A stretch of DNA of 64,000 bases from Symbiodinium natans. Its lineage: Eukaryota > Sar > Dinophyceae > Suessiales > Symbiodiniaceae. Both the position numbers and the translations under genes were made by a program. The stretch's first letter is position 1; every line of letters starts with the position of its first letter. The stretch is from positions 563,501 to 627,500 of the forward strand of contig CAJNDS010002082.1 in assembly GCA_905221605.1 (NCBI GenBank). Direction: 5' to 3'. Shown here one piece after another: positions 1 through 64,000 of the stretch. Under the pieces are notes generated by a model, which saw nothing but the letters and a program-made list of their open reading frames with translations, was not told the origin of the DNA and did not search any database.

Positions 1-25
1 GTACGTTGACCTGCCATCGACCATT

Positions 26-324
26 GAAAAGCCTCTCACCCTGGCCAAGCAGCTGCTGCTGCGTCAGAAGCTCCAGCATGTCTGCACTTCTTGTGTGATG
101 CACAAGTTGTCCTGCGCAGGGTCAAGGGAGTGGGGTAGAGTAGGGGCTTACTCGACATCGCAGACTCCGAGCGCAAAGCCTTGAGGTTTTAGGCGTTAGT
201 GACCGTTTGTGCTCTCAGGGTTTGAAGTTCCGCTGTCCCGTGAGCACTTTGTAGCTGGCGCTGGTCAGCAGAACCGTAACCCCCTTCTCGTGCTTCACGA
301 TCTTCGCAAAGTCCAGGCATTTTC
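26..324 (-). CDS. Candidate exons of an unrecognised gene (3' part)
   Basis: Minus-strand frame from 324 down to a TGA at 215-217 reads an ordered, hydrophilic-then-hydrophobic peptide (CLDFAKIVKHEKG, then VTVLLTSASYKVL) after a good acceptor (tctcag then GA). A second short stretch at about 100-60 (ADMLELLTQQQLLGQ) is followed by a GTGAGAGG donor. No family is recognised. The two pieces may be exons of one gene continuing past the left edge, or the first may hold a real stop codon. This is inference from composition and splice-like sites only. Confidence 0.35.
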
Positions 325-2260
325 CTGAGACCCCGAGATCTCTCAAACCTCTACCGGAACCCCTAGAAAACCTCTGTGAACCCTACCGTTCTGTAACAGC
401 AGCCTCTGCAAGCTCATTATGACAAGAAACGAAGGGTGGGAAGATCCTCAACATCTTTGGCAACAACCGCGAGAGTTGAGAGATCCTCGACTGACAAGGA
501 CAAAGGGATGCTTCAAGGATGTTGGGGGAGGGGTGGGGTATTCTTTGATTCGTTCAAGACGTTTTAGGTCCACTCTTTAAAAATACTTGAAATGGGCTTG
601 AACGTCGCTGGTTTAAAGGGTTGTAGGGACTGACTCAGTCACACCGATGATGAGGGACGAGGCACGACCTTCACCGTTGGCCCAGGCAGAGTTAGGCACT
701 TGTGCCTCACCAGTTTGTCGTAGAGCTCCACAAGGAACTTCAGTCCACCTTCAGAGGGTTTAGATGGGCGAAGGATGGCGTAAGGCTCAATGAACTCCAA
801 TTGCACTCAAAGGTCGGGCATCAGAAAGGAACTGTTCATGCGGCCTTGCTTCGGACGACGGCGTGTTCTTGGGGCCATGCATGTCCCCGTGCGCACTCTA
901 AGAACTGCCATCTTCCAGCTCTCGCAAAGCTGAAGCTGAGAGCGCAGGAGAGCAGTGGCCAAAACCCTTTGAACTTTTTGTTCGACTATGGAAGTGCTCT
1001 CGCAGGCTCTCGCGCGGCCTTGTGCAGACCTGTTCGTGCGCTGACGCGGACGTGTTTTTTGGGGGTTGCACTGACGCGGACTATCGCGGGAAGAAGCTAA
1101 AAACTTCCAACACAAGACCCCAAAACCTTCAAAACAGCCTGAACCCAGCCATGTTTGATAAGCAACACCTACCCTCTCGCGCGCCATCGCGCGCTCTCGT
1201 AACCAGAGCTCTCTCGCAGAAACTATCGCGCACTGGCGCGCCTCGGACTTTAGCTGACGCGGGCCAATCAAAGGCGAGCCCTCTATCTAATTCTTTCATG
1301 GAAGGTTTTGGGAGCCGCTCGGAGGCATTCAGTTCCGGTGGTCCAGAGACCGAACAGTCGGCTGTTGCACTTGTCCACTGATGCTTCCGAAAACTTCCAA
1401 AGCTGACGTCTCAAGAGGAGTCAGGACTGCAACGTGCAGGGAGCACGCTGCTTGCCATGTTTTGTGTGGTCTCACGCTTTTCGCGACCAAGCAGACTTAC
1501 ACAAAACATCACCCTCTGAAGTCATTTGACGTCAGGCCTCATGCAAGCAGCCTGCTGCTTGTTCAGCTGTTCCGCAGCCACCCAGGGTCAACAGCTCTGG
1601 GGTCGCAGGACTTCAGAGATTCGAGCATTCATCGTTTCAGAGCACTGCAAGAAGGCAAACGAATCAAAGAACTTGAGGCGTGAGGATGTGCCAGCGTCCC
1701 TGTGAGCAGCAGGCATCTGAGTAGGCAGTATTTGCGAGGCGCACGAAGGGCTGACTAAAGGTCCAAGCGCTTCAGTTGCTTGAAGCATTGTTCTGTGTCG
1801 TTTCATCTGACTTGCATATGACATGACACGTCTGCTTTGCTTAATTAGCTGTACAAGTCTCTAGCCCAATTTTCAGCTTCCTTCGGAGAGCGGCATGTAA
1901 AACCTGGAACTCCACTTGATGGAGTTGCTGCGCCAAATTCCAACAGGATTTTATTTTGTTGCAAGCGCGGTAGAAACCGCAATGCTGATAGCAAATGTTA
2001 GTAACTCCTCGCTCACAATGGGCCTGAATAGGTTTCCGCTTCTGGTTAACCTGGTTGGGAACGGCTAGCGTGCTGCGCCGTCCCAAGTGTTTCATCTGCG
2101 TGTAATGATTTCTCCGCGTATTTCATTATCCACGCCGATTCCTTCGAAAACCCTTCAATCCAAGCCTTCAGCTGTTCATTGAAGTACAGACTTGCAAGCA
2201 ACGGGCGCATTGATCCATAAGAATGGTCTAGCCAACGTGGTGGCCCTCAGCTTCTTGAAA
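325..2260. other. About 1.9 kb without a convincing gene
   Basis: Several overlapping ORFs on both strands occur here (the longest is a 154-codon frame on the minus strand at 807-1271), but none shows a recognisable domain or exon-like pattern. Between about 1000 and 1270 there are repeated CG-rich motifs (ctctcgcgcg and variants), which explain some of the open frames. I see nothing that supports a gene. Confidence 0.4.
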
Positions 2261-2265
2261 CTTGT

Positions 2266-3215
2266 TTAACATCCACCTTGAAGTCCCAGGTCCGGGTTCG
2301 TGCGGGCATTGGTGAGCAGGAGTGGTAGGTACAGGAAGAGGAAGGCTTTGTGCTCGTGGCCATCAAGGAGGAAGGCATCGTGCAGGACGTCGCGTTCACG
2401 GTCCGTCAGCTGCAGCCAGTCCTCTTGCACTTCGAGCATCGATGAAGGCTCCAAAGTTCCTGGGCTGTGTCAAGCGGTGGTCTCATGTGTGGTGTCTCTC
2501 TCTATCTCTCTTCTTCAGCGAAGAGAGTCCCGAAGGACCCCCGGCCACGACGGCCTGTCTCTCTTCTTCTTCTCCTCCTCTTCCTTCTTCTTCTTCTCTT
2601 TCTCTTTTCAAAGCAACCTTGAGCCTGCGCTAGTCTCAGCTGCGAAACATGCAAAAACGAGCGGCGGGTCAAGCATGCGATGCGGGCAAGGACCAGTTGT
2701 GTCCTGGCTTTCAGTTCGCAATGCTACGAAGCACCTTGTTGAAAGTAGCTCGCTAGACAGCTGACGGAATGGGGCAGCAACAGGATCTAGAGAGGCGCGA
2801 GAGGCGCACGCACGGGCGCGTGCGCGCAGAGTTGCAGCAACAGCGCAGTCGAAAGAAGGGAAACATGCAGCTGCCACGGCGTCAGGAAGCTGAAGTTCAA
2901 GGCCTCGAAGGCAGGATCTGGACTTCCTAAGCCTCGGAGACTTGTCTGCAAACCGTGCAAGAGCGCCTCCGCCCGGCTTCCGATGTAGCGCCAGTACACC
3001 ACCTGAGGCTCCAAGTCCTGCAGACCGAACAAGACAGTTGAGACCGAACAAACATTGTCAACAGCGAGTCAGAACCTCTTTCTGCCAATTCTAAATGGTG
3101 ACTCTCCCTGGTCTCTCTCCCGCGATCCTCGACGTGCTGGAGGCACGACAGGGCCCTCACCATGCAGCGGCCGTTGAGCTCGTTCAGAAACAGCGATCCG
3201 TTTACCGTGGATGCG
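2266..3215 (-). CDS. Candidate exons, unrecognised protein
   Basis: Three exon-like pieces run right to left. At about 3215-3170 the frame reads GSLFLNELNGRCM and ends in a strong donor (CATG then GTGAGG). At about 3020-2955 a frame begins after ctgcag and reads DLEPQVVYWRYIGSRAEALL. At 2454-2275 a frame reads LEVQEDWLQLTDRERDVLHD and continues into a hydrophobic FLFLYLPLLL stretch. The first two join in phase 0. No family was recognised; the last piece could contain a membrane segment. Assignment to one gene is inferred from order and strand. Confidence 0.35.
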
Positions 3216-3590
3216 CCACTCACCTAGGTCATCCTAAAGATCCAGGACTGCTCTTAAAGCTGAGCCCCCTTTGAAAGAAAGAGACACTGAGGGGAGGGCA
3301 CCACAGAGCATGCAAGCCTGAGCCAGCAAGCACAACCTCGGTTCAAGAGCCGGAAGAGACTCCAGAAACCTGGCTCGAGCTTCTTTGAGCTGTGCTATTT
3401 GAATTTGAGGCTGGGGGCCTGAAGGCCTGCATCCCATCCCTGCCAAGCGCACATTGCAGCAACCAGACAGCATTCGGATTGTTCTCGCCCTGCAGAAACT
3501 GGGCCTGAAGCAGAGGGATCTAGTCAGTGTTGACATCAGTCTACTCTACTGAACAAGACACAACACACCGAAATGCTCCGGAAAGAACAG

Positions 3591-3902
3591 TCAACGGCGC
3601 CCTCCCACTGAATTCAGCAGGTGCTCAAAGTTGAAATCCAGCATGATCCGGACCTCAAAGAAGGGAGCGCCATGGCTCGTGACTCCTGAACGCCTAAAAC
3701 ATTCAAAAAAAGAGCTGAACTTCTGCCGAGGCACCGCATCCCCCAGGTGGTGGTAGCACTCGCTGGGCAGTGCTTGCAACGAGGGCACGTAGGCAGAAAG
3801 GTGATCCACCGTGTGCAGAAGCACCTTCCAGGCGTGGGCACTACTCTTCAAGCCTCCGAGTAGTTCGCGCACAGTTTCACAGATCTTCAAATGCTGTTCC
3901 AT
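3591..3902 (-). CDS. Candidate exon, unrecognised protein
   Basis: A minus-strand frame of 103 codons starts MEQHLKICETVRELLGGLKS and continues KVLLHTVDHLSAYVPSLQAL. It has the amphipathic helical look of real protein, unlike the frames overlapping it. The downstream end is not clear, since the last third (after the SECYHHLGD part) may already be intron. No domain is recognised. Confidence 0.35.
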   Translation of the reverse strand: MEQHLKICETVRELLGGLKSSAHAWKVLLHTVDHLSAYVPSLQALPSECYHHLGDAVPRQKFSSFFECFRRSGVTSHGAPFFEVRIMLDFNFEHLLNSVGGRR

Positions 3903-4364
3903 GTGTTTGCTGCTGTTGGGACGGAGGGTGGGGGGGGGCTCATTTAGGGCATGTACAAGATGTCCGCGCTTCTCTGTCTTGCTTGTTGGGGAGGGAGCTT
4001 GTCCATAGCGTCCATAACCCCCAAGCCGGAAACCCGTGCCCAGTCTCGTGGGACCTGCTCCAAACTCCTCCGTTCGCTGGGAGGTACAAGCCTTGAGAAC
4101 TCCTTGCTCTTGCAGAGGCCACCTGCTTGGGCTTCATGATGTGTTTCAGGAGCACACTTCTCACTTGAGCTGTCTGTACCACTGCAAATCGCGTCATCGA
4201 AGGTAGACTTCAATTCGGGCTCACAGGGAAAAACCTTTGAAAACTTTCAAATGCCTGTCGTGTCTAGGGTTTTGGAGAGCCACGTATGCCCAGCAAGACC
4301 ATGGCCGCATTCAGCTGCTCGAAAGACATGTCCTGGCAGTAGGTCAAGTCCTCAGCGGCACGTT

Positions 4365-5329
4365 CTAGATTCGTGGTCTAGCAGGCTCAGATACTTGCTC
4401 ATGCTGAGCTGCGGGTTTGAATGCAACTTCCGACGTGACCCAAATATTAACATGGGCTTCGGTGACTGATTGACGAATGTTCTCAAAGCGTCCCGCAGGG
4501 CGCTCCAGGTTGTCCTCGTCAGCTTGTTCGGACCGTCCTCGCATCAAGTCACAGGGAACTCGTCTTGGCGAATGCTGGCGTGTCCTGACACGCGACGGCT
4601 TGCACATAGTTGTCCTGAGAGTCAAGCATAGTCAGGCCAGTTCCAGCAGCTCTCTCAAGTTCATCTGGCAAGTCAACAGGCTCGTCACGGACAAGTCTCT
4701 CGCACCAGCCAGCCCACGAAGAGGACGGATAGAATGGATCGCTTTGCCTCCTCCTATGCAGCGCATTTAAGGTGAGACCAGGTGAGAGAGATCCCTTCTC
4801 AGAGTCGAAGCCAGGCCTTGATCCGAAGCAGTTCATACATGCCCGTCTCGCCATTCAACTCGTCCAGCTGATCCTTCACGCTGTCGATTTGGTCCTCAGC
4901 AGAACAAATTTGATCTGACCGGTACTGAAAGGTACGGCACAACTGGAGCAGCCACGTAAGTGATGCATGACTTCATACACTTCCCGCTGCGGCACCAGCA
5001 AGGTCATGTCTTCATTGAGGAGACGGTCAAGGGACACTGTCTTCTCTGATGCCTCAAGTCAAGTCAGGGCCAGGACCTTCAAAGACTCCGTGCGACGTGC
5101 GTCAGTTGCGCCAGGACGTACTCACAATTCTGCCGAAGGCGCGCTGGTGAGCTTGAAAGCATGGATTGGGCTCGTGCCCGGATTCAAGAGTTCCTTGCGC
5201 AACAGAGGCCTCTAGCCCTGAGATGAAGCCATATCGCTGTAGCAACGTTGCATAGAAACACTCGCCGGCTGAAGCCAAGCTTCTGCCAGCTGCGTTGCGG
5301 TCACGGCCTGTCTCAAAGCGCAGAACCAT
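4365..5329 (-). CDS. Candidate exons, unrecognised protein
   Basis: Minus-strand pieces at 5329-5200 (LRFETGRDRNAAGRSLASAG then ECFYATLLQRYGFISGLEAS), 4725-4555 (LVRDEPVDLPDELERAAGTG) and 4540-4400 (DEDNLERPAGRFENIRQSVT) look protein-like and lie on the same strand as the channel gene upstream. Boundaries and connections could not be fixed, and no family is recognised. They could be 3' exons of the channel gene or a separate gene. Confidence 0.3.
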
Positions 5330-5829
5330 GGTTTCTCAGTCGGGTCTTAGACAACTAAGGCCTAAAACCTTCTGTCTCCGAGCGCAACGGGTAGCTGAAT
5401 AAACCCACTGGGCCTAGAACGAACACCAGAAGCCTTGCACCAAGAGCCCGGATTGTTGACTTCATTTTGCTGCCTCTAAGGCCCAGGAGTCCGGTGGCAG
5501 TTCCCAGCTCTCTTCAGAGAAGTGGGCCCTTTTCCTTTGAAGAAAACCCCGAATGGGACAGAGGCTTCACATTGAACAGGCGATGCCCAACTTTTTTTTT
5601 TCGCTTGAAAGGCTTCCAAGGCGCTGGTGCATCCGAATCAAGGCCAGTGCATACCTGAGCTGACTTGGAGCGGGAACTGAGCGGGGCTTGCTCTGGACAA
5701 CCTTTCACCTGCAATTGAGCCACTCATGCATGGCGACCACAATCGGCGGTGACATCTTCACAGCCTGGCGGTCGCAGGGAAGGTCCCACCCCTCGACCCC
5801 ATATCAGGGCAATGCAGTGTGATGCGAAA

Positions 5830-8800
5830 GGGAGCGCCTGTATCAAATCCATGGCAGACAAGGTGAGCAACTTGGCGTAAGTCGCCGAAGTCAACGTGGC
5901 TGCATGGTTCCTACTGTGCACAGCCCTATGAAAGTTGCCCTGCAGCTCTCTGCTTGTTTCACGAAGCAAGTAGAATTTCAGCTGTCCTGTTGGTGTACAG
6001 AGCCAGCTCCTTAGATGCCATGTCCACACCCTGGAGTTGCCCCCTTTGCCCCCTCAGAATCCAGGGACAAGTTGACGAACTACAGCCAGTCCAGGCGTCT
6101 GCGAACCAGCCATCCGTATGAAGCTTGATGTTGGAGACGGTGGTGCGAGTCGTCCGAATCCGAGAAACGCTGTGTGTGGTCTCGATATCCTCGGAAAGCA
6201 ATGAAAGCAATGCAACATTCGATCGCCCTTGCACTTGGCCCCAACGTGTCCATCATATCGAAGTGACTCTGGAAGGTCTCAGCATGAAGCTGCCGTGGAT
6301 GCTGATGTAGACCCCTTGCAAAGCAGATGCAATTCCCAAAACTCACTTCCCGGTTGCCCATGCCTTCCGCTCGGCGACCGCAAGCGAAGATCTGCTCCCC
6401 CTGCACAGCCACCTGCCCACAGCTGGACAAAGAGCGTTCAACACCCTTCCGACCCCACAAAGCCCTCCAAAGACCGTGTGTGCACTCAGAGTGTGGCTTT
6501 CTGGTGAAACGCGGCAGCCATCCTCCCACCAAAGTCGACGCGATCCTCGGCACTTCGTGGACTTACCCGGCTTCCCTTCACCGCCTTCACCTTCACTCAA
6601 GCTCCCCACCGATCACCATCGTACTCGTTCAGTTCAATGTCAAGTCGAATCTCCAGAATCTACAAGTCGAAGCAGAAGAGCTACGAATATCTTGTCAGAG
6701 GCAAGATTCGTCCATCAGCAGGCTGTAGAATGGATGATCTGCCAGCGTCTCGCCCGTCTTCACCACACGCAGTTGTTCGATGAGTGTGCTTGGCAGAAAA
6801 TCGAGGGCCATAGGATCCTTCACTTCCAGGGGAGACTCTTGGGAGCCGAGGACATCGTCCAGGGCAGTGACCACGCGCCTCAGCTCCGAGCAAATACAAG
6901 GAAGGAGAGAAAAGAGTGAGACACTGACTGTCTGACTGTCTGACCGTCTGCCGCGAGGAGATTGGGGCTGCGGCTGGCTCAGGCGTTTGCTTATGTGCGT
7001 CTTGCGCAGCCAGCGCTGGAGGTCACGCTTCACGTGGTCCCGCTCCTCTTCCAAAGAGCCGGGCGACTCGGAAAAGGAGAGAGAAGAGACAAACTGGGAG
7101 CACGGAAGAACAGAGGGAGACCTCCACCCCGGACGATTTTTTCGCCTCTGCTCTACATTGAACCCTCGTCAGGGACCTTCGCCTTCTCCATCATCAGGTT
7201 CAGCGTTCCACCTTGTCAAAAAACGTCACATCAGGGATCACTCCGTGTTGTGCTGTTTTTTTGCCTCAAACACGACAAAACCGACCACGAGATTGTCATT
7301 GGAAACAACGAAAGAAGGGTGGACACGGTCAGCGCTTTCTGTGCCGACGCCACTGATGATGCCGATTTGTGCTCCCAGCATGGGCAGGCAAGTGAGGATG
7401 ATGGCCTCGGGATCCGAGAGGTTTAGGCTTCCCCCCCACTCAGAGAGCCCCCTGCAGTCAAGCCCAGAAATTCAGTCAGCTGAACATGTTTAGGGTCTAG
7501 AGTCTAGAGTCTAAAGGGTTTATAAGGGTTGACGGCAAGAATTCTGCTGAGGCGAGGTGCCAGAACCAAGGCCTGTTCGGGCTCGTTTTGGGCAGTGAAG
7601 GGATACGGCGCAGGCGTGTACTGCGCAATGACCTCCGGGAGCTCTCGGATTGGGTTTTTCGGGGAGGGCGGCTCAGGGGCTCAAACGGTGCTACCGGTTA
7701 CAGGAGTTTATCAGGCAACAGGAGGATGCCCTTTGAGGTTTCTAAGGAAGGGGAGGGGGAAGGTGGGCGGAGGCTACTTTGGGAAGGCTGCACGTCGGGC
7801 GCAGGGACTTGAAGCTCCAAGCCAGGCGACCCAGTTAAAGGCAATCCTTGGTTCTGGGAAAGGAACCACACGTCTCCTACGATAAAAGCGACGCTTGGCG
7901 GATGCATCGCCCTCTCTGACGAAGTGCCAAAAGGACGTTCTGTGTTTAAAAAAGCGTAATATGAGAGAAACCGAGGATCATGTACTGCAAGGGGAGGGGC
8001 TGGTCCTGAATGAGGTACTCGTTCAGCCAGTTCTTGGTGTTCCCGGATTCTTGCTCCCGACGCCCAATGTAAATGGCGATGCAAGCTAAGGCGTGGTTCA
8101 CTCCGAAGATGAAAACCACGCACTGGAGAATGGTGGACATGTTCACCACGCGGAGCAGCCCGTTGGTAGCCAGCCTGCTCTCAACTGCCGTGATCGCCTC
8201 GCAGCACAATCATAAGTCTCAAAGCGGATTCCATGTAGCAAAGAGAGTGGTTGCCTTTGTAACAGATTGCATGTGGGCCGAGGACATAACAGGCCCTGCA
8301 CCCTGGACAAGGGTGCCACTTCTTCTTAGAGCTGGGCATGGCTGGGCAGAGCTGGCCTGTCTGAACTTGGCCGTCCGCAAGAGCCGCATCATGGTCAGCG
8401 CCTTGAAATCGTCCGGAACGAGCTCCGCCAGGAGCACCAGATCCAGGACCACCACCAAGGCATCCAAGGGAAACCAGGTGCCTTAAATTCCGCGACTCAT
8501 CCCAGGACTAAGCACTAAGTCCCCTTCCCCCCCCTCCCCCGCATCATCGGGGTTGTCATGGCCCACCAAGAAACGAAGAGCAATTGCCAATTGCCGAGGC
8601 CTCTGCAGATGTAGTGGCAAACGGCAGCCATCCGTGAGCCTTCGGGGACGAGGACTGCGAGGAGGAACACCATGCAGATGTCCGTCACCCAGAAGACCGG
8701 GGTTGCCTCGCCGCCAGATGCACGCGCGCAGCTTCGTACCGTTCAGCACCCGTGCAATCAGCCCTCGTGCAATCAGCACTCGTGCAATGTAGGCCTACTG

Positions 8801-9348
8801 GGGGCTAGCTTGCTTCTCAGCGCAGGCCTTGTAGTAGTCTGCCCACCTGCTGCCGTCTTCCGCCGGCCATGCCAAGAGGAGCGGCAACATCACCGAGTCG
8901 ATGCCCACCAGGACGATGGTCAAAAAGTCCCACACCAACCGCCACCACCGAAGCATCTCCTGCAGGAGGACAGGAGCAGATGAGCCTAAGAGCAGAGGGA
9001 GGTAGGGCAGAGTCACCTTCTCCTCTCTCAGAAAAAGGGGCTGTGGGAGGAGTGGTTTCTTCTCGTCTCAGGCTTTGGGGGAAGGGCAAGTCGGGGCGAG
9101 GGCGGGTCAACGCGGGAGCTTCTCCGCATTTCTCCGCACCTGCAGCTGCTCCGACACATCCGAGCCTGAGAAGAAGAGCGGTTGAACACGGTACTAAGAG
9201 GCAAAAAAACCGGGTGATGAGGGGATTCTGAGCTTACCTCGCCCCTTGGGCCGCGGCTCCGGCACTCGAACTTGGCGATGCCCAGCTGGCTGGGCCGCTT
9301 GCGACTGACGCGCGCAGGTGAATCCTTGTCACCTTGAAAGAAGGCCAC
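5830..9348 (-). CDS. Voltage-gated cation channel, CNG/EAG-like, multi-exon
   Basis: This is a six-TM plasma-membrane cation channel of the S1-S6 plus cyclic-nucleotide-binding type. Exons: N-terminus to 9238 (GT donor); S1 8828-8959 (WDFLTIVLVGIDSVMLP); S2 8607-8706 (FWVTDICMVFLLAV); S3-S4 8357-8481 (TWFPLDALVVVLDL, then MMRLLRTAKFRQ); S5 about 7980-8197 (LQCVVFIFGVNHALACI); pore 7573-7632 (VIAQYTPAPYPF); S6 about 7290-7415 (AIILTCLPMLGAQIGII); post-S6 helix about 6975-7043 (ERDHVKRDLQRWLRKTHIS); C-linker about 6695-6890; CNBD pieces at about 6465-6340 (GEQIFACG), 6140-6000 and 5945-5830 (YAKLLTLSAMDLIQ). Phases match across S1/S2/S3-S4, using GC donors at 8828, 8607 and 8357. S4 has few basic residues and the pore lacks a classic GYG, so ion selectivity cannot be called. 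The start methionine and last exon are uncertain. Confidence 0.82.
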
Positions 9349-10790
9349 AAGAAACGACAGGGCATCATGGTCCTGGTGAGAACTGCCGAGATTACTCTGC
9401 TGTAGTCACTGTAGTCCTATCAAGACTTGCTGGGCACAGCAGAGACGATTCCGGGGGGAGTTGAAGGAGCAGCAGTGGTTGGCAAAAGAACTCGGGCCAC
9501 TACGAAACTGTCACGGAAAGAAGCTGCGCAAGGAAAATGATGTACAGCAAAAGCCACGCCGCAAAACTGTCAAAAAGGAGGAATTCCGATTGCGGCACAA
9601 CATCTGTTGAAGAAGGAAAACCGAGGTGTTCAGAAGAGCCACCCAGCTTGCGCAATCATGCAACCGTCCAACCCATCCCATTGTGCCGTGCCACTCGAAA
9701 CAATTCTTGCTTGTCTCAAGACTCGTGCAAGAACAGTTCGCGAAGCGGCAGCAACGGTCGCAAGCGGCGATGAGTATTCTCATGGCCCGACGCATCTGCG
9801 CTCACTTCATAGCGTCGTTCGTTTCGCAAGTTTCGGGTGGCTCTGTTTTTTTCTCCACAACATGAGACATGTGCGACACCTACACTGCATGTACGGCCAA
9901 GCGCTTCCTGAACAACTCTTCTCGGCTTTGCAGATGTGCTTTTGAGCCTCGATGAGCCTCGGCCTTGCTTGGACTTCTTGGGGCTTCTCGTCCACCCGCA
10001 TCTTGAAACCCCAAGCGCCATCTGCTGCTCTTGGTGGGACGCAAGCCCAAAACGCTGAGATCTGAGCGAAACTGATGGCCCTGGGTTTTTGGGCTTCAAT
10101 TAGCCTGCTCTGCATGAACTGGACGGGTCGCTCCAGTGGCTACTGAGTTCCTGAGTTTTCCTCTCCTGACGGTTTCCGGATGAGCAGGGCAAAGCTTCTT
10201 TCCTTTCAGTTGTTTGGCATTCTTGCGTGCTCCTTCTCTTACAATGTCTTGCGGTCTGCATGTCTGCTGATAAGCTGCAGTCAGTTAGGAAGGCTACTGC
10301 TTACATGCTTCGGATCTGCTCAGGGATGCATCTTCAACAAGACCCTTCGTGCCGCCAGTCTTCTCATCTTGGGAATGCTGCCTGGTGCTGCCAGGAAGCG
10401 ATAGAGAGTGTCGTAAGCATCCGTGGCCTCCTGTTCAGACAGCACAAAGGCCTCCCCCCATTCGTCCTCAGGAGCTCACACAGTCACAGACATCCATATG
10501 ACCAGTTCGCGAGTCAAGTTTTTGGGGCATCAGCGCACGCGCGTGCGCGTGCGCGGATCCGAGGCGGCGGCGAGCAGGCGAAAACCTAAGCGAGCAGGTG
10601 ACCGACCGCGCCTCTGGGCGAACTTGCAGAGTGGCAAGACTTTTTCAATTTTCAAAGTGGGCTTCCTGTTGGGGGGTCGTATAAACTTGCTCCAAGCGAC
10701 CACCTTCTTCCTGAGCAGGCATGCGGACATGCAGCCACACGGTACTGCTGCCACAGCAACTGGGCAAAACACCTAACAACACCATAAAAA
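9349..10790. other. About 1.4 kb without a supported gene
   Basis: Only short overlapping ORFs on both strands. At 10535-10555 there is a gcgcgtgcgcgtgcgcg alternating purine-pyrimidine run. No exon-like frame or recognisable domain is seen. It may hold the 5' untranslated region and promoter of the channel gene on the right side of its first exon, but no promoter motif can be pointed to. Confidence 0.4.
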
Positions 10791-10814
10791 CAACATCCAA
10801 CACTGCTCTTGGCC

Positions 10815-11010
10815 CCCCGTGCCTCACCCACGGAGTAGGAGCTGACGGTACTCTTGCTTGAGACCATCGAGTGCCTTCTCGGAGCCGTCTTTGTCATGGG
10901 AACTCCATTTGGCTGGACTTCGAAGCGGTCCTGACAAGCTTAGACAGAAGTTGTACTCTTCAAGAAAAAGCGTTTCGAACTCGAACTGAGCAAGGCTGGA
11001 AGCGTAGAAT
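10815..11010 (-). CDS. Candidate exon, unrecognised protein
   Basis: Minus-strand frame from about 11000 reads QFEFETLFLEEYNFCLSLSG and later DGSEKALDGLKQEYRQLLL, ending at a GTGAGG donor near 10820. It is acidic and helical in character. It lies just downstream of a stop codon of the neighbouring gene, so it would be the first visible exon of another gene. No family is recognised. Confidence 0.33.
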
Positions 11011-11114
11011 CATTGCGAGGCTGAGCGAAGCACGTGCTTCTCGTCTAAGAGCTGGCCGCCCGCCAGGGACTGCAGCGCAGGACAGATTCCGATATCCGAC
11101 GAAGGCCTAGAGGC

Positions 11115-11470
11115 CTATTCATCAACTTTTCCCCTGGGGCAGTCCGACATTCCTGCCTGAAGGGCGCCCGGCTTGGGTGTCTGCGTGCCTTCCGTCGAGG
11201 CCGCCTCCGACGTGGCTTGCTCCCCAGAAACGCCAGTGTCGGCCATGGACTGGAGGCTCTCCACCGCAGTCTGGACCGCCTGGACTGCTCTGCTCTGCAG
11301 ACCGCTCCGGGGGGGGCGGGGGGAACCTGGGGACGGAAGGGGAGGGCTCTCTAAAACTCCAAAAGAAGTAGGAGTGGTGCTTGCAACCCCCGCAGGCCTG
11401 CATTCCCTGCTCGATCTGCTGCAGGTGGCTCTGCAGATCTTGCATGTCGACACGCACAGTGCCTTGACTG
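11115..11470 (-). CDS. 3' end of an unrecognised gene, low-complexity tail
   Basis: Two exon-like pieces: about 11455-11395 (VDMQDLQSHLQQIEQGMQA, likely coiled coil) and about 11300 down to a TGA at 11115-11117 (AVQAVQTAVESLQSMADTG, then a Ser/Thr/Glu-rich tail ending GKVDE). The second begins after a GTCTGCAG acceptor. The heptad-like spacing suggests a helical oligomerisation region near the C-terminus. No function can be given. Confidence 0.4.
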
Positions 11471-12116
11471 CACTTTTCAGACCCTGAGTTTGGTGAGTTT
11501 GGTGAGTTTTGTTTACTTCTCATGTCCCCCTTCGCGCCACTCCAGGGTCTCCATTCTCTCGGGTGCTCTCGAGTCCTGTCGAGCGGCCCAGCATGTTGGA
11601 GGGCACTGCAGGGGAGCCAGAAACGCCCTGAGGTGGCGCGGTGTGGCACTGATATGGCAGCGGCATGCACTGCACTGACTGGCACTGGCACATCTCGACT
11701 TTGCAGATCTTGGGGCATGGGCTCAGGCTCGGAAGCTCGGGAGCTTCGACATGGCTCTGATCTGAAAATATCTGTCACCCAAGTCAAGATTTTCGAGCCA
11801 AAAGCCGAGAGGAAATGAAAGGCGACTGGCATACGCGAGGCTCAAGATTAACAGAGGTTCAAGCCGAATGGCCGCCCTCGGCTCTCGGCCCCGGGCCGGC
11901 TCGTGTGCTTGACGTGCTTTACGTGCTTTCCACCCCTCCGTCCGCTCTCGCGTCGGCATCTTTGTACAGTTCGGGGGAAATGGAACGGCGCAAGCTACGG
12001 AGGCTACGGGGGGAGCGACGGAACCTACGAAAGGACCGGGCAGCTTGAAGGCTTGGCCTTGCTCTGCGCGGCGTAAAAAAGGAAATCGGCAGAACGGCAG
12101 AAGGAGTGTTAAAAAC

Positions 12117-12800
12117 TTACCACTCCTTCGGGGATACACGCACAGGACACATCATGACAACTCTCGATTCGACTATTGAAAAGAGACTGCACATCTCCTC
12201 CCCAAAGAACTCCGCTTCAGGGAAGGGATCGCGGCTCAGCTCACAGCAGAAGCGAGCAGTTTCCAGATTTCCAGGGCACACAGTCGGGGCCACGACAAGA
12301 AGCACCGATTGAGACAGCATCGAGTGAAGTTGTGCTGGCTCTGCTCACAAACTCATTTTTGGGTCGTCCTCCTCTTCCTCCGCGACGAGAGTAGCAGTTC
12401 TACATAAGTGGTGTGCCATGTAGGGTGGGGCGAAACGCAGGTCCTGCAGTCCCTGCTTCTTGCGGTATGCGATACCTGGGAGCTCACAACAACTTCGCTC
12501 AGGCAAAAATCTGGCCAGATGACTCTTCATGCTCAATGCATCGAGCTGCGATTCTTCTTTTCGTATCCTGACAGGGCTCCATAGGGCTCCTACAAAGTGT
12601 TCTCTTCATGTGCCTTTCGGCAGAGCTCTGCGCTTCGACTGATGGGGACTCTTGGGGCAACATGAGGGAGCGGCGTCTTTTCGCCGCTTTGTATTTGGCC
12701 AGGTACTCCTGTCAAGATGGAACCCCGAAAAGGGGCCCAGGATTCACTTCCATCAACGGGCAAGCCTCACAAAGTCTCACTGCCCCCTGGCACTGCAGCC
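12117..12800 (-). CDS. Candidate exons, unrecognised protein
   Basis: Minus-strand pieces: about 12670-12605 (LMLPQESPSVEAQSSAERH), 12500-12350 (ELPGIAYRKKQGLQDL, then an EEEEDD acidic run) and 12290-12117 (LETARFCCELSRDPFPEAEF, then SLFSIVESRVVMMCPVRV). Each is protein-like in only one frame. The order suits one gene on the minus strand. Splice joins were not resolved and no family is recognised. Confidence 0.35.
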
Positions 12801-13144
12801 CCCTAGCACCGCAGCTCCCTCCTCGCTGTGTGGCAGGTGACAATACCGCACCATGCAATCAGCTTTCGCGCACGCTGGGTACTTCTCAGGATCGGCAAAG
12901 TACCTCAACCAGGTCCGCACATTCACTGAAAAAACATTCATGAATCAGACTTCAACCCAAGCCTCGTCTGAAAAAGGCAAGGCTGGCAGCAGCCCTGCAC
13001 CACACTCAAAGCACTTAGTCACGAAAGCAGGTGTCGAAGCAGCAAGCGTGCGTAGGAGCACAAAGGTGCACAATTTACCAAACATGCACCCAAAAAAGAC
13101 GACAACACACTTCGGCCTTGGCATGCTGCGTGTCAGGGCTATCT

Positions 13145-13470
13145 TCACTGGCGCTTGAAGCTCGAGCATCGCCAACCCTTAGGAAAGGTGGTAAGTGCTT
13201 TTCCTTGTGCAGCACTGCTGTGCGACTTGGTGATGCACGCATCCGAGTCTTCTCCAGCCTGAGTCTCTATGTCCTCCACGCATTCCGGCCTGAGTCCCCA
13301 GAACTCGAGTGCTTGGCTGGAGTTGGGACACATTCGAGGGAGGTCTCCCACGAAAGCACAAATTGAGGAGGCGGCGTGGCCATCGCAGGCTTCTCCGTGT
13401 CAAGGACTTCTGGAGCTCCCACAACCGCTCCTCGCAAACAAACAGAGGCCCATGGAGAGGACGAAACAAC
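13145..13470 (-). CDS. Candidate exon, unrecognised protein
   Basis: Two minus-strand frames compete. One reads ALEFWGLRPECVEDIETQAG, then EDSDACITKSHSSAAQGK at about 13320-13200. The other reads EKPAMATPPPQFVLSWETSL and ends at a TGA at 13267. Only one can be right, and the first has the more ordered, acidic character of an EF-like or regulatory segment. No domain is recognised. Confidence 0.3.
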
Positions 13471-13671
13471 TACACGGGACTCTGTGTCGCGTAAGGACAA
13501 AAGTGGAAAGTAGAAAGAGCGAGGAAAAGAGAGGACGAGGGACCAGGGAAGAGGGAGAGAGAGAGCTAGGCCCCCCCCCTTTTTTTGCAATTCTATCAAG
13601 AATGCACTTCTCAAGAACATTGCACCTTTTAACACACAATACACTCTTGAAATCTTGAAACTTTTCCCATG

Positions 13672-14078
13672 TTATACATCACACACGAACCTTGTTAAGT
13701 AAGAAGGTGTGAGCCCGAATGAGAAAACTCTGAATGGCCCATCGGCCCAACGTCCTGGGGCAGAATGCGGCTTGCGAGCAACCTTCATGTCCTGAGCCAG
13801 CTCGACCGCTCCACGCAGCAAAACAGCGACTCCAGAATTGTTGCAGAAACCGTCCGGAGTGTTCGCGAATCCCCCGATGAAGGTGTTCTGAACCTGCCGG
13901 ACAGGGGGGAGGAAGGGGGGGAGGAGGGGTTTGAAAGTCACCATGTGATACTTCCTTTCAGTTGAAAACATTTCCTTCGGTTCTGACCTGCAAGACTTCC
14001 TCCTGGCGCCCGTCCAGGCCATCAGAGGACTCCACAGCCACGGCCGTCATGTCCAGGCCTCGCTTTAGCTCTCTTAGA
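13672..14078 (-). CDS. Two joined exons of an unrecognised protein
   Basis: Exon 13988-14078 (LRELKRGLDMTAVAVESSDG, then LDGRQEEVLQ) ends at a GT donor (GCAG then GTCAGA). The next exon starts at 13893 after ccggcag and joins in phase 0 to read VQNTFIGGFANTPDGFC, then NNSGVAVLLRGAVELAQDMK. The frame stays open to a stop at 13672 but may splice earlier. The join is well supported by phase and composition. The product was not recognised. Confidence 0.5.
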
Positions 14079-15026
14079 CTTAAGAAAGGGGGGGGGGGGA
14101 GGCCCTCTCTTCAACAGATCCCCAGAAGCACACTTCTTCCCCAAGCCTTCATTCTGGGAGCAGAAGAGGGAGTAGCGCCTCTGGGCCAACTGTCATTCTA
14201 TCACCCGCACACTCCCACATCAAAAATCACGTCGAAGCACACAACCACAAGCTGCCACAAGCTTAGGCAAAGTGCCAGCTCTGATGCACGTTCACTCGGA
14301 CACGTGGCTGGTGGTCAGGTTCAATCTGCATCCTCATGGCGCAGAGGATCTAAGCAAAGGGGCATGAGCAAGCAAAGGGCAACTTTTTGCTAAACCCCCA
14401 ACATACTGTCCGCGCCCTGCATGTTCTTGATCCCAACACATTTTGACACCCCAAGGTATGTTTCCGAACCCCTGTTGATTGGAGTTCAGCAGGAGGCCTC
14501 TCGTAGCAAGCTCCCAGGACTCTTGCACAAAGGATGGCTTTCAGGGGATCAGACAGAATGCTTGTGGGGGTGGCAAAGGTGGCTGGTGTGCAGTAGAAAC
14601 CGGTCTAGGGGTCAAAAACATCATATGCGGGGTGGGGGGGGAGGGGCGGGTTCAAGGAAGTGGTTACGAAATGTTACAAACATAGTGGGCCGCAAGCAAA
14701 AGCCAGGTGCAAAGAAGCTTCTCTTGAACGGGCACAGCACCCAATCGCAAGATCTTCAGCTTGTTGCCAGGCCTGACATCACTAGACTGACTGAAGACTT
14801 CATCGGGAGCTTGTGGCGCTTGTGGCCTGAGCTCTCCTGCGCGCACCACCCTTCCACCTCCGAGCCCCCAGGCACCTGGAAGACAAGACCGTGACGAGAG
14901 GAGCCACTTAGCTGACCTAGCTACTATATACTTGCGATGTGAACGATGTGGACGCCGTGCCTTTGGTGCCATCCTCTGGCTGTGCCTCCCCCACCACGCG
15001 CACGGGGTGGTCTGCAGTTACAGACC

Positions 15027-15356
15027 TTAAAGGCTGAACCATTCGGGAGAGTTTGGGGCCGTCCCAAGCGTCCCAACGGCGGAAAAGGCAAGAAGCATAT
15101 GGGTGCCATCCGCCATCGTCACCCGAGACCAGCTGCAAGATCCAGTGACAACCCTCAGCACAAAGACGTCTGTTACTGTAGGGCCTGTCAAAAGCTTAGG
15201 CATTGCCAGTAGGGCATTAGTGCTTCTGCTGCTTGCACAAAGTTCTGGCAGGCTGTGGCCCTCGCGAACAGTCTTCAACATCCACGAACTTGATGCTGCC
15301 TGCAAGGTGGTCATAACCTCAGATGCCCGATGAGATGACACCAAACTCTGAAGCAC
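15027..15356 (-). CDS. Candidate exon, unrecognised protein
   Basis: A 109-codon minus-strand frame reads SEVMTTLQAASSSWMLKTVR and later LTGPTVTDVFVLRVVTG, then SWSRVTMADGTHMLLAF. The last part resembles the OB-fold strand pattern of replication protein A large subunits (strand, then a DG-turn, then a hydrophobic strand), but the match is short and weak. A second frame covers its downstream half. I leave the product unassigned. Confidence 0.33.
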   Translation of the reverse strand: MLQSLVSSHRASEVMTTLQAASSSWMLKTVREGHSLPELCASSRSTNALLAMPKLLTGPTVTDVFVLRVVTGSCSWSRVTMADGTHMLLAFSAVGTLGTAPNSPEWFSL

Positions 15357-15439
15357 ATCTTGGCTTGCCTCCCAACTCAGAGGATGTGAAAGCTCCGGAA
15401 ATGTGGATAGGTGGGACTGCTAAAACGCGTGGTGTTAAT

Positions 15440-15850
15440 TCTTCTCTTTGGAGGGCATCATGTGGGAAGAAGAGAAAAAGGAGGAGCGTCTCTTTCTCTG
15501 TTTCGCGGGGCAAGGTGTGCCAGCTCCCCGGTTTCGGGGTCTTAGCTGCTGTGTCGGTCGAAGCCTGTTTCTGGGTGTGGAGCTCCCCCTCCCCCTCCTC
15601 TTCCTCCTCCTTCTTCTGCTTGCTCGATGTAACTCTACTCTGACAGGGCTTGGGTCGTGGAGAGGCTGTTTGTACTCTCTTCGTGCTTCAGCAACATGCG
15701 CAACCGCAGTGCTTCGAACAGCAGCACTTTGCATAAGATGCAGCCTGGCAGCATAAGATTCGCTCTCCGACAGCAAGCTGCGATGCCGGCTTTCCACCAG
15801 CGCTGGAGCAGCCATCCACGAAGACCTCATGAGCGGCCGCGCTTAAGCCT
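15440..15850 (-). CDS. Candidate exon, unrecognised protein
   Basis: Minus-strand frame from about 15835 reads SSWMAAPALVESRHRSLLSE, then AARLHLMQSAAVRSTAVAHV, and runs into an Arg-rich stretch (RRRRRKRRGRG) encoded by the ctcctcctcttcctcc tract at about 15590-15615. The first 80 codons look protein-like; the basic tail is probably a simple-sequence intron. Not recognised. Confidence 0.3.
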
Positions 15851-16849
15851 TAAGACCATGTTGGAGATCAGCCTCCACCCCCACCTTCGCAGACAACGGC
15901 AGGCAGTCGCAGCGGGGGGCGTTTCCCCCTCTCTGCAAGGCCAGCCTGGGAGTCGCCCGCAGCCGGCACTCGCTATACGACTGCGCTATGCGACTGCACC
16001 TCAACGTCTTTTTTTAAAACCCTTCTTTGGAGGCCTGTCCATGTTCGGGGGCGCGCTGAGGGCGGAGGGCGGCCGGAAGGCTTCCCTTCAGTGAGGAGGA
16101 CACATGTACTATGAGACATTCCGCTTCGCTGCTGGCTTTCCGCCGTGCTCAAGGCAATGGCTCTGCCACCGGCCCGGGGAAAGCGTGAGCAACACCATGG
16201 GCTGCATAAGGGGTGTAGAGGTAGGACGATTCTTCGCCTGCGTGAAGGCAGCACAGGTAGGTTGAAGATGGTTCAAGAAACCGTCGGTCCCGGGAAACAT
16301 CCCCCACTCAGATCCAGACCATCTTCCTGACAAGCGATTCGTGCAGGACCCATGGAAGAACCAAAGCGAGCCACGTTCTCGCAACCCCTCTGCAGACTCT
16401 AAGCACATGCCATGTCAGGACAGTACAAGTTTCATCTGCTGACGGGAGAAAGGACTGGAAAGAGAGAGAAAGCCAAAGAAGTTGGCTGGAAAGAAGGAAG
16501 GAAGCAAGAAAAAATGGACATGCGATGACATGTTTGTGTGTGTGGGCGTGCCAACCAGCAATAATATCAGCACTGGTTCTGCTTCGTCAACCCAAGAATG
16601 CCACCCCTGCGCTGCGAGCCGAGCCCCCGTTGATGTGACAGCTTTGCCAAATGCAAAAGATCACATGGCAGCTACATTCACGTAAGGATCGCAAGGTTCA
16701 AGCTTGGAAAAGAGGATTCGAGTCCGGAATGGGAGGAGGTGGAGGGAAAAAACAGAGCAAGAGCTGGATGCCAAGAAAAAACCTGAACACCCCAACCTGG
16801 CGACGGGGCAAAACCGATCCGAAGAAGAAGCGAAAGTTGCTCACTTCAC

Positions 16850-17225
16850 TCACATGAGGCTCCCAAATTTCAGCAGGTGCCTTCAGGACCACCGACTCGG
16901 TCAAGCGCTCAGCTGTAAACTCCTCACTCCGTAACCGCGGCTCTCTGCCCACAGGTGCCCCCACAGGTGCGCTACGCTTGTTGGAACCCCTCTGTTGGCT
17001 TCGTGGTGCTGAGCCGCAGTCCGCCTGGCAACGCTTGACCTCAGAGCTTCTCTCTCTGACAGAATCTCTCCCTCTCCCTCTGAGCTGTTCCAAAAGGAAC
17101 TTAAAGCTCGTTATGTCGCAAGGCAGCCTTCTCGTCGATGATGCCCGTTTTGAGCTTCTCCTCCCTGTGAAAGTCGGCCATGCGGTCACGCCACGAAGAC
17201 CACCTGCGCCAAGCCATGCAGCCAT
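16850..17225 (-). CDS. Candidate exons, unrecognised protein
   Basis: Near 17200-17110 a minus-strand frame reads WRDRMADFHREEKLKTGI, then IDEKAALRHNEL and a stop, while 16960-16855 reads SEEFTAERLTESVVLKAPAE, then IWEPHVSE, ending at a GTGAGTGAAG donor. Both have strong helical, charged character. They probably belong to one minus-strand gene with an intron between them. No family is recognised. Confidence 0.4.
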
Positions 17226-17230
17226 TCAGC

Positions 17231-17282
17231 CACACACATCACACACATCACACACATCACACACATCACACACATCACACAC
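17231..17282. repeat. 9-bp tandem repeat (acatcacac)n
   Basis: About 5-6 copies of a 9-bp unit, producing a THS-repeat reading frame on the plus strand. It is just upstream (minus-strand sense) of the WRDRMADF exon-like piece and is probably intronic. Confidence 0.85.
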
Positions 17283-17430
17283 CCTTTCACCGATGAACCG
17301 ACTTTGCCTTGCCAGGCAAAGGGTCACTATGGCAAGGAGCAGCGTGAGCCTTGGCCCCAGGGCCGTGCTCTAGCTTCTTGCATCTCGTGCTCTCTGCGGT
17401 TTGATGTTTTCTGCAACGTGCCATATATGG

Positions 17431-18118
17431 TCACTTTGGTGAGCCAAGAGGCTGCTCCATCAGGACGAGCAAATAGCCTCGTTCGTTTCCTTTCTCCTCC
17501 AAGATCCGGATCAAGGCGGCCTCAGCTTGAGCAAACCCGCAAAGCCTTTTCAGCGAGCCAACGCAACAAGGCCCAAGGAGAAGGCAAAAATCGGGACCCC
17601 GAAGAAGCCTGAGATGGCATAGGTCGACTTGGCACAGAAGCGGCGCCCTTTTGTTGGCGCTTTTTCTTGTGCTCTGACTTGGCTTGTGCTTTGTGAACAG
17701 CTTCTGCCGAGCTGCCAAAGGAAACCGTCGAAGCGACAAGCGTCTGCAGCCGATCCAGGACAGTGAGGCAGAGAGCCGTCAGGAGGAAAACATAGACCGT
17801 GGGGCCTCGCAAGGGCTCGCCCGGCTCAAGGTCTCTCAAAGTCGATGGCGATGGGATCTTTCTGGCAAATAAAGTTATAAGGCGCTTACCGATGTACATC
17901 TCTCTGAGGAAGACGTCGCTACTCCCAGGCGTCAAGCTCATGGTGGAGAAGAGTCCTAGCACCACAAAGCACAAGGGCGGGCGGCGGTGGCAAGAGCAGA
18001 ACAAGCCAGCCATGGGCCAAACACGGAAAAGCTGTCCGGCCATGAAGCCATACCTTTGCCAAGTGAAGCGTGGTCTCCAAGATAAAAAAAGGTGATTGCT
18101 AATGCAAGGCTTATCCAT
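17431..18118 (-). CDS. Membrane protein, weakly Bap31-like
   Basis: Minus-strand pieces: about 17960-17880 (VLGLFSTMSLTPGSSDVFL), about 17850-17650 (LRGPTVYVFLLTALCLTVL, then DRLQTLVASTVSF and a basic KSEHKKKRQQKG tail), and a last exon 17520 down to a TGA at 17431 (ALIRILEEKGNERGYLLVL, ending GSPK). One clear hydrophobic segment followed by a DRL turn and a lysine-rich stretch is reminiscent of the third membrane segment and start of the coiled coil in Bap31-family ER proteins. That resemblance is short, so the assignment is tentative. The 5' end is not resolved. Confidence 0.4.
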
Positions 18119-18599
18119 GTTCTCACCATCAATGCCTCAACATCCTCTCAAACCCCTTCTGCTCAGAACAGCTTCAAAAGCTGCAGAGAAGTTGCCATGA
18201 TAGCACGGCGGTGTGGAATGCCGTGTCGACTGCCCATCGAACTTCGCTGCGGCACTGCGCCTCTTCGTGAGAATAGAACGTATGGTGTCAAAGCGGCTTA
18301 AGCGGCCAAGACTTTAAGACTCTAAGACATCAAGATCTGGCAGCCTTCTGCAGCCAGTCATGGCAACCGAAAAGTCGCCAAGCACGAAGAACCACAACGA
18401 GAATGGGCAGGATGGGGTTCAAACGCGTTGCCTCAGACTCCGGGCACCTCCCGGTGCTGTTCATGCGCGGTCCGAGAAGCATGAGCGGATGCCAAGCGGA
18501 TGCCAAGCGGATGCCAAGCGACACTCAGAAAAGCTCCGGCTGCCTCTTTGCCCGTGAGACTATCGTCACAGTGCTGCATCAGCTGCAAAGAGTCAGCGA

Positions 18600-19170
18600 G
18601 CCTGGGCCCAAGTTTTGCACAAGCTCAATCTCGCCCCGTGTAGCATCTCGCCGACTGCTAATCGTTGCAGGCGCACATGTAACTGCGCGCCTCTCCCGCA
18701 GGAAGCTCTCAACTGCCAGGCTCTCCAGGCGCTTCTCGTCCTTGCGCCAGAGCTCGTCGACCTGAGCGAGAAGATATACATGGCGTCACATTTCGCAGAG
18801 ATAGGGAGAGGCCCCCACGCATTCCTGGTAGAAGACCTCGTTCTGGCTCGGCTTTGGAGGCGGAGGCTTGCCCACGCCTGGTCGCTCCGGTTCACCCACG
18901 GATACTTCACCCACGGATCCTGCCAGGACGATTTCGGCTTTGGTGTGTGTTCAGATAGGTGCTTTTGCAGATGCAACCTAAACAAGGGAGAGATGCGCCT
19001 GCCATGAGGAAGGAGACCGCCCAATACAGAACCAGGTAGCACACCTACCGGCGGCGACTCTGGTGGATCGCATCTCGGAGGTCTCCACTCGGCTCACTCG
19101 GCCCTCACCTCTACAGCAAGGACGAGAAGCTCGTAGCGGCGGGAGTCCTTCTGCATTAACCTCGATGGCC
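18600..19170 (-). CDS. Candidate exons, unrecognised protein
   Basis: From right to left: about 19165-19105 (RLMQKDSRRYELLVLAVE then GTGAGG donor), about 18840-18785 (EVFYQECVGASPYLCEM) and about 18762-18650 (VDELWRKDEKRLESLAVESF, then LRERRAVTC), the last starting after cgctcag. All are charged and helical and lie in consistent order on the minus strand. No domain is recognised. Confidence 0.4.
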
Positions 19171-19369
19171 ACGCCCCCGTATCATGCCACTAACGAAACC
19201 TGGTTAGAGATGAAGAGTTGATGGGGCTCTCCACTCCTGCATAGGCCGTGGCCGGTGGAAGCGATCTTCCGGGCTCCGTTTTGCGAGCTCCTCGAAGGAG
19301 GTGTCCACTTCTTCGCTCCTTGAAACCCAAGAACCCAACAAGGAGCCACCACCAAAAGGGAAAGAGGGA

Positions 19370-19374
19370 GCGAG

Positions 19375-19415
<41 letters not shown>
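19370..19415. repeat. (GA)n microsatellite
   Basis: About 45 nt of nearly perfect GA dinucleotides on the plus strand, between exon-like stretches. Low information content; it creates spurious SLSL/RERE open frames in both directions. Confidence 0.9.
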
Positions 19416-20172
19416 ATCTCAAGTGGTTCGCTCTGTTCCACTTCTTGCAGAACGGGGAACATGTCCGCGGCGGCGCTGCCAGGCCGAAGCCCGGGACCGA
19501 GACAGAGAGGGTGGGAGGGGGGTTCTTAGCGCCTGGATGCGTTTGGCATAGATTCTCTCGATCCTTGGCAGCTTTCTTTTGTGGCGCAAGCTGAAACTGG
19601 GGGCCGTTGGGAGCTCTTGGAGTGAGCACGACTCCGTACGATACAGCACCTTTTCAGCTCTCAGAAGTACATGTTTTGTGCTGACATGAGAAGCGACTGT
19701 CAAGTTAAGCCGAGAGGGTGCCGAGAGGAATGCCACCTGCATGCTTCCGCTTCCAACACTACAAAACACTGCCTCTTTGCCGCCTCCTTAGCCCCTTAAA
19801 AGCCCCTTAATCTTTTCTGTTCCAGGCGTGGGCACCAGCCCAAGCTCTTCGAGGCTCATTAACGAGTGGGTGACACGTTCAAAGCGTTTCTCCCACATAT
19901 TGTACATACGCTCACCAGATCTCAGACGCCATCAGCATCAGCGCCCCGTCCGTCGCATGGGCGATGGCCTCGGTCTGCAGCCAATTGTCTGAAGAGTTGG
20001 GAACAGAGGACGAGACCCCTGCGCCCGAAACTGCTGGTCGTTCCAACCATAGGAGGTGTCCACCTTGGCAGCCCGACTACAGCACAAGCAACAAAGACAA
20101 TGGGCCTGCAGAAGCACAAGATAAGCTGCCGCTTGCACTCAACTTGCTTTGCTGTGGCAGCGAAAAACAATG

Positions 20173-23100
20173 CTAATCAGGGTGGGAGGACGTTGCTGAG
20201 ATCACTGCCGTGCCGCTCTTGATAACCTGAGCGTGTTCGACCACCTCCCCTGTACGGTCATCCTGCCCAGCATCAAGGAAGAGAACTGGGATCCGAAGAA
20301 TCTGAAGATGACAACTGTGGCATACTGTAGCTGCACTGTAGCTTGCAACGGACTTGAGCCAGGACCGCCTTCACTAGAACCACCATGGCACCGTCGTTGT
20401 CGTGCTGGTTGCAGTAGTTCGTCGCCTGTAGTCACACAGGTAGTCGATAAAGTGCAAAGCCTAGCCGTTTTGACTCCAGCGGCCTCGAAAAATTGCAAAA
20501 ACTGGGAAATGTTGGAGCTAAGGCATCTACTGAGAAAACAGTCAAGAGCTGGCCAGCGGCAAAGTACTCGTAGCCGTGCTGGACCTTATCTCAGAGAGAG
20601 AGAGAGAAAGAGAGCGAAAGAGAGAGACGGAGAGAGAGAGAGAGAGAGAGGTGTAAAAAAGAGACTTGAGGGAGAAAGGAAGAGGGTTTGTTTTGATGCT
20701 GTCACTCACGCTCTCTCTCTCACTGTCGCGGAAGAAGAGGAACCGGCGCACTCGTGTGCGCGGATGATCAACTTCAAGGAGTTCCGACGGTTGAAGTCCT
20801 GACACATGGGCGCCGGGCTCTGGAAAGATAAGTCCTGAGCATTCAAGACGTGCCATTGACGCTCTCAGAAAGCTCCTGTAGATGCCTTCCCAGCCCAGGG
20901 TCTTTGGGGCTAAGGACTCTTGATTTCACCCTTCGTCCCTTCGTGCCTGCACACGATCTGGGCCGAAGCGGCAGGTGTTCTTGCCCCTGGGAGAGACCTG
21001 AGAGTTGCACGAGCCACTTGCGCAAGCACAACATAAAGAGGCTGCGCTTTTGCCTTGCTTCACAAATCGACCCCCCCCCCCACCCCTTGCGAAGCCGATT
21101 AACGCACCCTGGCAGGGAGCTGAGCTGAGGGCATGAACACCCAGGACTTGGTCGTTGTCCGTGGGATCCGACCTCCGAGAGCGGCAGCTGGCAGATGGCC
21201 CAGATGGGCGAAAGCAGCTGGCAAACCAGGGAACTGGACCAGAGCGCATCGAGCACCATGCGGTCACGACGTGTGGTCCTGGCGAAGACAAGGTCAAACA
21301 AAGGGGCCCCAAGCCTCCATGAGGAGAGCGTCCTTTCGTTGATCTCACCGACCACCTGCCGCAGGGCCGCAACAACGCAGCAATCCCGAGGCCCTGCTCC
21401 GTGAAAAATCTCTGCGCCAAGAACAGCTTGTAGGCTTGTAGCTCCCCTTGTCTCATTACTCCCTTCACCTTCATTCGCCTTCATTTCGACTTCATTTCGC
21501 CTTCACCTTCTGGTTATTCTTATTGCTTCTTCTGCTTCGTCACGGCACCTGAATCGGCTTGGGGATCCCTCGCAGGTCGTCCAAGGACATGATGGAGTCG
21601 CCGATCCCGCCATGGATGCAGAGGATGGCTCCTTCACACGAGGCTACGCAGGGGGAGAGGGGAGTTTGAGCTAGAACCGCTACAGTACCAGTGCCCACGA
21701 AAAGGAACAGTGAAGGATTCCTGGCCCAAGAGATGATTTCGGACCCCGAATAAAGGCTTTGCAGCGATTGGTAAGCGGCATGTGTAAAGTTTTAAAGTGA
21801 TCTGGCAGCCATTTTACCTTCCGTTTCTCTGTGCTGGTGATGAGTGTTGGCTGCCCGATGGCGCCGGAAGCTTGGAAACCCTTCAGGCTGGAAGTCCGAG
21901 GGCCTTCGCTCCCTGTGGGGAACATGAGGGCGCCGGGGCATTTAGGTTGAAGATCATTTGGGGGGGCAAGATGGGGCAAGTGTGAGAATGCAGATGCGCA
22001 TGCAAGCCGCCAATGGTCATTGTGCTGTGCCTTGAGCCCCGAGAAGCCGCCCGGTCGAGAGAGACACGACTCGGAGAAAAGACTCCTCCGCTGTCCTCTC
22101 CTCCTTTTTTGACGAACATGTCACATCAAAGTGACAGAAACCCTTTCTGCACACTCGACGAAGGCACTGCTGCTGGTCAGAAAGCCCGGGCCTCGAGGAA
22201 CAAGTTTTCTGCTACTTCGCGCGCTTCTTTGGTTCCCGAAAGCATCGCGAACATAGAGTGAAGTGCATAGAGGTAAGCGCATAGAATGAAGTGCACAGAG
22301 TGAAGTGCGTAGAGAGTGAAATTCATAGAGTGAAGTGCATAGAGTCTAGTGCAAGAGTGAAGTGCACAGAGTGAAGTGCACAGAGTCTAGTGCAAGAGTG
22401 AAGTGCAGAGAGTGGAATTAACGAGAGTTTACTACAATATAGTAGAATTTACGAGATTTTAGTAGAATTTCAATACAATTTAGTAGAATTTACGAGATTG
22501 TACTGGAATTTTGTACACTTTCGTACCCAATCATACATGTTTAATTAAAATTCATCTTTTGAAGGCCGTGGGTAGAGTTGTCGTCATCGATCGGGATTGC
22601 AACCCTCTGCGGGTTTCGGCGTGTTTTTACGTTTTTGCGCCGCAGACAACCCTCTGCGGGTTTCGGCATGGTCGCGGTGCTAAACCCTGGGTTTTCGCGC
22701 ATTTTTTTTGCGCGCGCGTCAACCCTCTGCGGGTTTCGGCGTGATCGCGGTGCCAACACCCTCGTGTTTTTGTTTTTTTTGACATACAAACGCAACCCCT
22801 CTGCGGGTTTCCGCGTGGTAGAGGTGCTAAATCCCTCGTGTTTTTGCGTTTTTGGCCGAAATCATCCTTTGTGGTACAAAAGTAGTACTGTATAGGGCCG
22901 GCGCGCGCTTTGAAGACCGCCCCCCTCTCAAAATCCTCCTCTCTGGTACAAAATTTAGAAATAGCAGTGTCTATACTGTCTAGGGCCGGTGCGCGCTTTT
23001 TCTTGGGCTCTCAAAATCCTCCTCTGTAGTACAAAAGTAGGGCTTTTGGGAACGCCCTCCTATCAAAATGCTCCTCTGCAGTACAAAAGTAGTACTGAAT

Positions 23101-26100
23101 AGGGCCGGCGCGGGCTTCTAGGACAGCCATCGAAAATATCGCAAAATATCGTGGGACTCGAATTCCGGGGCCTCGAAAACCTCGCAAATATCGTGGGACT
23201 CGAATTCCGGGATGTCGAAACCGTCGCAAATATCATGGTGCTGGATTCCGGTGTGTCGAAAACCTCGCAAGCATTGTGGGACTCGAATTCCGGGGCCTCG
23301 AAAACCTCGCAAATATCGTGGGACTCGAATTCCGGGGCGTTGGACTCGAGTGTGAATGCCATGCAGTTGAAGTGCATAGAAGTGCAATGCACAGAATAAC
23401 GCTGTCTTGCGAAAAGGTCTTGCGCGTGCGCCAGCCCAAGAGATAAAAAGAGTCGCTGCTTGGAATCCTGCCTGCACCACGAATGCGTACGTGCCTGACC
23501 TTGATCTTGCGACATGCTCACTTCGGCCAGATTTCACTGTGCTTCTCTGCTCTTTTCAGCTCAAGGTCTTCTTGCCAACCTCGCTCTTCTGTCCTTTTCT
23601 TTGCAATGACACAATCGAACAAAATCCAGCTGGACTACACGTTTGGGCTTTCAGTCCTGAGGGGAGACCTGAAACGGAAGTTGGGGGACGAACTCACTGC
23701 CTGAATTCCTACATTCTTTCGAGCCAAGGAGGCTTGGAGTCGCTTGACTAATGCAATTCCACTTCCCCCGGACATGTCTCAGAAGCACCTCGACGCTGTC
23801 TTGCGAACAGGCGAGTTGGAGTACGCCCGCCCAAGACAAAAAAAGAAACATCACTGCTTAGAATCCTGCCTGCAGCACGAAAGCGTATGTACCGTCACAC
23901 ATTAAACCGGACGCTCTACATGCGTGCATGCTGAGTTGTTGCTTCCTGAAAGGCGCTATGGACTTGGACTTCAGAGCGACTGCCGATGATGCTTGTGGCT
24001 GACGGCTCTCGCGTTGGATATTGTTGTCTTTTCTTTCATGTCTTCGCGTGGATTGGACGTGTACAGCCGAGTCGGGTGCACACAAGTGAAGTTCATACAG
24101 TTGCTCAAGTGTATTAAGTTGAAAAATGTCGAGTTCCAGTCCGTTAACTTCAGATGTATTGAATTCCAATGAAGTGTGTAGAGTTGACCACAAGTGCATG
24201 GCATTCAAGTCAACACACTTGAATGCCATGCAGTTGAAGTGCATACAAGTGCAGTATACAAGTGAGCGTGCAACCATATAAGTGCATACACTCGTCCAAG
24301 GGCGTACAGTTCGAGTGCAACACACGGCAAATCGATGCTTTCGGGGCAATCGTCTTTTAGTGATTTTTTCATCGCGCCGTTTTTTCATGACACTCTTTAG
24401 AGTCACGTCAGAGCCGTTCTGGAGTGTTCTTGAAACTTCTTTCTTTAAGTTTCTGGCTGCTGCCCTCAGTGCCCTCAGGTCTCGATTCAAGCTCATACAC
24501 ATGCTCAAAGCAGTTGTGCATAGAAGAACTCCGACAACGAGGATTTTGTCGCAGAATCAAGAGCTCGCCGGCGGCCGGCTCGATATGCTTCATTTGAAGG
24601 GCAGGCAAAGGCCGGAAAACATCGTCGAAGATTTCGCGGGCTCCAGGGAGGCACGCCAAGAGGCCATACAATCGGAAAAGCGAGATATGTTCCCCCCCCC
24701 CCACCCAGCCCCAGTTCTGCATATTTAGCATGCTTCGTGGAGGGCATGACCCATCAACATGAAGGCTGCAAAGATGATAGCAAATCAGCCAATCCTTCCA
24801 CCAAGGCGGCTATGGGCAGGAACTCGAAGACGTCATTGACCCCTCGGCCGCGCATACGGCTACTATGGCTACTGGCTCGATTTGGCCCCCCAAGGATCTG
24901 AGGTTTGGGCGCTCCCAGATGGCGTCGCCATCCCGCCCGAACTTCCTCTCGGAGTCCAAAAGGCGGCTTCAGGCTTGTAGGGGGTGCGGCTGCTTCGGGT
25001 CATTTGGGAGCATTGCGGGAACATCGGGAACGCTTCTTCTCTTAACATCCTGGCACAGTCGGCGTGGAAGCCGTAGTTCACGTTCATCAGCCGATCCTCG
25101 AGATGCGAAAAACGGGCCACAGGGCTTCGATGGGCTTCGATGGGCTTTGTTGGGCTTTGATGGGCTTTGTTGGGCTTTGTTGGGGTGTCTTTTGGGCTTT
25201 CGTTTCGGAGGCGGTTTGAGTGGGTTTGGGAATGTTTGGAGTCTCCGGCTCCTCGTGATTCCCGCGGATCAGGAAGACTCGCTGGGGGTAGAGGATCTTC
25301 AGCGAGAAGAGGAGGGAGACGACGTCACACCTCAATCGCTCTTCAGATGCTTCAGCTGCTTCAGCTGCTTCTGCAACCAAGGCCGGCCCGGGTAAGTCCC
25401 GCACGAATAGGCGCCTCGGTCGACGAAGTCACCCAAGAACACCTGGCTGCCGACAGCGAGGAGGTGTATAGTCTTTCACTTAGAATACGGAGAGCCCCTG
25501 GCATAGTTCATCGAGAAGATGTCCCCGCGACGCTTGTCCTCTTCTGAAAGGGGGCCATGTGAAAAGGCGCACGAAGAGTGAGCATCGCTGAGCATCGCTG
25601 AGCATCGCTGCCGGCCAGGAGAAGGCGTTGAAGAACTCCAGGAGGTCCAGCAACTGCCTGAGGCTCTCAGCGGGGAGCACGCGAAAAAGCAGAGAAAAAG
25701 CATGTCTCCACCCAAGGGAATGAATGATGCTTCTGGATACTTCTTGCCTTTTTCAGGACTCGTACATGTCGTGCTTCAAGTGAGGAGTTTAACGGACTCT
25801 GCGTTCGCACTCTGCTTGTTTAGGCCAGAGGGGCCCATGGATGTCTCCGTAGACCCGGCAGGGGAAGCGCACCTCTCCACGCCAAAAGAAGCACATCCTA
25901 CAGATAAGACAGAGCGAGCCCAAACAAAGAAGGGCTCTCTCTCTCTCTCTCTCTTCCTTCTTTCCTCTGCACATAGCCCCCTAAGGCCCCAAGGGGCCGC
26001 CCCCCAAAGGGCGGGCTCCTTTATGAAACAAATCGAGGTGTCGGTGGGAGTTGCTGCAATGAGAAAGTGACTACTTAACCCCTATTCAACTCAGCCACTG

Positions 26101-26380
26101 TGTTCTTTCTTTTCTCTCCATCTCTCTTTTCAGGTTCTGATTGGCGATTCTGTGGCAACATGACCGTAGTCGAGAGGGTTGTCTCAAAAGAGGGCCTCCA
26201 CCAAGGAATCTTCCTGACGGAGAAGCTCGACCACGGTGTCGCCTTTGGGAAAGCCCCGGGAAAACTTCTACACAAACGCAGGAGGAGAGGGAGCTCGGGC
26301 ACTGACACAGGAGGTAGAACTCACGCGTGCTGACCAGCTGGAGGTTGTACCTCAGGAGGGACGACTTGGCACACAGTGCC
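20173..26380 (-). CDS. PPP Ser/Thr phosphatase, PPKL/BSU1-like
   Basis: Catalytic part of a metal-dependent PPP phosphatase, rebuilt from 18 exons in matching phase: 26301-~26378, 26196-26242, 25835-25872, 25612-25657, 25503-25538, 25405-25442, 25252-25330, 25037-25096, 24911-24947, 24795-24842, 21544-21631, 21240-21278, 21133-21172, 20947-20979, 20748-20798, 20531-20584, 20369-20425, 20173-20262 (stop TAG 20173-20175). All signature motifs are present in order: YGDIHGQ, GDFVDRG, RGNHE, HGGIGDS, LWSDPTDND, FGPDRV, IIRAHEC, TVFSATNYC. HGGIG rather than HGGLS points to the PPKL/BSU1 branch, whose members carry N-terminal Kelch repeats; none were recognised upstream, and the 5' exons beyond 26380 are unresolved. 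The catalytic ligands look intact, so activity is expected. Donors: 10 GC, 3 GA, 4 GT. Confidence 0.88.
22252..22520. repeat. Tandem repeat, ~14-15 bp units, then AT-rich repeat
   Basis: Units of the form agagtgaagtgcata/cag repeat from 22252 to about 22415, with higher-order copies that include the phrase agtctagtgcaagagtgaag. This passes into an AT-rich segment where gtagaatttacgagatt occurs at least twice. Located inside the 3.2-kb phosphatase intron. Confidence 0.85.
22600..22866. repeat. Tandem repeat, ~73-bp unit, 4 copies
   Basis: Copies starting near 22600, 22647, 22720 and 22793 share caaccctctgcgggtttc followed by a variable T-rich stretch (tttttgcg or similar). The first unit is truncated to about 47 bp; the later two are 73 bp apart. 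Confidence 0.85.
22866..23125. repeat. Diverged tandem repeat with tagggccggcgcgcgct core
   Basis: About four copies of tcctctgtagtacaaaagtag-like sequence (near 22866, 22934, 23018 and 23069) and three copies of agggccggygcgcgct (near 22893, 22981, 23101). Spacing is irregular (50-90 bp), suggesting an older array. Confidence 0.8.
23130..23345. repeat. Tandem repeat, 42-bp unit, 5 copies
   Basis: Starts near 23145, 23187, 23229, 23270 and 23313, spaced 41-43 bp. The unit carries tatcgtgggactcgaattcc followed by ggggcctcgaaaacctcgc, with the third copy most diverged. The 42-bp period is a multiple of 3, so open frames on both strands give repeating peptides; these are artefacts. Confidence 0.9.
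23346..24310. repeat. Duplicated segments around a 16-bp inverted repeat
   Basis: A block at about 23402-23505 recurs in diverged form at about 23796-23900 (both contain cttgcgaa, then aatcctgcctgca and cacgaa). A second block, gaatgccatgcagttgaagt, occurs at about 23355 and again at 24221, so the two halves look like a segmental duplication. The second half also contains gaagtgcata-type units like those at 22252. Confidence 0.7.
24195..24232. repeat. Perfect 16-bp inverted repeat, 6-nt loop
   Basis: The left arm tgcatggcattcaagt (24195-24210) and right arm acttgaatgccatgca (24217-24232) are exact reverse complements separated by caacac. It could extrude as a cruciform or fold as an RNA hairpin in the intron transcript. 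Confidence 0.9.
25123..25185. repeat. 10-bp tandem repeat inside a phosphatase intron
   Basis: About six copies of tgggcttyga/tgggctttgt lie within the 155-nt intron between the exons ending RGNHE (25252) and starting DRLMNV (25096). The repeat makes up about 40 percent of that intron. Confidence 0.85.
25576..25608. repeat. 10-bp tandem repeat (agcatcgctg) x3 in an intron
   Basis: Three exact copies lie in the 73-nt intron between exons 25612-25657 and 25503-25538 of the phosphatase gene. Confidence 0.85.
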
Positions 26381-26459
26381 CCTCGCTTTTGCCTTGCAAG
26401 AAATCCTCTTCGCAAGGCTTCGAAAGCTGCGAGATGCTGCGAACCTCCATTCAGCCATG

Positions 26460-27200
26460 GGCTGATTCTTCTCGTTGGACCTCAAGTCTGGGGGCAGCCG
26501 CCAAGGGTTTGTTACGAGTAATTGCAAACTCTCCTTCTTTGCTCCTTCTTGGAGCTGCAGCTCGCTGCCCGAAGAGCTTTTGACAGGGCCCCTTGGCCCG
26601 CTGCATGTCCATAAGGCTCCTCACCACTCGAAGAGCCAGGGCCTGGAATCGATTCTTTCGTGGGGAAAACTTGCGGGGAAGGCGCCCACACTGCATGTGT
26701 ATCATGTGTGAAAAACGTCTGAAAAGCGAGGGAGAAGAGTGGTCAAGAGTGGTCCCAAGAGCCGGCCTGCACGGCACCTGGAGCAAGCGGCGGTGAGAGG
26801 GTTTTGGGGGCAAGTTTTCAGACATCTGCCACATGCGAGCTTTCCCAGCCTTGCTCGCCCCAGCGATACCTCTAGCAGTGTCTGTCCGAAGCGGCTCTCG
26901 TCTTCTTTACACCGATGCTCCTTCATTCCCATTGCTTGACTATCTTGATTCGGCTCCAAGGCGCTCGGAGAGCCCCCGAGACCTCCAAATGGAGGAGAAT
27001 GATACGCAATGCAACCAGGCCCCGAGGTGTGGCAGCTGGCCTCGAGAGCGCCTTCGAAGGCAGAGAAGGCCTTAGGACAAGACTGGGATTCAGGCAATGA
27101 ATCCGCTTTTCAGAGCAAAATGCTGAAGTCTGTCCCTCCTTGAGAGGCGCACATGCCATTGCTAGCTCCAGCAGCGTTGAGGTTGCCGCTCGCCTTGACA
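26460..27200 (-). CDS. Candidate 5' exons of the phosphatase or another gene
   Basis: Upstream of the phosphatase catalytic exons the minus strand reads protein-like stretches at about 26690-26470 (RKNRFQALALRVVRSLMDMQ) and about 27190-26940 (STLLELAMACAPLKEGQTSA). Kelch-repeat signatures (paired Gly, spaced Tyr/Trp) expected for PPKL are not evident. Splice joins were not resolved, so membership in the phosphatase gene is only inferred from strand and position. Confidence 0.3.
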
Positions 27201-27938
27201 CGTGGTGTGACTTCAGAGGTCAAGGCCAAATCCCGGACACTCCCCGACCCACCTTCACCGCGGCAGGGCCTCTGAGCAGTGCCAGAGCATGGCAACAGCA
27301 TGGCAACAGCATGGCAAAAGCATGGCATGCTGAGTTGAAAATCGCTCTGTGGAGCCAGGCCGGAGAGTGAGGCGAGCGATGCCAGGTCGTCAGACCTTGG
27401 CACGTTGCGGAAGTGGGGTCCCAAAGCGGCGGCGGGGCGCCGTAGCGGCGCAACTGAGACGACCACCCAGCTGCTCGAGAATGCGGGGCAGACTGCTGCT
27501 TGACGACTTCGAGGAGGTCCTGGGAATGATCGCAGAAGCTGTTGCGAAGCACAAAGGCTGTAAAGCAATGGAATGCATCGCAGGTGCCTGCTGTGTGCGC
27601 AGAAGTGGGGATGTGCCGTTCAGCATCCTGACACAAAGAACCACAGATTGGCAAGACGACAGTGTGAAGAGCATTGTGAACAATGCAAATCGCCAAGGTG
27701 CCCTCCAGTCTGTCTAGAATGTCTACGAATGCATGAACATGGTGCCAGCATGCAGCATGCCGATCCTGTTCTGCGCTGCATCGTAGAAGGCTGCGAAGCC
27801 GAAGGAGCCCGAGTAGTATGAAACCAGGGCCTGTGCTGCGAAGTGCAGAAGTAGTTCGGAGTAGTAGGAGTAATGGCAAGAGTACGAGTGAGACATCGTA
27901 CTCGCCGCAGATTGCAGCAGATCTGCCGCACGCTCTCC

Positions 27939-28153
27939 GAAGTGCCTTGGCGTTGGCGAGCGCATCTGCGTGGCTCTCGCCCCGCAGCTGCTGAATGTGC
28001 TCAATCATCTTCGCCACCTGGCCAGCACTCTCAGATCTTACCGGAACCATACCAAACGAAATCTACAGCGCGCACGGCAAAGCCCAGAGGATTCGGAGCC
28101 TCCTCCACCTCCAAGCGGCCATTGCGGTTCTGATCGTAGTACAAGAAGATGAA
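27939..28153 (-). CDS. EF-hand exon pair
   Basis: Exon 28100-28153 encodes FIFLYYDQNRNGRLEVEE, a complete EF-hand calcium loop (D-Q-N-R-N-G-R-L-E-V-E-E) with an entering helix. A GC donor (GAGGAG then GCTCCG) joins in phase 0 to an exon starting at 28017, VAKMIEHIQQLRGESHADAL, which gives the exiting helix. The pair lies between the stop of the helicase (28451) and the phosphatase catalytic exons. It could be the N-terminal calcium-binding part of the phosphatase gene or a separate small gene; the sequence does not decide between them. The downstream donor is GC at 27946 or GA near 27939. Confidence 0.65.
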
Positions 28154-28450
28154 CTGCATCCTCACACAGCTGCGTTGCACGTTGAAACTCAGGCGTCGCT
28201 CTATTTTGGTTTCTTTGTTGGGTGCAACTGAGAATCCTCAGCTGGCCGGAGGAAGAATCCAGCTTGTGCGGCGTCAGTGGGCCTCACGCAGAATGCTTCT
28301 GATGCCAAAAGCAACAAGACACTGACAGGACACGAAAGCACATCAGGCATTCAAAGCCCCCCCCTTTTTCTGGTTTTTTCAGAGCTCACTGCTTCTGTGT
28401 CGTGTACGTTGCATCAAGCGCTTTCAGAAGCTGTTCCTCCGTGAGCAACT

Positions 28451-30942
28451 CTAACCTGGGCCAGGGTCTGAAATGAAGTCACCAACGACGCGCATCAGAA
28501 CAAAAATCTGCCATTGCAAATTTGCACGGACCGGCACTCCTCGTCGAGCCCTGATGCGTTCCCCTCTTTTCCCCAGGTGTTGGCCGGGCCACTGCTTCAG
28601 GGCTCCGACGGCCGTGGGGTTGCTGGCTTCGCATCCAGCCACGAGACCACGCTCCTGCACAGCTCAAAAAAATCAGTGCATCTGTAAATCTGTAAAACAC
28701 ACGCGCACACGCGCACACACCTAACGCAGACTCTCACAAGGCTCTGGTGCTGCACAAGGCGAGTTCTCTCCTGTGCCCAAGTGAGCCAAGGCCGCCAGGT
28801 GTGCTCGTCCGACGCCAAGGTGTCGAAGTGCCCCACCACCACCAAACCCCGCCTTGACCTTGTGATGGTCACGTTCAGTCTCCTCGGGTCGCCCAAGAAA
28901 CCCACTTTCCCGGATGTGTTGGCTCTCACAGTGGAGACGATGATCAGGTCCTCACACAGCTTCGCATTGAGTTTCGCATTGAGTTTCGCATTGAGTTTCG
29001 CATTGAGTTTCCCTGAGTTTCGTTGGGTTTTTCGCGGACGCTTCCATGATGCACGCGACTGCGGGGTCGACATTTTGGATGTGCTGTACAGAAAAGAAGC
29101 TATGTCAGCTATGTCCTTCTCACGGCCTTGGAAGCCGTCAACACTGCTGACCTCCACCAGGGCCACGCCCACGGCCCCCGCGGCGGCCCTCTTCCCTGGC
29201 GGGGGGCAGCCCAGGCGGCGGCGGATGAGCCGGGCCTTGAGACACACGGTTAAGACGGTTAAACTCGCCCCCAAAAACCGAGAAGCACCAGTGGTTCATC
29301 TTGAACGTCCGCTAAAGATCCACAGGCACCTTGCTCCTATTCTTGCCTCACTACCCCTTCCTATATATGCACCATGTCAAGAAACCAAAGAAGCAGCACA
29401 AGTGACTTGGAGACTTCCTCGTGATTTTCGGGGCTTCCGGACTTCCGGAGCTAACCGCCTCTAGGGTCTCGTGGGACTGGCTTGCGGAGCAGGGTGTGGG
29501 CTTTGAGGGAAGCTTCAGGCTCTCAAAACGGGGGCCTGCGCAGCGTAGGGTGTGATGACGCCAATCTCTGTCGGTGCGATGTCATTCCATGCAAGCGCAC
29601 TGCCCAACAATGCCTCCACAGCCTCCACCTCTGTTTCATTGAACCAGGATGTTCCCTCAGACTTTTCGGCGCCCTGAACAGGAAGAAAGGTGACGGGGGC
29701 TTCAGGCAAAGGCCAGGCAATGCCTTGTGGGGCCTTCCTCATGGCGCCAGATACTCCAGAGCGCAGCTTGCCATTGTAGCTGGCTACAGCAGGAAATGCG
29801 GCGATCGCAGGATGCATCCGGTACTGCACGTCCAGCATAAATGGCTCCACCCCATGGGATGACAGGCGCTCGAAAAGGGAAGTTCCCAAGCCTTCGACAT
29901 CGACGTCGACATTGCTGATGGTCGGGGGCAGCTGCCGGTGGTCACCCACGAGGGTCACCACGCCATCAGCCCGCATCTTCATCAAGGGCACGAGGACGGC
30001 CAGCTCGGTTGTCTGGCCAGCCTCGTCAATAAGGACGCAGCCAAAGTCCTTGCCTTGAAGCACCGGGTGATCTGCACCGGCACAGGTGCTGCAGACCACC
30101 TCGGCATCCTCCAGGATGGCCCTCTGGTGAGCAAAGTGCCCCCTGTCCTCTGCATTCGGATCCTGGGCTTTGGCATCCTCCCACAGGGGCATGGAACTAG
30201 GAAGCACTCTGAAGCACTGCAAGACTGCACCCAAAAAAAATGAAACGCTGACTGACTTGAAGGCACCCCTTGCCCCGAATATAGAAGTGATCCTTTGAAG
30301 GTCTTGTGTGGTGTGGGCTCCCTCTGCCTTTACCATCTCGAGAAGATTGAACTTTTCGAGGTCATAGCGCGTGGCTTCTGGCCGGCCAATCCGAACGACT
30401 TTCAGCCCAGCCTTTGCGCAGCCCGCCGTCAGATTGTCCACCTTAAGTGTCTCTTCGGCTCTACCAGACACATCACCAGAGGGGCGTGCGCAACAAGCGA
30501 GTGGAACTGGGCTGGACGTTATGCCGCTTGAGTAGGCTGAGCTGCCGCAATATTGCTGTCTGCACAGCACAGCACTGGCCCGCGCCGTGCAGCCGTCCTT
30601 TACTCTGAGGCCAAACACACGAAAACCTATAGCCTACACAAGGCTATTTATACTTATACAGTATGCGCCCCTATTATCCCAACTACGAGTATTAAAGTCC
30701 CCTCGCGGCCCCAGGCACCAGCCGCGGACCAGCAGCAGCGCGGTGGTCGTCTTCCCGGCCCCCGGCGGGCCCTGGATGAGCGTGAGCCGCCTGCTGGGAA
30801 CTCTGAACACTAAAGAGCAGCCCACTCAGAGGGCAGAGTCTCCCTCAAGAGAAGTGTCTCTGAACAGAGGTGTGTCTCTCACAAGCATCTTTCGCCTGCA
30901 GCCTGCCGCCAGCAAGGCCTCTCTTTGAGAGTCGTTGCACTC
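28451..30942 (-). CDS. UPF1/SMUBP2-like SF1 RNA/DNA helicase core
   Basis: Superfamily 1B helicase core rebuilt in phase from eight exons: 30896-30942 ([13 protein letters not shown]-motif), 30707-30790 ([17 protein letters not shown], motif I), 30546-30597 ([10 protein letters not shown], motif Ia), 30334-30441 ([19 protein letters not shown]), 29536-30177 (CVLIDEAGQ motif [13 protein letters not shown] motif III, VQYRMHP motif IV), 29116-29235 ([14 protein letters not shown]), 28771-28950 ([20 protein letters not shown], then VTITRSRRG, motif VI), and a last exon 28654 to the TAG at 28451-28453. The ATPase motifs are intact. Such helicases unwind RNA or RNA/DNA and act in nonsense-mediated decay or related surveillance. 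Donors: 4 GC, 2 GA (29116, 28771), 1 GT. The 642-nt exon 29536-30177 is an outlier among short exons. The exact C-terminus is less sure. Confidence 0.87.
28961..29009. repeat. 12-bp tandem repeat (ttcgcattgagt) x4 in a helicase intron
   Basis: Four copies lie inside the GA-AG intron between helicase exons 29116-29235 and 28771-28950, right next to the 3' splice site. The unit is a multiple of 3, giving a spurious KLNA-repeat frame. Confidence 0.88.
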
Positions 30943-33492
30943 CTGCAAAGAAGGTTGTCATCGTAAGGCTTGCCAGGATCTCCTTGAATTCCCTTGATTT
31001 TGCAAAACAAAAAGAAGGCTTTTGTGCGACTCCGCGATGACTCATGACATCAGCCTCGCTTAATAACAGTCTCTTGCCTTCCGTCTTTCGCACAGCCCCA
31101 TCAAAAAAGGAGGCAAAGCCTGCACAATGCCTTGGAGACTTGGAGACATGAAGGGTCCAATCTCAACTCAACCCATTCCGGTGTCAGAAACTCAGCGGGA
31201 AGGAAACCGCGGACAGCTGTTCAAGCGATGACTGCCCCTTTGCCTTGACCAGGGGCGAGTGGTGCGAGATGCCGGCCCCCTGGAACTCCACAGCAGCAAG
31301 GCCGGCCTCCCGGCCCATGAGGCCGTTGTCGGCAGCCAGGAGCACGTCCTGGCAGTAGAGCGGGTCACCAAAATGGACGAGAAAAAAGAAACCGCTCCAC
31401 CCGACACCTCGCTCTCGAAAAGTGTGAGAGTTGTCAACACAGCGATGTTTTTGGACGGGGAAGTGGCAGGGGGGGGGGGGGAACGCAGGCGTCCTTGAGC
31501 CAGGCGGGAGCGTTGGACTCCTTGCTCTTGCTCTTGCCCTTCTTCCCTTTCTTGCCGCCCTCAGGCTCAGCCGGCTTGGCCTCTCCCGTCGCCCCGCCAA
31601 GAGTGACCTGACTGACACGATGGCCTCATCGGCCTACATGGGACTCTATGGGACTCTAAAGGAGACTCCATGGGGCTCGTCTTCTGCTTTGAGGACACGG
31701 AAGCCTAAGAAGCCAGGCGACGAGGGCGCTCAGCTGGCGGCCCAGAGTGACATGGTTCGCCACACGATCGACTCGGCAGGTCTTCTTGTTGAACTTCTCA
31801 CCTTTGAAAGGTGAGGGGCGGCCAGGCAAGGGCGTACAGGGAGGGGGAGATGATAGGCAGGCACAAAGGCGCAAAGCCCGCGGGAGCTGCTGCTAGCTGC
31901 TAGAGTCACATGTGACTTATTCCAAGTCAGTTCGGAGGTCATTTGGATTTCCGGCCCTGCGCCTGCATTCCTGCCCAGCTCACCAACCATCCTTACCAGA
32001 ATGCCTTGTCCTGGGGGCGGTGTGATATTCACAACCTCGGCTTCCACACTCACGTCGCCCCGCGTGGTGACGCTGATGCCCGGAGTCCCTGTGGGGGGAA
32101 AGGTGACCAGCAGCCAGTCACCCCGCTGAAACCCATGGCTCTGTGGGAGCAAACCAGCGCAGGGGCTCAGCATCACGTGCGACGGGCTCTTCTCCGAGGG
32201 AGCGGCCTGAAGTCCGTGAAACAGAAGGTGAAGATGTTTGAAAGCATGAAGATTGGACTCTCTCCCAAGACCTCCCGCAAGATCTCCCCAAGGGGGGGCC
32301 TCCATCATTGGAATGCAGACCCCCAGCCTCTCCAAGATGTGCGCCGGAGTGGCCGTGGCCTAACTCTCAGCAACTCACCGGGCAGGAGAGCGCGCAATCA
32401 AGAGCAGAGAGTAGCGGCGCAGCGCGCGCCTGGTCGACGGCCGACGCCGCCTCGGACAGGAACTCCCTCAAGGCCCATCTGGCGAAGCGCCCAAAGTAGG
32501 CGTGCGCCTCATCGGCTTCTGCGACTGTCGAAAAATCGCAACACACACCGCAACACGAATGGCCAAAAGATCCACGCAATTCCACACATCCGCCTGTCCT
32601 CACGGGTGATGCTTTTTTTGGACCGAGGGGCCCCGAAGGATGGGAACTTGGGAAGGCCCAGGGCATCCAAGGCATCCAGGAACTTCAGCGCCAGCTCCTG
32701 AAGCACCAAGAGAAGAGGAGGAAGTCTCCCCTTCGCAACTTAGTTCGTACCCTCCCACTTACAAGCTGCGCTTAATCAAAACTGCGCTTAAAACTGCGCT
32801 CGAGTTGGGGTTTTCAGGGAAGGCAGGAACCCCTCACGCCTGGGGCGTCCGCAGGCCGACGGCGCCCACCAACTGGCCAAGCTGCTTCACCGACATGGAG
32901 TTGGCCTCCCGCCGGGCTCTCAACAGCTCAAAGAGTTTCAGGCACCGGAAAAAAGGGATGTTGCAGACCAAATGTGTCGCAGCGCAGATGAGCTGAAGCA
33001 TCAGCGAGCTTCAGTTCTCCCAAGGAATGCACGGGCCTTGGACACGTCGCCCAGCTCCTGCTTTAAACGTTCGGGACAGAATCAGACAGAATCTCCAAGG
33101 ATGGAAATTTCAAACGTGAAACGTGGTCAACATCGGTTGGACATGGGTAAGACACAGCAGGGTGAGAGCAGAGAAAGCGGGAAGGTGGTGGACCCAATGG
33201 CTGACTCCTTCTGGACGAACTGCAGCGCCTTCTCGACCTTGTTGGAACGCAGGAGCTCGCAGATGCCCTCGATCTGCTCCTCGGTGGCCTGATTCTTCGC
33301 GAGCTCGTTGGCCATCTTGGGCTCCTCCTCCTTCTTTTTTCCATCACCCTTCTCACCCTTCTCTCCCTTCTTGGCCTTCTTGCTGGGAGGCCCCGTGTTG
33401 ATGATCTTGTCGGCTGCTCCGCCTTGGATGGCCCATGAGCTTGGCCTGGTCTCGGGAACTTTGCCCTTCTTGCCACGCCCTTTGCCGAACAT
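30943..33492 (-). CDS. Probable N-terminal exons of the helicase gene
   Basis: A good start at 33492 (MFGKGRGKKGK) opens a Lys/Glu-rich disordered region, then EEQIEGICELLRSNKVEKAL. A GA-AG intron (CAGAAG then GAGTCA; GCAG then GAGCTG) joins to ELGDVSKARAFLGRTEA near 33057. Next come 32997-32837 (FFRCLKLFELLRARREANSM), about 32700-32620 (ELALKFLDALDALGLPKF), about 32515-32395 (HAYFGRFARWALREFLSEAA) and about 32200-31925 (HGFQRGDWLLVTFPPTGTPG, then VEAEVVNI), the last resembling the beta-rich 1B domain of SMUBP2-type helicases. A further piece at about 31780-31700 reads CRVDRVANHVTLGRQLSALV. Assignment to the helicase is from order, strand and this 1B-like piece. One join (near 33000) needs an unlikely 17-nt intron and may be misread. 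Confidence 0.5.
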
Positions 33493-33909
33493 CGGGCTTT
33501 CGCCGACTCAGGCTTCACCCCTGTCGTTTCGTCGCCGGCTCTCAGTTGCCAGTCTCCCGGCACTCGGCGCTCGGCTGGCCAGGGGGGTCCATGGCCAAGC
33601 GGCTGCCGAAGGGTGCTCTGAAGGGTGCTCTGAAGGGTGAAGGATGCGGTGTGTCACGTCGGTCATGCACTCTACCGTCGCTCTTTAAGGGTGCGGTCAT
33701 GGAGCTGTCTGTCATCCTACCCACATGACAAAAGCGTGTCTGCGTGTACGCCTCGGTGCTGATTGCGTCTGCATCTCTGCCAGAAGCTGGGCTGCCACTC
33801 TCACCTCCTATCTGGGGAAACTATATGTCACACGTCCTATGTGCTTCTACGAGCAGCGACAGCTTGCAGGCCGAAGCACATTAGCCCTAGTGGCCAAGAA
33901 CAAATACTT

Positions 33910-34345
33910 GAGGACCCCTCAGAGCACGTAAGAGCACGTCATGGGCATGTCGGAAACACAGGGGTGCCGGCTCACGGCCAGCATGCCACCCAAGAAGTCT
34001 GATTCGCTCAAGAAGCCGTCCTCCGAAGGTTCAAGTCGAGTTGAGAGCCGACCACTCGTGCACAGCATTCCACAGCAGTCCTCGTTCCGGTCGAAGAGGT
34101 CGAAGAAGACCGTGTGGTAGGCCGAGTTGCAGCAAGGGTACCTTGTCGCTGCACCCGGGCACAGGCAAGCCTTGAATAGACGCATCAAAGGCCCCGCACT
34201 TCTGCAGAACGGCGATGAACTCATCCTTGCCTTGCCAGCTTGCAGATGAGAACGCTTGCAACTCCTGCACTGCAAGAATTTCGACCCAGGTGCTCAGGTA
34301 GCCATCCTTCTTCTTGGCATGCTCTTTGAAGAGTTGGATCAGCTG
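33910..34345 (-). CDS. EF-hand protein, unrecognised family
   Basis: Exon about 34345-34165 reads QLIQLFKEHAKKKDGYLSTW, then VEILAVQELQAFSSASW and DEFIAVLQKCGAFDAS. Exon about 34130-34081 reads AYHTVFFDLFDRNE and the next, from 34020, reads DGFLSESDFLGGMLAV. Joined they form an EF-hand loop D-R-N-E-D-G-F-L-S-E-S-D, split in the middle by a 60-nt segment (34021-34080). Calcium binding is expected from the conserved D, N, G and acidic end of the loop. It ends before the helicase start at 33492. The partner protein and cellular role are unknown. Confidence 0.65.
34021..34080 (-). other. 60-nt GA-AG intron or insertion in an EF-hand loop
   Basis: The segment is flanked by GAG then GAC at both ends (CGAG|GACTGC and CGGAG|GACGGC). 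It is 60 nt long and open in frame, so translation would continue if it were retained, but it would break the EF-hand loop. The loop is perfect only when it is removed, so I call it an intron of the GA-AG class. Confidence 0.7.
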
Positions 34346-34534
34346 GGAGGCACTCTCCTAGTAGGCACACTTCTTGAAGGTGTCATTCTCGCATGAGCCA
34401 ATGTGGCAGCATGCCAACGAAAAGATGCGAAAGGCATCCCGGCTGTGCCCCCCTTTTTTCCTGCTGGCTTTCTGCGAGGTCCCCTGTTGTGAAACCCTCG
34501 CTGATGCTCTTGATCTGTTTCTTGCATTGTCTGA

Positions 34535-35347
34535 TTGTTCCTGTACTGCGAGGCCTGGCTCCAACATGACTCAGAGACCTGCATGAAAGCCCTCAGAGAT
34601 GTCGAGCCCTGCGAATGCGCACAGCATCGCGCAGCAATCGCACAGCTGAACTTCTACAGTTGGGAGCTATTGAATGCAAAAGAGAGCTGCGCTGCGCCTT
34701 GCGACAGCATCTCCCAATACCTGGCAGATGTCGGACATACAGGAGGCTCAGGCAGGGGTTTGGATTCTCCTGAGGAGCTGGCCGATGAACATCAACTTGA
34801 ACTTGAAAGTTGCTTTCCACAATCACCTTTTCTGCTTGCTCTCGTGCTGCTCACGTTCGTTTCTTCACTCTGCTATAAGGTCAGACATGGCAAAGGCATT
34901 CCTGCTCGTTACACCAGGGGGCGACATCAGAGCGGCAGTAGAGGTAAGGCACCCAAAAGAGCATGCCAACGCCAGAGAGTACCTCCGCACGGGAATGCTG
35001 GGTTCTTTAGTTCTTTCTGTGGCGGCACTGCACGGGAGCACCGAGAGCATGTGGGTGATTGGCGTGCGGACAAAGTTCTGCCATCGAAGATTCCTATGTG
35101 TATGTGCGCAGACGAGACTATGCCACACTGCTGTCAGCGTAAAAATAAAGGTAGCAAAGCAGTGCCGGGTTCAAAACACGTCCCGCTGGGTCCTGTAAAT
35201 CCGCATGTCCTCCTGAAAAATGCAAAAAATGCAAAACATCAGGCCACGTTTGGCAATGCGATCTGGGACCCCGAATCGAAGGAACCCCTCGGTCCTGCGA
35301 GTCAAAGCGCACTTCCACTTCACCGCGGAAGCCTCCATCAGGGTTGA
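34535..35347 (+). other. 270-codon plus-strand ORF, doubtful
   Basis: This is the longest plus-strand frame outside repeats (with one hydrophobic FLLALVLLTFVSSLCYKV stretch and several Cys), and a second plus frame (34674-35198) overlaps it. It runs against the direction of every identified gene and overlaps the minus-strand exon at 35171-35551. No domain is recognised. It could be a real intronless gene or chance. Confidence 0.2.
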
Positions 35348-35551
35348 AAGAACACACTGACACTCTGACACACGCGCCGCAGGTTTGCACGCCCCGCCCA
35401 TTCCACGCAGCTTCTGCTTGATGTTCGTCGCCATGTCCTCCCAGTTGGCCTCAAGCCACAAAGGAGAAGAAGCCCAGCGCGGGAGTACGGGGCGGAACCC
35501 AAAAGCACAGCCGCGGACCCAAAGGACTCGCTTCCTTGCACACACAGACAA
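35171..35551 (-). CDS. Candidate 3' exon(s), unrecognised protein
   Basis: Minus-strand frame reads LEANWEDMATNIKQKLRGMG, then GGACKPAAR, and continues to ALTRRTEGFLRFGVPDRIAK and QEDMRIYRTQRDVF before a stop at 35171-35173. The lysine- and arginine-rich helical look suggests real coding, possibly with one intron inside. No family is recognised. Confidence 0.4.
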   Translation of the reverse strand: MSVCARKRVLWVRGCAFGFRPVLPRWASSPLWLEANWEDMATNIKQKLRGMGGACKPAARVSECQCVLSTLMEASAVKWKCALTRRTEGFLRFGVPDRIAKRGLMFCIFCIFQEDMRIYRTQRDVF

Positions 35552-36099
35552 ACGCTTTCAAGGGCTCAAGTGGATCAAAAGCGCCTCAAAACATGAGAGC
35601 CAAGCCTGAGCACCAAAACTTGCAGCGGATTGCTGTTTGCCAGGTGATCTTCGAGCTTCCTTTCCTACAAGGCAAATATTGGAGAACTGGTTTCAAGGAG
35701 GCATGACGATTCAACAATGAGTCAACGTCATGTCTTGCAGCCTCTTCGGGGGACGCTAGGTGGCCCTCGCCGGAAATGAACCTGAGCCATCGCGAAATTC
35801 TCGAATCCAAAGCGCGTAACGGTGGTCAGATCCAGACGAGATCCGACCCGACAATACCGGATTGATGGATTGATGAGGCAAGGAAGGAGGACTTGCTTTT
35901 CTGCAACAGCACGGGAATTGAAGCGAAGCAGACTATCTGTGCGGTTGAAAGATGGACCGTTCGAAGCGGAACAATTTGGTGGAAAACGTGCGTTTTCAAA
36001 GAAGCAGCCATGCAGGGAATTCCAGGCAACTGCGTCGTGCTTTGGGATCAGACAGGCCAGACTTCGACACGAGGCATGAGATGTGACACCTGAGGTATC

Positions 36100-37082
36100 C
36101 TGAGGTGCACAGAGGCACCCACGTGCTCAGGTCCAAGGAGACATCGAACACGAGGTCGACGTCCGCCACGGGCCTCCTCTGAAGAGCAAAACAAGAAAGG
36201 GAAGACGGAGGCAAAGACAGAGGCAGAGACAGAGACGGAGACGGAGACAGAGAGAGCAAAACAACAAAAACAAAACAGAGAGAGAGAGAGAGCAAAACAG
36301 CAAAAGAAGGAAGGCAGCTAAACGAAAATAAAAATCATAACGCCTGCAGAGCAGAGACACCACGGAGGTAACTCAGTTTTTGAGACCCTACGTCGCGTCG
36401 GCACGCGCGTGCATCGCGTGCGCCTGCGGCCCGGCAGGAGGCGGCGGCCGGCTCGTGCCAGTGCCGAGGCCGTGGAGCCTCGCGGTCGCGGAGCGCTGTT
36501 TCAAAGAGCTTGTGTGGAGCGCTTTGCTTTGCTCCAAGCTTTTGCCACTGTTGCCACTGTTGCCAATGTCACTTCTTTCGGCGCCTCGCAAGAGGTCGAA
36601 GCAGCCTCGCCCAGTCCTAACAGCCGGAATTGCGACGTGCTCTCCAACAACGTGCTTTCTGTTATTGCCTGTCCTTGCGGAAGGCCTCCTCCCAATCAGT
36701 CGCAGCCTTTGCCACACTGGATGGATCAGATTAGCGTAAGAGATCCTATAGGAACAAAAACAACCATTTGCAGCAAGGCTTCGTGGCACGGTGCGGCTGT
36801 GTGTTGAAGGCCTTCCAGAACTGAAGTAGCTGGGGGGATCTCGAGCTGTGTCCAGCTGTGAGTAGCCACGCTCTTCTGAATCATGCGCCTCCAGGAAGGA
36901 CTCCTGATCTGCCGAGGTACAGAGCACCCGATGATGTGTGTACCTGAAGAAAACTCCCCGTATCTCCCCATGTCCGCTCTGTGCGCTCTGTGCATTTCCG
37001 CACTGTGCATGTCGAAGCGTGCTTTCTGGGGAGCCGACTTTGGGTCTGTGTAGAAGAGCACCTCTCTGCATTTCAGCTGCAC
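36100..37082 (-). CDS. Candidate exons, unrecognised protein
   Basis: Exon about 37082-36950 reads MQLKCREVLFYTDPKSAPQK, then MHSAEMHRAHRADMGRYGEF, ending in a GT donor (CTTCAG then GTACAC). A second piece at about 36185-36105 reads RRPVADVDLVFDVSLDLSTW. Between them the frames are overlapping and not convincing. The product is not recognised. A (GA)-rich tract at about 36195-36300 lies next to the second piece. Confidence 0.38.
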
Positions 37083-37416
37083 TTTTCAGCCGGGGTCGCC
37101 TTTTTCTCTTGCCAACTGCAATCTGCTCAAAAAGGACCTGTACCGCTACATACTACACTGCGCCTGAGACGGGTCATCTGCGAATTGGTAGACGCCCAAA
37201 CAGCTCACCCAAACAGCCACCCCCAGAATGAAGAGCCTCGGGCACGTGGGCATGCGCTCTATGCCCTAGGCACCCACCCGTGACTGCTGCGCGTTCTGTG
37301 GTCCGCACAGGAAACCGACGGTAGCAAGGTCCTGAATGCAACATGTTATGGGCCACATGTGCTCTCTTGCCTCTCCGGCTCAGCCGCAGTCCTGTGCCAC
37401 AAGTCGTTGCCGAAGC

Positions 37417-38440
37417 TCACGGTTTAAGCTTTGGTGGACTCCCGGTGACCTTCCAGCCGCACAACATACCGGGACATACCGCAAAATGCTGCCACAGACG
37501 CCTTGCGTTTGCCGGGCTGAGGCTTATTACCAGAGTAGGTCCCAAAGAGTCAATGGAGGGTCGGCCTCGAGTAGGTGATCGGGCCTGGTCACTGCATCTC
37601 CCCCGCAGCCTTTGGCACACCACTTCGCACGCGCCTACACCCTCGCCAACGCGCACAACCGTGGCCAAGAAGGAGTTGTCCACGTTCCTCGGCGCCATAT
37701 CGGACTCCTCTGGTGTATGTCGCAAGATGGAGGGCAGGCTGCACCTGATCAGGCGTGTGGCGGCCCGCCGCTCCGTGGCTTCGTCCTCAAAGGCCCATGG
37801 GACAGAAAAATGACATGCGTCGACATCAGGATGCTCCCAGATCCCCGGCTCAGGGTCCTGTGCGCCCCCTGCGAGGTCGCCTCTCAGGGACACAGGGGCG
37901 ACACGCGGCCTCCTTTAAAGAATTCAGAAGCTTCAACTGATGGGCCTTCCAGCTCCGGCGACGACAGTGCAGAGGTCCACTTCTCGGAGGTCAGGTCCCA
38001 GTCCTTGCAGCCGAAGCAGCAAGAGAGCATAAGAGAGCAAAGCAGCTTCACACCAACACACGCAAGAGGCACACAGAGAGATACCGAGAGACACGCGCAC
38101 TTTCTCATGATGCGATCTGACCCGAGGAATCCGAGGAATGTCATCGCTGCTATGGTCGTTGGGGTTTGGCTGCTGCTGGTTTTTGGTGATGTGGTCACAA
38201 GATGGAGGACAAAGTGACCAAGTCCCACCCTCACCTTCACCTTGCGTGATCAAAAGCGAACCCAAGAGCAGAAGTGGAAACGTGGTCGAGAGGTCGCAAT
38301 CTCTGAGGTCATGGCGAAGATGTGCGGCTTGAGCCGGGACCCTTCGTGGGATCCATCCCAGGAGTCGTGAGACATCAGCGGCAAGTCCTCCGAAAGAAAT
38401 TGGTCCGGCTTGAAAGGTGGCTTGGACACCACCTGGTGTG
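37417..38440 (-). CDS. Unrecognised protein, at least two exons
   Basis: Exon about 38432-38280 reads VSKPPFKPDQFLSEDLPLMS, then HDSWDGSHEGSRLKPHIF. Another, about 37893-37640, starts MSLRGDLAGGAQDPEPGIWE and continues WAFEDEATERRAATRLIRCS, then SDMAPRNVDNSFLATVVR, ending near a GT donor. Both are clearly more protein-like than the overlapping frames. The Met at 37893 could be a start or internal. No family is recognised; the two may be separate genes. Confidence 0.45.
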
Positions 38441-38605
38441 CAGCGCCTGCATGTCCCCCATGCTGCTTTTGTCTTCCAGATCATGCCAGGCCTGGACACC
38501 AGGGAGCACAGCAACTGCCCAACACGCCAGAACACACAACTCACACAACGGAAACGAGCCATCCTTCTCTTCTGCTCTGGGATCGTAGTCTCGACGAGGG
38601 TGTGC

Positions 38606-39126
38606 CTAACAATGCCAAAACGCACTCTGCAACAGCATGACGCGGGTGATGCATGAGAGCACCATTGCCCTAAGTTCACAACATTGTGGTGAGCTGCCAT
38701 CTGGTGGAGGGCGTCCTACACACACAACACACAAGTCGACAACTGCACAGTCCTGCACGGATGCATGTCGGAATGTGTCCCACGCTTCTTCTGCACTCCT
38801 GGTGGTGCTGGGTACTCTCGTGGTCCCCATGCGGCCCGTGCCGTGAAACCGCTCGGCCCGCTCTCCTGGCTTTCGAGGCAAACACATTTCGCTTCGTATT
38901 TCGGAGTGCTTCGTGCTGGCCAGAGGCCCGAGCCGCTCGTGCCGACCGCGGCGTCGCCTCGGAATGGGCGCCACCGCCGACTCAGTCGCCACGGACCCCC
39001 CTGGAAGCACCTTTCTGCCATGCAACAGGCAAACCGGCCAAAACGTTGAGCAATGAAGGTGCCCCTGTGTTCATATCCAATGGTACAACGTGCAAGCGTG
39101 GCCTGCATGGACACGGCCGTGTTCAC
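38606..39126 (-). CDS. Candidate exon, unrecognised protein
   Basis: Two overlapping minus-strand frames of about 137 codons each are open here. The one reading GRHERLGPLASTKHSEIRSE, then RSAEEAWDTFRHASVQD, looks slightly more coding-like. No domain, and no splice join was established. Confidence 0.25.
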
Positions 39127-39164
39127 CTCTCAGAGTCGCGCACAGAAGGGGGCTCTGGCATACT

Positions 39165-39960
39165 CTAGCAAGTGATTGACGACCGAGCCTCGGAAGGGCG
39201 GCCGGCCCTCATCATGCGGGCGTCCTCTCGAACGGAGAAAAGGATGAGAAAGGAGGAGAGAGATGGAAAGGAGAGCAACAAGAGGCAAAATTGAGAGCCT
39301 CTAAGGCGCTGCAGACCAGTCCGCAGAGCCTCAGTTTGGAGAATTGGAGAGACGAGCCATGACCACACTCGCAAAGATGCTTTGTCCATGGAGGCCCGTT
39401 TGACCGAGCGCGGTGTCCAAGCTCGCCGCCAAAGATTGCGAAGGGCGACCTCCGTTGTCTCTGCAGACTCTTCCGGGGACGTCTTTGCTGGGGGCCAACC
39501 CCACAACCCCCACAAACCACCCCCCCCCTGCGCGCTTGTACATGAATGGGTGCACCTTGAGCATGTCAGCCATCAGCCCACTCAAAGAACTCCAAGCCTT
39601 CAAGAACACCGTTGGCCCAGCAAAGGACGAACCCAGATGAATCAACAGAGAGATGAGATGACAGAAGCGCTAGCGGCTTAGCGCATCCCAACACCTCCCC
39701 GTAGCTCTCTCGCTCAGAGGGGAGTTGGAGAAGGGCCTTCCAAAGAGAGCTGATGCATTGCGGCACGAGTCTGCATGTCTCTATGCACAGTCGTTTGCGC
39801 ACGGCCTGCACATAGTGGCGCAGGAGTCTGGCTCTCTACAACTCTGGAGCCAGATGCGCTCGGTCCACGGCGAGTTCGCACATGCATGGCACAACGGCAC
39901 CCTCCGAGACAGTGACAGTGACTTACAGTGGCACCGGCGCACACCCTGCCTGCCAACTCA
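39165..39960 (-). CDS. Candidate exons, unrecognised protein
   Basis: Minus-strand stretches at about 39810-39680 (AVRKRLCIETCRLVPQCISS, then LWKALLQLPSERESYGEV), about 39620-39540 (VFLKAWSSLSGLMADMLKVH, then PFMYKRAGGG) and about 39490-39370 (EVALRNLWRRAWTPRSVKRA) look protein-like in consistent order. No family is recognised and joins were not resolved. Confidence 0.3.
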
Positions 39961-39969
39961 ACTCTGCTA

Positions 39970-41330
39970 CCGCCTGCTGGACAAGCCTCGGGGCCATCTG
40001 CACACCTACACTGCACCTATCGCCTGAAATCCGAGGCGTTCCTGACAGCGCCCCACCAGACAGGCAAAAGGGTTTCAGGGTCCGGGCAAGCCGAAGCTGC
40101 GCCAGGGGCCCCACTGCTCCTCTCCGCAATCGTGTCAAGTCACTGCGCTTCGTGCCTCTGCCCCTCGCTTTGGGTGCCCCCATGTCCCCATATCCCCATC
40201 TCATCCGATATCCCTCTCAGTTCTCAGACGCGCAGAGAAAGCCCGGAGCACGGAGCAACAACTTAAACCAGAAGGTGTGCACAAAAGAGAAAAAGAGAGC
40301 AAGGAGCCAAAGCGCCAGCACCCAATGCTGAAAAGCACGATCCCAATTCACGATTCGCCGCCGCCCCCAAGTCTCCCAGTTCCTCCTACGGCCTCCCACG
40401 GCCTCCCCTGAAACCCCTAGCAGCCCTGAGCCATCCAAGGTGGTGCTCTGTGCTTCGCAGTGCTCCTGCGAGTAGCCTTCCTGCAGTCCCAGAGCTCGCG
40501 CCGGCACCGACATGCCTGGACACTGCAAGCACATCGTTACATCTCTTTTGCTTTCCCTTCATGCCATTCATATGCATTCAGGGGAAGCCTGCCCACCAGC
40601 CGTCAAGCCTTGGATGACACACAGCTGGGCTTCAGTCATCAGTCCACTGCTTTGTCAAGGCGCGCTCCAACCCGAGGATGCATACAAGCTGCAAGCCGAG
40701 GCCATCAGCGTCTCCATCGCTGATGCCGGCAAAGACAGGCGTTAACGTGCCGCTAGCGTCGGTTCGGCTGGTGATTTTTTATCTTAATGGTACTTTGTTT
40801 GAAGCCTGAGCCAGGGGCGTTCAGAGTCATCCCCACGGCCACCCCGCTCAGTCCAATCCGCCGGAAACCCATTCCCCAAGGCTCTCAAAGACCCAACATC
40901 GAAAGAACAGAAACCGAAACAACCAAACCATGAGGGCAAAGAGGTGTTGGCCTGAGAGGTGGTCTTTACAAGCAGTGCAAGAGGGGTCCCTGCAGAAACA
41001 TTCGGAGGCAGTGTAGTTCCTGCGAACCGGCCGAGGGCCAAGATGACTGTCCCATGGACCCCCCCACAAGGAGCCCACACCTTCAAGAGAGAGCGAGTGA
41101 CAGAGAGGGAGAAAAACAAAGAGAGAGCGGACAAAAAGATAGCACCCAAGCATGCAGGAACAAATGGCGGAGATGGCGCAGGAACAGAGGTGCAGGCACC
41201 AAGAGAAGTGTGCGCAAAGACAACAAGTTGCTTCATCCGCACGTGATGCTTCTTGAGCATCTACTTGCAGGTGCTCTCTGCACAGCAGAGCAACCCCCCG
41301 CCCCGCCCCCGCCCCAACAAACTCTCCTCC
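39970..41330. other. About 1.4 kb with no supported gene
   Basis: Overlapping short frames only. On the minus strand near 41045-40940 a cysteine-rich stretch (ECFCRDPSCTACKDH) stands out but has no flanking exon structure. Nothing else is recognised. Confidence 0.35.
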
Positions 41331-41334
41331 CCCC

Positions 41335-42720
41335 TCAGGAAGAACAAAGGAGAGCTAGCAGTGCGGAGCACTTCTGCATCCGCAAGTTTTGTCTTTCACT
41401 TGTGTTAGCATATGCATGCGGTAACACACATACACACTTTTGTCGTGAAGGCATTAACGTGTACACCCTCGTCTCTCTTCTGTGGGTGTGTGCGTATGCT
41501 TCACTATTTTGACCATATGTGGTCTCGGTATAGGTATAGCTTATCTGAGTAGCGTGCAGCTGATGTGTTGAGTCACATTCTCGCCATGCTGCGTGCCGAA
41601 TGCGTTCAAGGTCTGTGTCCGCTGCTAACCGACAGCCTGTCGAAGCCGAAACATGTAGTCTGCTCACAGCATCGCCAACAAGCGGCCAAAAGTCTAAACG
41701 AGATGGCACTGAGAGCACCGTTGGTTGAACTTGACATGTGGCACGACAACTAGACACGCGCACACAATGTTTCAGGAACTCTTGTGGCGAAGGTGTGTCT
41801 GCCGATCGCGTTTGAAAGTGTCTACCGTTGCTGTTCGCAATTTGCCTGCGTGAGTCTAAATGCCGCCTGCGTGTACCGACAAGCAAGCTTGTGCAAGCGC
41901 TTTGGGTGAGTGCCAACTCAGTAGTTAAGAGCGTCTGCCGATCTGTTTGCACATGCAAGCTCAACTCTAAATGCTGCTCGCGTGTTCCAGCAAGCAAGCT
42001 TTCTGGCTGCGTTCCAAAAAGCAACAAGGGTCTTTTGTATTCTGTGTTGCTTTCTTTTTTTTTGTGCGGGGGGGGGGGGGGGGAGGTCGGGCCTTCCCAG
42101 AAGCAATTAGAACAGCCTTCAGGGGGAGCGGCCTTAAGATTAGTGAAAAAGACTTGGGGGGGGGGGGGTCCTAAAACCTTTGCAGACCACGTAAAGCCTG
42201 TTGGCCCTCGACCACCAAACTCTCCGGTCACCGCCATCACGGCACAACTCTGCTGCTTGAGCGAACAGAAAGGCACCCCCGGCCCCCAGCATTTTCCTTT
42301 GCGTTTCCAGCACGAGGTCACACTGGAGGCGGCTGCGAGAACCCCACCTGCGAAAGATGAGAGCGGGGCCACGAGAGGCGTTCTCGCAACAATCCGGGGT
42401 GGAGGTGTTGCTTTTGTGTATTTGTTGCTTTCAAATTGCTTTCCCTTTTTTTTGGGCGGGGAGGGGGGGGGACGCTCTCCGTTGGACTCTCCGCGACTCC
42501 CCGGCCTCCTCCGCGGCCTGGCGCGCATGCCGCGCCCAGTCTCGGCAAAGCTGGCTGGGGCCCGGCGCCTGCAGCTCTTGCTTAGTTGTGAGCAAAGAAA
42601 GTCCCCCGCCCCCAAGAGCTTCGGGCAACATATCTTTGAGGGAGGTTCCGTTCTGAAAAAAAGAAGTAGGGTTCTACAGGTCTTGTGGTCTACAGATTCC
42701 GTGGAAGCTTGGGAAGCCAA
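41335..42720 (-). other. Unusually long 461-codon ORF, unassigned
   Basis: This uninterrupted minus-strand frame is far longer than any other in the window, and a 357-codon plus-strand frame (41828-42901) overlaps it antisense. The translation is rich in Arg, Ser, Pro and Thr and has no recognised domain. It crosses two G-runs (about 42067-42083 and 42157-42168) that encode Pro runs. It may be an intronless gene, a retro-derived sequence or an effect of base composition. I do not assign a product. Confidence 0.3.
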
Positions 42721-42729
42721 GGTCCTTCA

Positions 42730-43587
42730 GTGCTTTCCTTCTCTTCAGAGAACATCTCAACTCCCGCATGACCCGCATGTGCCTGCCGCTGGAGCTGCCT
42801 CGGCACACGTGGCAGCGCATTTTGGCATTGGGGCTTCGGAAGGCGGAGCAGCTAACACCGCTTTCAGCCGTCTCGGAGCGTTGGTGATTCTCGTCGCCTG
42901 ACCTCCGTAGTCCCGGTGGTCTGAGGCCACCCATTGAGCTGAGGCCGGATCAAAGCAGCGACCGCTGTCCAGGTCGGATGCAAGTGGTCGTACTCGCTTG
43001 TGGGCCTATGGCACAAAACCATTGGCACCTGTTTTACATATTGCAGCGACAAGGAACAAAGCCTCTTCGAGTTCGGCGATGCGAAGAGGCCATCCGCCTC
43101 AAGGCTCACCCAGCTCCACTTCACAGCCAAATGACTCATGCAGCACGAGACTTGCGGACCTGCTGTCGGGACAAGAGCCATCTGCATGCCCTGCCACGGA
43201 CAGCTGCACAGTTCCGAATGCTTCCAACAATGAGGGTAAAGCAGCTATGCACTTGCCTGACAGTTGCTTGTGTGCCCTCTTCGTTGAGTCCACGCAAGCA
43301 ATCGACTGCCTCTGCCTGAGCAGTTTCTCAAGGGGCGACAAGCGACACGTGACAAGGGCAAGGCAAGCGACAAGTGACAAGCGCGATAAGCACGCCAGGG
43401 CTTCGATGGCATCAACCGCCTGGCGCGCGGGTGCTGCCATGAGCAGAATTGTGGAAAAAAGCAGACGCACCTGCTGTGAAAGCAAATTCTGCCGCAAGCT
43501 GCCATAATCAGCCACAAGCAGGAGCTGCCTCTGATTGCAATGCCGTCCCGGTCTCAGTGGACTCGGCTGTGGTCCTTTCTGAATCAT
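42730..43587 (-). CDS. Candidate exons, unrecognised protein
   Basis: Minus-strand frames read RRQAVDAIEALACLSRLSLV-like sequence at about 43440-43380 (actual start QAVDAIEALACLSRLS), SNSKR-type sequence at about 43090-42960 (LCSLSLQYVKQVPMVLCH) and a Cys-containing piece near 42830-42740 (MRCHVCRGSSSGRHMRVM). The evidence is only open frame and composition. No family is recognised. Confidence 0.25.
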
Positions 43588-43689
43588 TGAAGGTCATTGC
43601 GGGTCACTGCGTCGGGGCTTGGCAGGCAAACAAGCACAGGGGCGCAAGCCGGGCCCCCTGCATCCAGAAGTGCAAACAGCGCTCCAGGT

Positions 43690-44135
43690 AGGCATACAGC
43701 CTAGCAGAATCTGCGGAATACTCCAAGCATCATGGAGCCCTCGCCCCATGCTCTACGTGTATTGCTTGTTTTTAGGGGGCAAACAAGCCCAATAGTCGCT
43801 GAAGGCACTAAACCCCAGGCCAGGGGCAGTCGCTGCGGCGGTTGGGCAGATGGCCGTTGAAACCTTAAAGGAGCGATCCCACCCGACAGTGTTGGGGAAT
43901 CTGAGCCAGTCTGAGATGCAAGCAGTTCAGGGTGTACACGACGTGCCTTTGCTCGGGGGCACAACTTCTATGACCATGTCTGCCCAACAGCTTTGAATCA
44001 TGCGAAGCTTTGGGGAACAAGCTGTAGCACCTGTTTTCGAGGCGAAGGGCGTCATCAAGTAGAAGCAGTGGTAAAAGCCCTGCTTGGGGGGAAGGATGAG
44101 AGGCCGCTGGCGGATCTCAGCGAGAACCTGCCAGC
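43690..44135. other. About 450 nt without a supported gene
   Basis: Only short frames on both strands; no domain, repeat or regulatory signal that I can identify. Confidence 0.4.
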
Positions 44136-45110
44136 TAAGCAGCTTCTAAGCTTCTAAGCTTCGGAGCCACCGCACAGCACAGCAAGCGCCTCACGGACGC
44201 CGTACCCGAGCTGAGGCCTCTCAAGCCACAGATGCAAACTCCCCCGGAAGATGAAACCGCTAAGCCCGCTAAGCCCGCTAAGCCCGCTAAGCCCGCTAAG
44301 CCTACGACCCCGATCTCCCCAGCCCGCCCCAGCCCTCTGAGCTTTTGGCGCGTCGTCGAGCAGGCCGCAAACACAGCTTCGCTCCACCGTCCACACCTCT
44401 CCGCACAGGAAGACACCCTCAGACATGCCAAAGATCGGTTGCCCCCCGCACAAGGTTGCGCCTGCATGAGCACATCGCACAGATCCCCGCAAGAGGCCGT
44501 TCTCAAGCCTCGGCCGAGCTCTTGCAAAAGGGGAGGGGGTGGGTGGGGGGGTGTGGGTAGCGGCTCTACAGGCCCTCAGCACGAAATTCCAAAGCCGAAA
44601 AACAAAAAAATGAAAAACAAAAAGTAAATAAGCAAACAGAGTACACGAAGCCTTTAGCACAGCAAGCTTCAGGAGCGAACCTTCCAAGCTTTGACCAACC
44701 AACTCCTCGAGGGAACTGCAGGCCAGGGAGGCGCGCTCTGCACCAATGAGCTGCCATCTCAAGCTTTCCACCCGCTGTCCTCCATGTTGCCGTTCGCGTG
44801 CCGCAACGCCTGGCTGCTCGAGCCATGGCCCAAACCCGCTCAAGGGATGTTTCTGCCGTTTCTGTTGGTCCTCGAGGCAGCCCTCCAGCAACCAGGGCTC
44901 GGGAGCCCAGCCCAGTTCCTGAGAGATTTTGCTCTCGCGTGCTCTCGCGTGTGCTCTCAGGTGCTTTTTTGGGGGTCTCTTCTACATCATACTCAGAGTC
45001 CATACTCCCCACTACTCCCCCCACAACTCCCCCCACTTCGCTGTCCCGGTGGAACCAGAGCTCGCCCAGACCTTCGAAGAGCCACTCCTCGGAGCTCTCT
45101 CTCGTAACTC
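44135..45110 (-). CDS. Unrecognised protein, at least two exons
   Basis: Exon about 45095-44925 reads EEWLFEGLGELWFHRDSEVG, then SMDSEYDVEETPKKAPESTR (acidic, then Ser/Thr/Glu-rich). A piece in another frame at about 44890-44650 reads LEGCLEDQQKRQKHPLSGFG, then SLEELVGQSLEGSLLKLAVL. The change of frame implies an intron near 44900. Product not recognised. The downstream part runs into the 9-bp repeat at 44259-44303. Confidence 0.42.
44259..44303. repeat. 9-bp tandem repeat (gctaagccc) x5
   Basis: Five copies in a row, reading AKP on the plus strand and GLS on the minus strand. Probably intronic or untranslated sequence on the minus-strand gene. Confidence 0.88.
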
Positions 45111-45599
45111 TAGTATGAGAGTATGAGAGTGAGAGAAAGCTGAAGCAAAAAAGGACGACCACAGCTGGGAAGGAGCTGAGAACAAAAGAACACTACAAGG
45201 CTTCCAGGAGGGAGAGGAGCTGAGGAGAGCAACAAAATAAAACCAAAAAAAATGAAAGTGTGACACACAGAGAACCCGCTTAAAACTAAGCGCGGCGCGC
45301 TGCGGTCGAGGCCGTCGGCCTTGGCCAACCTCACAAACAAACGTATCTCGCATTCTGAGCTCAGAACGCCCGTGTTTTCTGAGGCTCTCTAAGAGCAGAA
45401 GAAACGGCCTCAAAAGTCTGCGAGTCTGGCGACTTTTGGTGGCAAGGGGCCGAGAGCTCAGAGTCTTCGTCAGCTGCTCCGCCATGGACCGCAGGCGCTC
45501 CTTTTTGCGCTGCGCGCGTGTACTGTGTACGCGTCCTTGAAACATGCAAACAAAGAAGCATGAACTGCGCAAGATGCTAGCATTGCTAGCTTAGCGTAT

Positions 45600-45930
45600 G
45601 CAAAGATGGTGCCATGTGATGTACCTCGCATGCCGCCGAGCAACTCGACGAGGTCCTGCGGGCTCCAGCTGGCCGGTGTCCCAAAAGATTCCCACCGCCT
45701 GGACTCAGACTTCTTCATGCCCCCAAACGGAGCGCAAATAGCAAAGCCTGCACTCTTCATAGCCAGTATAAAGCCATTGCTGAAAAAGACGAATACTACA
45801 AAGTCACAAAGGCGGAGAGGCGGCACGGAGCTCTGAGCTAGCCTGCTCGCCCAGGGCCCAGAGTCGCTCCTCGTCTCCGAGGTAGCGGAACATGGCCTCA
45901 AAAAGGCAGCAGCCTGGTCTAAGGTGTGCA
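45600..45930 (-). CDS. Candidate exons, unrecognised protein
   Basis: Exon about 45915-45835 reads EAMFRYLGDEERLWALGEQA, then SSELRA, after a cag acceptor. A second piece, about 45790-45625, reads SNGFILAMKSAGFAICAPFG, then SWSPQDLVELLGGMRGT. Both are convincing in composition and consistent in order. No family is recognised. Confidence 0.42.
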
Positions 45931-46003
45931 GAAAACAAACATATAAACCACACATGCACACGTACCACATATAAGCGTGCACATACATGTACAAAGAGCA
46001 GAA

Positions 46004-46200
46004 GTATAACATATAAATATATATATATATATATACATACATACCTACATATGTATATACCAGCACGTTGTATCACTACACAAACTTCTTACTGTCTCTG
46101 TATGTGTATATTATACATATATATATATATATATACATATTTGTATTTTTATTTATTTATTATTTATTTTTTATTCATATTATATATATATATATATAGG
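46004..46200. repeat. (AT)n-rich microsatellite region
   Basis: Three runs of alternating AT (near 46018-46035, 46118-46135 and 46180-46198) within a TA-rich, T-rich stretch. It gives IYIYIY peptides in open frames and is unlikely to be coding. Confidence 0.9.
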
Positions 46201-46282
46201 CAGGTACACAGGAAAACCGACAGACAGCTGTGTTCTCCTACGTTGGCATCTTCACGATCACTCACTAGTTGCGTGAGCCTGT

Positions 46283-46475
46283 GCGATGTGTAGCGTGGGC
46301 GGCGTGGGGCATGTGGGGCATGTGGGGGGTGTGGTGGGTGCGGTGGGTGTGGAGGGTGTGGTGGGTGTGGTTGGTGTGGTGGGTGTGGTGGGTGTGACGG
46401 GGTGTGGGTATGTGGGTGTGCGCTCGTGCGCACATGTGCGTGTGTGCGTGTGTGCGTGTGTGCGCTTGCGTGCAG
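46283..46475. repeat. GT-rich (ggtgtggtg)n and (cgtgtgtg)n tract
   Basis: About 120 nt of ggtgtggtggg-type repeats followed by cgtgtgtg repeats on the plus strand. The minus strand encodes HTHHPPH-like peptides that are artefacts of the repeat. Confidence 0.9.
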
Positions 46476-46612
46476 GTGCGTCTCTCTCTCAATCTCTCCC
46501 TCTCCCGCTGCTGCACCTCGTAGCCTTTGTCGCATGCCGCGGCCGCCTTCCAGTTGGCCCCCACACAAAACACCGAAGCAGAGTGTGAATCTGTTGCATA
46601 ACAGAAGCCCTT

Positions 46613-47457
46613 TCACTGCACGACCTCATCGACAAGATCGCTGAGGCAGAGGGCATCCTGCGCAGGGACCGTACTGATGATGGCGCATGCGGTGTTCGCA
46701 CAGCTTCGCACTGGTTTGTACTTTGGGCCAAGCACTCCAGGCGCTGCAATCGCTGGTTTGTTTGCCACCATGAAGTGTCGCGCAATTGAGTGGGCCTTAG
46801 CCTGGCTCGGCCCGGCCAAGTTTAGCCCTTTCGGGGCACCATGGCTGGATTCAATTGCCCTGCTGCAACAAACCTCAGAACATGAGTCGCACACCACATG
46901 CATTCGCCATTCTCCGCTCCTCCTCCTCCTCCTCCTGCAAGTCTTCTTGGTCGTGAGCCTCACAGACCACAGAAAAATGCAAACGCAAACGATATAATGC
47001 AACGCAGCGCCATTGAGCACCTCCAAATCCTCAGCTGCGTCAAGGAATGCCTCCACTGTCTTCCTCAAGTCCAGCACCTTAGGCCGACTCACGCGCCTGC
47101 AGGCGATCACTGAATCACTGAGTCACTGTGCCTCGGCTGCCCTTGGGTTCCAACGTATCGACTATCCGGAGTTTTTTGCAGCTGCTTCTTGCAGAGCTCC
47201 ATGGCAGCTCGGAAGTCCTTCCTCGAGATTTGCTCCCCGAACTCCTCAGTCCACAAAACGCTCGCAAATGAAAACTTTTGGGGACATTCACGGGAGGGCT
47301 CTCTCTCCTCGAGAAACTCCTCCATGGCCGCGGCAGTGCCCGGCAAGGACTCCTGTTGAACTGAGTTGAAGTGAGTTGAAGTGAGTTGGAGCCTTGGGGC
47401 TTTGCAGGCCCTGGTCTGGGCTAAGCTCATTTGAAGCATGGACAGCAAGAATGGCAA
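46613..47457 (-). CDS. Helical protein, TPR-like, possibly NatB-subunit-like
   Basis: Exon about 47330-47180 reads [20 protein letters not shown], then [20 protein letters not shown] and KTPDS. The last part has the small-large helix-turn pattern of a TPR (F-x-A-A-M-x-L-C-K-K-x-L-x-x-x-P-D-S) as at the start of NAA15/NAA25-type auxiliary subunits, but one repeat is not enough to assign it. Further pieces: about 47080-46995 ([20 protein letters not shown]) and about 46785-46617 ([20 protein letters not shown], then a stop). Splice joins not resolved. Confidence 0.4.
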
Positions 47458-47469
47458 CTATGGCCCAGC

Positions 47470-48190
47470 ATTGGCCTTTTCCTTCCACCGGCTGCGTGCA
47501 GCACAGGGCAGCCCATGGCCCCTCCCTGATGTCGGTGTGGTGCTTAGGTGGACGTGGGGCACTTGCGGGTGTCTGCATGGCTCGGAGCGACTTCTATCAG
47601 ATCAGGGGTTCTGTTAGGCAAAGCGGCAAAGCACTTCGGGTAAGCTGCCAAGAGGACACGCCATGACTGATTATCTTGATGTCTCGCGCGTCCAAGCAAA
47701 GCTGCTCCAGCAAACGCCGTGGACACCAGCGCGCCCTTGCAAACGTCGCACAGCCACTGTCAAGTGAGACGATTGTAGGCTTGTAGCCCAAACCCTTTAA
47801 CCTAACCCCACTCTCCCCAGAAAAGTCTCAAAAGAATCACCCCTTCCAAAATCTTCACCCGGCCCTTGAATCCTCAACTGTACAAGATCTGGGGAACCGC
47901 CCCGTGCTCTGGCAGCTTCGGGGCCCTTTTTGGGTACTTTTGCCTAGAGCTGGAAAGCCTTGCATGAATGCGTGAACTGGTGTCTAGAAGGCCAGCACAT
48001 CATGAAGCTGACTGACCCTCTCCTCATCTTTCAGCCCTCCTTCCCTTCCCACTTGGTGAACTCTGCAGCGATACGACACTTTTCGAGGCGAGCCGCGGGT
48101 CTCGTTACTTCGTTATCTGGCAGCAAAGCCGCGTCGGGTGGGTCTGGTGCCCTTCCTTGTGACCTTCCGCAGTGACCTCCCGGGGGACCC
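47470..48190. other. About 700 nt without a supported gene
   Basis: Short frames on both strands only. No domain or regulatory motif recognised. Confidence 0.35.
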
Positions 48191-48429
48191 TCACGGGAAC
48201 TGGAAACCGCCGGGCGCTACCTCGATGGAGCAGAGGAAGCGAAAGACCTCACTGGGATTCCCTTGCATGCACCGTCTTCTGCAACAGAGATCGGCGTTGG
48301 AGCATGCAAACATATGCAAACCCAGGAGCCTCTGCAATAACTGCATCATGTCCAACGTACTGGCCGGGGGCCGCCTTGGCAAGAAGTTGGAACAAGTAGA
48401 GTAAGTAGAGAAGGCCAAAGCCATGTTCG

Positions 48430-48680
48430 GTGACGGATACTTCTCTCCCTGAGCTGCTCGACGAAGCTCTCCAGACTTTTGCTTCTGAATCTCTGGGTCC
48501 CGCACGTCGGGGTGCCACATGCCCTTGAGGCGCCGCAGGGCCTCGTTCGTTGGTGCGTGACTCACCGTTACTCCGCTTCCTGTCAACTCTCAATTGCTCG
48601 AGGGGTGATGCTTTTTGGCTCCGAGACGAAGACGCCACTCCGCACAGACTTCGGCAACTGGGCGACCTGAACCCCAGCAA
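48430..48680 (-). CDS. Possible J-domain (DnaJ-like) exon
   Basis: A minus-strand frame at about 48535-48440 reads EALRRLKGMWHPDVRDPEIQ, then KQKSGELRRA. The R-R-L-x-x-x-W-H-P-D-V arrangement is that of helix II, the HPD motif and the start of helix III in J-domains, which stimulate Hsp70 ATPase activity. Helix I and the usual N-E-A-Y after helix III are not visible, so the match rests on the HPD context. A further exon-like piece at about 48650-48590 reads SVRSGVFVSEPKSITPRAI. Confidence 0.42.
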
Positions 48681-48735
48681 AGGGCGAAGCTCGGAAGCTC
48701 GGAAGCTCGGAAGCTCCCAAACACAGCTTGGATAT

Positions 48736-49080
48736 TCAAGGGGTGGGGGGGTTCAAAGCCACGTCTAGCTTTTGCGTAAGTGACCAGGCCTGGCTCACAA
48801 GGAAGAACCGCAAACGTGCGATCTCCTGCTGTGCCGTTTTGGCCGCCGCACCCGTCGTCGCGCTGGGCCTCATCCGAAAGAGATCTCCCACGCCATCCTC
48901 CAGAATCTGCACCTTTTCCGAGACGCTTTGTGGCAGGCAATTCGCAGTTGGCTGTTGGCGGCTTACCGTCCTTGTTTGTTTCTTACTTGGTCTTAATGTG
49001 CTTCTTTTCTTCTCCTGCTGCCTCAGGCTGATCTGTCTGGCGCACACGCAGCCGGATGCGTCCACCCTGGACCTGAGCAA
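48736..49080 (-). CDS. Candidate exon, unrecognised protein
   Basis: Minus-strand frame at about 48930-48780 reads SVSEKVQILEDGVGDLFRMR, then GAAAKTAQQEIARLRFFLV. It has strong helical character, unlike its overlapping frames. It may join to the J-domain-like exon downstream. No family is recognised. Confidence 0.38.
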   Translation of the reverse strand: MLRSRVDASGCVCARQISLRQQEKKRSTLRPSKKQTRTVSRQQPTANCLPQSVSEKVQILEDGVGDLFRMRPSATTGAAAKTAQQEIARLRFFLVSQAWSLTQKLDVALNPPTP

Positions 49081-49119
49081 AGCAACATATCCAACAGCAT
49101 CAAGGCCCCCTAACCCCCC

Positions 49120-49700
49120 TCAAGCCCCCTCATGATGCCCAGGCACTAAGAATTCCTCGTGCGAGGCCAGCCATCTTCTGGGCACCGAGAAGAGCTTCAT
49201 CACCTGTGTTAGGGGAACGCTCCCCCTGCTGGTCAGGAACCTCGGATACGGCACACCCGTACGCGAGACATCCTCCATCGAGCTCACGCTGATACTGCTC
49301 ACGCTACTCGGACTGCACTCAGCGAGGCACTCCCTGATGTTTCTTTCCTGCTTCTGATGTCCCTGCACTTGCAAGAGATAACTGCGCACTCTCCATCAAC
49401 AAGCAATGGCACGGGAATTTGCGCCTTCTTGGACGTGACGAAATCATCAGAAGTGATTTCGAAATGCTTCTGCCTGCACAGCTGCAGAATTAATTAGGCC
49501 AGCAGCCCGCAAAGACAATGGTGTGAGATGACACCCAAAGCTTGCGGAAACCACTCCCCGAATCAAGGCAAGACACAGAAGGCTTCGGCTGAGGCCACCA
49601 ATCGCGCTCTTTAAGGCACGGAGGTTCGCCGAACCTCCGATGCGGCTGAGATACTCCTCCACCGCTTCGACCTGCTCTGAAAGCGGAGGAGCAAAGCCCC
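49120..49700 (-). CDS. Candidate exons, unrecognised protein
   Basis: About 49680-49540 reads VEEYLSRIGGSANLRALKSA, then IGGLSRSLLCLALI; about 49340-49130 reads RECLAECSPSSVSSISVSSM, then LTQVMKLFSVPRRWLASHEE, with a stop at 49120. Order and strand fit one gene. Not recognised. Confidence 0.38.
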
Positions 49701-49929
49701 TACACTACACTCTTTTGACGAACCGGCCCCCGCGGGCCTTGCGGGCGTCAGACGCTGTGGTCGCCTTGGGGGGCGCCTGTCGGGGCGCCTGGGAGGTGCG
49801 GGCGGCGCAGGCTGGGAGGCCGCTGCGGCCCTCGCGCAGAGGCGCACCTCTTCGACTCTTGGACTGTCCAGACTGTCCACCCTTCGCCCTTTCCCGGCTT
49901 CCTCCCACAGGGTTTCCCGCCCGCAGCTT

Positions 49930-50242
49930 TGCTGTGCGGTCGGTGTGACTTTTATGTATTTATCTTTTCCGTTTATTTGCTTTTCTTGTCTTTCTTTCGT
50001 TCTTTCTGTAGTATTTATTTCATTGTTTGTTTTATGTTTTTATTTTCTTATTTGATTTGTTTCTTTTGTTTTGTGTTGTTTCCTTATCCTTTTTTCTTTT
50101 CTTTTCTTGTCTTTTCATCTTTCTTTCTTCCTTTCGTTCGCTGTTTCTGTCTGCCTTTCTTTCTTTCGTTCTTTCTTTCTTTTTTGGGGCCTGGTCGTGT
50201 GCAGGGCGCTCCCTGTGACTGCATGTATGTTATGTCTGTCTT

Positions 50243-50298
<56 letters not shown>

Positions 50299-50330
50299 GC
50301 GCTCACTCACTCGCTCACTCACTCACTCTC
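49930..50330. repeat. Pyrimidine tract with (TC)n microsatellite
   Basis: About 300 nt almost purely T and C on the plus strand (tttctttctttc-type), ending in a TC dinucleotide run at about 50241-50295. The open frames here are composition artefacts. It lies downstream of the CCCH gene stop on the minus strand, where it reads as a purine tract. Confidence 0.88.
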
Positions 50331-50921
50331 AGCTACTAAGACGAGCAACGATGCAGCGGCCCAGAGAACACCGAGCCGGATGCAACGAAGGCCAGCGCGG
50401 CAGCTCGCCATGTCGGCAGCGGAGTGGCCATGCACAAGGTCAAATGCCGCCAAGTCTTTCAAAGGATGAGAGATGCTCTGAATTTGTCTGAGTCTATGTG
50501 GGTTCCCACAAGAAGATGCTCCCCTCTTCCTGGCTCCGTGAATACGATCGAGCGAAACAATGGTGCAAAACAAACTCAGTGTCACTGAGCGCAGGTGATT
50601 GCGCAACGGACGCCTCCTTCAAGACTCTGTGCGCAGCAGAAGCGTTTTGAGCGGACAGCGAAGAGGGCGCCTTCGGCGGAGGGGTTTCGCCTGATAAGCA
50701 CACCGTCGGCGTGGGATTTCGCTTCAGGTGTGGCATTGCTTTGAATGCAAGGCCTAGGCTGTCCCCAGGGCTCTGCAGGGGTGAGCAACAACCCACAAGG
50801 GACATCCTAGGCACAAGAGTGCTAGAGAGAGAGAGAGGTTAGCTCTCTCTCCGCAAGAAAAAAACAAACAATTCGGTGCCTCAAGAACTTCCCTTCTTTG
50901 GGGGACACCGTTTTCCTAAGC

Positions 50922-53030
50922 CTAACTAGCCATGGACAGGTTGCTTCGCAAGCTATCCACTGCTGCTTTTACCCGCTCAGCATGGCTGCTGTCCTCGGTT
51001 TTGCGTAGTGCAAGGCCCATCAGGCCCGAGAACGGCATTTTGGCCATGAATCTATCGAGCTTACCCTGCTGCTTCTGGGTAAGGCTTTGGAGACTGTCCA
51101 GCTCGTGAAGTCGTGTCTTCAGAATCACCAGCACCTCCTCGGCAGCGTCCAGGAAGCCCTTGTCAGCTGCACGGGCCCAGGCATGCTTCATCGCAGGCGC
51201 TAAGAGATCGACCTCGCTCGCCTGCTGCAAGATGGCTCGAACTTCTTTGTTCGCGGTCACGAGCGGGGTCTCAACATGTGAGAGGTGGCAATACTCGCAG
51301 GAGGAGCCTGCGGCACACCATCCCTTCGCGAAGTTCACGCAGGGCCTGTGGCAAACCTCGCATCAGCGGCTTTTTCAATGGAAAGCAATGGCAGGCTCAC
51401 GTTTTAAGTGATCGAAAACGAGCCAACTCGAACTAGGACCCCCCCCCCTGGCCCCCTGCCCCCCTGCCCCCTCTGCCCCCCTGCCCCCCGGGTGTGACCC
51501 GTAGAAGGTCACCTCCAGTCGCTTCGCCCCAAAACAAGGTTGTAAACAAAAGCACTCGCAAGCTCAATAATTTGGAGTAAAAAGACAAAGCAATGCACTA
51601 ACATCAATACGGAAACTTGAACTAAATCTCCCGGTTTGAGATATGGCTTGCTCGTGGCGGGCAGAAGTCCTTGCTTGTCTGCAGGCACAAATGCACACAG
51701 GAGCTGCAAAAAAATGTTCGACTCGCTGCGAACCATGTTCAGCGTACAAGTCACAAGCAGGATGCTTTGCAGGTACGGGGGTGGCCAACTTTCCCTTGTA
51801 ATGTTACTTGCAGATGCGTCGGGTACATTTCCGCTGACACGCTCTCCCCCCTGCCGAGAACACGGCGGAAAGCATAGAGCAAAACGAGTACAATCGTGCG
51901 CGTTGCTTGGAAAAACCCGGTGGGCCAACGATATATGTCTATCAACCTGAGCACACCTCGCATCAACAAATAGACACTTGAGGGCCGGAGGCAGGGAGGA
52001 CGAAAGCTCGGGGGCCGGAAGCAAGAGCAAAGTTGCAAGAGAAAGTGCGGGCAGGGCCCAGTTGGAGGCATGCTTGAGGGGCCAGCGTCTTCTTTTCAGC
52101 CGTCGCAGTGTTGGGTAGATACTAGCTTCTTGCAATCAACTAGCTTGTTGCAATCAACACATCACTAGTGGGCGGCGACGCATGTTGTGCTGGGACCCTG
52201 ACTCACGCGCTGCGGTCAACACGCGACGGAGTCAGGTCTTGACGTAAAAACGCCTCCCCTTAAGGTATTGATATATCAATTTACCCCCCCCCCCCCACCC
52301 CCCCCCCTCCAAAACCAGGGAATTCGTGTGATGTATCAATTTACCCCCACCCCCCCCCTCCCCCCTTCCAAAACCAAGGAATTCGTGTGATATATCAATT
52401 TACCCCCCCCCCCCCCACCCCCCCCTAATAAGATAGTATCAATAATACGCTGTTCTCTGGCCGTGGTCGGCCCCCTGCTGCTAAAGCAGATAAAACTCCA
52501 GCTTCGCTACGCGAGCTTTCGTGATAAGGAAGATGTTTTTTGACCCAGTGAACATGCACTGACCAGTGCAACCCAAGAGCATAACCCCCTAAATTGAAGT
52601 GCAGCCATGGGAACCTCCGGGTGGCCAAGGCTTCCCTGAGAGATCTCCACTTCAGGCTCCGATGCATTGGAGTTCTTGCTGGAGATGCGCAGGCTATCCG
52701 TGTTGTCTCGGGTGTCGGCTTCGGTGGAGGCCTCTGCACCCGTCTCCTTCTCATCGGCATGATTGAAGTCACCCTGCTGCCTTTTTCGGAGCCAGAAATG
52801 AAGTTGGTCTGCGCGGCTTGCCAAGGCGCTAGCATAGGTCTGCTCAGTGCTTCGATCATCTGGGGGCTCGCTCTGCGATCGCCTCGAGCACGTGGATCTG
52901 TCCTTCTCATCTTCGACATCGAGGAAGGTTCTGTGACAAGTGAGCTTGAACATCTCGCCAAGCATGGCTGACGTGGGGTTTCTTGTCAGCGCTTTTAGAG
53001 CATGAAACTGAGCGGCAGTCACGAAGTCAC
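50922..53030 (-). CDS. CCCH zinc-finger protein
   Basis: The last exon, 50922-51345, begins after gccacag and encodes PCVNFAKGWCAAGSSCEYCH, a C-x7-C-x5-C-x3-H zinc finger of the RNA-binding CCCH class, then LSHVETPLVTANKEVRAILQ and an alpha-helical tail to a stop at 50922. An upstream exon, about 53003-52620, reads FHALKALTRNPTSAMLGEMF, a long Ser/Glu/Asp-rich disordered region, then EPEVEISQGSLGHPE. In other dinoflagellate proteins of this kind a GS-x-G-H-P phrase precedes the finger, so I join the two exons, though a small exon between them may be missing. Such proteins are numerous in dinoflagellates and are thought to bind RNA. Confidence 0.72.
52269..52425. repeat. ~60-bp tandem repeat, 3 copies, with poly-C
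   Basis: Three copies of gatatatcaatttaccccc followed by a C-run and tccaaaaccagggaattcgtgt, starting near 52270, 52330 and 52389. It lies in the intron region between the two CCCH exons. Confidence 0.9.
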
Positions 53031-53219
53031 GATTCGGTTGGCCGAAGTATCACACGAGAGACAGACTCTGAAGCTTCAAAGCAGCAACTGAAACGGCCCC
53101 AAGTCCCGTGCCAGAAGCTCTCTTGAAGAATTTGCTTTTTCCATCTTTTTCCTCCGAGCCTCGTGGTGGGCAGGGGGCCCTGCATCGCGGGCCCTCTCTC
53201 ACCAAAACTCGTCATCGCG

Positions 53220-54220
53220 AGCCTGGGGCGTGACGGCGTGACGCCAAGAGAGCAAGGGAGGGGGGTGGGGGGGAGGAAGAAGCACAGCGAGAGAGAGAGA
53301 GAGAGAGAGAGAGCTAGAGAGAAAAGTTAGAAAGGCTGAGAGAGAGAGCTTCTGAGTCTTGTTGAGTTTCGTTGCTTTGCCAAGGCGGCCTTGGGCCTCC
53401 CGGAGATCTCGGAGGCACCTCTCAGTCAGAGCTTCAATCTACTCTCATATCCCTCTGCTCTCGTAAACCGCAGTGCATCTGACCGTGACCGGCAAGACAG
53501 ATAACAAAATCCAGCATCATTCAAAAAGACAAGTGGGTGGTGTTTCCTTGGGTTGAGCAAAGAGTCGCGCCGTCAAAACACCACATTTCGTTTCTTTGCT
53601 CCACACGCGCTGCCTGTGATCAGACTGGACCGGGAGCCCCCCAAACCCAAGACTGGCATCCGGGCATTATCGGAGAATGGGCGTCAAGCTATCGGCATGC
53701 TGTGGCTTGCTGTTTCAAAATCTACTCGACACTGAGGGTGGTCAAGAAAACGATGGCAAGAAACGCGATGCTGGCTTCTCTCGTTCCCGCTCACCTTCTG
53801 TCCGCCTGCATGGAAGTAACCCGGCCTCCGCTTGGTGCTTTGCCTGCTTTGCCACGCGGCAGGGAGTCCTCCCAAACTCCGAATTCCGACGTTCGCAGAA
53901 CCAGCAGGGGTAACAGTCAGCAACTGTGACCGCACCTTCGCACTCGTCGCGAGTCCTGGTGAGGTATGAATGGTATGAAAGCCCGCTATTGAAGCCATCC
54001 CCACCGAAGGGCACCTGGAGCCAGTGGCGCCGAACTCTTCGAGGGAGGCGCGGGCCTCAAGCGGACGGGAGAAAGGGACCCCCGGAAGAGGCTTCTGTGC
54101 GAAGGCGAGCTCCGAGCATGGGATTTCGCTTCCGGAAGTCAACAAGCGCCTACAGATAAGGAAGTAAAAAAGAAAGCTTTCAGGAAGGCTGACATAAGTG
54201 ACCGTGGCAGGCTATGCTGA
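53220..54220. other. About 1 kb with no supported gene
   Basis: Contains a (GA)n run at about 53287-53315. Overlapping frames on both strands between 53537 and 54160 show no recognised domain. Confidence 0.35.
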
Positions 54221-54299
54221 TCAGTGAGGGACCTCCTTGATCTGCTTGTCCACCAGGTCCAGGTCACTAAGCATGGATCCTCTTCAAAGGCTCCACAAC

Positions 54300-55510
54300 A
54301 TGTTCCTCTCTCACATCTGCCCTATAGGGCGTCGTCCCGCTCGGCCTTTCTTGGACAGCTTGGCCACCTGGGAGTGAGAAGAGCTACACATGGGGAAGAA
54401 AGCACCCCAATCCTCTGTGCCTGGGCGGCTTCGAGGGTCTTCCCCAAAGCGGCAGCAGCCTCCAGCGCCTCGGCCGCTGGGAAATGAAACAATCGCTGGA
54501 ACTTCTTTGCCGTTCCGAACCCAGCCTCTATCTCGCGAAGCTTCTTTTTGAGCCTCAAGCACAGGTCAGCAAAGTTGGTGGAGAAGCAAAAAAGAAGCCG
54601 TTGAGAGCACGAAGAGTCAAGTTGCGCCTCAATTCATCCCGAACCTCATCTGCTTGAGGGTTTGCTGCTTGTCTCACAGGCCTCTACGCCCGCTCAGGCA
54701 CGTACGAAATCACGCACAATTGGGTCGATCTTGGCAAGCTCGGCCACCTGCGCAGCCAGCCCCTCCACCGCCCCCGGCACTCCAATTATTCCCCTCTTCC
54801 CTGATCCCGTACGCACGTGAGCTGGGAATCCGGGAAGAAATCTGCATCGCAAGTGCTTCAGCGGAGGAGGGTGCTGCGCAGAGAAACTCAGCTTGGAGAT
54901 GCAAGCATTATTGCCCTGCAGGCCATCGCAATGGCAACTCCAAGAGAGTGTCTTGCGTGGATTTCTCTATTGATGATGCATTTTAGCTGCAGGAGGAAGA
55001 GCTCCATGTGCCCCTTCCAAAGGAGAGCACCGGCTGGAAGAGGCGAGCTGCAATTTCTAGAGTCAGCGCGGATGACGCCAGCTGAGCTCGGCTCCAGCTT
55101 CATTTTGCCGACAGTCTTCAAGGTTGTGTGGAGAGAATGGAGCTAGGCACGCTTGAAGTCGCTTCGAGCCCAACAAAGTCCGGTCCTAAGCAGAAGTGGC
55201 TGCTGTTGCCAAAGTGGCGAGGCACCACGAGGGATGCTTGTGGCATGTGTCTGACATTCGATATTTTGCATCTTTCGTAGACGCCACGGATTACAGCGAC
55301 GTCGTCGAAGCCGGGTGTCCTGAAGGGACACCGAGATGCGAGCCAGCTCTTACGAATGCCACGTTCCCACTCGTCAACGAAGCCTTCCCGAACTTGAGAT
55401 ACGACTCGTCTCCAGCCTCCAGCAACCTGCGCTAGGCCCATAATTGAGGCCAGGTCCCCCAGGCTCGCGCACCAGCTTTGCAAGCCGTGCAGATAGTCGT
55501 CCTGTTCCAA
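54300..55510 (-). CDS. Candidate exons, unrecognised protein
   Basis: Right to left: about 55510-55250 (DDYLHGLQSWCASLGDLASI, then VREGFVDEWERGIRKSWLAS), about 55115-54960 (KMKLEPSSAGVIRADSRNCS, then ELFLLQLKCIINRE), about 54780-54715 (GAVEGLAAQVAELAKIDPIV, then GT donor) and about 54560-54400 (LRLKKKLREIEAGFGTAKKF, then AEALEAAAALGKTLEAAQAQ). All are charged, helical and in consistent order, so one or two minus-strand genes are likely. No family is recognised. Confidence 0.42.
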
Positions 55511-56017
55511 CCTACCGTATGCTGCAAGCGTAGCTTCGGCGCAAACTCAACTTCCTCACTCAGGCTTCCTTGCGCTTGCGCACGCTGTTCGGGGCATACG
55601 CGACGGTCCCATTGTAGTTGGTTCGTTTCAGCTTTGTCGCGATGGCAGAGGGCCATGCACACGACGTCTACTTGCCCGAGATTCCCTGAGTCTCATCACT
55701 CCAGTCGTGGTGGCTCATGCCAACGTCCTTGAAGTTGCCCCCATCTTAGGCAAAGTCTCTGCTGACCTTGTAAAAAAAAGACAAAGGCTTTTGGTTTCGC
55801 ATCCAGGTGTGAGGTTCTACTCGGGGGGATGCCCTCAGTTGGTTGCATCCGGCGTGGGGTCGACTCCTGCCGAGCCCTAAAGCCCGGCAGGGCCACGGCG
55901 GAGCTACGAGTACATTGCTTTTTGTGGCTCAGCTACAAGTCAGTGCAACGGCGCTGGCCCTCCACATCCAGATGAGGCGACATTTTGATTCGCGCAGGTT
56001 ATGTTGAGACATGCACC

Positions 56018-56320
56018 GACTCTCAGCTGAACAAAGACTGCGAGCTGGCGAGCTGATGGCAGAAGGCAAAGTCTGCCCTCTTCTGGGCTTTTGCCTTGCG
56101 CATGAACATTTTGCCGATCGTGTCACGAAAGCTTTGGGCGTCCACGTTGCGGTAGGAGAGTGTGTGGAGAGTGCTGTGCTTTGCTGACGAGAACGGATGC
56201 CAGAATGGCTGCCGGAATGGCTAAACAAATCTTGAGTTGACCGAATGTTGATTTTTTCTTGACTACGGGCAGCGGCCTCAGGGTCGCGATCACTCGCACC
56301 GCCGGAGCCCACACGCACCT
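56018..56320 (-). CDS. Candidate 3' exon, unrecognised protein
   Basis: Minus-strand frame reads NVDAQSFRDTIGKMFMRKAK, then AQKRADFAFCHQLASSQSLF before a stop near 56020. Strongly basic-helical. Upstream frames in 56170-56320 are less clear. No family is recognised. Confidence 0.42.
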
Positions 56321-56390
56321 CAACACCCAGTTTTGCTCTGAGCTTTAGTGTTCCAGTTTGGAGCCGCGTTCTTGAGCAAAGCTTTTGGAG

Positions 56391-56850
56391 TCACAAGCCC
56401 TCTGCAAGTCGCCTCTTGGCTTCTTTCACGCTGAGCGCAGCTTGACTCGAATGATTCCACCTGGAAGGCGGTTCATTAACAACTTTTTCCGTTGCTCTCC
56501 GTCCACCCATCTCTTCAAGGCGGATCCCGAGCACTGTCGGCAACATTTCATCAGCACATAGCAATCGGGCTTTGCAATTGCCAGGGCTGCTGTGCATTAT
56601 CACTTCAGCTGCCAGCGCTCTGGTCAATCTGGTCCGTTCTCCTACAAGGCTCGCACGTCTCCAGGTTTGACCTAGGGACCTAGACCCAAGACAAGACTCT
56701 CAAGGAGACCAAGATGATCCACGATGTGCTCACCCAACGCCTCCTCCAGCGCCGGCACGAACGCGCCGGCCCAAACAAGGAGATCGTAGACCTGCCGTAG
56801 CGCCGCAGATCAATCTGCCAACTGGAGGCACAACCTCTCGCTCCCGAAGC
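56391..56850 (-). CDS. Candidate exons, unrecognised protein
   Basis: About 56795-56700 reads VYDLLVWAGAFVPALEEALG, then EHIVDHLGLLESLVLG after a gctacggcag acceptor; a GGTGAGC donor may cut it short. About 56570-56391 reads RLLCADEMLPTVLGIRLEEM, then SVKEAKRRLAEGL and a stop. Not recognised; could be the 3' part of the ankyrin gene. Confidence 0.38.
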
Positions 56851-57419
56851 TGCAAACTTTAAGCGGAAGATGCGGACACACAAATCATGAAGCGGCCTTA
56901 TGCTCCATTCGGTTATGCGGGTGCGCCACGGTGATGCCGCGCCTGCTTCCGACCGTGAATTGCCGCGAGCGTGGAGGGCGTGTGGCTGTCGGCCTCGGGC
57001 TTCCAAGCAGAACGGCGCGCAAGCAAATAGGCACTTCATCTGGCACTTCGCAACTAGAGCCCATCAAAAGCCCTCGCTGGCACGACCCCCTTCTCAAGCA
57101 GCCATTGCGGAAGAAAAAAAGGCCATTGAAAAACCTCAAGATAAACAACGGAGACAGTGCTCGACTCTGAGTTGCGTCTTGCTTCGCGAACCGATCTCAA
57201 AGCACGGAGCTGAGAACGTACCCCTCATCTCCCCCATCCCATCCGGCGGCAGCCGCTCTAAAGGCACCAGACACTCACCTGAGACTCTCCACCTCCCTGT
57301 GACTCACGGAGCCATGGAGCCACGGAGCTACCGGAAACCCGAAGCCGAGACCAGCCACCCCACAAGAAGCGAAGCTCAACTGGTCAAAAGCTCACGCAAA
57401 AGCTCACTCTCCACGCGCC

Positions 57420-60400
57420 TTGCTCACCACGGAAGGGTTGCTTCCGAAATCCAACAGCGCCGAGACCTGAGAAAACAACTTGCGGAAGCTTCAGGACAGC
57501 CATCAAAGTTCGAGTGCCGCACCACCGCCACGTTGCTCGCTGCAGCCTCGGCACTGAAGGCTTCAAAAAATTGCGCAAAGACGGCCTTGCCATTTGAGCG
57601 CGGGTGCATGCATGATGGCGGTGTGGCCGTTGATGTCCTGAAAAGGTCTGTCAAATGCTGCTCTCCCTCTCATCTCTTCGAGACATTCGCGGGCCTCTGC
57701 GGCCGTATTGGCCCCAGACACCAACAGCATGCGGGCCACCTGTTCCCAAATCAACCCAAGGATTGGATCATTGACTTCGGCTGAAAAAAGACACGCGCGC
57801 ATGCGCCTGTTCGTGTCCCGCCGCTGCAGCCAACATCAGGGGAGTCTCCTTCCTGAGTACCGCCAGGTACCACCAGGTACAGGTGAAAGGTCCCAGGTGC
57901 CAGGTGCTCCCCTGGTCAACTGCAGCTACCATGCCCGTTACGCATGGACATGGCTGCACGGGAGCTGGGCCGAAAGTTGGGTGAGTTCACGTTCGCCTGG
58001 TACTGCAGCAGCTTGCGCACCATGGCCTGAATGGGCTCTCGGGGGGGAGCGCTCGTGTGGACACATTCTCTGGGGGCCCTTCGGCCGGCCTCGCTACCAA
58101 CTTGAGAAGCTTCGGCCAGCGCCGAGTTGCCTCAAGAGACATGTTTTCACTCATGTTAACTCTGTCAACTGCAAATGCTTCGAAACTCTGCCAATGCCTG
58201 TGGAACGATTCGACGCGTTGACCGGTGCGCCGGCTCGCAGCATAGTCTCCAAGCACGCCTCCACTTCATTTTTCACAGCCCGAAGACATCCGAACATATT
58301 CGAGAACATACTGTAACATACTCGAACTTTCAGCACCAAAGTCCCAAAGGCTCGGATCGACTTCTTGGCCAGACTTTCGTAGGCTTTGACCATCAGAAGG
58401 CGCACAGTGCCGCCCCCGAGTGCTACTTCGCGACACGGGGTCAGGTGGGGGCTTGACTTTCAGATTCACTCCTTGCTGCTTGCGGGTAGGCGACACCTCC
58501 ACGAACATGTTTGTTGGACGGATTTTACGCAATAGCCTTCGGCAGGGACACCCCAACATGCCGCAGGAAAGATGCTGTTGTTCCTTCTCTTTGCCTACAC
58601 CATGGAAAGGGAGCATAGCGGATCACGCATCCAACAAAAAGGGCGACTGCTGGCGAAATCGGCTCTTCTGCCTCCTTTTGACACTCGAGAGAGGGGAGGT
58701 GGAATACCCGGCCGAGCATCAAACAATGACCACCCCCTTCCTGGATACACTTGTCATTCTGTAACATCAAACACACTGCCCAAAACACCAACAACAACAC
58801 CTCGAATAAGACCCGTAAGCATCTGCAGAGAAACAGCGACCTCAGGGGCAGAATGAAATCAGTAATTAATTGGTTTATATGCCGGGTTTCGACTTTGGTT
58901 ACCCTTCAGAATGCTTGCACTGAAAGATGCAGCTCCTCTGCCAAACCAACTGGAATCTCGGTTTGGTTGTGTGCTCTCCGACCCTGCTGCCGTTTCTCCA
59001 CGTCCCCTCCCTCACTTCCCTCCCTTCATTTGACGTACTCTCCTTACCTTGCTTTCTCCGCTTCTTCCTCTCTTCTTCTCTACTTCTGCAGGAGCATGCG
59101 GCAGGGCCCAGGAGGCCCTCCTTTCCTTCTTCCTTCTTTGCTTGTTTCCTTCCTAGGCGCACGCCCTTGACTCTACACCCCCGACCACCTCAGCAATGCA
59201 CCCTAAAGCCCTGCTCGCAAACCTCCAACGAAACTTCGTTTGGTCCCTGCCAGTTGACTGTCACAGGTTGCACTACTTGCAACTTGCCACCAAAATGCCT
59301 CTTCCTTCCAATATCTCTTCTTCTTTCTTTGCTCCTTCTTCTTCTTCTTCTTCTGATCACGCTTGAGCTCTCACCCTCTCTCTGGCTTTGTCGGCGTGCC
59401 TCGTGAGAATTCTTGACACATGCGCTGAGCGCTGAGTCGCCGCTCTTGTTGGCCAACGAAACAGACCTACAAGCAACGTCGTTCGTACTAGACAGCTCTT
59501 GAAGGACATCAACGGACATCCGGCACGACTTGACAGGCAAAGCAGGAGTGCTGACCCGAGCTGTCACTGCCATCACAACTGTCTCACCAAGGCCAGCACG
59601 CTCCAGCGCAAAGCAGCACCTCTCAAGAAGAGCTCTGCCGAAGCCGGTGTTGGCTTTGCCTGTGCAACCGAGAACCCAGCCTTCAGCACCTCGCCGTGCC
59701 CCTGCGCAGGGAACTGCAGGGAACTGCAGAAAAATCAAGAAGCGTGTGGACGTGGCCCGCTGCTCTTTGCCACGCCTCTTGTGCAGCCAGCATGAGGGCC
59801 GTGCACTCCTGGCGAGCAGCGAGAAAAAGAACAAACAACAAACAGCATCAAACAGCAATCGACGGCACACGGAAAAAAAGGAGAGGAGACCGCGAGGGCA
59901 TCCCTCCTGCCAATCCCCGGTGTCCACGGAGGCCCCAGCCTCGCAGAGACGATTTGGAAAGCGGCAACGAGAGAAGCCCCCTTAAAAGATACGAAAATTA
60001 TTTTACTTCGAACATCCCCACCCTCTCTTGGTAGAGATACTCTGGGGTTGGGCACTCTGGGACACTCTGGGGTTGGGAGACTCTGGGGCTGGGCACTCCG
60101 GTGGGCACTTTGGGGTCCAGGAGACTCTGGGGTTGGGCACTCCAGGGAGAATGGGGACACTCGGGTTGGGCACTCCAGGGAGACTCTGGGGTTGGGCACT
60201 CCAGAGAGACTTTGCGGCTGAGGAATTTTTTTTTTGGGGGGGACTGCAAAAAAACTCTGGGGCTGGGCACTTCGGGGACACTAGAGAGAAAGAACAAAAA
60301 AGAAAAACAAGAATGAAAAAACGAGAGAGACAGAGGAGAGAGAGGACAAGGCCCACGGGGCCTGGACGAGCAGCTTGGCGACATCGGCGTGGCCGCGGCG

Positions 60401-62090
60401 GGCGGCTCCATGGAGCGCCGTCCTCGAGAGATTCTTACCAGGAGCTCACTTCGAGCACCGAGGCTCCGCGAGGGGCCTGCACTTCTACGCCTCCTCAACG
60501 ACGCAGAAACCAAAACAAAAAAAAAACAGTATATATATATATGTACATACTTCTATACACATATACCAACGATCCGCTCCTGCCGTCGGCCTCACAGGCG
60601 CCCGTGGCCGCCGCACCGCAGTTCACCAGCATGCGAGCCACCTCCAACAGAGCAAAACCTATTGTGACATGGAAGAAAGATGGGGTGTTTTCCCTCTGCT
60701 TTTGGCAAAAATAAATTGCCTCCCCAGAATTCGAGCTTTCATCCCTCTGAGAAGGTGCAAATTGCGGGAATGGCACCTCCAGTTGCCCGGAGGATGCGGC
60801 GATCATCAGCGGCGTGAGGCCGGCTTTTCCGATGTTGGGGTCGGCGCTGGCCTCCGAGGAAAGGAGAGATTCTTTCTCTTCTTTGGGCGAGCAGGGGCGC
60901 CACGTTTTCAGTGCAGCCTGCAGCAGAAGCGCGATCACCTCGGCCCAAGCGCCAAGGACAAGGACGATAAGGAGAGTAACGTCGCAGTGTCCGGCCTCCA
61001 TGTAGCCACCTCCCACTGCGAGCATCAAGGCCTGAGAAAGATCAAGGCAGAATCTTTGTACACCTGGCGCACTGCACCAAGCTTATACCAAGCTTCTCTC
61101 AAGCCCAGAGGGCACTCAGAGTTCACAGCCCGTGCATTAGGTGATTTCGTGGGCTCGGGCATTGAAGCCGCCAAAGTTCATGCAGTTGGGATCCCCGTGC
61201 GCGTTGAGCGCCTCGTGCGTCGAGTGCGAGGGATCTCTCTCTGGCTGTGCCATGCTATGGCTATGCCTGCCTCTATTCGCCATTCGCCTGTCTCTATGCT
61301 TCCACTATGCTTCCTGAGCCAAGAGGTGCCTCGATGACTTTGCTGGCATCACCGCGCTGGGCCCCCTCGAAGACGGCCTGAGCTTAAGAAAGCAGCAGCA
61401 AGTGGAGCAAACGGAGTGCCACTCGGTGGCTCTCGGCTCTCGGTGGCCTGTGACGCAGCGGACATCATCATTTTGTCATGCCAGTGCCTGCACCGGCCCA
61501 CAGCTCAGCATACGCTACGCATCTGGGAGACGCGCAGCGCCACCGCGGACCGCAGCCGCGACCTCACCGTCTGATGCGCTCGCCGTGCAGCCATGGCTTT
61601 GGGTCCTCCCGGAATCCGCTGAGGTCCAAAGGCTCCGAAAGCGAGGACAACTGAGGACATGCGTGAAGACGTAGAGAGACGTAGAGGAACGAGAGAAGAG
61701 AAAGGGAAGGAGAAGGAGAAACAGAATAAGAAGAGGAGAGGAGAAGAGAAACGAGGCCCGCGGACCAAGACCTGCCTCGACTGCCGTCCACCTGGCTCAC
61801 GGACAAGAACACAAATCCACAAAAAAGTGTCTCACTTTATGCCCTACTCAAGATGCACGTAGATGGTCTGGCATGGCTTCTCAGGAGCATTTCATAAAAT
61901 GGAGAAAAAAGTCCAGAGGGCTTCAAGTCCACAGTCACCCAGAAAGCGCATCAACGCTGTGACAGCCGAAGCAAACCACAAAAAAGCACAGCAACCGAAA
62001 TTCCAGACAAAAGAAGCCAAAAAAATGATGCGGAGTGGGTCGTGGGGCCTCTGCGTCGCCCCATTCCGCCGTGGAGCAGGCGGCGCCCAT
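57420..62090 (-). CDS. Ankyrin-repeat protein, N-myristoylation signal
   Basis: Start 62090: exon 62049-62090 encodes MGAACSTAEWGDAE, with Gly2 and Cys5 as in dually acylated membrane-anchored proteins. Ankyrin exons, mostly joined in phase: 61330-61377 (AVFEGAQRGDASKVIE), 61161-61211 (ALNAHGDPNCMNFGGFN), 60996-61031 (ALMLAVGGGYME), 60918-60938 (VIALLLQ, 21 nt), 60777-60851 (DPNIGKAGLTPLMIAASSGQ), 60612-60641 (VARMLVNCGA, 30 nt), 60362-60422 (TALHGAARRGHADVAKLLVQ). Then 58.3-57.4 kb: CLETMLRAGAPVNASN, 57971-58026 (MVRKLLQYQANVNSPNF), 57807-57852 (KETPLMLAAAAGHEQ), 57704-57739 (VARMLLVSGANT), 57608-57637 (DINGHTAIMH) and from 57466 VSALLDFGSNPSVV. Most placed donors are GC. The link across 58.3-60.3 kb and the 3' end are inferred; it could be two ankyrin genes. 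Ankyrin repeats mediate protein binding. Confidence 0.78.
59190..59927 (-). other. 245-codon ORF within the ankyrin gene span
   Basis: The frame contains an ankyrin-like phrase, SLANKSGDSALSACVKN, at about 59460-59400. This may be a true exon (ankyrin consensus N-x-x-G-D-S-A-L). The rest, including an Arg-rich run from the ttcttcttcttc tract at about 59330-59355, is probably intron. It supports continuity of the ankyrin gene through this region. Confidence 0.45.
60038..60282. repeat. Imperfect tandem repeat, gactctggggttgggcactc type
   Basis: About nine variable copies of a 15-30 bp unit based on ctctggggttgggcactcc with spacers such as agggaga. It lies in an intron between ankyrin exons and creates ECPTPESP-like repeating frames. 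Confidence 0.85.
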
Positions 62091-62344
62091 CGCTGTCTCA
62101 AACACTCTGCATTCGTTCGGAAGGTTCAAAAAATTGCGAATTTTGCACTAGATACATACGAGTAGTCAAACGTCATACCATAACCTTTACCGCAGCCGTA
62201 TTCTGCTTTTGACACCTCTGGTCGCAAATCTGTTGCTGCTTCTAGGGAGGGGCTTCTTCGGGGAGTCTCAAGCAGCTCAAACATGCGACAAACATGGGAC
62301 CTTTGCTGGGCATCTCAGAGCCAGAGTGCACAAGGACACAAGTG

Positions 62345-62994
62345 TCACTTCAGATCTCTTGGGAATGTAACAAAAAAAGGCCTCAGGCTCGGACCTCCGC
62401 GACCTCCGCGACCTCCGCGACCTCCGCGACCTCCGTGGTGTTGGAGGCGCCACTTCTTGAGGCGCTTCCTTGCTGGGGCCAAGTTGGAGATCCCTTCGAG
62501 GGCTGCTGAGGCTGCGGAGGACTCCGTACCCCGTACTGTTTGCTGCTCTTTGCTATTCTTCTCCATGCTACTCTTCCGTGCGCTTTCCGGGCCTTGCTCT
62601 GGGACAGGAGGTACGGGCGGCCGCGCAGATATCCTCAGCGGGGTGCTCTGCAACACGCCCGTAGCCCCCACGTACACCCCAGCCCCACGTATACACCCCA
62701 GACCGCAAATGCCTGGTTGTGGCCGAAGATTCCGCCGCCTGGCAAGCTTGCAAGCGCAGTGCAGAAATGCTCCGTCAGAACTATGCCTGTGTCCGTCACT
62801 GCTTTCAGAGTTGCAGTGTCCACTACTAGTCCAATTGCTTGAAGACTTTTGGGGTCCAGTTCGGGTCCTGGCCGCCGGATGCCCTGAATGCCGCGCATGC
62901 CGCGGATGCCGCGGATGCCGCGCATGCCATGGGCCCTCTGGTCAGATCTGCAGTTGGCAAAGATTTCAACGAGTCTGAGGACTTCCAAGCACAA
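62345..62994 (-). CDS. Candidate exons, unrecognised protein
   Basis: About 62865-62750 reads ELDPKSLQAIGLVVDTATLK, then AVTDTGIVLTEHFCTALASL; about 62590-62440 reads SSMEKNSKEQQTVRGTESSA, then LEGISNLAPARKRLKKWRLQ. Both are protein-like. A 9-bp ccgcggatg/ccgcgcatg repeat at about 62888-62930 precedes the first. They would be the 3' part of the gene lying upstream of the ankyrin gene. Not recognised. Confidence 0.4.
62392..62436. repeat. 9-bp tandem repeat (gacctccgc) x5
   Basis: Five copies in a row. On the minus strand this reads GRG repeats at the end of a candidate exon (KRLKKWRLQHHGGRGGRGG), so it may be coding as an RGG-type tail or may be intronic. Confidence 0.85.
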
Positions 62995-63229
62995 GCCCTG
63001 GCGAAGCCGGTTGCGGTCCTCGAAGTTCTTTGACTTCCTCGGATCCTAGTTGCGGCCTCAGCACCACACTGCCAATCACTGCCACGCTGACCAGCACTGG
63101 CCGCGGCAGGGCTTCTGACTTCTGACACCGCTCTGGTTCTCGACCTCTGAGTCATCTGAGCTCCAAAGCCAGACTTCTGCGTCCAAAGTGGGCGGATCCC
63201 TGGGCGGATCCCTGGGCGGATCCTGCAAG

Positions 63230-63470
63230 GCAGCCCTTGTTTCACAAGCCACTTAGGCAAGGTCACGCAGAAACCCACACAGCTGCCTTTGACGAGTCTG
63301 GAGATTCCAGATGCCAGTCGCCCGTCGCCTTTTTCGGCCAACAACTCCACAACTCTTCAGTGATTCTCGGACAAACAATCCTGAAAATCGCAGAAATGCT
63401 CCCAGGTTGCCTCGTGGTACAGGTATGTCCCATGCCTGAAGAATCTGAAAATCCCATTGAGGGCCTCTGA
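63230..63470 (-). CDS. Candidate exon, unrecognised protein
   Basis: Minus-strand frame at about 63360-63235 reads VVELLAEKGDGRLASGISRL, then VKGSCVGFCVTLPKWLVKQG. Protein-like, with a following tgcaag context. No family is recognised and neighbouring exons were not linked. Confidence 0.3.
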
Positions 63471-63519
63471 GTCGTTTCTGGACATCTCCGCGTGCTCTAC
63501 AAGACTCTACCATTCTGCC

Positions 63520-64000
63520 ACAACGGTCTCCACTTCGACAACGGGGCCAAGGAGCGTTGGGTCAAAGTAGCGGGTCCAACCCGCTGGCGGCTCCAGGAGT
63601 TGAAGCTCCTGGCCTTAGGGAAAGCCGCACACGCCGAAACAAACAAAAAGGGAAAAAGGGCTTAGGGCCCTTCACAAGTGGACAGCAGTCATCAGCTACC
63701 AGTCGACACAACATGCCCTGCTTGCCTGCACCTGCCGACACAAAAATACCCCGAGAAATACAAACACGCTGCAATCCCTGCATCGCCAAAAAAAGGAAAG
63801 CGTTTAGCACACGGAAAACCACAGAAAGCATCCGGCAGAGTCCCCTTTGGATGCGACCACAACTGCAATGTGCTGAGTCAACAGCTTGGAGCGACGGACT
63901 CAGGAACCCATGGCTTTTCCTCACGAGTCGACTCGCGAGCCTGGCAATGTGCTTACACATCAACGGGGTGGGGGGGGGGGGAGGGTAGGTCAGCTATGAT
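63520..64000. other. Right end, no supported gene
   Basis: Overlapping frames on both strands (143 codons plus, 133 codons minus) without a recognised domain, ending in a G-run at about 63969-63980. Confidence 0.35.

Follow-up and report, generated by a model that had tools for sequence, protein, structure and literature searches.

A PPP-family phosphatase gene of Symbiodinium natans with the GC, GT and GA intron donors usual for its genome

A 64-kb stretch of Symbiodinium natans DNA, called the window here, carries on its minus strand what is, judging from the sequence, very probably (about 0.94) a working-looking PPP-family phosphatase gene with ordinary spliceosomal introns of the Symbiodinium lineage. 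At least 10 of its 17 introns, and 13 of 17 by our best model, are predicted to begin with GC or GA instead of GT. This donor pattern is already known and is average for its genome, and the proportions of GC, GT, and GA in the gene resemble a chance sample of the introns of the whole genome. In published S. natans gene models, donors are GT in 23.6%, GC in 58%, and GA in 18.4% of introns, with AGG acceptors in 97.1% (PMC10666404 Table 2). These rates predict 4.0 GT, 9.9 GC, and 3.1 GA donors among 17 introns, and the phosphatase gene has 4, 10, and 3, respectively (chi-square P = 0.996).

The phosphatase gene and its introns

The gene model and its introns are listed below in the order of transcription. 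A stroke in a splice-site motif marks the exon-intron border, so that AG/G stands for an AG acceptor followed by G.

20173..26379, minus strand: catalytic part of a PPP-family Ser/Thr phosphatase gene, with 18 exons, 17 introns, and stop codon TAG at 20173-20175
26243..26300, minus strand: intron 1, GC-AG/G, 58 nt; homology leaves the donor unfixed
25873..26195, minus strand: intron 2, GC-AG/G, 323 nt
25658..25834, minus strand: intron 3, GC-AG/G, 177 nt
25539..25611, minus strand: intron 4, GC-AG/G, 73 nt; blind alignment favours a GC 3 nt further on
25443..25502, minus strand: intron 5, GC-AG/G, 60 nt
25331..25404, minus strand: intron 6, GT-AG/G, 74 nt
25097..25251, minus strand: intron 7, GA-AG/G, 155 nt
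24946..25049, minus strand: intron 8, GA-AG/G (24948-25036 and GA-AG/A in the sequence-only reading); not fixed by homology
24843..24910, minus strand: intron 9, GC-AG/G, 68 nt
21632..24794, minus strand: intron 10, GA-AG/G, 3163 nt; many short direct repeats
21279..21543, minus strand: intron 11, GT-AG/G, 265 nt; donor loosely fixed, blind alignment giving 21550 as the last exonic base and GG
21173..21239, minus strand: intron 12, GT-AG/G, 67 nt
20998..21132, minus strand: intron 13, GC-AG/G, 135 nt
20799..20946, minus strand: intron 14, GC-AG/G, 148 nt
20585..20747, minus strand: intron 15, GC-AG/G, 163 nt
20426..20530, minus strand: intron 16, GT-AG/G, 105 nt
20263..20368, minus strand: intron 17, GC-AG/G, 106 nt; outside the homologous region, placed by frame and AG/G only

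The 17 donor dinucleotides that had been listed in the sequence-only reading (10 GC, 3 GA, and 4 GT) are all correct as read from the sequence; the donor coordinates given there are those of the last exonic base, with the dinucleotide coming next. Acceptors were picked by frame and homology, with AG/G favoured. In this hand model AG is present at 17/17 acceptors and is followed by G at 16/17 when intron 8 is kept as first drawn, while AG/G is found at 17/17 with the alternative intron 8. Across the phosphatase introns the G at +1 is constant, while C, T, and A all occur at +2, and the 3' ends read AG/G.

Splicing the model at its AG acceptors joins the 18 exons into a single uninterrupted frame, in which the motifs GDIHG, GDFVDRG, RGNHE, CIHGG, and RAHEC are found. 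The exons are 36 to 90 nt long, and the introns 58 to 323 nt, except for intron 10. Among solved structures, the only set searched with phmmer, BSU1 of Arabidopsis was the top match (2e-77), followed by calcineurin, PP1, and PP2A, with the next class at 3.3e-62, and it is among these structures that the catalytic domain is nearest the BSU1/PPKL class. BSU1 and this phosphatase both have a GDI insert ahead of the GD-VDRG motif, as well as SDPT-ND-VLG and FSATNYC. Metallophos alone was matched in Pfam (4.5e-35), and no Kelch repeats were matched in five single ORFs scanned within the window. An ORF upstream of the phosphatase (28034-28159) weakly matched EF-hand_6, with an E-value of 0.0064 that falls short of the curated cut-off, and is at most a candidate part of the gene; EF-hand Bsu1s without Kelch are described from other groups (PMC8249667).

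A rival explanation is a pseudogene whose splice sites had decayed from GT. We consider this explanation scarcely credible, because the spliced frame has no in-frame stop, the catalytic motifs are intact, the acceptors are AG/G in 16 or 17 of 17 cases, and the donor mix equals the published genome average. The search for a processed copy, which the sequence-only reading had named as one possible refutation, revealed no close one: among the 20 matches listed, those above 60% identity were the gene's own exons only, so that no close paralogue appears there either. The best non-self match among them had 36% identity across 244 residues, and identities of up to 59% occurred in short matches. This outcome takes away that refutation and does not bear on expression.

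How firmly the splice sites are placed

Another rival explanation is that the gene was mis-modelled, and that true GT-AG introns lie at shifted sites, with the protein gaining or losing a few residues there. Two tests bear on this. No length-preserving GT...AG slide, in which both ends are moved together by up to 18 nt, was found for any of the 12 GC and GA introns among introns 1-16. In an indel-tolerant test of all 17 introns, scored against BSU1, which allowed in-frame indels and shifted donors or acceptors up to ~45 nt into the intron, GT alternatives scored lower at 10 of the 13 GC and GA introns, with deficits of 6 to 55, or were lacking altogether (intron 9). Introns 1, 8, and 17 did admit GT alternatives scoring equal or better, and they are unfixed because their positions are at the edges of the BSU1 alignment or where it is variable. 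The sequence-only reading had held that the invariant motifs leave the splice sites little freedom; this stands for 10 of the 13 GC and GA introns, at which no GT alternative equals the model, and does not extend to introns 1, 8, and 17.

The gene was also realigned blindly, using positions 20001-26800 against BSU1 alone, with GT, GC, GA, and GG donors at equal cost, other donors penalised by a further 5, AG required, and the following G unscored. At an intron penalty of 8, 12 of the 17 donors were recovered exactly, and at penalties of 11, 14, and 18 the numbers were 11, 11, and 9. In the alignment at penalty 8, the donors of introns 4 and 8 were shifted but remained GC and GA, respectively, with an AG/G acceptor for intron 8; intron 11 moved to GG, intron 1 was misplaced, and intron 17 was out of reach. 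The acceptors were AG/G in 15/16 cases. As GC and GA were still returned at equal donor cost, and as every GT alternative at 10 of the 13 introns scored lower, we judge mis-modelling to be very improbable, even with the equal or better GT alternatives at introns 1, 8, and 17 taken into account. Intron 8 itself was probably misplaced by 13 nt at first, with the last exonic base at 25050 rather than 25037 and the donor still GA; the boundaries 24946-25049, which the blind alignment gives, are better, and their acceptor is AG/G instead of AG/A.

The donor mix in the gene, the genome, and related species

The statement of the sequence-only reading that GC and GA donors are known from Symbiodiniaceae is borne out by published tables (PMC10666404; PMC7789003). 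Besides the S. natans values, Table 1 of PMC7789003, with species assigned by column order, gives 26% GT-AG and 73.95% GC-AG or GA-AG introns for S. microadriaticum, 48.23% and 51.77% for B. minutum, and 65.38% and 25.30% for F. kawagutii. The donors of Cladocopium goreaui are 36.6% GT, 43.6% GC, and 19.8% GA (PMC9412976 Table 1), and a review puts the range of GC-AG or GA-AG introns in Symbiodiniaceae at 25-74% (PMC11453091). The AG/G acceptors at 16/17 or 17/17 introns of the phosphatase agree with the ~96-97% level of Symbiodiniaceae, AG/G having been favoured in choosing them.

Control introns were collected from the same genome (759,417,921 bases in 2543 contigs). The control loci were seven PPP loci (L037-L041, L043, L044) and 11 chosen multi-exon dynein motor loci (L051-L061). 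Two dyneins that lack introns, L049 and L050, served as the dynein queries, joined for L058-L061 by one solved paralogue. Introns were aligned as in the blind method, at a penalty of 10. Two introns of L042, a near-copy of L041, were taken out of the 176 obtained, leaving 174; a flank-score filter together with AG/G left 87, and removal of three with other donors (one GG, one AG, and one CC) left 84. The latter comprise 45 GC, 29 GT, and 10 GA introns, a proportion of non-GT donors similar to the 13/17 of the phosphatase (Fisher P = 0.57). Many of the control introns lie in paralogues and are not independent. The order GC > GT > GA of the phosphatase, in which G at +1 is invariant, is seen again in the control set. 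When the AG/G filter was omitted for part of the control loci, GG made up 8/73 reliable calls, which serves as a gauge of placement error. The control set departs mildly from the published S. natans mix, with more GT and less GA (chi-square P = 0.04); this may come from the filters, from the shared ancestry of the dynein paralogues, or from a greater difficulty in placing GA introns.

The gene had been put forward as a strong case for a relaxed 5' splice-site rule. The relaxed second donor base is real, but it is a published genome-wide property of which this gene is an average example, and its 13/17 non-GT introns are what published S. natans rates predict and other genes of the genome show, so that the gene is not a strong or special case. 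It is rather a clean single-gene illustration of that property, and one that gene finders expecting GT would break. Any novelty would sit in the side leads described below, namely U1 pairing, the donor pattern, and GA coupling.

Spliceosomal RNAs, donor pattern, and GA introns

Three loci scanned for snRNAs contained U1, U5, U6, and a U2 that the end of its locus cuts off after position 56. Genome-wide, 18 matches to U1 had E-values no higher than 10, and 11 of them passed the curated cut-off; the U1 5' arm is AAACUUACCUGG in 8/8 copies read. U6 retains ACAGAGA. As a side observation, the Prp8 PROCN domain sits in one 922-codon open frame. The U1 5' arm AAACUUACCUGG, the U6 ACAGAGA, the 5' part of U2, and the U5 segments are the canonical functional segments. 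An altered U1 or U6 was considered as the cause of the donor tolerance and rejected, both being canonical in the copies read; with a canonical U1 5' arm, no change of U1 in these copies accounts for the relaxed +2. We infer that the introns would be removed by the standard major spliceosome with canonical U1, U2 (5' part), U5, and U6 segments. On that view, +2 would be tolerated owing to spliceosomal proteins, or because recognition relies on the 3' site and the exon, and not owing to a changed U1.

Donor pairing was examined in 101 homology-fixed introns (the 84 controls and the 17 of the phosphatase) against 370 G-first decoys inside introns. In this set, pairing of the donors to U1 nt 1-11 was no stronger than that of the decoys (-2.74 vs -2.66 kcal/mol, P = 0.3), matches to the U1 complement at +3 to +6 were no better (1.17 vs 1.20 of 4), and neither was pairing to the U6 ACAGAGA. 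Donors did beat decoys with U1 nt 1-20 (-6.81 vs -6.18, P = 0.01) and with the U5 loop (-5.13 vs -4.36, P = 0.004), and in-register matches to CAG/GTRAGT were slightly higher in donors (3.68 vs 3.28 of 9). A scrambled U1 arm gave the opposite direction (donors -3.00, decoys -3.81). Base composition may explain part of these differences.

A weak pattern is present at the donors of the 101 introns, with C at +4 in 53/101, C at +5 in 46/101, and C or G at +9 in 85/101. In 19 introns of four loci outside the discovery set, these were found in 8/19 (P = 0.056), 9/19 (P = 0.019), and 18/19 (P = 0.0001), respectively. The phosphatase alone has C at +4 in 9/17 and C or G at +9 in 15/17, with no excess of C at +5 (4/17). 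We tentatively put forward, as a rather doubtful reading, that the S. natans genome dispenses with the usual pairing of U1 to the intron side of 5' splice sites and has an alternative weak pattern there, (A)G/G[C,T,A]NCC and C or G at +9, in which GA is coupled to exons starting with GA, as if +2 were inherited from the insertion site. If this were true, a canonical U1 facing donors unlike its complement would provide a natural test of other 5' splice-site determinants. Neither the donor pattern nor the U1 comparison appears in the titles or abstract openings among the literature matches listed.

The GA coupling speaks for a further explanation, that the introns arose by insertion of introners and took their donor dinucleotides from the ends of these elements, a GA donor being a GA duplicated at the insertion point. 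Exons start with GA after 10/12 GA donors and after 9/70 other donors, the third phosphatase case depending on the alternative intron 8; with the phosphatase left out and four more loci added, the counts are 8/10 and 7/74. Introner elements are reported for Suessiales (PMC10522408, PMC11114475), and their published definition asks for two kinds of repeat no more than 30 bases from each end of the intron, inverted ones 8-20 nt long and direct ones 3-5 nt long (PMC10666404 Methods). Four of the GA introns (L053, L054, L056, and L058), by eye, share one homologous Lys/Asp position and are hence not independent. Beyond the GA class, the match between donor and exon at +2 was 32/82 against 26.5 expected (permutation P = 0.09), and general target-site duplication was not supported.

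Hairpin-like pairing of the intron ends, tried on 99 introns, was likewise set aside. Permutation gave P = 0.046 with the shortest windows, 0.28 and 0.18 with the two middle ones, and 0.035 with the longest; the signal of the shortest windows held without telomere-like motifs (P = 0.047), and that of the longest was gone without introns bearing TTTAGG or CCTAAA (P = 0.48). The pairing is marginal overall and below average in the phosphatase introns, which also speaks against introner origin. Terminal inverted repeats were set aside as well, the longest common inverted word being not clearly longer than in mismatched pairs (4.82 vs 4.65, reached in 21/200 shuffles). On balance, we think it unlikely that introner insertion set the donor dinucleotides. 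The donor pattern, the U1 comparison, and the GA coupling are unproven leads from small, related samples, set beside the preferred reading of an ordinary gene with the introns of its lineage.

Several known systems resemble the introns described here. The copepod Eurytemora affinis has GA and GG donors, with non-GT donors in common use as here, but they make up ~12% of its introns as compared with about three quarters in this gene (PMC5714493). Amoebophrya are dinoflagellate relatives, two strains of which have mostly introns that are not GT-AG, as in the phosphatase; their splice sites are reported to be highly variable, with hairpins at the ends of some introns, and U1 was not found, whereas G at +1 and AG/G are constant and U1 is canonical here (PMC7789003). 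Symbiodiniaceae and Polarella, too, have GC-AG and GA-AG introns; with those of the published S. natans gene models the phosphatase gene shares the donor proportions, AG/G, and many introns per gene, and it differs from them by nothing beyond sampling error.

Sequence patterns at intron ends

Across 101 introns, namely the 17 of the window's PPP-family phosphatase gene and 84 homology-fixed introns from other PPP and dynein motor loci of the same genome (L037-L061), the donors tend, beyond the second base (+2), to show a weak pattern of C at +4 and +5 and C or G at +9. The +3 to +6 portion of GTRAGT is absent from these donors despite a canonical U1. On the acceptor side, most GA introns, which come from L043 and L053-L058 as well as from the window gene, have an exon beginning with GA directly after the AG.

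Telomere-like words also occur towards the intron ends: TTTAGG lies within the first 40 nt in 14 of 99 introns and CCTAAA within the last 40 nt in 11 of 99, while both are found together in 4 of the 99. Introns carrying such words belong, among others, to L041, L043, L054, L055, and L057.

PPP-like relatives and the surroundings of the phosphatase gene

Two of the PPP loci, L041 and L042, are PPP-like genes nearly identical to each other, with GNLVG where GDxHG is expected and RGKFE where RGNHE is expected. Judging from these motif replacements, their products are possibly catalytically dead.

In the window, 35 of the 40 top-ranked ORFs in a listing of coding-like frames lie on the minus strand, and the following features were noted:

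22241-23893, within intron 10 of the phosphatase gene: several families of short direct repeats, including units of 42/83 nt and 73 nt
28034-28159 (-): weakly EF-hand-like ORF (E 0.0064, under the cut-off), ~1.7 kb 5' of the first exon
29815-30054 (-): exon encoding part of a helicase-like protein of superfamily 1 (match to Pfam AAA_11 at E 1.7e-12)

By way of the EF-hand-like ORF, the phosphatase gene could be an EF-hand Bsu1, a group reported to lack Kelch repeats (PMC8249667).

Clustering of snRNA genes

The snRNA genes are clustered in this genome (L009-L015, L016). U6 repeats approximately every 3.8 kb along parts of one contig (C479), where U1 adjoins U6, and a single cluster, L016, carries U1, U5, U6, and 5S rRNA, with these positions:

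L016:445-552 (+): snRNA cluster position
L016:1209-1367 (-): snRNA cluster position

Clustering of snRNA genes is likewise on record for S. minutum (PMC4083563).
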